Assembly: GCA_950295325.1 (NCBI GenBank)
Contig: OX485809.1
Location: 10,292,001-10,356,000 of the forward strand
Direction: 5' to 3'
Source: Polytrichum commune
Lineage: Eukaryota > Streptophyta > Polytrichopsida > Polytrichales > Polytrichaceae
DNA length: 64,000 nt
Shown here: in pieces, positions 1-64,000 of the stretch
Position numbering within the stretch: the stretch's first letter is position 1
Layout: each line of letters begins with the position of its first letter
Program-made: the position numbers and the translations under genes
The notes under the pieces: model-generated
What the model saw: the letters and a program-made list of their open reading frames with translations, nothing else
What the model was told of the DNA's origin: nothing
The model's database searches: none

Positions 1-313
1 TGTTGCTAAGGCATGTAGATGAAGTGGCCTTTCTGTAGGGGGTTGAACAATCCTTCTGACAATGGGTATACAGAGACCAACCAGAAGGAATTTACCCCAC
101 TAGGTGCATCGTGAAAAGTGAAGGGGTTGTTCTGGTTTAGAAATTCCAATTCATCAGCGTGTGTTGTAGGCATGTCTACAGGATCATCAATGGGAGCCAC
201 CAAATAGTCAAGCTGTTGTTCTTGTTGAATGTTTTCTGTCTTGGTTCAAAGTCAAGTCTGTCCACCGATCAAATATATTGGGTTTGCAGTAATTTATTCA
301 CCGTCTGCTGCAG

Positions 314-967
314 GCTGAGGTGGACACTGGGCGGTCAGTTTATCAAATACCATGCCGGGCAGCCATGAATAGTGTTGAGTGGAATCCAAAATATAATTTA
401 CTGGCATTTGCAGCTGATGACAAGAATAAGTACCAAACTGATGAAGGTATTTTTTTATTCTACTACTGTTCCTTATCCTTCAAATAAGTGAAGAGTTGCT
501 TACGATTTAACAGAGTTTATCTAGAAGGTCAAGTGAACCTCTCTGGAAGACCTCCTTGTACCTTATTGAACTCCCAACATTTGTATTGGTAATTAGTTTG
601 AGATTGATAACATGGTTAACTCTGACAATTGGTACTGTAACACCTGGATGGAAATACAAGGTTACAATATTCTAAAAACACATCATTTGTATCTAAAAGC
701 ACATCATCTTGTGAGATATTTTAAATATGTATAGCATCAAACTGAAACAATCAAATTAAATGAAACAGCCTTCAGGTTTGTAGCAGAAGGGGCATTTTAG
801 ACGGAAAGTACATAGAGACTGACTGTCAGGTGAAGTGTTTGATGTCGTAGTGTGTGAGGGCGACTGAAAACTTCAATGCCACCACTCATAACGGGTTTTC
901 CCTCTTGATTGTGGGGTTGTGGATGATTGCAGGTGTATTCAGAGTATTTGGCTTCGAGACCCAATAG
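314..967 (+). CDS. THO3: THO complex subunit 3 (TEX1), C-terminal two exons, 5' part outside window
   Basis: Two exons are visible, 314-446 and 933-967, joined by a GT-AG intron in phase 1 (split Gly codon). Together they read AEVDTGRSVYQIPC, then AAMNSVEWNPKYNLLAFAAD, then DKNKYQTDEG, and finish GVFRVFGFETQ before a TAG at 965-967. From knowledge of the family, this matches the end of plant THO3/TEX1, the WD40 subunit of the nuclear THO/TREX complex that couples transcription to mRNA export and small-RNA production. The segment is the last WD40 blade and tail. The 3' splice site before 314 follows CTGCTGCAG. Bases 1-313 are the preceding intron; I found no further exon there. The gene therefore continues to the left of the window. 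The match rests on a short but distinctive peptide. Confidence 0.85.
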
Positions 968-2364
968 GTTAGCTATGGAGAATTCACTCCTGACCTCTGG
1001 TTTGCAAATGAGAATAGAAATTTCTTTTTTTGGGTATCCAAGTGTGGTCCCTACAATATTTCTAAACTATGAAAGTTCTTGGTGATTATAGGAGATTATT
1101 GGTTTCCTACACTCATGGTGGATAACACTCTGTTGGTGGTGAATTGCTACAAGTCCTGCATGAGCTGTCTGTGGTTTGTTTGCATATATTTTCCAGGATT
1201 GTTAGCCCAATTATCTTATCCTGTAAGTGACTATATTGAGTATACTATAATGAGTATACTGAATTCTAAATTAGTGCAGATGGTCAAGCATTCATCTTCA
1301 AACATTGTGTGGGGTTCATGGATGTAGACTTCATTACTAGTCTTGAAAATTAGTGTGGGCCAACTAATTTATAAATTCAGTATAGTTTCTGGTAAGAGGG
1401 GTTTTTTGATCATTGATACTCAACTCTCTCAAGCTCAAACCAGACCTTCCGCAATAAAATCCGAAACCCTAGAAGATGACATCAACTTTGTAAAAGTTCT
1501 TAATCTCCTTTCAACCATATCTTCAAATGACCACTCTGTACTTACCTTTGGAAATCTGATGATGAATGACAGCTATTGAAAATTTGAGCATACCACTTTA
1601 TTCTTGGTTTGCTTCATTGGAGCAAGATTCAAGTAAGGGAGGAGTACCAATTATGACCAGTTACATCTTGGCTTGGGGGCCTAAAAATTCCTTGATATGA
1701 CCCAATTCCTTAAAAAATAGATATTAATGAACTACACCAAACTCAGTTTCGAGCGCGCCATGAACATAATTGATATTTAGAGAATTCAACTTAATACTAT
1801 GTTTCATTTTTTTAGCGTGTTTCCCAACAACTCTTCGTTGGAGATAAGCACCATATGAGGATTGAAAGTTTTTTCAGAAAACCATTTATTGGTTGGGAGG
1901 TTGGCCATGAGGTCAATGAAGAAGCATAGATAGTATGATAATCCAAATCCACTCTTCAAAACACCAGAAAAAACGTAAACCTTGCACACTCTCCCCCAAA
2001 AATATTCTCTTCTCAAAAGGACCTCCAAATGTGAGCTTAGGGGGTAGTACGTTGAGCTCAAAACCACAATATGGTCTTGAATAACATTAGGAGTTAATCT
2101 TTTAGAGGATGTTGAGTTTAGCGGGGTGGGTGAGACTTGAGTAATAATTTGTTAATAGATCTACAAGGTATATTCCTCCCCATGTAATACATGTGTCACT
2201 TTGTTTTTGTTTTATTTGGCTCTAGAATAAGCATTAAAGATCTTGAGGTGCCTTGGTAAAATTTGATTGGAGAATCAACTACAACCTTTGGAAGGGTATA
2301 TTTTACTAAATCCTTTCGCCTCTTTATATTTGTTGAGGCCCGTTACTCAAAGAGGTGAAAGAGG
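968..2364. other. Intergenic, no gene seen
   Basis: AT-rich DNA downstream of THO3. It should contain that gene's 3' UTR, but no clear polyadenylation signal could be singled out. Open frames here are short, lack recognisable motifs and show no splice-site support. Confidence 0.5.
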
Positions 2365-2748
2365 ACTAAATATTGTATTTAGTGTCACCAATTCTATTTG
2401 TCTTGCTCATTACTAGTTGTAAACTGCCCATCCAGTATCACCAACACTAAATGTAAACCTAATATTACTTGTTATTCCTTATTAAAAAAAGTTGGCCACT
2501 ATAGATTTATTAGTTGGAATTTTTGTCACTTACTAGGTGATTTTTCATCCACGTTTCAATCATTCATGACAATATCTCATTACAAAAGTGTTAGGATGCA
2601 GAATATAACAACCTTCGTTTCAACAATTGGCATGGATTCCATCTAAATTTCATTCATCCACGACATTACTCGTAAACCTCTTCATAAGAAGTGTCATTAG
2701 AAAAGTCACCACAATGACTTAATTTACCTAAATACAATATTTAGTGTA
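2365..2748. mobile_element. MITE with CACTAAA/TTTAGTG ends (copy A)
   Basis: The segment starts with ACTAAATATTGTATTTAGTG and ends with CTAAATACAATATTTAGTGT, which are mutually complementary palindromic termini. The interior (TGTCACCAATTCTATTTGTC and following) is shared with the elements near 23.8 kb and 42.7 kb. No coding capacity. A non-autonomous DNA element is the best reading. The superfamily is uncertain because the ends resemble CACTA termini but other copies are flanked by TA. Confidence 0.65.
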
Positions 2749-3500
2749 GTCAAAGCATGCCCTTCCAAGGTGTGCACATGGTTGATTTACACTAAAATTG
2801 GACCACATGTAGATTGGATTCCTCGAGGTTGGAAGTCTTTCAATTGCCCATTGTTTTCAATCCATTATTGATATTGCAACGTAAAATGTATACCTTTGAT
2901 GTCAAATGCTATGAATTGGTAAATAGTGCCCACCCATCGTATTATCTCTACTCTTTAGTATGGAAAAGACGCTTATGAATGGTGCACTCCACAATATTTA
3001 ACACACAGTGAATGTACCTAATATGAACATTTTTTGAATTTCAACATAAGCATAACTCTAATCAAGAAAGTAATATTACATAGACACAAATATAGTGAAT
3101 CCAAATAAAGGACATGAAAGTCCAAAAGTTGAAAGTCCAACTTGCTAATGTTGATGTCAAGGTGAATAGTTTAAGATTTTTTTGATGAAGTGAAAGTCGT
3201 AGATGATCTAGATTGGATTTTGTTCACATACATACATTTCTAACTTGGATACGTACCTCTATGTTAGAATCCATTTGATAAATCATGGTTCATGGTAGGT
3301 GCACTAGCTCATTGTTAAGGAATTGTTGAACTTCTTTGTAACTTTGGGTTTACACTTTGGCACCATCCAGAGAGAAGAGAAGAAACGATGACCATGTGAT
3401 CAGCGTGATTGGAATGCCCGTTCGACCCACCCTTGGTATTTATTATACCCTCAGGGCATAATACCAGTGGTGCAGGACTACTAACCCCTCTCGGGGTGGG
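2749..3500. other. Intergenic, no gene seen
   Basis: AT-rich sequence with no supported coding frame, RNA gene or element boundary. Confidence 0.4.
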
Positions 3501-3539
3501 CACTATAGTGACACACTATACTAGTTCCTAGCTAGCCAC

Positions 3540-3725
3540 TAGTGCCTTGAGGATACTGGACATGGAATCCCCCCAAAGGGCTTTGAGGTGCCCATACAAC
3601 AAGGTCCAAGGACCCCCCACCATAGTTGGGTGGACTAAGGTGGTGAGCACCATGCCGGCATGGGGAATAGAACCCACAACCTCCTCATTGGGGGCCAGGA
3701 GCCCTAACCACCAAGCCAAGGCCCG
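3540..3725 (-). mobile_element. tRNA-derived SINE candidate
   Basis: On the minus strand a tRNA-like pol III promoter can be read. A box A-like GGCTTGGTGGTTAGGG lies at about 3701-3717 and a box B-like GGTTCTATTCC at about 3664-3674, roughly 30 bp apart, as in tRNA-derived SINEs. Box B differs from the consensus GGTTCGANTCC at one key position, so this is a SINE head and not a working tRNA gene. The 3' limit is not defined; no clear tail or target-site duplication was found. Confidence 0.5.
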
Positions 3726-3826
3726 TGGTGCCTTGGCACCATCCACCTTCATAATGTTGCTGTGATGAGCTCCAAACTCAACTACCATAGCCGCTTCCAA
3801 ACTCAATGTAGTCTAGCCCAATGGTC

Positions 3827-4039
3827 GGGGAGATTTCTGGGCATAATCGGTTGAGATCCTAGTGTTTGCAAGTCCAACTGATTACACGTTGACATCCTCC
3901 GGTTTTCCTTTATTAAATTGGGGTATATTCTTCTATAGATTCCTCTAAAATGATCGGTAATTTTCCTGCAGTCTTGAACTTCAACCGGTTATTTCTCAAA
4001 CTCAACTGGTTCATTTGTAACTAACAGTCGGTTCTCCCC
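3827..4039 (-). mobile_element. CCGGTT-rich MITE, copy 1 (inverted)
   Basis: A 213-bp element starting GGGGAGATTT and ending CGGTTCTCCCC, so a 7-bp terminal inverted repeat GGGGAGA can be seen. Read on the minus strand it contains the signature AACCAGTTGAGTTTGAGAAA followed by TAACCGGTTGAAGTT, which recurs near 18.1, 58.0 and 63.6 kb on the plus strand. No coding capacity; probably a MITE of unknown superfamily. Confidence 0.6.
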
Positions 4040-4854
4040 GATCATTGGTCTATCCCGACAATGGATTTTGCAAAGAAATCCAAACAGACACACTATGTCG
4101 TTGACCGCACCGCTCATGTGGAGGCCACACACGTTCGAATACGCCAGTTCCAAAATGGCTCTAGCATGTGTCTAATTGTGAGGAGTTGGGTTTCAAGATT
4201 GATCTCCCTTTTATTGAATTCCCTTTGTCCCTTAGGCCCTCCGGGTGTAATGTGAAGCGTATCGGGAGGGTCTCTGCCTTTTCTACCAATGGCATAAAGC
4301 AACATACAATCCTCATTTACCTATTTTCTTATTAAGACACATGTTTTTGAATGGTACGTGGTTTAGTGTGGGTCTACGAATGGATACCAAGTGGCATGTA
4401 TTTAAAAGAGATTGGATTGCACGCGCAGAGTATGATAAACCATTCTAGACTCGATCGTCAATATTCTTGCGAGGACCTATATGACCATTTAATAAGCATG
4501 AGCATCTTCACTTTGAGACTGAATATCATATGAGCTCCGAAATTTACAAGGAAAGTGGCTATGGCCTCGATTTGGGTTCGCAAACCTTCATGTATTAATC
4601 GGATAATTCATATCCTAATGGAAAAGTGGGGTAGTTGGAAAAAGTAACCATTTACGACCCATCTATCTATTGTACTTTGCATATCAACTAGTATGGGCAT
4701 GTGCCATCCCATCCCTTTGCACTTATGCATAACAACACATCACTTTAACACCCCCCCCCCCCCCCTCTGCGCGGCCACATGTGATCCCCCCCTAAGGCAA
4801 AAATACGGAGAACAAGTTGATGGGGCCAAAGACGGCGGCTTGCAATTTGTGCAA
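4040..4854. other. Intergenic, no gene seen
   Basis: No supported coding frame. A cytosine homopolymer of about 16-17 bases lies at 4749-4766. Confidence 0.4.
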
Positions 4855-5250
4855 TTATTCTCAGAGATGGAATAGAGGATATGATGAGGAATGCAAGTTG
4901 TTTCGTAATTTCATTTCTTGTAAATAATTAGTTACATTTTTCCAAAGAGGCAAGTAAGTAAAACCCCCTACTTGTACAGTAGAGTTCACCGAATCCGAGC
5001 ATCAAAACATCCTACTATGCATACGAATGCACACAAAACGGTTGATTTCAATGGCACCCGAAAGTGATCACAAGTGCCGTGAAACATGACCGGCCAACCC
5101 ATCACTACATCCGACCTGCCACTGCATCATTTTCGGACCACCACTCTTCAAATTAACCATGTTAGGTCCAAACAAGAACCACTCTACTCCTAGCCTAGTC
5201 CAGCGCACCAACAGTGCTCGTTCACCGTGTCTTGGTTTTCTACCTTACCT
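4855..5250 (+). repeat. Dispersed repeat, shared with 18.9-19.3 kb
   Basis: This segment (for example GAGGAATGCAAGTTGTTT, CCAAAGAGGCAAGT and CATCCTACTATGCATACG) aligns over its whole length, in the same orientation and with many substitutions, with 18,895-19,285. It has no open frame and no inverted ends, so it may be an internal fragment of a larger element. Confidence 0.6.
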
Positions 5251-5515
5251 TTCCAAAAAGGTGGAGAGCGGCAGGGCAACTAACAACACCGCTACCACCT
5301 TCTTCACCTTGTTCATTATACGGCTGGGACGAAACAACCCGGACACTGGTTCCTTGGAGGCAAGGGTTTAGGCATCCAACAAGGGAGAAGTGCATGGGTT
5401 TCTTTACCCAAATCTCCATGGTATAGAGTAGATGGGTCACAGCCTCACAGGCCGCAGGCTCAGTATAACTGGGCCCACGGTTCGTTGGCCCGTAGTTGCC
5501 AGGCAATTTGTGACT

Positions 5516-5525
5516 GCCACGTGGC
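5516..5525. promoter_or_regulatory. Palindromic G-box GCCACGTGGC, copy 1
   Basis: A perfect 10-bp palindrome with a CACGTG core, the binding site class of plant bZIP and bHLH factors. It lies about 970 bp upstream of the start codon at 6495 and is preserved at the equivalent site in the duplicate (9147-9156) although flanking bases have changed. Confidence 0.45.
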
Positions 5526-6494
5526 AATGGTGGACCCAGCGGGAGTCCGTCCGCACGAGCTGCAGCAGCTCGTGGGAAACACACACAGCAGTGACTCCAG
5601 CAGTCGTGAAGCACTTCCACGAAAACGTCTCGCAACTAAATTTATCCAATTAGAGTCCGCAATGTTTAGTTGAGAGCTTTCTCAGCTGTGCAATCGACTC
5701 GTCCTTGCGGCTATCTTTGCGAGCTCCATTGTCGGGTACGAGATGGTTGACTTTGGGGTTCATCAAGGTTGCCGCAGCCGCGGTTCTCAATTCCTCATGG
5801 TGGTAATTAGGAGGTGGTGGTGGTGGTGGTGGGCCAAAATGTGATCCCGATCCCCGAACTTACACCGAAGTTGAACAATCCCTTGGAAAAAGGGTGGGAA
5901 TGACAACGCTCATGAAGCGAGCCTCGTTAACTTGTTCGGCAGTTTTTCGTTACCGCCGTTCCCGGAGGTTACGTGTAATGTGGATTTTTTTAGGAATCTC
6001 GGTTGGAGCAACGAAGGAGAGCGAGTATTCGAAAAAGCAGAGATACTATGAAACCCACAATTTCTATTCATCTTCCTTTTGCCGGCAGGCTCCGTGACGT
6101 CGTCGGGAACAAGGATGGCGGCAACGAGATGGGACAGGTGCACGCTAATGCTAAGCACTGCAGATCCCCGACACACGCAGTGCGAAAGCACATAACTACC
6201 CCACCAGAAGCTCAACGAAAACTCATCAATCCAGCCACATAAATCAGACGTGAGCACCTGAGTGCTGTGTTTCCATTCAAAGGAGAGCAGCAGCTGTCCC
6301 AATCAATCAGAACCCGCAATACAGTCTGAGTGCACATTCTGTACATTGTGTGGAATTTGTAGTGATTGTAGTGATTTGAACTCGTGAAGAGTGTGCCTGT
6401 AACGTTTGTGGGCACTATTGTGACTGAAAATTCCCAAGCAATCTTGGAAAAGAAAAAAAGAAGTCTAGCTTGAAGAACTCCAAAGTAGTCGAGA

Positions 6495-6914
6495 ATGTCA
6501 GGAGAAGGAGACGGAGGTGGGTCGCGGTGGAAGGTGAATACAATTTCACCAGGAGAAGGGGACGGAGGTGGATCGCGGTGGAAATTGAATACAATGTCGC
6601 CAGGAGAAGGGGACGGAGGTGGATCGCGGTGGAAATTGAATACAATGTCGCCAGGAGAAGGGGACGGAGGTGGATCGCGGTGGAAATTGAATACAATGTC
6701 GCCAGGAGAAGGGGACGGCGGTGGATCACGGTGGGACATCCTCGTAGCTACAGATGCGGTCTTCTCAAATATCCTCTTAGTATTTCTCCACGATCAGCTG
6801 CGGAAGGTTGCCGACTCATTGCAAGCGATGAAACTGAATGATCAAAAGTTGCCAGGAGGGGAGTTTGGAGATGGAGGTCCTTCGAAGTGGCAGATTGATG
6901 TTGCAGTCCGTTGA
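6495..6914 (+). CDS. Small unknown protein with 17-aa W/G-rich tandem repeats (copy 1)
   Basis: The 139-aa frame begins MSGEGDGGGSRW and carries five copies of GEGDGGGSRW spaced 17 residues apart (unit SPGEGDGGGSRWKLNTM, 51 bp). Units two to four are nearly identical at the DNA level. A unique 59-residue C-terminus follows (DILVATDAVFSNILLVF, HDQLRKVADSLQAMKLNDQK, ending DVAVR). There is no signal peptide or membrane segment. The paralogue at 10073-10390 keeps the same start, stop and C-terminus with three repeats. Across the C-terminus, all eight third-position differences are synonymous against seven non-synonymous substitutions in six codons, so this strand is coding. The opposite strand is also open (Pro/Ser-rich) but has no such support. 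I do not recognise the family. Confidence 0.7.
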   Translation: MSGEGDGGGSRWKVNTISPGEGDGGGSRWKLNTMSPGEGDGGGSRWKLNTMSPGEGDGGGSRWKLNTMSPGEGDGGGSRWDILVATDAVFSNILLVFLHDQLRKVADSLQAMKLNDQKLPGGEFGDGGPSKWQIDVAVR

Positions 6915-8240
6915 AAGATTTCCCACTTACTAGACATCATCATCAGCATCATCATCTCCAGCAGCTACTGTAATTACCGATTCTTCATCTCACATTCATC
7001 AATCAGGGGCTCGATTCTGGCACTGATAAACAATTTTTTTCGTGGGACTGATTAAGAGGTCCCCATTGGCCACCTATCATACGGGTATCAATTAGAGCAC
7101 CCACTACTAGTGTAGACCATCACCTTAGGATGCAGGCGTGCAGGTGTTCAGGTGCACAGCTTGTGAAATATGTCGCCTCACGTTCTCTTCTAGGTGATCA
7201 CCCACTTTTTTTTTGCGGAGGTTACTTAATTTCAAATGCCATGTGTAAAGAGAATCTGTAGAAAAGGATTTGACAGCGTTGAACTCAAATCCATGTACAA
7301 AATTTTTTACCGCAATGAAATAGACAGAAATACCACCACAATTATAGAATTCATATTGGTTCATCCTGCGTGCATTCCATGATCTGCAAATTCACACTCA
7401 GAGTCATGTGTGTGTGTGTTTTGTGAATGTCTCATATGGACTTGATGGTGGAATTAGGTCATGCTCTTAGCATTGAGTCATAGAATGATACATCTGTTGT
7501 GCAAGTCAGATATAGACATGCAAATATTTCTGAAGGAGAATTGGTCCTGGATTGGTATGTACATAATGCGAGCAGCAAGGCAAATTACGGATGTGGAGGA
7601 TGGAGGTCCTTTCGTATTTGCAATTTAGAAACGAATTGCTCCCTCATGCGTGCGGCTTCCTACCTTTTGGGATATCAGACATATTTTTGCTGTGGATACA
7701 AGACTTAGAAGGAAAAATCGAGTTAAGTTTCGTTGTAAAGTAATTACTTTCGCAAGTCCCAACTTCTCAAAATGTCAAAAGACCTATGCCACTGCCTGGA
7801 TCAGCTTTTATCAAGAGCACCAACCATCAAGTGACAGAATATCAACTGAAGGTCTGTTGCATGACTACCGAAATGCTTTTTACAAATGTTCGATGTCGAT
7901 ATTCGACGCATTGGAATACCGCGGGAATACTTCGAATTTCAAAATGAGCAGTTGAAGTCTGTAAGTTCTATAATATCACACTTTGAGGTGCGGACTAAGT
8001 TATTAATTGGAAGTATCATTAGTGTTGGTCCACACAAATGAAAAAACTTAAATATCTTGGTGATGCATGTTACACTTGTTGGATAGTGTGCCGTACTCTG
8101 GACGTTCCTTTCATTTGCAGGAATACTTAAATCTTTGGTGATGTATGATAATCCTATATCTTGAGGGTGAATGTTCGTCACTCTGTCTGTAATATGAGTG
8201 TGCGGGATGTAAGATTTTGAAGGTGCAGACATGATCTGGC

Positions 8241-9119
8241 TTGAGGGTGTTTGTTGGGGTGCAGCAATGGATGTGGAAATACTTCAATCGACTCATATCC
8301 AGATTGAACTCCCAAAATCCGAATATTATATTTTGAGGGCCCATGTCACTTGATAATAATATGTACTTGTGGTGTCTGGATATTACATGACGTTTGGTGT
8401 TAAACGACAAGCTACAAAGACAACTCTAATCAACATGACACACTTGGAATGGAGGATGCTAATTTCAACCCTTTCCTAAAAGTGTCCCTTATGCATGCCT
8501 CCTACTCCCCTAACCGAAGCACACCTTACACCATACAAATGTCTTTGGCATAAAGCGGGGCATATTTGGATGGAAAAGTAGGACAGTTTCAAGAGAATAT
8601 GGGGTTGATTTTGGGTGAAAGTGGATTTGGATAAGTGTGATTTGGGGTGGATACCTCATATATATGTTTTAAGAATTCTATCCCACATGCAAAAGCTATA
8701 AGGACTCATTTTGTTTTGTTGTGGGTGCAGTGCCGGTTTTAGTGTGGGGGCAATGTGTGCAAGAGTTGGCGATGATTTGGAGTAAAGCAGGATTGGTTTT
8801 GGACAAAAAAAATGTGTAGTTTTAGGTGAGTGCGGAGAGGATGTGTGGAACCATTTGTAATAGAAAAAGTGGAAGTGTAGGGAGGGATTTTAAAATCTAG
8901 GGGTACGTGACTTCAATAGGAGTACGTGACTTTTTGTAAGATACCTATTCATATGATGTGCATTTTGTTTCTACCATACCTATTGCCAATTTTCTAATCC
9001 AACGTGCATACCACCAATCCAAAATGACATTAGAAAATAGGTTAAATCAGCGGAAGGGTTGCTTTACCACCCTCTACATTATAACCCGAAACCAGTGTGG
9101 GTTAACCCGGCCCTTTGTG
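8241..9119. other. Spacer between the duplicated blocks
   Basis: Purine-rich in part (GGTGAGTGCGGAGAGGATG and similar). No gene, RNA or element boundary seen. Confidence 0.4.
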
Positions 9120-9146
9120 TCGAGGTTGCCAGGCAATTGGGTGATA

Positions 9147-9156
9147 GCCACGTGGC
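9147..9156. promoter_or_regulatory. Palindromic G-box GCCACGTGGC, copy 2
   Basis: Identical 10-bp palindrome at the position equivalent to 5516-5525, about 920 bp upstream of the start codon at 10073. Retention of all ten bases amid a diverged flank suggests constraint. Confidence 0.45.
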
Positions 9157-9799
9157 GAGGGTGGTCCCGGAGTCGAGCTGCGCAGACAGCACAAGCTGGT
9201 GGGATTCGGGAAGCTCACACAACGGCGAGTCCGGCCGTCAGAGCTCCACGAAGACGCCTCGCAACAGCAAAGTGCACTAAATTTGTCCATTGCGGCTCCG
9301 ACATGCTCGTTGATCACACCACACCTGCATAGAAGTGACCGCAGTTCGTTCGTCCACCTATTTCTGCTCAATCCGTTGTCGGGACAGACTGCATTGAGTT
9401 TTGCGATCGTCTCCGTAGCTAGCTGGTTGACGTAATTGGAGATCCGAGGTTCCTGGCGCAGGAACAGTTCTCAAGTGTTGGGTGGTAACCTAGTTGTGGG
9501 CCAAAATCCCTTGAAACACGATGGGAATGGGAAATGCTGATACTGCGTCTGATCAAGCGAACCTAAATTGGACGGCAGTTTTTCGTTGTCGCGTCTGTAC
9601 TCCGCCGCTTTCTGAGGTTTCCCACGTCGCCTGGATTTGTGAATGCAACGAAGGAGGCCGAGAGTTCCAAAAAGCAGAGACATTACACTTGCTATCCAGC
9701 TTCCTCGTGACATCAGGAATAAGAACGGCGGCAACGAGTTTACAGTAATTACACGCTAATTCTAAAAGTTGCGAATCCCCGACACACGTAATATGAGAG

Positions 9800-9807
9800 T
9801 ATATAAG
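9800..9807 (+). promoter_or_regulatory. TATA box candidate for copy 2 of the repeat gene
   Basis: TATATAAG lies about 270 bp upstream of the ATG at 10073. Downstream is a leader conserved between copies (ACTCATCAATCCAGC). The equivalent site in copy 1 (about 6189-6196) reads CACATAAC, so the copies probably differ in core promoter strength. Confidence 0.5.
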
Positions 9808-10072
9808 CTCCCAAGAAGCTAAACGAGAACTCATCAATCCAGCAACTGAGAGCAGACGTGAGCATTGAGCAAGTAAAAGCATTTGAGTGTTATTTTCAAT
9901 TCAAACTGGCAGCACGCTCTTCTTCCACATTCAGTCCACATTGTGTGGAACTTGTGGTGATTGTAAAGCTTGTAATTTGTGAACTTATGTGCCTATAGAA
10001 TTTGTGGGCGATATCGTGACTGAAATTCCCCAATAATAAAATCTACCTCCAGGAACTCCAAAGTAGTCGAGA

Positions 10073-10390
10073 ATGTCAGGAGAAGGAGACGGGGGTGGGT
10101 CAAAGTGGAAACTTAACGCAATGTCACCAGGTGAAGGGGACGGCGGTGGATCGCGGTGGAAATTAAATACAATGTCGCCAGGAGAAGGGGACGGAGGTGG
10201 ATCACGGTGGGACATCCTCGTAGCTGTAGATGTGGTCTTCTCCAACATCCTCTTGGTTTTTCGCCACGATCAGCTGCGGAAGGTTGCCGATTCTTTGCAA
10301 GCGATGAAACTGAATGATCAAAAGTTGCCTGGAGGGGAGTTTGGAGACGGAGGTCCTTGGAAGTCGCAGATTGATGTTGCAGTCTGTTGA
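10073..10390 (+). CDS. Small unknown protein with 17-aa W/G-rich tandem repeats (copy 2)
   Basis: A 105-aa paralogue of the protein at 6495-6914. It starts MSGEGDGGGSKW and has three GEGDGGGS(K/R)W units before the conserved C-terminus (DILVAVDVVFSNILLVF, HDQLRKVADSLQAMKLNDQK, ending DVAVC). The first unit is diverged (SKWKLNAM), matching its position as the oldest unit in copy 1. Substitutions between the two genes are mostly synonymous in the C-terminus. One serine/tryptophan pair is exchanged reciprocally (PSKWQ against PWKSQ). It has a clear TATA box, unlike copy 1. No recognised domain, signal peptide or membrane segment. Confidence 0.7.
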   Translation: MSGEGDGGGSKWKLNAMSPGEGDGGGSRWKLNTMSPGEGDGGGSRWDILVAVDVVFSNILLVFRHDQLRKVADSLQAMKLNDQKLPGGEFGDGGPWKSQIDVAVC

Positions 10391-11290
10391 AGAATTTCCC
10401 ACTTACTAGACGTTATCATCAGCATCAGCATCTCCAGCAGCTACTGTAATTACTGATTCTTCATCTCACATTCATCAATCAGGGGCTCGATTCCGGCACT
10501 GATAAAGAATTTTTTTCCTGGGAATGATTGGCCAGCTGTCATACGGGTATCAATTAAAGTACCCACTACTAGTGTAGACCATCACTTTAGGATGCAAGCG
10601 TGCAGGTTGTCAAATATTTCAGCTCGCGTGGTTTAGTACGTGCCCCAATTTCTTCTTTGTTGGAAGTTACTTGAATTTTGCAAATGCCCTGTACAAATAT
10701 CAGTTTGACAGCATTGAATTCAAAGCCATGTGCAGAAAAGCTGGCAGCATTGGAATACAAAATCACCACCATTACAGATACAGCTCATATTGGTTCATCT
10801 TGCATTCCATACTCTGCATGATATTCACTCAGATCATGTGTGCGTATTTGACTGTCTCATGTACTGCAAGCCCAAGCTTTCAACTTGGAGTTATAAAATG
10901 GTGTTTCTGTTGTGTAATTTAGAATGTGAAATGCATGGATTTGTTAGGGGGGTTGGTATGTACATTTTGAGAGTGGCAAGACGTTTTATGCGAATACTTC
11001 TAATTTCAAATAGACAGTTTTGTGCAAAAAATATTGTGTAAGTTGTATCTTATCAAGGTTTGAGGTGTGGACTAAATTAGATATGCATCCTTAGTTTCTG
11101 GGTCCACCTGAATGAACGACACACTTATGGTGATGATTGTTTCGCTTACTTTGGAGGAATACACAAATCTCTGGTCATGGTGTATGATATGAATCTCCCA
11201 TAACTCGAGTAAGTACTTGTCGTGACTGTCTGTAAGCCTCGACATGAATCTGCGGGATGTAATAATTTTGAGGTGCAGACATCCGGCTAT

Positions 11291-12600
11291 GTTGGATCCG
11301 TAATTGTTTGGGACGAGATTTGTGGGAAGGCTACCGTAGTGTGGTTGAATCTCTGGAGGTTGCTTCAGTGACACCTGTTGGTGTCCTTCAAGACCCTGAA
11401 ATCACCCGGAACGCCCTAGAAATGCCAAGGTGAATAAGTTGGTCTGTAATTTAGCTAGCGGACCTGAAATCGTGGTGGTAAAAGAAAAAGATCATATCAG
11501 GAAATTATTGTAACAGCCTGGGTTCCATTTCGGCAGGTTAGCACTATCGCTACAGTAGTTGTGTGGATTTAACTACTCTGAACAATATCTGATGTAGTGT
11601 ATCCCCCACAATATTCATTATCGACACACAGATTGTCTGGTTGCAATCACTCGATGGCAACTAGGGATGGAAACATGACATTTGGTGCTACGTACCTGAT
11701 CGCAATACCTTGAGAAATCAGATTTCAATAAATCTCCCGAATATAATAAATGACATGGCAACTGAGGTTAGGGCCTAGGAAATTCCCTCCATCTCCATAT
11801 CTGTAATGCACAAGCTATTAGAATTAGCTATGACAGTACTCACTCAAATATGGATAGATATGCAAGTTATTCACAGACTTTGTTGTTGAAGCCGGCATCA
11901 AACTTTGTCATTACTTTGTTATTACTTTCACTACATGAATAGTCCATCACTCAGTATAAATAACCACATGGATGGTGGCACAAAATGCGGCAGACATTAA
12001 GTCCCCCCATACGAACTATGGGGGGTGTCAGATCCGGGCGGGGGCAGCCTCCTCGGAAATTTCTGAACCCGACCGAAAACTGTTGCCCGCCCCGCCCAAC
12101 TTCGAAAAAAATATTGCTCTTGCATTCTTGAAGGCCGCTTGACTACAAATCCCATATTGAGTGCACTTCACCTTCAAGGTCTAAAATCCAATATATATGT
12201 GCACTTCCCACTAGTAAATAACAATTCATTGGGATATCATTCCGGAAGTGAAACTATCAATGAAGCATGTAATTAACTTGGAGGTCAAATAAAATTACAA
12301 AATCCTCATTAACATTGAGGTTATAATTTTTATGACTTACCATTTGAAATTGTCTTTGTCATTCTAAAGTGAAACCTAAATTTAGTGTGTTGATTTAGTA
12401 TGTATATTTTATAATATTTTAGTAATGCCGTCTACTTTCACAAGTATTCATACACATTCAAACCAATTAAGTGTGATTTAATGTAATTAAGTCTAATTAA
12501 TTATAATATATTAGAATTAAAAAAGGACAAATATATTGTTATATTACACAACAAAGATAAACAATAGGCAATTGGAAACTGCTGCATTGCTAGAACTATT
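11291..12600. other. Intergenic, no gene seen
   Basis: No supported gene. A GC-rich patch at about 12,020-12,105 (GGGCGGGGGCAGCC and CCCGCCCCGCCC) stands out from AT-rich surroundings and may be the edge of the element that carried the Myb-like pseudogene to its right. Confidence 0.4.
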
Positions 12601-13334
12601 TTTTTAAGCCTTGAAGAACATTGGCAAAAAGATTTGCCATCCTCTCTTGTGATGTCCGTGTTTATTTGAACATCTTGAACTCTAACTTCCTATTGTCCTC
12701 ATGTAATTTGATAACGGCTTCCAACTTCAATTCCTCGATTCTACGAGTGGACTCGTAAAAACGATCCAAGGAAGTCGCCATGTCACTGGCCAACTTCCTC
12801 CTCTTCACTGGTTGGCTCTAACTCAGGGCAAATTGGAGGCTCTGGTTCTTGGGGACTCTGAAACCTCTTGTGTTACCTCTTCTTGTTGACTTGGAGGTTG
12901 GTCCTCCACGCCCACATTATGACTATTGTACATACACCAGGCACCCCATTAGCATTAGCCGTACCTAAAAAAACCTTGTCAATCATATTGAACCAAATCC
13001 ACTGTGAACCCGCATTGTCACATGTGACATTATGCAATTTCTTCTCCTTGTGGCAATGCCACTTGAGCTTGTCCCACTTGTCCCGAACTTGAGTCCAAGT
13101 TCGTCGTGCCTCGCTTGGATGATCTTTGACAACCTGCTCCCGAATCCTCTCCCAATATTGTTGCTTGAAGACTATTGTGCCATAACTCTCAATGCGCTCT
13201 TTTACCAACTCTACTAGGTATTTGGTAGCTCCATGGGTCCACTCCCTTGCTAGAAGAGGTGGTGACCCTAAACCCACAATTAATGTGACCATCACTTGAA
13301 GGTCATGGAGTGCCCAAAATTGGAGGTAATGCAA
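12601..13334 (-). pseudogene. Decayed Myb/SANT-like (trihelix) transposon-associated protein
   Basis: The minus-strand frame 13334-12873 contains a tryptophan-spaced three-helix DNA-binding module: REWTHGATKYLVELVKERI, then YWERIREQVVKDHP, then WTQVRDKWDKLKWHCHKEKK. This is the arrangement of plant Myb/SANT-like proteins often carried by PIF/Harbinger or related transposons. The frame stops after NKKR. Further along the same strand a different frame holds the expected helical C-terminus (RFYESTRRIEELKLEAVIKL, then an in-frame stop, then QERMANLFANVLQGL). At least one frameshift and one stop make it a pseudogene unless the gap is an intron. GC-rich sequence at 13,590-13,720 flanks it. Confidence 0.65.
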
Positions 13335-13739
13335 GCACCATGGTCCCCAAAAATCCTAACCCTTCCTCCATGGTACAATTAAGAGAGCCCTAACTTGTAA
13401 GTGAAGCGCCTCACTAAACACTCAATATGTGTTTGTCAATGGGAGAGCAAAAAATGAGAAGTAAGAGTTTAAGGGTAAGCAAGCTCTTCTTAAACTTCAA
13501 AGCAAAGGAGCTAGTCCACTTTAATTAGAAGACGGTTAAGGGAATTCCCGAGGAAATTTCCTGGGATAAGTGACTTGAATTATCAAGGATGATGGAGGCG
13601 GACCTGTCCCTTCCAAACTGGGGCGGACGGTCCGCTCCGCCTCCCACACCCAGCAAAGGGAGGGCCGCCATCCGGAGGCGGATGAAAAACGTCGCCCACC
13701 GCATGGCTAACTGGCCAGTGGGCGTTCATGTGCGCGGTG

Positions 13740-13980
13740 CTAATCCAATGTAAAGTTGAGCCTATTGGTCCTACCCTACTCTAGAATACTCTTGGTGTAG
13801 GGTGGGGTTTACTGCCTACCTTGCAGTTGGTAGGCTCTTGGCTTCCTACCTACCTAGCTAGTTTCTTTCCCATCAAGTAGACAAAAGATTTCACAGCAAG
13901 AATTGAACCGCCAACCACTCCATTCGGAAATGGGTACCTCTCCACTATCACCCAATAGTTTAGGGTCATCTTGAACCTAG
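13740..13980 (-). mobile_element. tRNA-derived SINE candidate
   Basis: On the minus strand a box A-like GATAGTGGAGAGG (about 13,936-13,948) is followed by a perfect box B-like GGTTCAATTC (complement at 13,900-13,909). The spacing is typical of tRNA-derived SINEs. The rest of the unit runs toward lower coordinates. The cloverleaf does not close, so it is not called as a tRNA. Confidence 0.45.
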
Positions 13981-15132
13981 TGCAACCTAACATTATTGAT
14001 GTAAAACCAGGGTAAATCATTGTTGTTTTACTACTAATGCCCCCTTCCCACCTAACTCTAGCTAAGACTAAAAGTTGGTTCTAAAAACATGGCCTTCACA
14101 TCATCGACACTATCTAATGCCGAGCCTAGTTGGCAAATGATGTGGCATGGCTTAAAAGTGGAGGTTTTAAGCCTCAAGCACCGACCGTGCCATCGGTACC
14201 TAGACATGAGGCAAGAATGTAGGACCTTTAAAAGTATCACCTCTTGCCCTTGTGATTGGTTGTTTTTTAGTCTTAGCTATGAGAGCACAAGGAACTCCAT
14301 TATGAAAAACTGATGACAAGATAGATGAGTAGTAAGGCATTTGGGGATGGGACAAAAACTACCCAACATTCATTGCTTGATAAATTAAACAATGAACATG
14401 TGTGAAAACCACTTAACTAACACCTACTTGACAATCTCTGGAGCAAGTTCTTATTGGTGCATTGGAAACAATCAAGCCACAAAACTAAAAAGTTTGTTTG
14501 GCAACCTTTTTGAAATACAACGTGGTGATTGGACGAAATCTCACAAACTTATCAGTGGTTAAAGGGTTTACGCACTTTGGAATATGCAAGTCTATACGAC
14601 ACGTATTTAACAAATGATATTAATTATTATAAATAAACTTGAAAGTAATTTGGACAATTACATTGGGATTACATATCACAAATATTGTTTAAAAAAACAT
14701 GATTAAATATGAAAATGTTTGAACCGCGTAAAGAAACATATCAGAAAAGCCCAAAACGGATGTCTTGGGCATCTAAGGGTTAAGGGTGACTTGATACTCG
14801 AGCTTTGATGGTCCTTAACCCGTGGCATATAGATGATGTGATTGATCAAGAAGTTGGAGGCGGTTCAAGTTCACTTAACACTAGAATTTGAAGGCTTACA
14901 TGACGTTTTACATGGCAACAAGTGGATAATGCTTTATGGTCAGGCTCATCAAAAAGAGGCAGGTCTAATGCAACTTTAGGGACTGGGGCCTTTAATTGAA
15001 TTTCCATTCGATCTTATCAATAGTATATTGCCATGGTGGTGGTCCGAACCCGAATGTATGTTGCCGTCCCTTGACATGGTCCACTTTCATTTTTTCACTG
15101 AGCTTGAGAGCCCATGAATTGCAAAATTGGGT
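13981..15132. other. Intergenic, no gene seen
   Basis: Open frames are short and unrelated to known families. No element boundaries were recognised. Confidence 0.4.
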
Positions 15133-15140
15133 GTCTATTT

Positions 15141-15565
15141 CACCAGGAGGTCACTCCATTGTCAAGTTGAACACCACGTGCGGACAAAATTTGCTACCCC
15201 TATATTACATGCCACAAATAATTTAAAAACTTATGATATTTTTTCTACATATACATAACCATTGATAGTATCTTTTGTATTTTGTTTTTGAAATTTTTAG
15301 TCATCTTCATTTTTGTAGTAATGTTTTTAGTTCAATTATGCATCATTCTAGTTAGAAACCATATGTATTATAATAAAAAACAAATCATCAAATTTAGTTA
15401 CCATTTTCTTTACTATGTGATAGGTGCCATGTATATCTACTCATGAAGAAAGATTGATAAAAGTTTGACCCATTTTGGTGATGCTTTATGTAAAAAGTAG
15501 GATTTTTTACATGTAAAGTGTTCGCACGTGGTTGTTCAACTTTACAATGGAGTGACCCCCCCGTG
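15141..15565. mobile_element. hAT-like MITE with 8-bp target-site duplication (copy 1)
   Basis: The element is flanked by the direct repeat GTCTATTT (15133-15140 and 15566-15573). Its ends are inverted repeats of about 40 bp: the left starts CACCAGGAGGTCACTCCATT and continues GTCAAGTTGAACACCACGTG; the right end is the complement with a few changes. The interior is AT-rich and non-coding. An 8-bp duplication is the hallmark of hAT transposition. A second copy in the opposite orientation lies at 16728-17135. Confidence 0.85.
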
Positions 15566-15573
15566 GTCTATTT

Positions 15574-16345
15574 CCCATAATACAACCTTTGGATGATTTT
15601 CAAGGGCCCCAAGATTTTCATGGTCATGGCACTTGGTCTATGTACAAAGTTGTCTATATGATGCCTAACGCGATACCCATTAGATCATAAAACATTATCC
15701 ACTTGTTGACATGTATGACATCATGTAGATTACTCAGTCATGTGAATTTCGTTGTTCCCTTAAGCCTTCAAGGTCTAGTGTATAGTGTACTTTGGACCAT
15801 CCCTAATTTCCCATTCAATCGCGTAACTTATAAATCACAAGTCAAGTGCCCTCAAGCTCTAATGTACAGTGGCCCTTAGGCAAAGGACCTTAAGATGAGC
15901 TCTGGTTGTTGTTGGAATTTGGAGGGGCCTGACCAACACTACTACACCAATTATCTCGTACTAGTACATGTTACTATTCGGAGTTACGCAATGCTATAAC
16001 TATGTAACGAGAATGTAATAGTTTACCAAGAAAAATCATACATGTTATTTTAATGATTAAACAACTTATTGAACTTTTGTTAGTAAAAATTGAGCTCTTG
16101 AGTAAAGACGTTATTGCATTGCGTAACTCCCAATAGTAACACTTGCTAATTGGGATAATCAATGTAGAAATCATGGTCCTAGAAAACACTTCCCATTTGA
16201 CATGGGTGGTCATTGCAACATGACCCCATTGATCACGTGTGTCAAGTCCAATGTACAATTGTCTTAGATTGGACTCGACACATGTAAATGGGGTCATGTG
16301 TCCAAACGAGAAGTGTATCCTATGCCCGACAATCCTAGTACACTA
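15574..16345. other. Intergenic between MITEs; contains an imperfect inverted repeat
   Basis: No gene. At about 16,214-16,305 the sequence ACATGACCCCATT is repeated in inverted form (AATGGGGTCATGTG) around TCAAGTCCAAT/ATTGGACTCGA, giving an interrupted hairpin. Confidence 0.45.
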
Positions 16346-16605
16346 AATATTGTAAGTCCTAAGTCCCAAGTATGACATGGATGCCCACATGACAACACTT
16401 TTTGGAGGTGAGACTTGGGACTTGTGTTGAGAGTTGGGTCGAGGAAAAAGCTAGACCCGACTCTCAACACAAGTCCCATGAATATTTTTTGCTTAAAACA
16501 ATCAAGATCTGCTTTCAATGATAATTACCCATGGTTTAACTCGTTTCTCGAGCCTCAAAAGTTGGGACTTTGCCTCCATGTTGGGACTTGGGACTTGGGA
16601 CCCCA
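16346..16605. mobile_element. MITE-like element with central hairpin
   Basis: Imperfect inverted ends (AAGTCCCAAGT..ACATGGA on the left and its complement on the right) surround a strong hairpin. At 16,428-16,488, GGGACTTGTGTTGAGAGT pairs with ACTCTCAACACAAGTCCC across a short loop. The left part (GACATGG..GCC.ACATG followed by CACTTTTTGGAG) matches the interior of the Tourist-like element at 26.6 kb, so they may belong to one family. No target duplication was found. Confidence 0.5.
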
Positions 16606-16727
16606 CGTGAACCGGTGTTGAGCATAGTCAAAACAAGCAGCATGAAAGCATTGGAATCCACTTTGTCCAAAGGCTAGTTTCTCCATTTAGTTGAGGTGGT
16701 GGATTCTACTTCAAATCTAGAACCTAA

Positions 16728-17135
16728 CACGGGTAGATCACTCCATTGTCAAGTTGAACACCACGTGCGACCAAAAAAAATCTTCTTTTGGTAAGTTGCA
16801 CCACCAAAATGGGTCAAAATTTTATCAATTTTTTTTCATGAGTAGATATACACAATACCTATGACATAGTTAAAAGTGGTAACTAAATTTGATGATTTGT
16901 TTTTTTCATAAAACATACCGTTTCTAACTAGAATGACACATAATTGAACTAAAACAATTACTAAAAAATAAAGATGACTAAAAATTTCAAAAATATATAC
17001 AAAAGATACTATCAATGGTTATGTATATGTAGAAAAAATATCATAAATTTTAAAATTATATATGGCATGTAATATAGGGGTAGCAAACTTTGTCCGCACG
17101 TGGTGTCAACTTGACAATGAAGTGACCTCCCCGTG
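16728..17135. mobile_element. hAT-like MITE with 8-bp target-site duplication (copy 2, inverted)
   Basis: Flanked by GAACCTAA at 16720-16727 and 17136-17143. The right terminus, read inward, is CACGGGGAGGTCACTTCATT and both ends carry the CCACGTGCG motif. The interior aligns with the reverse complement of the copy at 15141-15565, including the ATATACATAACCATTGATAG region. The two independent 8-bp duplications confirm the element boundaries. Confidence 0.85.
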
Positions 17136-17147
17136 GAACCTAAAAGT

Positions 17148-18043
17148 GATTAAAACAATCTCTATATCCAGTTTTTTCAAACACATGTCTTTTTGGTGTA
17201 AGTTCTTAGATCCACACCTAACTACACATCACAATTATGAATGTTTGATTAGAGCAAACAACCGAACCACTAGACATGTCTACCTTAAAACGACTGGTTG
17301 GAAGTGAGCGGAGAGGAGCGTGAACTCTCCAACTATTGGGACCTCTTTGGGCTCAACCTTGAGGTGGACCAACTATAAGGGGAGGTGGGGGCAACATTGT
17401 CGAATCATAACCCCTTTGATGATTCGCGGATTTAAAATCTATAGGTTCGCTCACATAGGATGATTGGGGTATTATGATATTGGAATCAATTTCTTTTATT
17501 TCGGACTTTAGCACATTCAAGTTGTAGAATCAACAAATCAAAGACATGGAAACAAACATGTACTATGCTAAGGTTCCATTTTGCATTTAAGACCGGTGGC
17601 ACTTTGAGCATGCGTGGACCAATTCTTATGCCACTTAGAATGGTTTTAGCATAGAGACACACGTCTAGAATTATATACAAATAAATCACCTATGACTTCA
17701 ACTTTGAAAATCTACAAGATACTCAACTCGACTCCCAAAAAAAGGAAGCTCACACACTCCTTGTTTACTTAAAATTTCATCACCATTTGAAATTATGAAG
17801 ACGGAACTTAAATTGCACAAAGTGTCCACAATATGCGGACTTACCTATTTTTGGGATCTAGGACACATTGCCGACACACAAAGGTGTGCTTTGTTGAGGG
17901 AGTATATGAAGTTAGGTGAGCTTTTTGACATTTGGTCAACTCAAAATTTAATACTTTCATTATTTTTATTTTTATTCCATTTTATTTTTTTGAGATAGAA
18001 GGCCAATACTTTCATTACCTATACAGCTTCAAGTGTATATCCA
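17148..18043. repeat. Intergenic with a dispersed repeat fragment
   Basis: About 17,148-17,290 holds a motif (TTAGATCCACACCTAAC with flanking ACATGT..TTTTT) that recurs with variation near 23,540-23,680, 27,770-27,910 and 62,480-62,600, so it is a low-copy dispersed repeat. No gene is supported in the remainder. Confidence 0.45.
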
Positions 18044-18260
18044 GGGAGAACCGGTGGTGAGTTATAGATGAACCGGTTGAGATTGAGAAATAACTGGTTG
18101 AAGTTGGAGACTTCAGGAGAATTACCGATCGTTTTAGAGGAATCTATGCAAGAATATACCTCCAATGAATGAAAGCAAGACCGGAAGATGTCCACATGTA
18201 ACCGGCTGGATTTAGAATCACATGGATCTTGACCGACTATATATGCATAAAAATTTCCCC
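18044..18260 (+). mobile_element. CCGGTT-rich MITE, copy 2
   Basis: Starts GGGAGAACCGG and ends AAATTTCCCC. Contains GATGAACCGGTTGAGATTGA and TAACTGGTTGAAGTT as in the other three copies. About 217 bp, non-coding. Confidence 0.6.
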
Positions 18261-18894
18261 GGCACTGTTTCAAGTCGAAGACAAAGTTGGGCACATATTT
18301 AATGTTCATCTTATACCGTAGCTCTCTAGCAGCTCGGGCACCTTTTCGCCTAATAATGAATTAAAGTGTGAAAGTAAGTTAGGCAGCCCAAAGAACAATA
18401 TTCTAAAATCGGTAGATTACAAAAGTAATCTAAAATAAGGTAGACATTCATCCAAGTCGTTTATGTAATTCATGGATGTTTTTCCTAATTTCATCTATGG
18501 CAACTACGATTAACCTAAACACTTCCCTTAACCAAACCAACATTCCTTACCCTAAAGTTGTCTCTTACTTGTACGTCACTTGTTGAAGTTATTTAATGCT
18601 ACTTTGTTGGATTCTAGTGAATGTCACCTTGTTTCATTATGATTTTAGACACTCTTTATATGTTATTTCTTATTTTATAAGACACTCAACAAAATTAATT
18701 TCCCAAAAATTTAGACACCTTCAAAATTGATTATTTTCTGCCCAAGCTGCTAGAGAGTTACGGTACCATATTAAAGGCAATATCAAATTCCGTGCCGTGA
18801 CTGTTTTGAATGCATTTTGGGATGATCTCGGCCTCACTTACCTCCAAGGCCTTGGCAGGAATCACGAAGTTGTGGCCCAATGCCATGGCCAATT
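18261..18894. other. Intergenic, no gene seen
   Basis: AT-rich; no gene or defined element. A short phrase near 18,306-18,330 (CTCTCTAGCAGCTCGGGC) recurs inverted near 18,737-18,760 (CCAAGCTGCTAGAGAG), hinting at the outer ends of another decayed element. Confidence 0.35.
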
Positions 18895-19285
18895 GAATCT
18901 ATGCAATGTTTTTTCAAAGATGGAGTCGAGAAGACAATGAGGAGTGCAAGTTGTTTTTGTAATTTATTCCATGTAAACGATTAGTTATATTTTTCCCAAA
19001 GAGGCAAGTGAGTCAAACCCCCTACTTGTGCAATAGAGATCTGCCTAATATGAGCATTGAAATATCCTACTATGCAGACAAACGCACACGAAACAATTAA
19101 TAACTCAACGGCATTTAAAAGCGATCCCAAGTGGTGTGAATGTGGCCTATCCGGTCAACTGTTGCACCCTAGATGGGCCACCACTTTTATAGTTAGCCGT
19201 TTTGGGTCCACACAAGAATCATTCTACTCCTAGTCTAGTGCACTGAGAGTGGCCATTCACCTGTTTTTTTCTCGTTTTTCTACCT
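18895..19285 (+). repeat. Dispersed repeat, second copy of 4.86-5.25 kb
   Basis: Aligns with 4,855-5,250 in the same orientation (GCAAGTTGTTTTTGTAATTT, CCAAAGAGGCAAGTGAGT, ACTCCTAGTCTAGTGCAC). No coding potential. Confidence 0.6.
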
Positions 19286-20149
19286 TATCGGCTGACAAAT
19301 GCAAACATAACGTAATCATATAATAAGTTAGGTGCACCTATTTGCTATGTGACCTATTGTGGACATCTAAAGCTAAGGGGGTATTGGAGGCTAGGGCTAG
19401 ACACTCGCCTCTTTGAGCTAGGTACCACCAATACTACTCAAGTTTAAAATACAATCAAATATGTCATGACATCTAGTTAGTTGTTGTAAGACAATTTGAC
19501 CATGGAATTAACATCAGACCGTGAACTAGTCTAAAGAAACTCACTCAAGATGGATTAATCACAAATCTACATGGGTCTTGTTTTTACTATGGTGATACTC
19601 CTTGTACCATGGTAATAGTGGGGGTTGATTCAAAAGAGGTGGATGCCTTGCCAATATTGGACACAAAGCATAATGCTACATGGTATCAAAAACCTGAAAA
19701 TCAAGTGGGAGCATAACATGGTTTATGAGCGCACATGACAAATTTGCCATGCAACACACTGTATTGGAGAAATTTGAGTGGAGGCTTCAACATAGGTAAG
19801 GCCATGGGAATTGTTTATTGTACATCGTAATGGGGTATCGTAAAGTAGTATAAGAAAGTATGACATGTCGCTTGTGGTCTCATATCCTCATAATTATGAA
19901 GTTTATATATAATTATATATAAAAGTAAATAAATAAAACCTCTATTGCATGCAATACATGGGCCATGATTTGGATGGGTAACAGAAACAAATGCCTTTAC
20001 ATTAGTCACAATTTATTTTGGAATACTTTGGTTTAAGAAATAAGGAAGAGATCGAGACATGATTCAAATATGATGAGTTGCAAGTTAAAATTCATTTTAA
20101 AAGGCTCATCCAAGAAGTTAGTAGGCACAACAAACGAAGTGCTTTATGA
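19286..20149. other. Intergenic, no gene seen
   Basis: No gene supported. TGGTATCAAAAACC near 19,681 resembles a tRNA-Met primer-binding site only partially and no LTRs were found. Confidence 0.35.
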
Positions 20150-20273
20150 TTAGTTTCCATGCAGGCCACTCGCCCACCAAATTCTAGTGGAGATGTAGAT
20201 ACCACCAGATGGAATCTACATTTCCATCAGAATCTGATGGGCAAAGCAGCCCACATGGAAACTAACCCTAAGT
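20150..20273. mobile_element. Short MITE candidate
   Basis: TAGTTTCCATGCAGGCC on the left and its complement CCACATGGAAACTA on the right enclose about 100 bp with an internal hairpin (GATGTAGATACC / GGAATCTACATTTCC). The left part also matches the element at 42.3 kb (ACTCGCCCACCA..ATTCTAGTG). Confidence 0.45.
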
Positions 20274-20962
20274 ACCCATTCACTAAAGCATCGGAAATAG
20301 ATGCAACATGTGATTGCCTTATTGGACATAAGTTGTTACCCTTATCTTAAGGCAAAGATGACACCAAGGTGTTAGCTTCCCATTGGTGCCGGTCCAATGC
20401 TTTGGTATGAAGTTGGTCAAGTAGCGCAAAGACATCACATGCACCGTCACAAGTCATCTGCAATCACATGTAACTTATAGCTATGTGATTGCGGCTAAAG
20501 CAAAACACTTGAGGTATGTGTGCTTATGGTGGGCACTTCCAACTCCGTATACATGTATGGTTGTTGGATCAACAAGTGGCAAGACTACCTAGTTCCGATA
20601 GCATTAGTTAGTGAGGAAGAATGTTACTAAAAAAAAGTTTAGAATTCCATGCTCGTGAGATACCAATTGGTCAAAGTGTTGATTGTATTGATCATAAGGT
20701 GGTCTTGTAGGGGGGTTCATTTCAAGGTTTACTTGTGCTTAAAATGATAAATTTATGTACATACGCAAGTGCTACATGGTGTTTGCACATAAGGTAGATG
20801 GTGCTTAAACCAACCATAGTCTAAGCTATTGCACATACATATGGCTATGTCGTTGATTATATCTATCTATCTATCTATATGACCCTTTGGGCTAAACACA
20901 AGTGTCAAGGTAAAAATTGCCTCAATTGAGTATTTTATGAACATTTGGAGTCAAAACTACTA

Positions 20963-21259
20963 CACTAAATATGATATTTAGTGTTTGATTAGATTTAGTG
21001 TTTTACCACCCTACTATGCTCAACACTAATTTTCAATTCTTTGATAATTAGTGTTAGACATAAATGCGCCGCCGCCGCCTTCCTTGTTGCCACCTCTTTC
21101 CTACTAAACACTAAATTCGTGCATGTAATTTTCACATATTATCATAGATGATATTTAGTGTTTGAGTTTACATTTAATGTTACTTACTTTCATAGGGTTA
21201 GTGATATTTAGTGTAGTGTTCGTATTTAGTGTATCTAACACTAAATATCATATTTAGTG
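20963..21259. mobile_element. MITE with CACTAAA/TTTAGTG ends (copy B)
   Basis: Ends are CACTAAATATGATATTTAGT and its complement ACTAAATATCATATTTAGTG, flanked by TA on both sides (20961-20962 and 21260-21261). TTTAGTG/CACTAAA motifs recur inside. No coding capacity. A TA target fits a Tc1/mariner-like origin, while the CACTA..TAGTG tips would fit CACTA; no 3-bp duplication is present. Confidence 0.7.
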
Positions 21260-22256
21260 TAGCTTCCTTAAACCAATCCCTAGGCCCCGTGTACGATGAC
21301 CTTACATATGATGAGGTTCCCAACCTTCATTGCCTATAACCAACACAAGGTTGTCTAGAATCAACACAACACAACACAACACAGTTGGGTACTATACCCA
21401 AGCTAGATCAAAGCCCAACTAGTTACAGTGCACAAAGCCACATGGCCACCTCCATGACCCCACCCAGTTTGTTTGCAAGATTGTCACCTTGCATCCCGGG
21501 TACCAACCCCCTTTGTGCTTTGTGGGCCTACCTCCTTGACTTTGTGAATACAATGACTAGAAACCCCCCCCCCCTTGGTGTATAGAATGGCTAGAATAGA
21601 CATTCACAAGCCACCCTAAAGCCACCTTGAACCAACCCAAGATAGAGTGGAGCCCATTACTCACCCTACAAGGTGGCGCCGCTAATGACACGTAAAACCG
21701 TCACTTTGTGGGCCTAGACACTCCTACACCATGGGGAACGGTAAAAGGTAGTAAAGTGTTGGTGATTGGGAGGCGTTTATAGGTGTTGGTTTTGGGTGGG
21801 GTGTTGATTTTAGCACCCTCTACCTTATACTATTTAATTTACCTAGTCATGTACCATCTAAGAATAATAAAGTATGCAAGCAAGTTTTGAACAAAAAGTT
21901 TTTACCTATGTACCCACTTCTTGTAGGATATGAAAACACACAATTAGTGTAAGATGATTAGCAAATCCTAGATGTGCACGTAGCCATTTTTCTCATACTT
22001 TTTAGAGCTTACATGAAGACTCCTATCCATGTGGAGGAGATTCATGTGGCATTTCTATTAAGTAGTACGCACCACCCAAAAAATATTTCTAAAACAAAAC
22101 ACCACCAAAAAACACATCGTCTTTGCATACACGCTACACGGTTTATTTAAAAAAAGCTCAATCATTTGCACATGCAACTTCTTCATAAAACCTCCTCGAT
22201 TTGACTCTCCCTAAGGCCTCTTACATGTACATGCAAAGGCATTACATCGTTTGCAA
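21260..22256. other. Intergenic, no gene seen
   Basis: Includes an (ACAAC)n tract near 21,363-21,382 and a cytosine run near 21,564-21,575. No gene supported. Confidence 0.4.
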
Positions 22257-23190
22257 CTATGAGACGTTGCAATACTCATGAAATTGAAAATGCAATAAAT
22301 ATGTGATTGTGGCAAACATACCTTGAGCAACTACATCATGCATGACCCTCATGTCTATTGCCTTGCCAACATACCTTGCATGTCCAACAACTCCAACACC
22401 ATAGCATGCATTGCTTCCATTAGCCAAGTTGACTCTAAGATCCTCCTCCAACCACCTCTCTTGGAGATCCATCATGGCAAAGTAACTTTTATCACCCTCC
22501 AACCCAACAACATAGTCATCATGGAGAGTGATTAATTTCTCTCTCCTCCACTTGATGGTCAAGAGCGATTCATTGTGCGTTAAAATACCTCATATTTGCC
22601 ACCCCGTAAGTGTATCAAAAATACATTGGAGATGTCTTCCATTTGAATATCACAAGGATTCATTATGATCATCCAAATTGGAACAACTCTCCTCACATCC
22701 ATGCTTGCGGACCACAATGGAATCGCCCATGTGGGGTATGGATAGAATGATCCATTTTTGCACAAGACTAATACCCAAATGCTTCTTGATACAAAATTGT
22801 GCCCATGCATAATGTTGTTATGAGATAGATTCACACGATTTTGCAAACCAACCTTTCCAAACTTGGCACACTCTGTTTTACCCTCATTCATATCATTGGA
22901 CGAAACATTGTGATGCACAAACTCAAAATACTCTTCCCCGTTGTCCTTCATATAATACTCATCCATGGCCAAGAGGGTGTGTGATCCCTCATCCCTCAAA
23001 CTACTTGCAAAACACAACATGACTCATTGGAGGATGTTCATCCCATCTCAAACAAGCCTTCATTTTCTTGTTCAACAATGGCAGACTGTTGAAATTCTCT
23101 TCCACTATCTTTTGAAAATATTTATGGGTCAATGCCCCACCCCTCTCCACATAGCACAATCCAACTATAAAAATGCTCCTCAATGAACTT
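22257..23190 (-). pseudogene. Decayed protein-coding gene of unknown family
   Basis: Three consecutive minus-strand frames join into one protein-like reading only if frameshifts are allowed. They are: 23183-23001 (ending DEHPPMSHVVFCK), 23020-22580 (MDEYYMKDNGEEYFEFVHHN, CKNGSFYPYPTWAIPLWS, CDIQMEDISNVFLIHLRGG), and 22562-22257 (LTHNESLLTIKWRREKLIT, VNLANGSNACYGVGVVGHAR). The breaks fall near 23,010 and 22,585. Composition is that of an ordinary globular protein, not low complexity. I do not recognise the family and cannot exclude a transposon origin. Broken in this copy. Confidence 0.5.
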
Positions 23191-23814
23191 CCTCAAATTC
23201 ACAAGAAGTCTAAAGTCAATATCTATTCCTCCAACCGTAATATTATATAAGCCTCGAAATATTCAAGACAACCACAGGTTCGCTCTTGTGCTTGAGCACG
23301 AGCAAGAGCTCGCATCCTCGGAGGGATCGTAAAAATGTAATAAGAATTCACCCAAAAAAAAAACCAATAGGATTTTTGTCCCTCACCGTACCTTCACATT
23401 GGCTAATCCAACAAATGCACATGAGAACACACTACTTATTCATTATCAAAGTGAAATTTATATTTCTTATTGAATGGTCATATACTTAAGTGTCCCATGT
23501 ATGTTGACTATTGAAATTTGAATGTTAACAAAGTTTGAGCATGTATAGGCCGATCAGTTTGAAGAATGTGTTTTTCTTGTGTCTGTTCTTAGATCTACAC
23601 CTAACCATACACCACTCAATCATAAGCATGCATTTAGGATGAGTAACCAAATTAGGGTTGTTTACCTTGTGAATCTGATTGTGAATTGTATCGAGGGTAC
23701 ACCATGTAGTCCTATTAGTGTGGATTACTATTTAGAGTTACGTGTCGCTATAACATTTAATGAGAATACCATTTTTCGCTGTATAAATTATTTCACATTC
23801 CTTGACATGCAAAC
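23191..23814. other. Intergenic with a dispersed repeat fragment
   Basis: About 23,540-23,680 is a member of the TTAGATCTACACCTAACCAT repeat family also seen near 17.2, 27.8 and 62.5 kb. No gene. Confidence 0.4.
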
Positions 23815-24180
23815 TACATTAAGTATTGTATTTAGTGTCACCAATTCTATTTGTCTCGCTCCATACTAGTTGTAAACTGCACATGTAGTGTCACCGACAC
23901 TAAATGTTAACCCAACATTATTTGTCATTCCTTGTAAAAACAAACTGGGCATTATAGATTACAATGGTGCAATTCCTATCACTTACTAAGTGATGTTTCA
24001 TCCAAACTTCAATCATCCATCTCAATATTTCAATACAAGTGTTAGGACGCAAATATATATACCAAACTTTGTTTCAATAATTGGCATGAATTTCATTCAA
24101 ATTTCAATAATCAATAACAATATTTGTCAACTTATTCATAAGAAGTGTCGTTAGAAACGTTACCACAATAACATAAAAAC
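23815..24180. mobile_element. MITE with TTTAGTG end (copy C, one end degraded)
   Basis: Begins TTAAGTATTGTATTTAGTGT and follows copy A (2.4 kb) closely through CACCAATTCTATTTGTCTCG and TAGTTGTAAACTGC. The right terminus has lost the CACTAAA palindrome. Confidence 0.6.
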
Positions 24181-24784
24181 CATACCACACTAGAAAATAA
24201 ATTATGATAACACCTACCTCCAAATGTTAACCCACACTAAGTGCACTATTCGATACAACATTCTCTTTCAACTTGTGCAAACATGTGACAAGAAGAAACG
24301 ACATGTTCTTGTAAACATGCTTGTGAGAGACGAAGAAGAAATAAACGGACTTTAGTACTAACTTACCTACAGTGAAATGTGAATTAGGTTGTCCCATGCT
24401 AACTTATCAACATCCCACATTATTTTGAGTATCTTGTTTTTCATGTGAACGCATAAACAAACTTGTAAAGTTTTGTAGATTGATTTTTACCCAAGATAAT
24501 TTGCATGGATAAAGAGGCAATCTATTTGAGAAGGCAACCTAATTGCACATACCCATGTAGCATGTTCATTTAAAGAGGATGCATGTGTATATGGTTCAAC
24601 ATTGTGATGGTCAAAACCATTTCACATCCTTATCTTGGGCGGCGCATGTGTTAGGCGAATAGGTTTCAAGGCTATGTGTTTGCCCGAACTTGCAAAAGTT
24701 TGCTTGAACTTTAAGCAATGTGTTCACATGTGCATTGTGATTGAAGGGGCTCGGGCTTCGGGGTCGGAGGGGGCTATATCTTAG
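24181..24784. other. Intergenic, no gene seen
   Basis: AT-rich, no supported gene or element. Confidence 0.4.
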
Positions 24785-25208
24785 TAAAACAAGAAAACGG
24801 TAGAACCGTGAGGCTCTGTCCTTTACTATGAAAGACTACAATTATAGTTGTCCACTTTGCTCATGCCATTCCATGGTTATTTACTATATCAAACCTTTCT
24901 TGGATTTTGTGCACCTTCTTCTCAAATGCAAGTCAAGGATTGAAGCTACTCATTTATCACCCGAAATTTCTAAAATAAATAATCAAGAATTGGCGAAATA
25001 ACTATAGTTAACTAGATTTCTTTCAATACATTATAGGGAGCAATCATATATATATATATATAAACTATAGTTAACATCCACATTAAATAAAGTGGACCAA
25101 AAATAACAAGAACAAGTAACGTCCAAGTGTGAACGCAAAGTGGTTAGGAAATTTGCTCTTGAAACGAAGAAGTTGATGCATAGTCTCTGTCCTACAGACA
25201 CAACCAAC
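24785..25208 (+). repeat. Dispersed 0.4-kb repeat, copy 1
   Basis: Runs from GAAAACGGTAGAACCGTGAG through AACAAGTAACGTCCAAGTGT to TAGTCTCTGTCCTACAGACA. It is shared with 35,895-36,320 (same orientation) and 36,665-37,035 (opposite orientation). It includes an (AT)n microsatellite. This copy runs directly into a coding-like segment, so it may be the left part of a larger element. Confidence 0.65.
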
Positions 25209-25707
25209 AAAATCCCTCCTTATAGGACGGCCAAACCATTTCAATTGGTCCCCTTGCTCAACAATTGTGGAGATACGTTGTCAACATCATTTGACAATTC
25301 TTTGCCAAAAAAGGGAATCTCAGTCCGCGCAAGTCATTTTCCATGTTGTAATGTCTTTTTTTATCAACCTTTGTGCAAAACACTTAAACGGTTATGTGCA
25401 TCTAGTTTTTCTTAAGAAACGGTCTTTCATGGATCATCTGGTGGTAGCGGAATGATATGGTTTCAATAAATTACAATGGCCCATTGAGAAAACATGTCAA
25501 ATCAGTTGGGATGCCTTGCATGATTACGGGAGGATTGAATGGAAACGAACGCTTAGGGACTTGGAAAAAGCCCCGGATGTGGCCTACCATGACATTCTCA
25601 ACAAAACTTTTTTGACTTGGGGGGGGGGGGTCAAAGATCTTATTGTGATCCGGAGCAACTTAGTCGTTACTGGGAAGGATACGCCTCATATGAGCATTAT
25701 TTCTTAA
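25209..25707 (+). pseudogene. Decayed coding segment, unknown (probable transposon gene)
   Basis: Reading with frame changes gives a continuous protein-like text: KRSFMDHLVVAE, a stop, YGFNKLQWPIEKTC, WDALHDYGRIEWKRTLRDL, DVAYHDILNKTFLTWG, then a shift at a run of about 12 G (25,619-25,630), then VKDLIVIRSNLVVTGKDTP ending at a TAA near 25,705. At least one stop and one homopolymer-associated frameshift break it. It directly follows the dispersed repeat at 24.8-25.2 kb. I cannot name the family. Confidence 0.4.
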
Positions 25708-26599
25708 TTTCCACTCGGGTTGCATTGTTTTGGTCGGGTTGGTTGTATTATGGGTTCTTTTTGCAATAGAATTTTCAATTTGTGCGCAAAAATATTTTTG
25801 GTTATGCATTGCTAAAACATTTTCTTGAGACTATCGTGTTTTACCCAATTAACACAAGTAATTCATGTGCACACTGAAGAATATGATATAACTTAGTTGG
25901 TAAAATATAATAATGTCGAGAAAAAGCTGCCAAATACGTTCGCACAAATGGCTTATGCCAAACAAGCTTTCAAGCAAGGAAAATTGGACTACAATGTGAT
26001 TGTGCTCCTTCAATTATATGTGTGTGTGTGTTTCCCTTTGAGAGCATGCCATTGATGCAACTTGGATCATTACTTTAAGATGAAAGAATTTGTGTTGCTC
26101 ACAATTACATTCTTGTGAATATAATCCTAATCTTTGAAGGAGGAAATAATATATACGTAATACATGGGAGGTACATTTGAAACCAACTGCTAAACTTTCA
26201 TTTGGGTGCATCTCATTATGTGAATAATATACAAGATTTTGAAACATGTGATCATATCAAGGGTTCTATTGTATTATATAATTATAATGCACTTTGAAGT
26301 CACTTTCCACCAATATTTTCCAAACATTTGTTGCCACTTGCATCACTTGCATCTTTCATGTGTACTTTCCTCCTCCCAAATATGACATTCTTTTTGTTCC
26401 AATCTTCAATTGATCGTTATCAAATGTAATAACTTTTATTTTTGTGAACTACTTTTATTTATTGAAAATTTCTTTTTCATGGGAATTTTTGCCACTTTGC
26501 AATCAAGCATCACATGAATCATAAATGGTTCGCTTAACTTGCGAGCATGATTGTTTGTACAATGTACATGCATTAGAGGTTAGGCTTGTGCTACAATTA
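25708..26599. other. Intergenic, no gene seen
   Basis: AT-rich; includes a short (GT)n tract near 26,021-26,030. No supported gene. Confidence 0.4.
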
Positions 26600-26972
26600 G
26601 GGCCGGTTTACACTACGGTGGAGAAGTCCACTGGTCATGAAAAGAAGGGCGTTTCTCAATTGTGATTGGTCGAAAATGCAACTCTTGACCGGTGGGTGTT
26701 TACACTAGGTGAAGAAAACAATGGTGGTGAACTTTTCTCATGGATGATAAAATGACATGGCCGCCTACATGGCGGCACTTTTTGGAGTTGGGCTTCTCCG
26801 GAGGAGGAGTTTCTTGTCCGGCCTCAAGAGGCCGGAGAAGCCCAACTCAATAAAAATATTTTATTGCTTTAATTCTTCTCCGGCACATCCACCATTTGCC
26901 TCATATAACCATGTCTTGGCCAAGCATTCTTGACCGACCGGAGGCCTTCTCCACCGTAGTGTAAACCGGCCC
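26600..26972. mobile_element. Tourist/PIF-Harbinger MITE, intact ends
   Basis: A 373-bp element with perfect 27-bp terminal inverted repeats beginning GGGCCGGTTTACACTACGG, flanked by TTA on both sides (26597-26599 and 26973-26975). TTA duplication plus GGG..CCC ends is the signature of PIF/Harbinger MITEs. The centre carries a second hairpin (GAGTTGGGCTTCTCCGG against CCGGAGAAGCCCAACTC at about 26,793-26,849). The perfect ends argue for a young insertion. Confidence 0.9.
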
Positions 26973-26975
26973 TTA

Positions 26976-28330
26976 GAATTATTTTGCTAACCATCTTATA
27001 AATAATTTCATTAAGTAGTGTGGTTTGCACATGTATGATTGTGGGAGTTGACTCATAATCACAAAAGTAAACAACAAGAATAACATGGTTGGTTGTTGTG
27101 GTTACTTAGAGAGGGTGATGTGGATTTTGAGGCATTGGTGCCCTACGGATGGAGGTGGCAGCCATCTGTCACCTCCATGGTGCTCTTTCCCTTGTGCAGC
27201 TCCTCAGGGCACCTCATGAGACATTTTTGATGTCTTTGCAATAAGACATGTGAATGATATTGTTTCATAGTATGTGACACATCGTTGAGTGTAGATGCCT
27301 CTAGGATGATATTCGTTGGCCAAGCCAAAGCCAACATAAGATAAGAGCAATATGGAAGTATTTTCACGTCAATTAACATATTCAACTGATTTGAAAAGTG
27401 CACTTGATTTAAAAATGATGGTTTCTAGATGTGTTCACTTTTGACATGGTTAGCTAAAAGTGGAAGCATGTAGCTCAACTACACATTTGACTAGATTGGG
27501 CCTCTCATATGCTTTGGGGTGAAGAGTTAAGGTATACAAGTAAGAAATAGTTACTTCTCCATGTTTACTACATATACAACTTCAACGTGAAATTTCCTAA
27601 TATTGGCTGATCTACAAATATTGTTGGAGAAGCCATATCAATCGTGAAGACATTTGGATATCGCCATGAGTTGATATGATTTTCCAAAGGTGATTAGTTA
27701 TGGAGCCACAACTTGGTTAGGTAGGCTTTGTAACTATGTTGACTATGGAGCTTGGAATGGTTAACGGATTTTGACACATAGTCAAATCCTTGTTAACCAC
27801 ATGTTTTTTTCGATTCCCTTTTTAGATCCACACCTAACCATTATCGATCATATATAACTTAGGTAATCATTTAAGACAAACAACTAATCAGGTCCATTGA
27901 TCTTAAGATAAGCATCCTTAATTCATTCACTCATCTTGAACAAACACCTATACTTGAGTGGTGTATGACATGGGTGTAAGACCAAATACCAAAAAAACAT
28001 GTGTTCAAAAGAGATCGGCTCACGTGCTCAAGATCTGTTAACTATTCTAGGCTTAATATTCATCCATTCTATGAGAAGTGGTGCAGAACAAAATTTATCC
28101 ATTTAAGACCCGCTCACCGTAAACGTCCAACCTTAAATTTCCCTTTGCTATCCAAGGTCTTGTTTTTTTTTGTTTTTGATATAACTTGCATATCATGTAT
28201 GCGGATTTGTGTTATGTTTGATAACAAGGAATATGTTTCCCCAATCCAATCCAAGCCATGGGAATCTAACACATGTCTATATGTTCGGTAGTATGTTTGG
28301 GGGAGTGCATAACTACCTATTACTTAAGTT
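26976..28330. other. Intergenic with a dispersed repeat fragment
   Basis: About 27,770-27,910 belongs to the TTAGATCCACACCTAACC repeat family. Otherwise no gene is supported. Confidence 0.4.
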
Positions 28331-28334
28331 CTAG

Positions 28335-29035
28335 GGACTCACATGTGCACATGTCATGTGAGTCTTCTTATGATGGTTCCATTCCACCACAATGGGCATG
28401 ACCATGGAGTATGCATGTGTGGGGACGCACATGTGCACATGTCATGTGGGTCTTCTTATGATGGAACCATTCCATCACGGTGGGCATGGCCATGGATGCA
28501 TGCATGTATGGGGACGCATGTGTGCATAAGCCACATGGATGTTCTTGTGATGGATCCATTCTATCACGATGGGTATGGCCATGGAGGCATGCATGTATGG
28601 GGACGCATGTGTGCATAAGCCACGTGGGTCTTCTTGTGATGGGTACATTCCATCACGATGGGCATGGCCATGGATGCATGAATGTATGGGGACGCATGTG
28701 TGCATAAGCCACATGGATGTTCTTGTGATGGATCCATTCTATCACGATGGGTATGGCCATGGAGGCATGCATGTATGGGGACGCATGTGTGCATAAGCCA
28801 CGTGGGTCTTCTTGTGATGGGTACATTCCATCACGATGGGCATGGCCATGGAGGCATGCATGTATGGGGACGCACATGTGCACAAGTCACGTGGTTCTTC
28901 TTGTGATGGATCCATTCCATCACGATGGGCATGCATGTATGGGGACGCACATGTGCATAAGCCATGTGGGTCTTCTGGTGATTGGCCCATTCCATGACGA
29001 TGGGCATGGCCATGGAGGCATGTATGTGTGTATGT
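28335..29035. repeat. 89-bp minisatellite array, about eight units
   Basis: The word GGGGACGCA recurs at 28421, 28510, 28599, 28688, 28777, 28866 and 28941; spacing is 89 bp except the last (75 bp, loss of a 14-bp piece). Units at 28510 and 28688 are identical and differ from those at 28599 and 28777, showing a 178-bp dimeric higher-order repeat. All frames are open in places because 89 is not a multiple of 3, so the open frames here are not genes. The array ends about 520 bp before the E2 start codon. Confidence 0.9.
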
Positions 29036-29558
29036 GGCGGCCACGGGTGCAGCAGCAGACTAGACTAGGGTTTGAGCATTCGTTGATACGCTTGGGCTTC
29101 CAATCGGGCATCGTCATCGTCTTCGCCAGGAAGCAGCGCAGCATCATAATCATCATCATCATTGCCACCATCATCATCATCATCACCATCCGTGGGTGGG
29201 CACAAGTCGCATGGCCGATTGAACTTCCGCAAACTGCAGCTGCCGCAAGTGATTTAAGTTAAGTTAGAGGGGAAGCATAGGATCGCAACTCTAAAGCGCT
29301 CAAGAAATTGCTCATTTCTGCAGTTTCCGGCATGGGCGGGGACTGATGAGCGATGCAATCGCTGGTCAATTGTCTGCCTTCAAGTTACTAGAGTTCCCAC
29401 AATCTCCACAGCTTTGATCGCAGACATCCGGCAGGCCCAAAGGTTTGCAGTACCGTGTAATTGTTCCTGCTCAATTCGACGGTGTTCGGGGGAGTGAACA
29501 GAATTGAATTGCCACGTGTGTAAAGAGTTTTCGGAGTCATCAGGAGGTTGTGGTCACC
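29036..29558 (+). promoter_or_regulatory. Promoter and 5' UTR region of the E2 gene
   Basis: The region between the minisatellite and the ATG contains an (ATC)n microsatellite at about 29,142-29,190. It is richer in GC than the intergenic DNA. No clear TATA box was identified, as is common for housekeeping genes. Confidence 0.4.
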
Positions 29559-32500
29559 ATGAGCTCATCTGGATACGGCCAAAAGGAGAAGGTACGATTT
29601 CTTTATGCTTTGATGGATGCAGTTGTTAGAACGCGGTTCTTGTACGTAGGGATTAGAATTGCGTGTGAAGGATTTGGTGAGGGATAGGGTTTCGTACAGT
29701 AACTCAATTGTGCGCTTGTTTCTGTTGTCGATTCTGTTTGTGAGATTTTTTTAATGGCTCCTCGCTGTCTGTACGTAGGTATGAAGACTTTGGTGAGGGA
29801 TAGGGTTTCATATGGTAACTCAAGAATCGTGCGGTTGTTTTCTATTGTCGGTGCTTTGTTTGTGAAATTTGTTTAATGGATGGTTGGCTACTCGCTCTCT
29901 GTTGTTGCAGGTTCTCAGTCGAATTGCTGCCAATCGGTTGCAAAAGGAGTTGACTGAATGGCAAACGAATGCTCCATGCGGATTCAAGCACAAAGTCACC
30001 GACAGTCTGCAAAGGTAGAACTTGTCGGGATTTTCTTGTGTCTACGTGCCAGGGGCTTGGTAGGGGTGGTGTGCCTTGTTGTCTGTTGTTAGAGAAAGAA
30101 AGAAAGGTGACACTAATGTTGGAACCAGGCGTAAATTTTGTGCTGCTTCATCTTTCTTATGAAGTGCGGACAAGCCAGCCTGCACCAATCTCCCCCAAGG
30201 GCAAGCCCCTAAGTTCCCACATGGTTGGTTGAAAATATCTGGTTGGAAACTGAGTGTTAGGGAGGTCATCCATCCTCGTCATCTTTGAGTAGGTCCAAGT
30301 CTATATGTAAACCCGAAACAGGTATCAGAAGAATTTGAGGGCCCCGAAGACTACTACCTCCTTACAAAGGTGAACACCACAAACTGGTGCGAACAAGCTG
30401 GCCTGCACCAATCTCCCACAAGGTCAAGCACCTAGGATCCCACACACGGTTGGTTGAAAATATCCGGTAACACCGGATACCACCACTATGATTGGGTGGA
30501 CTATACGTGGTAGGGTGCACCAGAAATCAAGTGTTAGGAAGGTCACTCATCCAAGTACTATTCCGGCTTTGGGCGGCTTCGTTGTTTGAGTTTTTATGGC
30601 TTCTGATGGAAAAATATGTGAGCAGATGGATAATCGAGGTTCATGGAGCTCCAAATACGTTGTACGAGGGTGAACAGTTCCACTTGCAAGTTGATTTTCC
30701 TGAACACTACCCGATGGAGGCGCCTCAGGTAGGGAATCATTGAAGCACCATACCTCTGTCTCATGTTTATCTTACTTCGGATGTTTGTCATTAGGTTTTC
30801 ATGTGCCTTCTATGCAGGGTTTCAATGATACTGTGTTGTTAAGGTTTACTTCCCGTTTGTGATATCTGTGCCAGTGATTAGAAGAAGCTTTGCTGTAGAT
30901 TTCCTATAAATTTGTAAATATGATTGTGTATATTCTATGAATCATGGTGTATAAGTGTATTGCACAACTTCTGAGACTTTGTTTTGCAGGTTATTTTCAT
31001 GCAAATACCTCCATTGCACCCACACATCTACAGCAATGGGCACATCTGTCTTGGTGAGTACCAGAATATCATACTGCTTATTCCTGGATCTGTCCACAGG
31101 CTTCTGCTACTTGTTATATGCTGCGCAAATGGGCAATTTAAAATTTGAGATGAAACAATCCAAGGAAAAATGTAAAGCTCCATCTTAAATTTTTTTTGCT
31201 TCCTGCAATCAAAATGGTATGCTACTTTAAAACCCTTCATATTCTTAAGCAGTACAGCCAAAACTGAGCCAGTGATCATGTTACCTGTAGGTTATTGTGG
31301 AGTACCTTACAGAACACCGTGGAGTAGCCTCACATTCTAAAGTGGGCCTGAATGAGCTAGTTGGCTTTAAATTTCTCTGTAAACGTTTGAGTAGTTCAAT
31401 CGACATTGTCAGAGACTCAGAAAAGAGACTTCTCTGTCCCTTAGATAATCACCATGTGCAATTTCTGACTATGATCTGTCAATAGAGTCTGATCGGATTA
31501 TAGAATTTGATCTAAACAAATATCACTGATTTAATGAAAACTGTCACTCGATAAAACAAGCAATTGAGTGACACTAGTGGAATATGCCACATCTTCCAAG
31601 GCATTGTTTGTCACTTGTATATCACACAGTAATGTCAGTCTTTGTAATGAAAATGGAATAAAAATCAACAGTATAGATGATGTTTTTGTAGTGTTAGGTT
31701 CTCCCCCCAACTCTGCAACATTGATCCAACTTTACTTGCCTCAAAAAAATATGACCGGTATGTAGCAATTACTGTCTTATTCATGAAAAACAATCAAGGA
31801 GCGACTAGTCTCTGCAACTCTTTGGAGGTCTTCCTGCAAAGTTGATGTCTCCTGCAAAGTGTTAACTAGAGCTAGATTGATGTTTCACAACTTGTGTCAT
31901 CCTATCTATTGCATTTTGAAATCCTGCAAAGTTATAGTTGTTGTTTTGAAAATCTGCTACAATTCAAGTGTTGTCTGGCAGTCTTTAAATATGTTGGTTG
32001 ACTCCACAACCTTACTACATGTACTTTATTTTACCTGTTGTACTGGCTCTTTAAATAAGCATCCACCTTTGATCATGCTCAAACAGATATCTTATATGAC
32101 TCTTGGTCACCTGCAATGACTGTGAGTTCGATCTGCATCAGCATTCTCTCAATGTTGTCCAGTTCAACAGTCAAGGTAACTTCCTCATACTTGCTCCAGT
32201 TCTGGCATGTATATGATATCTTTCATCATGTAGAATTGTCCACTCCCATTGCTGTAAGCTTGCCAATTTGTAATTTTGTCTGGTAGCGTGGAAATAAAAT
32301 TGTATGGTAGTATAGATGCAGAAACTTCACTTGAGATTGGCATGTCGTCACTCCAGTGATTTGGAATGATTTCTTTTCCTGAATCTACCATGTGGAATTT
32401 CTTAGTACTGCCACCCTCTAGATCGTTGCGTAGAATAGGATCAGAGTGGGATCTTCTTGACTCAGTGTAATTTGTTAATTGCTAAACCTCTCCTTTTCCA

Positions 32501-32607
32501 TATTTCTGCAGGCCAGACCACCTGATGATGATCGATATGTACGAAATTGTCGGAATGGTAGATCTCCCAAAGAAACTCGCTGGTGGTTCCATGATGATAA
32601 AGTATGA
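29559..32607 (+). CDS. Ubiquitin-conjugating enzyme E2, UBE2W/UBC15-18 class
   Basis: Six exons (29559-29591, 29911-30014, 30626-30728, 30990-31053, 32087-32175, 32512-32607), all GT-AG and frame-consistent, encode 162 residues, the usual size of plant UBC15-18. The start is MSSSGYGQKEKVLSRIAANR. The UBC fold follows: RWIIEVHGAP (46 on), FPEHYPMEAPQ, then LHPHIYSNGHICLD with catalytic Cys100. The usual HPN is HPH, typical of the UBE2W class. DILYDSWSPAMTVSS and the C-terminal ETRWWFHDDKV are also diagnostic. The family accepts ubiquitin from E1 and transfers it with RING E3s; animal UBE2W modifies substrate N-termini. The E2 appears intact and is expected to act in cytosol and nucleus. Confidence 0.95.
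29640..29905. repeat. Tandem duplication inside intron 1 of the E2 gene
   Basis: TTTGGTGAGGGATAGGGTTT followed by GTAACTCAA occurs twice (about 29,675 and 29,795), each copy preceded by TGTACGTAGG and followed by a T-rich tract. The unit is about 120-130 bp and the copies are diverged by substitutions. Confidence 0.65.
30160..30475. repeat. Direct repeat inside intron 2 of the E2 gene
   Basis: About 85 bp (GCACCAATCTCCC..AAGG.CAAGC.CCTA, then GGTTGGTTGAAAATATC) occurs at about 30,160-30,245 and again at about 30,385-30,470. Confidence 0.6.
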
Positions 32608-35600
32608 GATGGAGCAAGTCTTTGGGGTTTGTACTCTCTTATAAACTGGAGCGCTTTTAGGGCAAACAACATCTTACCTCAAGCAGACAATCACATGGTT
32701 CGGAAACAATCTATTGTGAATCGTTTCCAGCACAAAAAAAATTGTGTTTAGTTGGATTTGTCACTGTTAAAGCCTCTTAAGTAAAATGGCATATGACTAA
32801 GCAGCTTTTGCGACAGACTCTGGTTAGCATCACTTTAACAAGCCTGCACACATTATCTTCCTTATGTACTTCCACGGTTGTGACAATATCATTCACGAGA
32901 AATCAGATGTGCTATGTGTGGTGACAAATTTTTTTCTACACAACAACAATTTGTTTGCTCTGAAAACTCACACTTTGATGCTGTTTATATACTGACAATG
33001 ATCTAAACAACACCACCTACCTATCAATTTACTAATTTGTTTAATATTATAGCTACAGTACTAACCTCATCAGCTCATTGACACTTGTATCTTGAAGTTG
33101 GACCTGTTGTGGCAATGCTCCACCTAACCTTGAGTAGGTATTGAACTTCATCCAACAATCTTCTACCATGCCCAGTCCTCTGTAACCTAATCCATCTGGA
33201 AGAACCTGATGTACTTGGAATTTCCAATGAAGACCGAAATTGGAAAAAGAGTATCAAAATTGGGAGAGACTGAGTGTAAAAATACCATGAACAATTTGAT
33301 GACCACGAGAGGTACAGAAAATTCCTCAAAACTATACCATTGAATAGCAGGGTATTTGCGAATGGTGTGGGTTATAGTTGGAACTTACATGATATGAAAC
33401 TCAACTCCAACTGCCCATTCAAAGTTTTTGGAATGGCTAATACCATCCTCCTTTTCAGCCAGTGGGGCTTTTGAGCATGGATTCTGGCATCTCAAAGGTT
33501 GCACACAAGAAAACAATTCCAACGGTTCCTTTTTTAGGTCCATGGACCGACCAAAAAGTATGCAAATATAAAGGACTTCATAGACCAATACAGGCACAAA
33601 ACTAAAGATCTTACATGCAACATTTCAAATTCAAGCAATTTTATAGTTAATTACCATGGTGCACCACAACAACAACATATATTGGACGGGAGAAAACCTC
33701 ATTTAGGTCACCACTACATAATTTGAACTCAACTATGGCTAGGACAATATGCATCATCTACGTCTTCAAAGAAATTTGAGACCAAAAAAAATTACTTACC
33801 CCTAGCTTAGCTCCATAAGTTCAAATTGGCCCCATTTTGTTACTTGTACATGCATGTATGTTTCACATACGCTCTCAAGAAGATTGGGACCAACAAGACT
33901 TCAATAGATGTTGAGTTCATAAAATCAATTTAAAGGTAGTCAATTTTTGCTAGCAGTCGGTATACATGCCACCTAACTTCTAAGTTGCCAAAATAATCAA
34001 GATTAGGAAGTTTGACCCCTTATAGTCCTTCAATCCTTAGAGGACTAACATTCATCTTAATAATTCAGGTTGTAGTGTTTCTCTTGTGTATCACAATATT
34101 CATTTTCTAATCGAATATTTGAGAGGCTATGCAACTTATTCAAAAATCAGGTAATAGAAGGAATTTTATGTATGATTTCATGTTTCATGGCCATTTGGAG
34201 TTGGTGAAAGTTGATCTTGATTATTGAACCAAGGAGTCACTTTTCTTTCTTTCTTTCTTTCTTTCTATCTTATATTTTGTTTTTATTCGGTGGCCAAGGT
34301 TTTTGTTGTTGAGTTGCATGTGAGATTTGTAGTGCAAACCTTAAGTAGCCTAGGGTCTACAGCTCGGACATGCTTATCCCAAGGCAACTAGCCATGTCTC
34401 TAGGTCATATAAGAAGTTCCCTAGGTAGCCTACACCACAACCTAGGCAACCTAGGGTCATGGAGTCTGCACAAGGAAACTTGCAAAGCATGGCACATTTG
34501 GTTTGTATCCCTAACTAGAGTTGAAATTAGCCTTCACGTGTATTTCATACATTGGCCGCCATTTCTTGACATCATATCAAAGCAACTGCAAATCAATTTT
34601 GACAATCCCCACCTTTTGAATTATTCTACAATGCTCAAAATTGAGGATATGGGGGAGCTTAGTATGCACTTATCCACTTTATGTTGGCACTTGGTAGGTG
34701 CCCACCTCAATTGTGTGTGACCTCAACTTAAATCCCAGTTGGTGACCCATTTTGGAACCCATGCATGGTTAGGCATTACCACAGAAATTGTAAAGAACAT
34801 GCATATAAGGTGCACATTGAACCCCTTTGACCTTTAAGGGTTTAGTGGACCATGTTACTTTGGTATATGGAAAGACCCAAATGTGGTTGCCATCTCATAT
34901 GACCTCAAAATCGGTGTTGAGAATATTTCTTCAATGGGACCCTGGGGGCTTTTGTTGCAAGAATCTTGATCTAATATTGACTTGTTACCGTACCACCGTA
35001 CTATTTTAGGCACTTTGCTTGCCAACATTAAAATTAAGTACATGCCACATCAAAATCTCGTACGTTCCAACAAACATTATATAACATGTGGCACCATCAC
35101 TTGAGAAAAAAAAGAAGCTTGTGTTGAAATCAAGAATTGACTACAATCAACCTCATTTATACTCCCTCTATTCTGGATTGGTATGTCTAATTTGAGGTGA
35201 TAATTTTGTTCCAAGTCAGTTTTCTAGAGAGGAAATTGAGACATGGATGCATAGCTATATATATATAACTCTAATTTTGTGATTCATTCATTGGTGAAAG
35301 TTTGATCCTTCAATATTTTTGCATATTGTTCCTAAACAACGCAATTTTTGGTTTGTTAAAATTCTTTTTCACTTTTCAACAATACTTTTGGATAAAACTT
35401 ACAGTATGTTAACTTTGATAACCACAATGGAGCACAAATTTTCTTGGGACAAAGTTTTTTATACTCTTATTGTCACATAGTGAGTACAACTAACAACACT
35501 TGAAACACAAGTATTTGCTTTTATTTCTAAGAATTATTTCCTTATTTCCGAACTTATCAAAAGTCCGGTATTACCTAAATACCAATCCAACTATACTTGC

Positions 35601-35894
35601 TTTGTAAAGTTGCAAGGGTGCACAAATTGCACATAATGCATAGGCCTTAAAGGTTGCATATTTACCAAATTATTGTAGGAAATAATTACACTAGACAATC
35701 CACTTGAAAAAAATGGAGTATATTGCTATGATGTATGGTACATAATATTGTCTTAGATAAAAAGATGTCTCAATCCAATCTGGCATTTATTTGTCACATT
35801 CATTGTGTGTCATTGTGGATTTTGGAGCATAGAAATATGATTTAAAAGAAAGAAAGAAAAAAAGAAAAACTACTTGTTTGAAAATAATAATGCA
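32608..35894. other. Intergenic, no gene seen
   Basis: Contains the E2 3' flank. A (CTTT)n microsatellite lies at about 34,238-34,265. No coding frame longer than about 115 codons and none with recognisable motifs or splice support. Confidence 0.4.
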
Positions 35895-36320
35895 AAACAA
35901 AGAAAACGATAGAACTGTGAGGCTCTGTCTTTTTACTATGAAAGACTGCAATTGTAGTTGTCCACTTTGCTCATGCCAGTCCATAATTATTTACTTTATC
36001 TATAACCAAAATTTTCTTGGATTTTGTGCACCTTCTTCCCAAATGCGGGTTAACGACTGAAGCTACTCATTTATCACCAGAAAATTCTAATATAAATAAT
36101 TAACAACTACCAAAATAACTAGAGTTAACTACAGTTTTTTCAATACATTTTAGGGAGCAACTATAATTAACTAGACATATATAACTATAATTAGCATCCA
36201 CATTAAATTAGTTGGACCCAAAATAGAAAGAACAAGTAACGTCCAAGTGTGAACGCAAAGTGGTTGGGAAATTTGCTCTTGAAACAAAGAAGTTGATGCA
36301 TAGTCTCTGTCCTATAGACA
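35895..36320 (+). repeat. Dispersed 0.4-kb repeat, copy 2
   Basis: Same family and orientation as 24,785-25,208 (GAAAACGATAGAACTGTGAG through AACAAGTAACGTCCAAGTGT to TAGTCTCTGTCCTATAGACA). It forms an inverted pair with the next copy. Confidence 0.65.
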
Positions 36321-36664
36321 AACCCAACAAACTAGTTGAGAAAGAAAGAGGCTACAATAATATAATGGAAACCCCACGTGTTCCTAATTTGAGCAAGCAT
36401 TCCTACATTGAAGCAAACAATCGTGTTTCGTGTGTACATATATAGGGGTATCAATCATGAAATTTACACATAATGAAATTTTATACATCCAACTCTATTG
36501 GCGAGCCAAATGATAGAAATGACAAAATCTAGCATTAGATGTGGATTACATCGTGTGTCGTAAACATGTTTAGTTGCATGCATATTGTGTAATTTGCAAA
36601 AATATACATCTATAAAAGTGGTGTTTCTCAAAGTAGGTATATTTAGGGTTCCATCATATTCTTT
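36321..36664. other. Spacer between inverted repeat arms
   Basis: About 340 bp of AT-rich sequence that would form the loop of the inverted repeat. No gene. Confidence 0.4.
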
Positions 36665-37035
36665 TATTGGCTCTGTCTATAGGACATAGCAGATTTCCTA
36701 ACCACTTTGCGTTCACACTTGGACGTTTCTTGTTCTTTCTATTTTTGGCATTTTATTTATTTATTTAATGTGGATGTTAACTATAGTGTTATATATATAG
36801 AGAGTTAATTATAGTTTCTCCTAAAATGTATTTAAAAACTCCTAGTTAAGTATAGTTATTTTGGTAGCTTCAATCGTTGACCTACATTTGAGAAAATGAT
36901 GCACAAAATTCAAGAATGTTTTGGTTAAAGATATAGAAAATAGCCATGGACTGGAATGAGCAAATTGGACAATTACAATTGTAGTCTTTCATAAGAAAGG
37001 ATAGAGCCTCACGGTTCTACCGTTTCCTTGTTTGT
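36665..37035 (-). repeat. Dispersed 0.4-kb repeat, copy 3 (inverted)
   Basis: Reverse-complement copy of 35,895-36,320 with a short deletion near its start: ACACTTGGACGTTTCTTGTT corresponds to AACAAGTAACGTCCAAGTGT, and GAGCCTCACGGTTCTACCGT to the opposite end. Confidence 0.65.
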
Positions 37036-39222
37036 CTTCAAAAAAGTAATTGTTTTTGCGTTATCATTTTTGAAGTAAGTCTTTTGTCCACATTTACTTA
37101 AATCTTAGTTTTTGACATCACTAGCTAAACATGAGATACATGTAGCTTGAATGCACGTTTTAATGTATGCCCAACCCACATTTGGCCTCTTGGGCACTTA
37201 GAGATCTACATTTGGGTCCTCTAAACGACCTCCCTATAGAAGCCCAAAATTAGAAAGATCGAGGTATAAGCCATGGTCTCAACCCTTGAAGGGATTAAGG
37301 GCTCAATGATCGACTCGTATAAAAACCTTTCCTACAATTGCTCCCCAAATCTTATATCAATTGATTTCTTCATTTATGGGTTCAAACTTTATTTGATAAA
37401 TTATCTAGAGTCCATGGGAACACATTGATGATCAACATTTGAAGTATATGTTTTCATCCAAAGGCATCCAAACATGCATTTGGACTCAAATCTTCAATTA
37501 CATTAAAGTCTTCAACCATATTTTTCTTAGCTGGGTGGATAAACACCCCCCCCCCCCCATGATTGACACAATTGACTAGAAATGGGAAGTATGTAACTCA
37601 TAGACACTAAATTTTGTTCAAGTCACGGCCTATATATAGAGGCCTTTCGGATGCTTGGTTGTGGGTTTAACCCCCTTAAAACCAAGTCCAAATGAGGTTC
37701 CAAACACTCCATTGGCACTCATTCCGCACACAAGACCTCACGTAATGCTTGCTCCAAGCCATGGACCAAATCGACTGCTACTAACTTACTTTGTTGCAAC
37801 TACTTGTCAAGTCTTGCATGAGTTGTTGACTTGATCAAACGACCCATTTCAAGTACCTTGTTAAGCTAGCTAGGCCCCGATTGTCATGGGTTTCTTGAGC
37901 TTCAAGGATAACATGTATAAGGAGGCGTGCACTCTACATATTTGTCGCTACTACACAATTTGTGCACTTTCACCATCACTCCACATACCGATTGTTTAGA
38001 CATGCTTTCTCCTCCTTTGCTCCATGGTTGCTAATATATTTGTCATTATTTAGCTCCTCCCCCCCCCCCCCCTCTCCCCCAAAAAAGAGGTCTGTTAATG
38101 TTCTCATACCTTGCCATCATCTCATTCTCATTCTCATTCTCATTCTCACGATGTACTTTTGATGTAGTTCATTTTGTGCCAGAGTCTTCAAGTTCACAAA
38201 AGAAAGGAGGCAATAGGTTCATGTTCCAATTTTTGTCTAGAGCAATTCTCTTATAAAAGGGATTCAATCTCAAGTTGTTGAGATATAGGATTGTGTGTGC
38301 GTAGAGTTGTCTGGATTTGAAGTAGAAGATAGAATTTAGAGGGTTTTTTTTAACATTGTGCATTGACTTATCTAGCTTTGAAGTAGAATATAGAACTTAG
38401 AGGGTTTTTTTTTACATTATGCGTCGACTCATCTAAGCAACACAACTCACTTGGTGAATTCCAAGTGTTTTTTTTTGTAGCAAAGATGCGTGAACTTCTT
38501 CTTGTTGTGTTTTAGAAGCATTTCGATTAGCACATGCTAGACGTTAAGCTGCAATCATCAATAGGCCCAGAATTCATGTGCATTGTTGACCTGTCATCAG
38601 GTGTTGATTAGTCCATGTTTGCCAGAGATATCACACCCAATTCTGTTTGAGATTTTATGCCGGTTAGTCAACTCTCTCGTATCTATTACATTATAACCTA
38701 TTTGGAGAAGAATCAATCTTTGTTTCTCATGAACAATCTTAGTCAATTGAACTTTGATTCTAGGAAAAAAAAAACCTCCGACGCAAAATCCTGATTTCAT
38801 TTTAGAATGGGTCTCAAGTGATTGGGGGAAAGGGAGCAGGGTTCACTACAGTAATTAGAAACAGAGCACTTTCCATAGGTTGCTACCTAATGTTACGCCT
38901 AGGAGACTCATCGATCATCCTACACCTTGAAATATTACAGAGGAGAATCAATTGATTATAATCATGTGTTTGTTAAGAAAAAAATACAATTTTTTTGTAC
39001 GTGTAGTTTGGATTATCTCAAAATTTCAATTCATGTGTGCATCATTAGTTTATAGTTTGGTTAGTCCGTATCACACATGCCCCCCCACTGAAAAGTGGCA
39101 ATAATCCGTGCACGAAGAGGTTCTTCTTTCATGCTGCTTGTCTCCCTAGAAAATCGACTTCTACATCTATTTGTGGTAGATCAAGAAACCGTATTGTAGA
39201 CTGAATTTTTTGTTCTGGATAG
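37036..39222. other. Intergenic, no gene seen
   Basis: Contains cytosine runs near 37,544-37,558 and 38,058-38,072, a (CATTCT)n tract near 38,122-38,148, and a roughly 65-bp tandem duplication at about 38,310-38,430 (TTGAAGTAGAA.ATAGAA.TTAGAGGGTT twice). No gene supported. Confidence 0.4.
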
Positions 39223-40222
39223 ATGGCAAGCGCAAATGATGAGGATGAGGATGTATGGCAAGATGGGTCGATGCGCCTGTCACGGGCTAATTCGGCCACA
39301 AATGGAAGCTCCGGATATTTGACGGCAACTGATGGAAGTGCGTCGGATTCGAGCAGCCATAAGGTGGGAAGAAGAGGAGGAGGAGGAGGAGGAGGAGAGG
39401 TATCGACCCCCTCCACGACCGCGAATTCGAGACTCACGAAACCAGGAGAAGCATCGACGCCCGCCACGACGGCGAATTCGACACTCACGAAACCAGGAGA
39501 AGTATCGACGCCCTCCACGACGGCGAATTCGACGCTCACGAAACCAGGAGAAGTATCGACGCCCTCCACGACGGCGAATTCGACGCTCACGAAACCAGGA
39601 GAAGTATCGACCCCCTCTCCGTCAGCATCGAGGCGCACGAAATCAGGAGAAGTATTAACCCCTTCCACTTCCGCTGCTTCGAGGCGCACGAAATCAGGAG
39701 AAGCGGTGACCCCTTCCACTTCCGCTACTTGGAGACACACGAAGTCGGGAGTAGTACAAGTCCCCTCCACGTCAGGTTCAAGGCGCACGAAACCAGGAGA
39801 AGTGTCGACCCCATCCACGGTCGCCGCTGCGAGGCGCACGAAATCGGCAGACGTTTCGACGCCCTCCACGTTGGCTTCGAGACGCACGAAATCGGACACC
39901 CAGCGAGTGATTCCGACCTCACTGTATGCTTCGAAGCGCATCCAAAGGCTCGCGAAGCAGAGGAGTGAGTTCGTTGGCAGCGAGCTCGAGTTCGAGATCG
40001 AAGCCTCGAAAGACCACTGGAGTGAGCTGAGCCCCGAATTGCTTAATGGCGCGGTTGCAGAACAAGACTTGAAGAAGGCTCAACAACAACAACAACAAAA
40101 CCGAAGCGGCGCCGTAGACAACGGTCGAGTCGACGGGAAGAATGCCAAGCCTCGCTCATGTGGCCGAGTGGTGAAGGAGTTTTGTGGACATCTGCGTATT
40201 GTGAGCCGGAAGAAAAATGACG
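39223..40222 (+). CDS. Ser/Thr-Pro/Lys-rich tandem-repeat exon, possible N-terminus of the downstream kinase
   Basis: A long plus-strand frame starts MASANDEDEDVWQDGSMRLS. From about residue 57 to 225 it carries ten units of 16-17 residues, typified by KPGEVSTPSTTANSTLT (51 bp), decaying to KSGEVLTPSTSAASRRT. It then becomes more ordinary (KRIQRLAKQRSEFVGSELEF, HWSELSPELLNGA, a run of seven Gln, CGRVVKEFCGHLRIVSRKKN). The repeats are basic, rich in STPST-type phosphoacceptor sites and probably disordered. The frame stays open to 40386, but the tail after about 40,222 is AT-rich and intron-like. A phase-1 donor at 40,222/40,223 would fit the kinase acceptor at 43,152, giving 653 aa. The donor (GTCGGC) is weak, so the fusion is tentative. 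The minus strand is also open and Val/Asp-rich. Confidence 0.45.
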
Positions 40223-42325
40223 GTCGGCAACTCTCCCTTCTCAATTTCTATGCTTCTAATGAACTCATGATGAATTGCTATATTCTTGTTTCATGGAGAG
40301 AAACTACCATTGTCATTTTTTTTTATGAACAATTTTTGAATTTTGATTATGTTCTTAACTCGTATAGGTGTAAAACGTCCCCCTAATGTCCCAAACGGTA
40401 TTTTTGTTTTCAAAACGATCGGATCTTGCTCCAAAATAGGTGTTCTTTCAACAAATTTTGTTTTTTTCCTTCTTCTATAGGTACAAATTTGAATTATCTC
40501 TTCACTTCCAAATGCTTGATCGTTATTCTTTACTTGTATTTCATAGAATGCTTGCGACTCAATATATGGGCACTTTGAAACCCTGGTTGTATGGTTCTGC
40601 TGATCTAGAAAAATATCATGTTGGTTGAAATAGTGTTGGGATAAGTTGTAGGCTCATTTTAGCTAATCCTTTGGGATACTTTGATCGCTTTGGGATTTTG
40701 TCATGCTTGCAACTTTCCACAAATACATAGTATCATTACTTCTAATCAATCTTATCAATTTTATCATAGAAAGAATCGGTTTGATGAGATTCTTGATGAC
40801 TTTTCAAAGTTTTCAATCCTAAGACTTTTAGACATTATAGGAGGATCAATTTTTATTTTTATTTAGTTTTAATTGTATGAATGTGATCCTTTAATGTTGT
40901 AATAACATTTAAAACCTCTTAGAGAAATAATTCTATAAAAAAAAACTCTTAGAAAATTATTTACCTCTCAACATATAGGTGCTACAAATAATTGCCACCC
41001 CAAGGGTCGTCATGTCTCTAGAAATAAAGTAGGGTTTAGGTTTTTAGGGTTTAGGCGCCCATCCTAATGTGGAGAGTGACGTACAATGATCCCTAATGCA
41101 TAGGTACATCCAGTTGTGACATGTTTGTACTTGGAAGGAACAACATTGTAGATTATCTATGAGTTTCACTCGAACAAGAATTCATAAGATATAATTTACT
41201 TCGACTCCAAAAAAGACAAGTTCAACTCTTATATTTTTCCTCAAAATTCTGCTAATATGGTCATGTAGTTGTATCATTATTCTATAATCAAACCTTTGCA
41301 TATGTTTATGTTCTCAAACTGTTCACAATAGGTGCACTCACTTTTAGCCTCATAGAGGGTCCCACATGTGAGATAAGGATTTTTTTTAAAGTGGGGCACT
41401 AGAAGCGGAGGAAAAAAACAACCTCGTGTAGGGCATTGCTTTAGTAAATCATGTGAGGCATGGAGAGAAAGCCCCACTTGTAGGTGATGTTGAAATGGCA
41501 TGAGGATAGTTGCTTGTAGCAAGAATGGGGTATATGACTATGAAGTAGGTGGGCACTACAATACTTAGTTGGTTCTTGAGAAATGGAAGGCAGTTGTAGG
41601 CACCCATATTAGAGAGCAACCTTCTTCAAGAGGAATTTTCCTTTGCACTTGTGCAATCTCAAATTTGCATTTGAACCACATGGTTGGGGGTCACTTTATT
41701 TTTGTCCTCCAAAAGATCGTTAATGGGGTTTGGGGTTAAAAATTGAGTTTTTGGGTGGATTTGGATTCCTCTTGATGTGCAAATTTGTCTGCCACATACA
41801 ATTGATTCGACCATATTGATTTAATGGTTGGATATATGCTCAATTGCCCAAAGCGCTAGAAATAGGTGTTGCTTTTACTACCAATATGAATCAAGTTGGT
41901 CCTAGTCATAGATCAACATCAAATTGGGCACTCTTTGAGAGTATGCGTAAGCATCCCCAACAAACTATGGGTTTAAAAATGTGTTTCTTTTGGATTTGGG
42001 TCCCTCATGTATTTAATCTTTCACATGCAAATTGATCCTAAGCGATTCTAGCGTGCAAACATGAATAGCATGAATTAAGAAAAGAAATGGTTGGGGTCAT
42101 GATCATAGCACTCTTTAAACAAACCCACATTGTTTTGTGATCCCGCAGAATAAGAAACCGAACATTGTGTTTGACTAAAACCTTTGATATGCCTAGATTT
42201 TGAAATTTAGACTTAATTTTAGAAAAATGTAGGTCACGACCATAATTATATATATATATATAGGTGGTGTTGAAAAATGTTATGACAAGATTCACTAACA
42301 CAAATAGTGGTTCTTTGGGAATTTA
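40223..42325. other. Possible intron or intergenic DNA
   Basis: AT-rich. A good-looking 3' splice site (TTTTTTTCCTTCTTCTATAG, ending at about 40,481) precedes a short open frame, but no onward exon is evident. No other gene supported. Confidence 0.35.
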
Positions 42326-42721
42326 GGGCGAGTTTTCATGTAGGCTACTCGCCCACCATATTCTAGTGTGAATAAGGACAAACCCATCCAAATGTAGAGG
42401 GAGTCTCATGGGGTAGGATATCGATTCGTATGTGCCAAATGCTACTCCCATCTTTTGAACTCCGGGCCCATCTACTAACCTCCTCCTCCTTCCAAAAGAA
42501 AAAAAAACTTCAATCCTTCTGTGACCGGCACTTGTAGGTTTAAGATCCTTTAGTGAGGGCATAGATGTCTAGTAGCCCATATCTATGGCCCTTTATATTC
42601 TAAAGGCCCACCAAAATGTGGTTGAATGCCGGCTTGCGCTTAACTATATGCAAACACCTCCAACCCATTATTATTTAGAATCTAGAATCTAGAGGATGAG
42701 AGGCCTCCATGAAAACTCACC
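42326..42721. mobile_element. Tourist/PIF-Harbinger-like MITE
   Basis: Flanked by TTA at 42323-42325 and 42722-42724. Left end GGGCGAGTTTTCATGTAGGC; right end is the near complement (GCCTCCATGAAAACTCACC). About 396 bp, non-coding. Part of its left half resembles the short element at 20.15 kb. Confidence 0.75.
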
Positions 42722-42742
42722 TTAGGAAGATGACCTTAGCTA

Positions 42743-43107
42743 CACTAAACATGATATTTAGTGTCACCAATTCTAATTCTCTTGCTCAATACTAACTGTG
42801 AACTGCGGTGTAGTGTGATCATTAACACTAAATGTTATTCCAACATTATTTGTCATTCCTTGATGGGAATTACAGATTTACAATGTTGCAATTACTGTCA
42901 CTTACCAAATATCAATCATCCATGACAATATTTCATCACAAGTTGCTAACAAGAAAAGTAGGGTTTTGACCAATGGATGAACTCATCCATCATCCATGAC
43001 AATATGTGGTCACTTATTCATAAGAAATGCCATCCAAAAAGTTACCATAGTGATATGAAATACCATATGCCGCTACTGTAGTGTAGTTACAACTATCATA
43101 TTTAGTG
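42743..43107. mobile_element. MITE with CACTAAA/TTTAGTG ends (copy D), next to the kinase exon
   Basis: Begins CACTAAACATGATATTTAGT and ends ACTATCATATTTAGTG, with TA on both flanks (42741-42742 and 43108-43109). The interior matches copies A and C. It starts about 20 bp after the TTA-flanked MITE and ends 45 bp before the kinase exon's AG acceptor. Confidence 0.75.
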
Positions 43108-43152
43108 TAGTGTAGTGTAATCTAGTGTTGTTTGTTTGTTTGTTATAAACAG

Positions 43153-44114
43153 GGGACCCAACAAGCAACCGGGCGGTGTTCGAAACTCTCCGAAAGAACC
43201 CGCAGTGGGCGAAATTCTTGGAGCCATTCGGCAGCGATGGCACTGTTTCCGCTTCCGCACGCAAGATGGCGGAGGGAGCGCAGGCGGAGATTTACGATTC
43301 CTCCAGATTTACGGTCCACAAGGTCTTCAAGTCGCCCCATTCGCTTCGCGATTTGCACGAGCAATGGCCGCACGGCATGCTCCTCAAAGGGAAGCAGATA
43401 TACTCCATGGCACACGCACTCGGGCTCGAGATCCCAGTATCGATCTCGGAGATGATGCCTTCAATGTCCTCGGGTACCTACTTCCACGAATTGAACACTG
43501 CGGGGAGTTTTGGTGGGGTTTTGTTGGAAGACGGGAGGTTTGCACTTGTGATGAAAAAATACGACGGTGACCTACGCACTCTCATCGACGCCCGTATGCT
43601 ACAAAACGGCAACCAAGGACCCCCATTCGGCTATGAGACGGCGAAGTGGATGATGCGCCAAATTGCGGTTGGGATGAACGGCTTGCATAGGGACCGCATT
43701 GTGCACCGCGACTTGAAGGCGTCGAATGTGCTATATGAGGTGTCGGGGGTTGGGGGAATTGACCTTGTGGTCGCCGACTTCGAATGCTCCGCTAGGGTTT
43801 TGGGCACCGGGTTTTGGAGAGCGCCGGAGATTTTGAAGGCGCTCCCGGATGTCCCGGCGCACGCATTCAGCGAGAAGTCGGATGTATATAGTTATGCTAT
43901 GACTTGCTATGAAATTTTGACTGGATGCTTGCCTTTTGAGAATCAGCTGACGTCTGAGGTGGGGGTGGTGGTTCGTGAAGGGCAGAGGCCGGAGTTGCCG
44001 GCCTATGTCGAGCCATCGGTGAGAGATTTGATAGCAAGTTGCTGGCAAGAGAATCCTGCGAAACGGCCCTCGTTTGGAGTTATTTTGAAGACATGGCGGG
44101 AGATTTGTGTGTAA
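43153..44114 (+). CDS. Atypical protein kinase, catalytic exon
   Basis: The frame DPTSNRAVFETLRKNPQW to the TAA at 44112-44114 is open for 319 codons. It follows an AG acceptor at 43,151-43,152, and a stop at 43,146 rules out plain upstream extension; the first in-frame ATG lies within the fold (KMAEGAQAEIY). Visible kinase motifs: FTVHKVFK (VAIK lysine), IVHRDLKASNVL (catalytic loop, Asp and Asn present), VVADFECSA (DFG replaced by DFE), GFWRAPEIL (APE), KSDVYSYAM, and ENPAKRPSF (subdomain XI Arg). The glycine loop is poor (AEGAQAEIY), and only about twelve residues separate DFE from APE. It resembles plant Raf/TKL-type kinases at the C-lobe. Metal binding may be weakened, so activity is uncertain. 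The N-terminus must lie in an upstream exon, possibly 39223-40222. Confidence 0.8.
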
Positions 44115-46140
44115 TGCGAGGACGATGTAATTCTTACAGGACACCCATGAAATGGAATTGATTTTAAAGTCCAGGAAGCCCAAAGACTCGTGGGACTAGA
44201 AGTACACATCAACGTGGGGCCGAAAAAGCCAATTTCCCAAATCAACGGGAGATATCAACTAACATCAACAAGTTGATCCAGTTAGTAGAATCACTTGAGA
44301 TGCCTAATGCACATTCTGAAATAGGGAAAGAAAGAAGCCTATCTCTAATGAAGTTGTAGAGGGAACAAAGGGTGCCTCAATCTCATGTTGGAGGATTGTC
44401 CATCACCGGCCAGTTTCAATGGGGAAACTATAATTTGAGGTGCAGTAAGCACCAGCGAAAATGAACAATGCAAATGCCCATGTGACTGCAAGCCTCCTCT
44501 TTGTATGGAGCCAGCCTCTTTGGTATGTATGATTGATCTTCAAATATGGAAAAGAGAATTCTAGTCAAATTTTGCAATCCAAGTTCCCAACCATCTGCCA
44601 AAGCCTGGCTGCTTCTTCTTGCTAAAAGGTTTCAAGATCATTGCATGTCTTCAAGGATACGTTAATATTCTCCAGCTCAATCAATTCGACCAAAAAGTTA
44701 CTACAGCCTGTGTTGAATCCTTCTATAGCAAATAGAAACTGAGGTCTCGATGAGACATTTTTTTTTGGGGAGACTAGAACAGATGGGTCAGCTGATTGCT
44801 GTCAGTTCGTCTCTCTCTCCCCTCCTAATTGTCCACAACACAATTTGGCCAAGTTCCCACGATTCAACAAAATTTTGTGAAGATTCCCAGATTAGGAATG
44901 AAGGTGTGTATGAGCTTTATGTGGTCACTCTTCTTAACTGGACACCTATATTTGAGTGGTAAATGGCTAACCTTATAGTTAGGAATGGATACTAAACAGA
45001 CATGTTTTACGATGATATTGGACTATGTGCTCAACATATAGACACCATTCTAGGTTCAGTTTTGATCACAATTGGGAGGGTCTATGTGATCATTTAAAGA
45101 TAAAGACAATGTTCACTCTGGCCTCTTTGTAATTTTTGCATCTCAGCTCTGATTCCGAAACAACCCACGTGATTCGCAAATGCTAACCCGATGGGACTGC
45201 TGATCCGATACAACGGCCAAAAAGCTGGAAGTGCCCACAGGAGGCCCACATACCTTAGCTCCAAAACAGACATCATTGTTCCTTTACAAAAGCTACCTCA
45301 CTTAGCAAGTGCGGGATCCGGCAACAAACCTAAAACATAGATAAAAATTTATGGATTCTTTCTGGTATTTGAAGATGACTTCACTTGATCATGTAGTGCT
45401 AGTGACAATGTGGATGCAAATGCTTACATCGAAAGATGCCCCGGACCGAGTTTTTGTTAAGTGTCTGAAATCTTTTGTAGCTGTTAGCAATCAGGTCTCA
45501 AACAGGTCTAACTTACATCATTATTCCTTACATATCTCACATGTTAGCAAGTGGGGGACCCATCAACAAACTCAGAACATCGCTACAAATTTTATGGATT
45601 AGGCTTTCTGGAATTCGAAGATGCCGACTTCACTGATCATGTAGTGTTAGTGGCAATGTGGATTCAAATGCCTTACACCATAAGATGCTGAGGTTTCTTA
45701 CGAACTGTAAGATACCTTTTGTTTAAGATGGAATGTAAGGTACACTTTGGCAAAGGCCTACTGGTCACAAATTCTCCTTACATGTGGAAGGCTCTCAGTG
45801 GACGACCTTACTTTATGCTTTGTAAAATACTACCTTAAAATCATGTGTCCGTGACTAGGTCACTGTTCATCATATGTGCACTTCTGGCACTTAAGCTTCG
45901 CCGCAGGTAAGTTAAGCTTATGTTAAAAAGTAGTACGAATAGAGTATGTATTTATGTATGTGGGTGCTTTGAAGTTATATGATGCAAAGCTCATTCAAGT
46001 ATCAATGATAGTCACATGGAATACTGTACTGCTTGCAAGGGACTTCAGTTTTTCAACTCTCACATTGCACTTTCTTCAACTTGCCTCTCGCCACGGCCAA
46101 TTGATGTCAATCGAGTTTCCTAACCTATACCACGTTACTT
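44115..46140. repeat. Intergenic with a 240-bp tandem duplication
   Basis: About 45,295-45,450 and 45,535-45,690 are diverged tandem copies (TTATGGATT..TTTCTGG.ATT.GAAGATG and GATCATGTAGTG.TAGTG.CAATGTGGAT). No gene supported in this interval. Confidence 0.5.
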
Positions 46141-46184
46141 AGACCTAACTCTCATCGCAACCCCGCTCTCGCCAGCATTTGCAG
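46141..46184 (+). promoter_or_regulatory. Candidate 5' UTR exon end of the WD40 gene
   Basis: CATTTGCAG|GTACGTACTT offers a consensus-like donor 1.3 kb upstream of the first coding exon, whose acceptor (TTTACAG) lies 12 bp before the ATG. The start of this leader exon is not resolved. Confidence 0.3.
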
Positions 46185-46859
46185 GTACGTACTTCCTTCT
46201 TTTTTCTTACTTGCAGGAATTTAGGTTCTTGGAGTCGTCTCTTGTTGTTTCGGTTAGGTTTGGAGTTTGAGAGCATCTTGGCTTCGTGGAAGGCCATTTG
46301 TGGTCGAGGTATGTGTGTATGTATGTGAGCGAGGTTTTTGGGAGGTTTTGTGGGTTTTGGAGAAAATTGTTTTTGGGGGCTATGCTTGGAGGACAAATTA
46401 GGAGGTGGAATGTGGCATTTTGTTGTTAAAGGCGATACGATCGGGGCGAGTTGGAATTTTCCGGGCTGTGCGTATTCAACAAGTTTTTAGCGCTTGGGGT
46501 AGGTGAATTTATCTATGGTATTTGATGATGGTTTGAGGACTATGATCGGTGTGATTGGTGCAATGTGACCTCCCCTTGAGGTTTTGATTATTGGCGTGAC
46601 GTCCTTGTTGGGTCTAGATACTGATTGCGGGTTGTGAAAACGTTGGGTATTTTGTATTTGCATTATGTTACTGTGGCTTGGAAGACAGTCAAATACTCTT
46701 TTCTGTGACAGCTGAGCATTTGCATCCTTTTCCATGGTATGATGTGAAGATTTACACATATCCCAAGATTTTTCGTGTTCTTTGAAGTCCTTGTCAGGTT
46801 GTGATTTCCTGTGACATGTGTCGGGGAGGTTTTGTTCACGGTAGATTTAAAGGGTTTAC

Positions 46860-47475
46860 ATTTTTGAATTCATTCCTTCATAGCTATTATCTTAAAGCAA
46901 TGTTACATAAACATGAGTGAGGATCGATCAAAGGAATAGGGCATTGTGCAAAAGAATGAGAAAGTTGGGTGGACACATGGACTACCATCAGTTGAGGGTC
47001 TTTTACCGTCAATGGCCACATCTTCCTACTATGCTCTGAAAGAGTGGAATGCCATTGAAATGGTTTACCTATACAGTCTTTTCGTAGTTATGAACAAAAT
47101 GGAACATCTTAAGTGAATATTTGAGTAGAGAGGGTCATAATTGGAGTCACATTGTTTGATAGGTTCAATGGTCCCATTGTTGAATTCACTCCTCCATAGC
47201 TATGCCCTTAAAGTACTGTTGCATAGACATGAGTGGGGTTTGATCGTAGGATTAGGACATTGTGCAAAAGAATAAAAAGAAATTTTGGGCGGACGCATGG
47301 ACTCAGTCGAGGGTCTTCTACCATCAGTGAATGGCCACATCTTGCTGTTACGATCTGAATGAGTGGGCAACAATGCCATTGAAATGGTTTACTTATACAG
47401 TCTTGTATTTACGAACAAAATGGACTTTTCTTAATTGAATATTTGAGTCGAGAGGGTCCTAATTGGAGTCTGCTG
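46860..47475. repeat. 300-bp tandem duplication upstream of the WD40 coding start
   Basis: About 46,860-47,155 and 47,165-47,475 align throughout (CATTGTGCAAAAGAAT, GCCATTGAAATGGTTTAC, TATACAGTCTT, GAATATTTGAGT.GAGAGGGT). It sits in the presumed leader intron, and its second copy ends at the exon carrying the start codon. Confidence 0.7.
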
Positions 47476-47513
47476 TTGTGAATACTGTCATATGTTTACA
47501 GGAAGTAGCTGCA

Positions 47514-50500
47514 ATGGATGGAGGACCATCAGCCGCACCCTCTCCAGAACTTGCTAAAAAGAAGCTCAGAGAGCGAAAGAATTATGCGGACCCAAATTTT
47601 GTGAATCGAGGAAAACCCGTGTCTGAGAAGTGGAAACCTGTTTGGATATGGCTACAGTCATTGAACCGCAAAGATGTTGTGGAGGCATCAGATGTCACTG
47701 CATGGCTAGCCAGAAACCCAGACTATTCTAAAGAGATTAAGCAACACCATAGCCATGGGGCATTGGTTCACTATGTTCAGAAATGCCACCAGAGGTTGAT
47801 TTTCGGCCGAAATTATAAAGGAGATGGCAAAAAGGTACACAATCTCAACAAGTTATGCAATCATGCTGTAATTTAGAGGACTTGCAAGGTGTGTGTATTC
47901 CGATGTACATCTATCCAGGTTTGCTTTCATCTGATGTAGTTCCCAATGATTAATTCTTCTACAGAGATTCTAACAGAACTATCGTCCTCATTAAGACTTA
48001 TGTTGTGCTTTTTTTCCTCTTTGTGATCTGAAAAGCACTACTTTAGTGTGGATTTGTATCAAAAAAAGCTATGGCTGCTTTTGTAGGCCCAAAAAAAAAA
48101 TGCACATCAAAAGTGGACCCCCTTTAGAATATACCTGTTTATCTCTTGGGTTTCCTTTTAAAAACTCACATCTTGTATCCTGGTATTGAAATCTTGAAGT
48201 ATGCTATCATTTTGTAAGGAACATTCCTCATCACTAGGAAGCTCAGTAATGGTGTTGTTGTTTTGAGCCTTGGAATTCTTTTGCTTATGACACTTAGATT
48301 CGCCAAGCTCCTGCTGACCCTAAACCTGCGGAACATCATATTACGAATGAACTGCGCCTTCCAAATGGACGATTCGGCTCGAAGGCTAGTACAGGCGCTT
48401 CTGAAGACGGACATGTTGATGTTTATGAGCTACAATGGAGCCCACAACTGGTCCAAAGCCTTACTTCGCCATCAATAAAAATCTCTGATCCTGGAGAAGG
48501 TGACTCACTGGTTTTTTTTCATTCCTCCACTTTACTTTTCGTTATTTACTTCTTCATTTGAGCAGTGTTCATAAAATGTCTTGGCTATGTTGCATTTGTG
48601 GAATATATATTAGAGTTACCCTCTAACTGAACATGACTCTTGGTCGGGAGTTGGTTGTTCTGTATACAAGGCCTTCCATGTTTGGCAAGTTTTCGGTGCA
48701 TGCTTGGAGGTAGTAATGTGGAGGTTTGCACAAGAACATTCTGTAATGTATCATTGAAGGTCAAACTCATTTTGGCATGCTTAGAGGTGCTGAAATGAGT
48801 TTGGCTCTCAATGAACCGAACATGCTAACTTGATAAGCCACTTTCTCAACAAGTTGACTATGGCATTCGGTTTTAGAACTCTGAATTTGCAAGCATGAAA
48901 TGAAGACAAGGAGAGATTTTAAAAAGGAGGCGCTAAACAAATGCTTTGTTGCTTGTGATAGCTTTCCTTGTGCTATGTCTCTAGAGCAGGCTAATACAGA
49001 ATATAGGTCTTACACAATTTTAGCTGGACATTAATGATTGCTGACGTGTAATCACTTATCAATTGTCTTGATGCATATAATTTAGGTGAGGCCAGTGTAT
49101 CCAATGCACAATTGTGGAGGGAACACTGGCAATTCCTTCTGGATGGCAAGAAACCTGGTACAAAGGTGCGAGAAAGACCATGCTCAAATATATACAAGTT
49201 TCTAACCAGTAGTATTGAGTGGACATGTTAGTCACTTGTTGTTTGACTTCCTATTAAGATGTTTTTCGAGGATGACCTAGATGGGACCTCTCAAAGACAT
49301 AAGACTCATCTAAGAAGAGCTGGGGCTGAATGTGTAATCATGTGTCCTAATCATTTTCTAGGCGGCAGATTTATTTACAGACTCATTGCTGCATCTTGAA
49401 TTGTTTATGGTTTTTACCCAGGTGGAGCCTGGCGTAGAGGTGAAGGTTGAGAAACCTCAAGGAGCCAGTCCATATCCAAAAAGAAACAAGCGACCACGTT
49501 CTTGGTATAGTCCAGGTAAGAGGCCATTTTTGGACCAAGTAATTCTGTAGTTGAGGAGGATCTGATTTGAGAAACTGATTTGCAGTTGTGGAATTTGAGG
49601 TATGGATGTGAACCATGATAATAGTGCTATCCATTAACACAGTGGGACCTTTGGTCTGGAGTTGGACCCCTATGATTTTCCATCGGTTGTTTTGCATACA
49701 ATATTAATAATTTCTTACCATTTGTCGTGCATGCTCAGAGGTAGTGTGTCAATTAAAATATAGAGCAACCCATTTTGGTTCATTTGAGGGCCGAATTCAC
49801 GTTAGCACCTCTCAGCATGCCCAAATAAGTTTTGACCCTCAATGAACCGTTATAGAATGTTATTTGTTCAAACCTCCTCAATAACTTCAAGCACACACCA
49901 AAAAATTACCAAACATGGATGGTCTTTTATGCATAACAACCAACTCCCAACCATAAATCTTGTTGAGTTAGAGGATGACTCTAATGGGTTATGGCCAGAG
50001 TTTAAAGGAGGTGCTGCGTCCACTTGGCTTAAGATTGATAAAAAACTATTTCACCTGGCTTTTTTGAAGACAATATATTTTCCCAAGAGGTTTTGACTGT
50101 TTGACATGTGGTCTTGGTGTGTCTAGAACGTCCAGACAAGCTGGCCGGCATGGAAACGGGAAAAGAGTCAAGTCCAGAGGCCCAAATGGATAAAATGGAT
50201 ACACTCACCAAATTTGAACTGTGGGTTCTCGCATTTTACCTGCAACAGAGAAAGCATGTACCATGCAACTGCATATCGCCAGTTCTGCTGAAATCCATAG
50301 AATTTTTATGGAACACTTATGAATCACTTTGAGAATCTGATGCTTTTCACTTACTCTGTGCATTTGGCTGTCTATGTGAAAATGCAATTATTGACATGAC
50401 AATGTAGGCACAATGTAGGACCAAGTTTGATGATATTTTTGTTGTGTTAAGACACTTTGTGTGTGTAAGCTGTTCAAACTAGTAACATAGTCCAGTATTA

Positions 50501-53500
50501 CTTGAGCAATATCGCTTCCTACTTCTGGCCCAACCTCTTATTTCGTGTTACCAGATTCACCCAATTGTAGCTGTCTACTCTGGTTAGGGAAATTGAGAAA
50601 CTAATTCGGAATTCAACATTTCATGCAGATATTAGAGTCATCCTTAAATTCAACAGGACTTTTAGTTGGTAGTGTTTGTTTTGCATACAACACTTTCCAT
50701 GTTTAGTAAGTTTTTGGTGCATGCTTAGAGTCGATGTGGGCGTTTGAAAGGAGACCATTCTTTATTGGTTTGTTGAGGGCCAAAGTCATTTTATCACCTT
50801 TTGGCATGCCAAAATGAGTTTATCCTGTCAATGAACCAATATGGAATGTGCTTTGTTCAAAATCTCCACACCCACTCCAAGCATGCACTGCAAACTTACC
50901 AAACATGGAAAGTGTCTTATGCAAGACAACCAACTCAAAGCATAAGTCATGTTGAATCAAAGGATAACTCTAATCACAATAGTGTATACACTGAGTTCAT
51001 AAATGACAGAGTTTCCTGGTTGTGGTTCAGGATACTAAATCTAGAAATGCGCTTAAAGGAGACATTGTCAAGATGTAAAGGTCAGACACACGAAACCTAT
51101 ACATTGAGTAAGACAGAGAAGCAGAAACAATCTGGTACCCGAAATTGGAGACATGGCATTACTGGGAAAAATAGTCGTGGAGGTTCAGATACATCTTTGA
51201 TTGCTTGGGCTTTTTCAGAGGCTTCCATAGGTATCACCAGGAACTCAGATTCCCAACCTGAAGTTCACTTTCCTCATTTTATATTTTTGCATTGAGGCGA
51301 AATTATTTGCTAGTGTATGACGTTTTTTCAATGCTCAAATTTTTTAACAGGTTAATTTTGCCTCTGGAAATATGTGATGGCAGATTTTTCTGCAGGAAGT
51401 GAGCATGTGTTACCAAGTGTGGTAGAATCTTTGATGGAGCGGGAACAAGGTGCTAATTCAGGAACAGTTGCATATCGACCTAGAGAGGTTGGAAAGCGTG
51501 GGAAGAGGTGGATCAGTGTCCTCAACGGTAGGTGGGATAAAATTATGACCTCTTTGGCTAATTTCATGGCTTTCGTCTGTTGGATAAAAACTGGTCCAGG
51601 TGGGATTGATTTGGAACTACTTCACCTGGTAACACATATGTCATCAACTTGTGATATTTTACAGGCTACCTCTTGAGATGGTAAATTCTTTGGCTGTTTT
51701 CAGATTTTATGTGGACTTCGTTCACACAGATGAGGAGCTATTTGTTTCGTCTACAATTAAGTGCCCTTGAATCCAGTGATTTTACACTGAATTGTCTAAG
51801 TATCAGTATGTTTCCCGCAGGTTGGGACTCACTTGAGAAGCAGAGGTTAGGGCCATCAAATTGGCTGCAAAAGCGGGCATTTTCTTCATGGATGCCAAGC
51901 TGGTGTGCTTACACTTCCAGCAGTGCTATAGCGCAACCCTTAGGCAGCGCTCGAATGGATGTGAGAATCTAGTGTCCTCCTTCCGTTTGATTGCATAGTA
52001 ACCTTTAAAAGAACACTCAAAGGCTCTGAAATACCACTAGAATTGTGCTGCTTCAAGCTTTATAGAAGTCGTGTCAAGGATCTTGTCATTACTTTCTTCA
52101 TGTTTGCCATGCTTTCCAGTATTTCTTTTATTTCTACTCTTAAAACCTCCCTATTCCTTGCCTTTCTTTTTCTTTTCCTTAGAGCGGTGCTCTCTTTGCC
52201 ACTTGAGAGTGACACTTCTGGTGAAGCTAGTACTTACTGAAAGAAATCATTTGATGATTGTTGAATGACTGAAGTGGTGAAGTTATATATGGTGAACTGT
52301 GTAAATTGTGGAATCAGCAAGGGATCCAGAAGGTGCTTGATGTGAGATTTCATCCAGGTGGAGATCCGCTCTTGGTCGTCAGCTGCAATGAGGTCTGTCA
52401 TTTGTCAACGAATTAATTATGAACACAATTTTCGCAGAGATATATATTTTCTCAGCTCTTAATACTGGCATTTAATGCATTTTTGTGGGAAGATTGACTT
52501 GCTTTCAATAGATTTTCTTATTCCACACAATCTTGACTATATACATATATTTGCACTGACTTTCTCTATTATCACATGGACTTAAAATCTGTCTGTTGTC
52601 CATGGCAGCCTCCCCATGAGTTATTGCTATACAATCTCGAAAGTGGGCGAGTAAAAGAGTTAATTGGGCATAACACCCAGGTTGCTTCCCTACTTTCACT
52701 TAAATGTAACTGACGTTCCATGAAGGGATTTGTTGATGCATTCATCAGTTGGCTATCATCTCATGTGGAGACAATTGACATTGTAAGTAACTGAGATTAT
52801 ATGAAGAAAATTGTTGCTGCAGTCCATATTTGGCTATTGTCTCATCTGGAGACAATCGACCAACAATGTCAAAATACTGGATGTTTGGCTGGTGTGAGTA
52901 GTGAATAGTGTTGGAGTCAGCTTCATGGATGTTTGTTCATGTGTGTTTCAGATCCAGGCAGTTGAATTTGCATTAGGAGGAGAAAGGGTTGTCTCATGCG
53001 CTAGCAATATAGTCAAGGTAAGCTTGTACAGAGGGGACCACTAGTTTCAACATAACATTTGTCATGTGAGATGGCTTATATGATACTTAATGGTGGACCC
53101 TCTTAGGCATTTCATTTGTGCTTATGAATGGACATTTATCTAGGAGATTCCTTTTTGAGATTGGACTTGTATTTCTGACCAGTATAATACATCCTGGCTT
53201 GTAGGTCTGGGAGTCCACCACAGGAGCCTGCTTACACACTTTGGGGCCTGGATCAGAGGATGGCATTGCTGGACATATAAAGAAAATCAGTGCACTGACT
53301 GTCAACGCACTTCAACCCTGTGAGCATGAAAAATTTATGATCTGCCATATGTTACCAAATGGCCTTGTGTATGTTGGAGGTTCTGAGAAATTTCTTGCTG
53401 GGGTGGAGTGTTTTGTCATTTTTGTCAAGTACACTAAATAGTCCTATTTGTGTGGGCCACGTTAATTTCGAGAACCCACGTTAATTTTCAGCTCATGCCA

Positions 53501-56500
53501 AATTTCTAGTTTGAAAATTAGTGTAGACCACATTAATTTTTTTTTAAAGGTGTTTGATATGGGTGATTGTTTTATTTTATGCTACTTTTGTCCTTGAACT
53601 AATGCTCAGGGTGTTGGTTGGAAGTCTCCAGGAAGACTTGGGCAAGACCCAGGGTCTTTGGCCCACATTCTTTCCACTCTGCTCAGAAAATTTGTGTGGC
53701 CCGCATCAATTATATCTACATAAATGTTCCACCTTCACTAATAGAACTGTTTAGTGTAACTGAATGCTGTCTTCCATGGTTCTTGGAAATTTAATAAAAT
53801 GAGGGGTCTGTGCTGGTAGGTCTTGCTGCAACAAGTGGAGGTGAGGGGGATAATCAGCTCCTCCTTTGGAATGTCTCAAATGGAGAACTAGCTTCTGATC
53901 TCAATGCTGGCTACAGGTTGTTGTCTAATGTGATAAAGTTTGGTCTTTAAGACTCTACATTGCAAGTTGCTGTGTTGGCTTTCAAGTTCTTCGGAAGTCT
54001 TGTGCAATCAAATATCATTTCTCCCTCGATAATATTTATAACTCTTAACCCTTAAAGGTCCGAGAGGCCCATTTGGCCCTCAAGATGTCATATGAAGGGG
54101 TTTAAGATTGCTGTCTTTAGTCAAAAGTGTAAATAATAACCCTGTCTAAAATTAGTCCATCTATCTGCTGAGTATACATATAGGCATATTGCAATCTAGG
54201 GAGATTTTAGCTCATATGATTGACCTAGACTCAGTTACATATCATGTATTCGAATCACTGTTGTCGCATATGACTCTATTTCCACTTTCTTTTTTTAGTA
54301 GGATCTTCTAAATATGAATTAAAGACCATAAACCAAATGGAATCCTATTTTAATACATACTGAGGGTTTGTACAGATGGTCACGTATCTTGTATAAACAT
54401 ATTCTTGGGTCTTCAAGGGTTAAATGCTCACCTTCTGCCATTGAAAACATAAATCATCTGGATGAGATATAGTGTGCAATATAGTATATACAAAGGTTAC
54501 TGACCAAATTCTTGCCTCATCCTTCCTGTGGCAAATGCATCAATTAACAGGCGGGAGCAGGCAGACCTCCTATCCATGGATGCATTGAAGTTCTGCAATG
54601 AAAGATATCTCATTTGTGGAAGTGACTCACCAGGTGGTAAACCAGCTATTGTGCAAATCTGGGACATTGATGCCCTGGCTAACATTACAACCTTCCCTGC
54701 ACACGAAACTGTACGGAATATGCCACTCATTGTAGTCACCTCAAAAGTCATCCAAGTTTGTGTCTGTGCATTAGTATTTGATTAATCTGACAACTTTCAA
54801 TGTTATGTTAAATTTCTGTCATGGAAGTTCTGACTACCTTTGTATAGCCTGATCACAAAGAATGGGTTGCAGTATATCACATGTCTGGAGACCAATGCTT
54901 CTGGATCCACTATAATCACAGGTAGTCATGCATTGCTCACACTAATGTTGTCAGAGATTAGAATGTGTTGTACTTCATAGATTGAGGTTTGTGACATAAT
55001 AGATTGTAGACACAGGGTGCTGTGATGGGCTCTAGTGCAGTTTATTTGCAGTCCAAGTGAATCACAAGTATTTCCAGAAAACTAGGTCAGCCTCAGGGCC
55101 ATTCATGGCCAACCAAAGCACTGAATATCAACTGGTGGAGGTGGAGGAAGGAATATTTTATTTTTAAAATATGTCAACCTCTTGTTGTCTAGAGGTTCAC
55201 TTCAAGTAGGCTAGCTAATGTGTATCATGCTAGTTTTGTATATACAGTGATTGATATAAAAGATACACACCCCCAAGAACTAGTTATATTTTATATCAAT
55301 CACTGTATATACAAAATCACCTGTAAGTACTTATCTCTTATTCTGACTAATGCTGGCTGTGAAACAGGGGCTGGGGATGGGAGTGTTAACTTGTTTGATT
55401 TGCGAAGTGGTGGGAGCATTGTGCGATTGCCACTAAGTTCCACATGGGAGGTGATTCCATTCTTAACTCTTGAATTCTTGTTCATGCTATGTGAGATGCA
55501 TATTTTAAATTTGATATGAATAATGTCTTCAGTGAGGTGACCTGTATCAATCCACAAATTTTGTAACTTGACTTCCTCTAAGTATGAATGATGTGTTGTG
55601 GCAGGTGACATCAGTCTCATTTAGTGGATGCAACACTTATTTTCAAGCCTCCTGCACTGCAAATTGCACCTTTGTCTGGGACACGCGCATGATGCCCTTG
55701 GTGACAGGACCTAGATCTGTGCAAAGTCCTCCACCATTAGCACATGACAAATCTTTCCGAGCTCTTCATCACCTTAGCCATGGCGATCCCATGCCTACAT
55801 CAGAGAATTCATTCCAAGTGCCAGGGTATGTTGAAAATGATATGTAATCCATAAGTCTATCTTGTTGGCATAAATCCTGTGATTTGCTTTGCTTGGTATC
55901 TTGTGTTGCTGGAGAGCTGATGACCTTAAACATCTTCTTTCCTCGTGACAACTGTGTTGATGTGAGCAACCTATTATATGGCTGAGAATAGAATTGAAGC
56001 TCAGTATTCATTTTAGTGCATATTTTCGAAAGTAACGTATCAGATATTTAAAATTCATGGTCTCTTCTTTTCAAACAGTCGTACTGAATCTTCATTTGAG
56101 CCTAATGTTTCTCAAAATTCTAGGTATGTGGACATTGGAGATCAAGGTGTTAATGATGCACGGTGGTTTCAAGATGAAGCTATTCTTGTGACTGCAAGTG
56201 GGACTGGAAGGTGGGGGGGCACATGTATTTGGGAATTCTTGAGTTTCCAAATTGTGAAGTTGTACCATGTTGCAGATGCTTGTTGTACATGAAATTGTCT
56301 GTTAGGTTTATGTCTTCTTGTGTCATCCTTCTTGTTGCCATGGAACGAACAAACAAAGCTGATGAGCTGCATTTTGTGCAGTCTAACCATGTGGGATCCT
56401 ACCCTGGGACAGCCATGTGTGCAACATGTTCATAGCCATTCTCGGTGTATAAATACGGTTTGTATTTTCATCAATCCTTTTGGGAGTTTGTGTGCCTATA

Positions 56501-57562
56501 TGCATTTGTAGAGACTCTCACTTGTAGTAGATGCATATTAGAAAAGTTGTACTGGTTAGTGGGAGTGGGTTCAATCATCACAGTTTACTGATGGTATCTC
56601 AAACTCACCTTATTCTTTTCAGGTGGCTATCTCACCAAAGGACCAATTTATATGCACTGGGGGCGATGATCAGAAAGTGGTGGGTTTTGACATACACGTT
56701 TGCTTTATCCTCAATATTGTAACATATATTAATTTTCTTAACTGTATAAGAGACCTCCAGTCCATGACCTATCCATTTATGAGGCCAAGCCTCAAGGCAG
56801 GTCATTGTGTCCGTTTGGTGTCTCTTTTTTAGACCTTATCGTACACACCTTAAGGCTACAAGAAGTTGTGCAATCATCAAGTCATTCCAATGGGTTGTAC
56901 TAACAGGCTCAGATTAGGCATTGAGTTGTGTCTTGATAGCGTAAGGCTACTATTAGTGATGGCTCAATGCATTCACCTAAAAGCATTGGTGCAGGCTGCC
57001 TAGCTTATTGTGTAACTCCGTAAGACTTCGAATAAAGAAGGGACAAACATGAGAGCCATGCCACCAACCTTAAAGACAAACTTAAGAAAGTAGAATTATG
57101 AAAATAATGGCCTTAAGGTGGACACCGATGCTTTCGAGAATTTATAATATAGTTGAAAGCTTAGGACGCTAACCGATTTGTGACATTCCACAAATTTCAT
57201 TAAATATATACTGAATTCCTCAAACATTAGCATCTCCAAATTTTAAACAAAATGACCAATCAATTGTATATAGGTAGGATTCTCCTTTCTTTCTTTTTCA
57301 AATTTGGAAAAGTAAAGTTGGGTGTGGTTGGATTATTATTATTTTTATTTAACGTTCTAGTCCACCTGCTTTGTATCATGGGGGGACTTATTTTAAGGCA
57401 CAAGTTAAGAAATTAAATCCAAGAACTAGTACAAAAGCCTAACATTTCATAAATGATATGCTGCAGGTTTTGTACCAGAATATGCGATCAGAGTCATGTC
57501 CTCGATGGCGATTGACACATCCTCTTTGCGAGGATCCACTGGCATCTAGTATAGAACGTTGA
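47514..57562 (+). CDS. Plant WD40-repeat protein with conserved N-terminal domain, 21 exons
   Basis: My reconstruction gives 21 exons: 47514-47834, 48298-48499, 49086-49165, 49422-49515, 50127-50220, 51031-51230, 51396-51527, 51821-51960, 52330-52392, 52609-52680, 52952-53017, 53205-53319, 53820-53916, 54551-54710, 54861-54921, 55368-55450, 55605-55825, 56079-56210, 56382-56457, 56623-56679, 57467-57562. They total 2562 nt (853 aa) in one frame. The N-terminus (VWIWLQSLNRKDVVEASDVT) is a compact conserved-looking domain, followed by a basic linker (KRNKRPRSWYSP). Residues from about 422 form WD40 blades: VLDVRFHPGGDPLLVVSC, IVQIWDIDALANITTFPAHE, GAGDGSVNLFDLRSGG, DARWFQDEAILVTASGTG, FICTGGDDQKV. 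The end is LTHPLCEDPLASSIER. It is probably a scaffold; I cannot name a partner or symbol. The acceptors of exons 9 and 15 lack good pyrimidine tracts. Confidence 0.85.
48611..48835. mobile_element. Foldback MITE copy 1, in intron 2 of the WD40 gene (truncated)
   Basis: Starts ATTAGAGTTACCC and contains GGGAGTTGGTTGTTCTGTAT, CCATGTTTGGCAAGTTTT and GGTGCATGC, matching the left arm of the full element at 50.6 kb. It stops soon after the centre (TCAATGAACC). Confidence 0.65.
49617..49985. mobile_element. Foldback MITE copy 2, in intron 4 of the WD40 gene
   Basis: The left arm (GGAGTTGGACCCC, GTTGTTTTGCATACAA, GTCGTGCATGC) and right arm (ACCAAACATGGATGGTCTTT, ATGCATAACAACCAACTCCC, GTTAGAGGATGACTCTAAT) are mutually complementary, so nearly the whole element can fold back. 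Confidence 0.7.
50631..50974. mobile_element. Foldback MITE copy 3, in intron 5 of the WD40 gene
   Basis: A 344-bp element starting ATTAGAGTCATCCTTAAATT and ending AATCAAAGGATAACTCTAAT. Arms of about 150 bp are complementary (CACTTTCCATGTTTAGTAAG against CTTACCAAACATGGAAAGTG) around a short centre with GCATGCC. No coding capacity. Confidence 0.75.
53430..53758. mobile_element. MITE with TACACTAAA ends, second family, in intron 12 of the WD40 gene
   Basis: The left end TACACTAAATAGTCCTATT and right end AATAGAACTGTTTAGTGTA are imperfect inverted repeats of about 20 bp. The interior (GTGGGCCAC, GGAAGTCTCCAGGAAGACTT, CCCAGGGTCTTGG-like) is shared with 59,248-59,525 and 62,692-62,985. Confidence 0.7.
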
Positions 57563-57928
57563 GGACATCATTTAGGTGATGAATTTTATGCATTTAAACT
57601 CGCTTGAAATGCTTGCCTATGCACAAGGTTCACAAAACTTTTAATTCACCATCCAATTGGATTTCATAGCTCAAGGTTGAAAATGGTTATTCCACAATTT
57701 GGTAGGTTCAGTTTGAATACTCAGCCAAGCCAAGATTTGCATGAACGGGATGCACTTTGCTGGCAAATTCCCAAGTGTAGTTGTAGCAAACCAAGCTCAA
57801 ACATTCAAAAGTCCCTGACAACGTGATGATTCTTGAACATAAAACAGAGGACTTCCATGTAATTCATGGAACCATTTTAAGATGCCTTTCCCAACAACAA
57901 TAACGAGTGCCCTAATATGTCAATGAAC
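57563..57928. other. 3' flank of the WD40 gene
   Basis: Presumed 3' UTR and intergenic DNA; no gene or element recognised. Confidence 0.35.
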
Positions 57929-58133
57929 AAGGACAATTGACTGCTAGTTACGGATGAACTGGTTGGGTTTAAGAATTAACTGGTTGAAGTTCAAGACTTT
58001 AGAAAAATCACTGATCATTTGAGGAATCTATGGAATATTCAAACTAATAGAGAAAAACTGGAACACCACAACACATAACCAGTTGGACTTGGAAACACTA
58101 GATTTACAACCGACTATGCCCAAACATTTCTCT
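57929..58133 (+). mobile_element. CCGGTT-rich MITE, copy 3 (degraded)
   Basis: GATGAACTGGTTGGGTTTAA, TAACTGGTTGAAGTTCAAGA and AACCAGTTGGACTTGGAAAC match the family seen at 3.8, 18.0 and 63.5 kb. The CCGGTT cores have mutated to CTGGTT, consistent with methylation-driven CpG decay. Confidence 0.6.
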
Positions 58134-59247
58134 TGGACACTGCTATATGTGAACTGTAATTATCTCTAATAATTGACACCATGGTTTGGATGCAAATCAC
58201 AACTATGGTCCTCAAAAGCTACAACAAATATAAACTTTTTGGACTGCACCATGAAACAATCAGTCATGATTTGCACCTTTGGCAACAGTACCTTAGGTCG
58301 GTGAGTCTTAAATGGTTACTTTTATGAGAGCCCATTCTTTCACAACCAGGTAAAGATGATCATCAAATCCAAATAGAAGCTATAACCACTTTCCTCTTTA
58401 TTTATAAAGCTCATATGAATATCTTGTTTATTCTCAAAGCTAAGATTTTCTTTCCTCTTAACCCTTCATTGCCACATACTTTTTCTCAAAAAGGACCCAC
58501 CATGGAGCCATGTCACGTCTTGAGCCCCCCCACTTGGCATGGAGTTTCTTAATTCTTCAAGCATAGATAGGTGCAAGTATCATTTGGAGTTCATGATGTG
58601 GTGGCCAGACAAAGACATGAAGTGTGTATTTTACAAACCTACATACATACATCCATCCATATGTTTCTATATTTATTGTGGGTCCTCATGCATCCAACCA
58701 TCCAAATTAAGGAAAAACAACATTTTCACTACAATGATGAGTCCAATTAGTGTGTGTGGTACTAATTCTTGAAACGCAAACTATTTTGCCAAGTCTCAAG
58801 ATCAGTGAGGGTTGAAGTTTTTATTGAGTGATATTAAATGCATGAATACATGCTCATTTACCATACATTGCAACGAAATTAGTGCGTGCTCTAAGGTGTA
58901 TGTAGAGTGATAAAACATTATATGCAAAGCAAATAGTGCCGGTATGATAAGTGCTTCCTAGATATGTTGGTGGCACTAATTTCATAACGTGAAGAAGTTT
59001 AGTGTCACCTTCATTAATTTCTCACACTCATTATTAGCCCCCCCCCATTAATTGGAATAATCAATGTAGCTGCCTAAACTTGGGAGCCTCAACTTTGCAG
59101 GCAAGGGAACTATCACATGTGAGCGTACTTCTCATCTAATCAACATAAAAACTTGACCCCATGTACTTTTGTGGCTAATTCATATCAAATCACTTGGACT
59201 AGACTAACACGCGGTCTTTGCAACACCTACACAAAACAATGCTATTA
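58134..59247. other. Intergenic, no gene seen
   Basis: AT-rich; no supported gene or defined element. Confidence 0.4.
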
Positions 59248-59525
59248 TTATGGGTCATAGTAATTTTCTAGAGCCCACACCATTTCTTAAAATGAGAAAT
59301 AATGTGGACCACATTGATTGTTCCTTTAGAAAATCAATGTTTTGTGCTACATTTGTCCTATCACTAATATTCAATCTATTGGTCGGATGTCTTAATGAAG
59401 ACTTAAGGGAAGATCCAAAATCTTGGACCTACGTTGGTTCCACTTTGACTAGAAAATTAGTGTGGCCTACACTAATTATTTTCACGCTAATTTTTCACCC
59501 ACATTGATAGGCGTATTTAATGTAG
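59248..59525. mobile_element. MITE fragment of the 53.4-kb family, abutting the Harbinger element
   Basis: GGGTCATAGTAATTTTCTAG, GTGTGGCCTACACTAATTAT and TTTTCACCCACATTGATAGG align with 62,692-62,985 and, more distantly, with 53,430-53,758. Its right tip (TATTTAATGTA) lies immediately before the TTA duplication of the Harbinger transposon. Confidence 0.6.
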
Positions 59526-59886
59526 TTAGGGCATCTGCAGTCGTCCCCCGCCAAATGCCCCCGGCAACGGGCATTGACGGGGCCACTGCGGGACCCGGGA
59601 GGGCCGTGACGGGAGGGCCGCCCAATCGTGGCCCGCAAAGGGCTCCCGGTACCCTCAACCGGTTCATCTGTAGCGTGGCGGGCCAGTTGGCCAGAGCAGT
59701 CGATGAGCTGAATTGCTCCTACCAGAGCAGGAAGGGCCAGAGCTTGAAGCTCTTTCGAAACTGGAGAATTACTGTTTGAGAGGAAGGGCATGTGTGGGAA
59801 TTTGTTATTGAGGGGAGTGTATTTTGTGTAGAGATAGGAGAAGACTTTGCAATTTTATTGCAACTCTTTACTGTTAGGAAGGTGTC

Positions 59887-60168
59887 ATGGAGAGTTGGGA
59901 GGATGAGCTTGAGAGAAACCTATGTTTTGATTTAGGGTTTGAAGAAGACATGGAAGACGAATTTGAGAATGAGTTATTCATGCAGATGGTTGATGTTGTA
60001 TCATCTGAGCTTTTGGGGGAGTGTAGTTCCACTCCCCCAGTTCGTGGGAGTGTACCCGGAAGGAAGAATGTGTTCCGTGATAGAGAAACATGTATCATAT
60101 CATTCATGCACAAGTTTGATATGTATTTCATTCCTATATTCTTGGAAAAAAAAATGCATTTTTATTGA
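59887..60168 (+). pseudogene. Harbinger transposase, N-terminal fragment
   Basis: MESWEDELERNLCFDLGFEE starts an acidic leader, then a segment RGSVPGRKNVFRDRETC that matches the conserved start of plant PIF/Harbinger transposases (GSVPG..xxRDRE followed by HxRL..YF). After that the reading becomes unlike the family and stops near 60,166. The downstream DDE nuclease domain that should carry out cut-and-paste transposition is absent from the element, so this is a truncated gene. Confidence 0.65.
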
Positions 60169-60839
60169 GAGTAGAAATGGGCATTTAGGTTTAGACCTTG
60201 TCCAAAGTTTCTGTAAACAAACTCTTGACCTCCTATAATCCCATTCGGATTTGCATCCACTGCACTTGAGTTTTCTACACTATACAATCCTTGAGGGTGA
60301 GAGTATGCTACATTTCTATGTCCAAGAAAATTAGATTCAATGCTTGGTGCTTGAGATTGGTGCTAGGTGTTTGGGATGATCCCTGAATCCTCCCAGTAGT
60401 CACCTTGGGAATCATCTGTACAGAGTACAAGAGAACAACAAAATTAATAATAATAATAAAAACACCCATTGCAAACATGCTTAAATCAAGCATGAGTTAA
60501 AACGACAAGGTCCATTGTCTCTGCAGCTGCTTGTTTGGCATGACTTGACTCAACAACGAAGGAAAGAAGGAAACTTGTGTACTGTCAAAAGAGGTGGTTA
60601 CAGATTGAATGAGATTTAGCTCAAGGACACCGATTTCTACAACCACGGCCCCTGTCTGTGTTTGGTCTTATCCAAAAAGGCACCGATCCCGCATGAAAAC
60701 AACATGGTTGATTGCTATCACTCATTTGTGTACAATACCCCCATACTTTTACCCGACTGGGAGCTCAGAAAAGCAAGCATTCTTCACCGTATGCACGGTG
60801 TTGGACGTCATAAATTAAGTCTGCATGCAGCTGAAAAAT

Positions 60840-62116
60840 TCACCACCAATTGGTAGAGTCGGCAGAGAGACTTTGGAGAGAGAGAGAGAGAGTGCGTCCA
60901 AACAGAGGGCTTTCGGGAGCAGGGGAAGGTTCGCAATAGATTAAAAACAAATAACTTGAAGCGTCAACCTGAATTGCGTGGCTGAGTTCCGTACCTGGCA
61001 ATTCAAAGTCGTTGCGGTTCGAAGGAGGTGCCGCTATTGGAGGAGTCGGGAGCCTCGGCCCGCGCTGGACCGTCAAAGCGGGGTGGAGCGTTGGAGCAGT
61101 CTGTGCCGCAGGTAGAGGAGCGGCCGACGGAGTACTTCGGGGAGCAGTTGCAGCAGTCCGGGGTTGTTTCCTCCGCTGGTCCTCTGCCTCTCGCTCCTGC
61201 ATGAGCTTGTCATGCTCAGCCTTTTCACGGTCCGCCACCCGCTTCTCCGCTTCGATCCGCTGCTTTATCCTCTCCAGTTCCTCAGTGCGTCGAAGCTGAA
61301 AGTACTCTCTAGCGCCCTGGTCTAGCTCCTCCATATTCATCTTGAACAAGGTCATCGCGGAGTGATCTTGCATGGCCTCCACCTTCCACATGTTGGCGGC
61401 GGCCATTTGCTCGGTAGCCCTTGCCTGAGTTTTGAGGATAGAGTCTCGGCACCCAGCCTCGAGAAGGTCCTGCTTTGCAGCCTTCTGCCCCCTTGGCCTG
61501 ACCAGCTCTCGGGCTGCACTCTCGACACTACCGAAACCCTCCCCCTCGGCGCTGGCACCCTCCCCGTCGACGTGCTCCTGAACATCCCCCTCGTGTGTAG
61601 GCTGCGTGGGCATTGTGGCTCTCCGAGCTGCCATGGCCAAACCTCCCAGACTCCCAGACTCCCTTCTCCACCGTGAGTCCTCTTCTGCACGTCCAGAGGA
61701 GATTCCCACCACCTGGGCACCTCTCTTAACAAAGTCCAACAATGCAGGAAGGTAAATCCTTGCTGCTTGGGGTGTCTATCTCTATAATATTCTAACGCAC
61801 GCTCTAGCACATCCTCCATTGAGGTGCCTGACTCTCTACAATCGGAAACCTGCTTGTACGCACCACAAAACTTGGCGACGTCATGCTTGATGCTCCCCCA
61901 CTTGGTCTCTAGAGATCTTGCAGGTCGCAACGGACTCCCCCTTGCCTTCACGCGATTGAAGTGAGTGGTGATGCGCTCCCAAAATGCAATGTTGCGTTGG
62001 CCATTTCCACAAATTGGGTCCTGCGACACAGCCAAAAAACTCCTACACAAGCATGTCTCCTCCTCTACTGAAAAGTTCTTCCCTTTCCTCCCCCTTCCTG
62101 CCTCCAAGCCTGCCAT
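60840..62116 (-). pseudogene. Harbinger Myb/SANT-like accessory protein, frameshifted
   Basis: Starting at the ATG complementary to 62114-62116, MAGLEAGRGRKGKNFSVEEE opens a Myb/SANT-like DNA-binding domain (FWERITTHFNRVK, SLETKWGSIKHDVAKFCG, then GFTFLHCWTLLREVPRW). The C-terminal half lies in another frame (61742 down to about 60,840): RPRGQKAAKQDLLEAG, MTLFKMNMEELDQGAREYFQ, then a charged coiled coil (RIEAEKRVADREKAEHDKL) and a Pro/Ala-rich tail. This is the layout of plant proteins annotated as NAM-associated C-terminal/GST-T3-like, which help transposase enter the nucleus and bind element ends. The frames are separated by an 8-bp tandem duplication at 61,643-61,663; without it they would be continuous. 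Confidence 0.75.
61643..61663. repeat. 8-bp tandem duplication that breaks the Myb-like frame
   Basis: CTCCCAGA is present twice followed by a partial CTCCC. Removing one 8-bp copy restores reading from SLGG into LAMAARRATMPTQ, so the duplication is the probable inactivating event. Confidence 0.7.
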
Positions 62117-62312
62117 GGTGGCGTTGACTGAGTTTAGAGGGAGGAAAACTTCTCCCTGCAAAGGTGCAACTTTTGGAGAGACCGGGAGCTCAATGGCGTC
62201 CCTCGGCAGTTTGGAGCGACGGGTGCGGAGTCCGTTGGGAGGCCCTTTTTGCTGCGGGCCCACCATGCACCGTTGGCGGGAGCCGTTGGCGAGCCCACTG
62301 CAAGTGCCCTTA

Positions 62313-62691
62313 TGGTGTCAAATGAACTACAAAAGTAACTTCTGGACTATATAATATTTTAGTGCTTGTGTGGGACAAATGAGAGGTGCGCTCATATGCA
62401 ATAATTCCCTCTCTCCAACTTTGCAACCATTAGATCTTCTCAATTTTTTTGAAACAAAATAGATTTAACTTCCTAGATCTTCATAATGAAGTCGATCTTC
62501 ACAAATGTCTCCTTGTGGTCTTGTTGGTGTTTGGTATAAAATCTACACCTACCCACACACCACTCCAATACATGTAGATGTCTAATTAAGGTAAGTAATT
62601 GAATAAGGCCCCTTCACCTTTTATGGCTCCAAAGCGCATTTATGATATAACACTCTCTCTCAATATTATATTCTAGTTTCATGAGTCCTAG
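62313..62691. repeat. Intergenic with a dispersed repeat fragment
   Basis: About 62,480-62,600 belongs to the AAATCTACACCTACCCA repeat family seen near 17.2, 23.6 and 27.8 kb. Confidence 0.4.
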
Positions 62692-62985
62692 TGTTGTGGG
62701 CCATAGTCATTTTCTAGAGCCTACATGTAAAAAAATTATATATGTGGGCCACAATATTTTTCAACCCACATTAGTTGTTTTTTTTCCTAGAAAATTGATG
62801 TGGGTGATTATTGTACATTGTGCTACTTTTGATGTAAGGTAACTATTTTTAAATTTTTTTTAATTGTAAGGTGTCAGTCAAAAGCCTCAAGGATAGACTA
62901 AGGTAAAGGCCCAGGGTCTTGGACTCACTCTAACTATTTCCACGCTAATTTTCCACCCACAGTAAAAGGACTATTTACTATACCT
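62692..62985. mobile_element. MITE of the 53.4-kb family, third copy
   Basis: GTGGGCCATAGTCATTTTCT, GGCCCAGGGTCTTGGACTC and CCACGCTAATTTTCCACCCA align with 59,248-59,525. Its right tip reads ATTTACTATA, a mutated TTTAGTGTA. Confidence 0.6.
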
Positions 62986-63529
62986 TCCAATGAGAATACA
63001 AGTTTTAAAAGCTTGAAACCCATATCCAAAGTCCGAAATGTATATACGACATATGGATTTAAGTATATGCAGATTTGTGCATGAATGTTGGACAAGTCCA
63101 ACTGTCAATATGACGCACACTAGATCATAAAATTACACAAATATGGTGGTTGGCGAACATGGAATACAAACATTTGAGTTTGTAGTGGTTGTATTGTTAT
63201 ATTTTTCTTGGTTTCGTTTGATGCTTTTGTCCTCACAAGTGCACATCCTGTACTATTCTTGGACAATCGGTTTCTCTAAATATACTGAAATGTTAGTTAT
63301 ATGAGAGCAAGCCATTATAAGTCATATGTAAATTTTACTTGAAGAATTCATAGGAGACGCATATGAATTCCAAACCTAAGAACTTAAAATTTTCATGTAT
63401 GCCATCATGTAATTCATGTTTTTGTCATCAAACCCCTACATATCCTAAACTCTTAATTTGTCCAAGATAGTTGCACTCCCCTTACATATCCTCAAATCTC
63501 AACAGTTATATCTTATGGGTCTCCATTCA
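62986..63529. other. Intergenic, no gene seen
   Basis: AT-rich; nothing supported. Confidence 0.4.
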
Positions 63530-63742
63530 TAACATGAAGCTAGTTACAGATGAGCTGGTTGAGTTTGAGAAATGACCGGTTGAAGTTCAATAGTGTAGGA
63601 ATAGTACCCACCATTTTAGAGGAATCTAAGGAATATACTTCAAATTAATAAAGAAAAACTGAACGATGTCATCATGTGACTGGTTGGCTGGACTTGAAAA
63701 CACTAGGATTTTGACCGGTTAATGCCCAACAATCTTCATGGA
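63530..63742 (+). mobile_element. CCGGTT-rich MITE, copy 4
   Basis: GATGAGCTGGTTGAGTTTGA, TGACCGGTTGAAGTTCAA, TTTTAGAGGAATCTAAGGAA and TTTTGACCGGTTAATGCCCA place it in the same family as 3,827-4,039. Confidence 0.6.
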
Positions 63743-64000
63743 CGATGCCGTATATTTTCAACAAAAACTATTCAGGAGTCAAGAAACATAGATTTTGTGG
63801 GATGATTTGCTGCTTGGTGCCACAAATTTGACATTGATAGCCTACCCACATTTACTGGTGCATGCCACCAATGAACGGTTCCTACCAGCACTGGTTACAT
63901 TCACTGGCTCTCACTGGCTAAATCAATTCTAAAGTGGTCCATGCTGATAGTAATTATTCGCTGGTGGCCCGCATCAGTAAGTGTGGGTGGGCTATGAGTT

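Follow-up and report, generated by a model that had tools for sequence, protein, structure and literature searches.

Small orphan-like genes are common. Among known systems, the pair of open reading frames (ORFs) described here resembles the orphan (lineage-specific) genes of land plants as a class, in being short, repeat-bearing, tandemly duplicated, and, within the collections searched, without a family match. Glycine-rich, hydrophilin-like stress proteins of the LEA type are a second relative in kind. Hydrophilins are defined by a Gly content above 6% and strong hydrophilicity over the whole protein. The proteins encoded by the ORF pair are likewise rich in Gly (21.6% in ORF1 and 19.0% in ORF2), have negative GRAVY values (-0.64 and -0.41, respectively), and are preceded by a G-box. 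They differ from LEA-type proteins in the Trp of their repeat unit, in their only moderate hydrophilicity, and in a hydrophobic segment, a 19-residue stretch at KD 1.7. No LEA domain was found, as no Pfam family matched either protein or the C-terminus at E ≤ 10. A third likeness is to multi-domain CLE or CEP multi-copy peptide precursors, in which near-identical short motifs and spacers also lie in one ORF. Unlike these precursors, the ORF pair has a hydrophilic N-terminus (KD of the first 20 residues, -0.8 in both proteins) and no Pfam match; judged by hydropathy, a classical N-terminal signal peptide is unlikely. In our best reading, the ORFs are a small orphan-like gene pair of an ordinary kind, unusual only in the strong conservation of a 3′ stretch.

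The two ORFs lie in a 64-kb window, which is the whole stretch of DNA analyzed (Table 1). A previous sequence-only reading had described two tandem ORFs with GEGDGGGSRW repeats and with start, stop, and frame intact in both copies. Both ORFs are indeed present and encode the protein it gave, and their start, stop, and frame are kept. The underlying arrays of 51-bp units are real, with 4.6 copies at 95% match in one and 2.6 copies at 81% match in the other, and the difference in length between the ORFs is two whole 51-bp units. Random placement of the 29 substitutions leaves the ORF intact 15% of the time, so an open frame alone is weak evidence. From the sequence comparisons below, we believe that the pair probably represents real small protein-coding genes, arranged in tandem and each with its coding part in one ORF. 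The evidence for this goes beyond the previous reading in three ways, namely a frame test, ATG-poor leaders, and a sixth repeat unit recognizable at the protein level, and it is weaker in one way, since the C-terminus alone is marginal.

Table 1 Features of the duplicated locus, with positions in the 64-kb window
Feature	Position	Strand	Description
ORF1	6495-6914	+	139 aa; GEGDGGGSRW unit five times, then a hydrophobic/helical insert and a sixth unit that has diverged
ORF2	10073-10390	+	105 aa; three units, insert and tail as in ORF1
Conserved C-terminal 59 codons	6735-6911 (ORF1); partner 10211-10387 (ORF2)	+	
Conserved stretch after stop, copy 1	6915-7144	+	Probably noncoding; probable 3′ UTR
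Conserved stretch after stop, copy 2	10391-10606	+	Probably noncoding
Leader, copy 1	6149-6494	+	Free of ATGs from the one at 6148 up to the start codon at 6495
Leader, copy 2	9831-10072	+	One ATG, at 9987
G-box palindrome GCCACGTGGC, copy 1	5516-5525	+	979 bp before ATG
G-box palindrome GCCACGTGGC, copy 2	9147-9156	+	926 bp before ATG
TATA-box-like TATATAAG, copy 2	9800-9807	+	Consensus match only
Duplicated segment, copy 1	5478-8232	+	~2.8 kb; outside the core, islands that align to copy 2 at 65-77% identity
Duplicated segment, copy 2	9108-11282	+	~2.2 kb; tandem partner of copy 1
Differences per aligned site	6008-6224		55/187
Differences per aligned site	6225-6474		67/216
Differences per aligned site	C-terminus and stop		15/180
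Differences per aligned site	6915-7050		10/136
Differences per aligned site	7051-7144		6/80
Differences per aligned site	7145-7400		79/223
Differences per aligned site	7401-7600		61/171

The tandem duplication, which the previous reading had missed, is much larger than the ORFs and appears in BLAST and MAFFT as separate alignable islands. Its core (6475-7144 versus 10053-10606) is 92% identical, with 44 differences at 553 aligned sites, and the edges of this core are sharp, the flanks being only about 64-71% identical. Two regions in which the alignment looks largely forced, 5480-6007 (213/498 differences) and 7601-8000 (212/395), were excluded as yardsticks. By its sequence, the duplication is old. 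The sharp edges would also fit a pseudogene pair, or a neutral tandem duplicate whose core was recently evened by gene conversion, in which case the low divergence would say nothing on selection. Consistent with conversion, synonymous divergence in the C-terminus lies below that of the 3′ flank (8/41 versus 79/223, p = 0.048). However, conversion predicts equal divergence at synonymous sites and downstream of the stop, and the downstream stretch is less diverged, with 16/216 versus 18/75 for synonymous sites of the aligned ORF (p = 0.0003) and 8/41 for those of the C-terminus (p = 0.034). Conversion also creates no synonymous excess in one frame. The observed pattern is the one expected if the protein and the 3′ stretch are each under their own constraint, and it would not arise from simple conversion of the core; we consider a pseudogene or converted pair quite unlikely.

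Selection on the proposed protein was examined in the C-terminal 59 codons and in the aligned ORF. The difference count given for the C-terminus by the previous reading is exact: the 15 differences comprise eight at third positions, all synonymous, and seven that change residues in six codons. Through two of the nonsynonymous differences, Ser and Trp trade places, with PSKWQ in copy 1 against PWKSQ in its twin; the tail motif of copy 2 has Ser in place of the repeat Trp, which counts against the gene reading. The NG86 estimate of dN/dS is 0.24 for the C-terminus; for the aligned ORF it is 0.14-0.18, the range covering five choices of copy-1 units to pair. Pairwise maximum likelihood with a Goldman-Yang type codon model and a likelihood ratio test gives an omega of 0.33 on the C-terminus, below 1 (p = 0.045), with a 95% interval that takes in grid values from 0.15 to 0.8. 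Omega is 0.29 on the 69-codon tail (p = 0.021), and 0.22 (p = 0.0001) and 0.15 (p < 0.0001) on the aligned ORF under two pairings. The purifying selection that had been claimed is supported, strongly on the aligned ORF and weakly on the C-terminus alone. We note that the strong signal depends on including the repeat units, which cannot be paired one to one with certainty, and that the repeat part may inflate significance, as units can be evened out among themselves.

The frame dependence of the signal was assessed by a placement test, which moves substitutions at random while keeping their types. In the proposed frame (+0), 18 of the 29 differences in the aligned ORF are synonymous against 8.2 expected, a value reached in 0 of 5000 shuffles, and P is 0.024 for the C-terminus and 0.021 for the 69-codon tail. 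In the remaining five frames, P ranges over 0.31-0.92 for the C-terminus and 0.024-0.96 for the aligned ORF, and strong synonymous excess is found in the proposed frame only. As a negative control, the 136 bases after the stop show no excess in any frame (P = 0.50-0.96), and when the tail is pooled with these bases the synonymous excess is not significant (P = 0.11). The lowest of the P values outside frame +0, 0.024 over the aligned ORF, belongs to antisense frame -1. This touches on the idea that the coding strand is the opposite one, with PPPSPSPGDIVFNFHRD repeats, where 6212-6739 and 9985-10248 are open frames of 175 aa (copy 1) and 87 aa (copy 2). However, antisense frame -1 has two stops in the C-terminal block of both copies and a P of 0.31 there, and the antisense ORFs differ by half in length and, by eye, lose their likeness outside the repeats. 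Variants among the six full repeat units are divided into 12 synonymous and 5 not in frame +0, versus 10 and 7 in the best antisense frame. A better conservation signal on the opposite strand had been named beforehand as grounds for refuting the gene; the signal there is weaker than in frame +0, and coding on the minus strand seems to us very improbable.

Comparison with the 3′ flank (79/223) points in the same direction for the plus-strand ORF. Nonsynonymous sites differ at 11/240 (p = 5e-18) and synonymous sites of the aligned ORF at 18/75 (p = 0.087), with site counts rounded in both comparisons. These alignments indicate that synonymous sites have diverged nearly like the flanks and that amino-acid sites have not. 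Gap events are also rare in the ORF: 7.2 would be expected at the flank rate, and one was seen, of two whole units (P(≤1) = 0.006).

Conservation continues past the stop codon for about 230 bp, over which 16 of 216 aligned sites differ (7.4% divergence), not significantly different from the nonsynonymous sites (p = 0.24, rounded counts). This conservation, missed by the previous reading, is roughly equal to that of the protein, so selection on the protein does not account for all of it. Selection could instead act on a noncoding transcript or a regulatory element spanning about 670 bp (6475-7144), with the ORF a by-product of the 51-bp minisatellite; 51 is a multiple of three, and several frames stay open. 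We regard this explanation as unlikely, as it leaves the ATG-poor leaders unexplained and as third positions take most of the differences in the aligned ORF (5, 6, and 18 by codon position) but not of those in the 136 bases downstream of the stop (2, 5, and 3). In addition, a structured RNA downstream of the stop was rejected, since z values of 1.9 and 0.6 give the stretch no better folding than shuffled sequence, and across the 64-kb window no Rfam match attains its gathering score. A weak full-length Rfam match to U3 at 8066-8223 (18.3 bits versus 34, E = 0.36) overlaps a duplicated island. It was taken as chance, because the partner stretch in copy 2 has no U3 match up to E = 10, its only two matches being weak ones with E of 1.4 and 7.7. 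Between 6915 and 7050, no frame is open in both copies. In 7051-7144 and its partner, one plus-strand frame per copy is free of stops, and at about 26-30 codons it is too short to mean much.

The leaders, which are poor in ATGs, also speak for a protein-coding pair. The gap between 6148 and 6495 is the third-largest of 1571 ATG-to-ATG distances on the plus strand. No ATG occurs in 6228-6494 against a shuffle mean of 6.2, and 0 of 3000 shuffles reach zero; the leader of copy 2 has 1 ATG in 242 bases against 5.9 in shuffles (P = 0.005). An ATG is missing from 0.8% of the 267-base stretches of the window, and of the seven ATG-free stretches of at least 250 nt on the plus strand, only one precedes these ORFs. 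We note that this test was post hoc, with the alignment seen first, the leader starts chosen by hand, and the leaders related, and that its P values therefore lack independence. On the plus strand, the longest stretch free of ATGs (594 nt from 39332) lies in a 387-aa ORF at 39223-40386 (+), which contains another array of ~51 bp (units like TKPGEVSTPSTTANSTL) and matches no Pfam family above threshold. A spliced leader was also considered and set aside. Conservation rises sharply at 6475/10053 and copy 2 has a possible acceptor there, but of donors with at least 6 of 9 consensus matches copy 2 has two and copy 1 none. As the supposed intron of copy 1 would lie within its ATG-free leader, the simpler assumption is that the leader is not spliced.

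Farther upstream, GCCACGTGGC is found only twice in the 64-kb window, once per copy, and in none of 100 shuffles. As the copies share ancestry, the pair represents one retained site and not two. Its ten bases lie within a G-box probe that one paper describes as a consensus site for Arabidopsis bZIPs (PMC5662769), and they appear as an unnamed element in the promoter table of another (PMC5796140). There is no TATA box in copy 1 at the place aligned with that of copy 2. A bacterial promoter scan of the DNA has no bearing on a plant promoter.

The C-terminus had been presented as a 59-residue conserved unit; it is rather an insert of ~30 residues followed by an old, diverged sixth repeat unit. 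The tail GDGGPSKWQIDVA aligns to the repeat unit GDGGGSRWDILVA with a protein score reached by 1 of 5000 shuffles, whereas the match as DNA was reached by 357 of 3000; both stretches were picked by eye before shuffling. A match at the protein level and not at the DNA level is expected if the peptide is what is kept. The insert begins with a hydrophobic part (19-residue KD means of 1.74 and 1.69 in the two copies) and continues as an amphipathic stretch. AlphaFold, run with a two-row alignment, draws one helix over residues 79-114, where the block mean pLDDT is only 33-54. The mean pLDDT of the model is 40.1, with 124 of 139 residues under 50, which is too poor for a fold search.

Homologue searches returned no relative that we believe. 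The ORFs are unlikely to be parts of a longer gene that encodes a known domain, as six-frame translations of 4001-13002 (with X at stops) gave no Pfam match at E ≤ 0.01. The hydrogenase 4 membrane subunit in NCBIfam (E = 0.034 and 0.16) scored at most 14 bits against a cut-off of 136 and is not believed; the same holds for the weak matches to FliK and CWC26 in the PDB (E = 0.3-1.6) and for a designed beta protein (E = 0.28). A pattern search with the 69-aa tail of ORF1 matched 115 stretches in prokaryote-genome contigs and 5 in viral contigs, none of them confirmed. In a self-BLAST of the window, the core pairs only with itself and its twin among the best 60 matches. With composition correction and the low-complexity filter off, tblastn of the repeat part on the window gave E values of 0.005-0.02 at 62185-62310 and in the array at 39.4-39.9 kb, which we take as composition, and nothing credible elsewhere among the matches listed. 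Four peptide strings from the protein are absent from open-access paper text, and among the orphan-gene papers listed, titles and abstract openings showed nothing relevant. The family therefore matches nothing credible in Pfam, NCBIfam, the PDB, Rfam, prokaryote genomes, viral contigs, or open-access text, and this statement extends to these collections only; it may well have predicted, unnamed members in plant databases.

ORFs elsewhere in the window include domains typical of plants and of plant transposons, which suggest a plant-like genome. The NAM-associated (30.4 bits versus a cut-off of 27.7) and Myb/SANT-like (32 versus 27) ORFs at 60843-62266 and 12876-13334, both on the minus strand, are of the sort found in plant transposons, and two frames overlap at 60.8-62.3 kb. 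Fragments of the Replitron HUH and C-terminal domains lie in the right order at 22583-23020 (-), below their Pfam cut-offs (21.2 and 20.7 bits versus 28.5 and 27). They may be a relic, and they may point to a seed-free plant. A single-ORF protein kinase of the Tyr/Ser-Thr type is located at 43176-44111 (+; Pfam E = 1.4e-27). The window also contains an array of 89-bp units at 28334-29030, with higher orders of 178 and 267 bp and 88% matches for the 89-bp period. Four dispersed copies of a ~200-bp repeat are 73-79% identical (3826-4038, 18044-18261, 57921-58130, and 63541-63735) and may represent a short transposable element.

We propose that the gene pair would be transcribed from the plus strand, that translation would start at the first or nearly the first AUG, and that the 3′ UTR would carry regulatory sites. 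With low confidence, the protein may be a largely disordered array of short Gly/Asp-rich, Trp-bearing GEGDGGGSRW motifs, five in ORF1 and three in ORF2, joined to a hydrophobic-then-amphipathic helix. It might work as a multivalent adaptor or membrane-edge protein whose avidity varies with repeat number, and its expression might perhaps be under G-box (bZIP or bHLH) control. The adaptor or membrane-edge role is a guess from the hydropathy and amphipathicity of the insert and from the low-confidence AlphaFold helix. It is conceivable, though we lean against it, that the ORFs belong to a plant-lineage-specific family that combines Trp-bearing GEGDGGGSRW motifs with a membrane-active helix. In such a family, the differing repeat numbers of duplicates would serve for tuning, and the constraint on the 3′ UTR would be as tight as that on the protein.

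If real, the pair would represent a small gene family that is easily overlooked and that could be traced through the seed-free plants. The traits to follow would be the single ORF, the tandem pair, the repeat number changed between duplicates, and the unusually constrained 3′ stretch. The pair would open no new kind of system; it would be one further example for the question of how orphan genes come to be functional.
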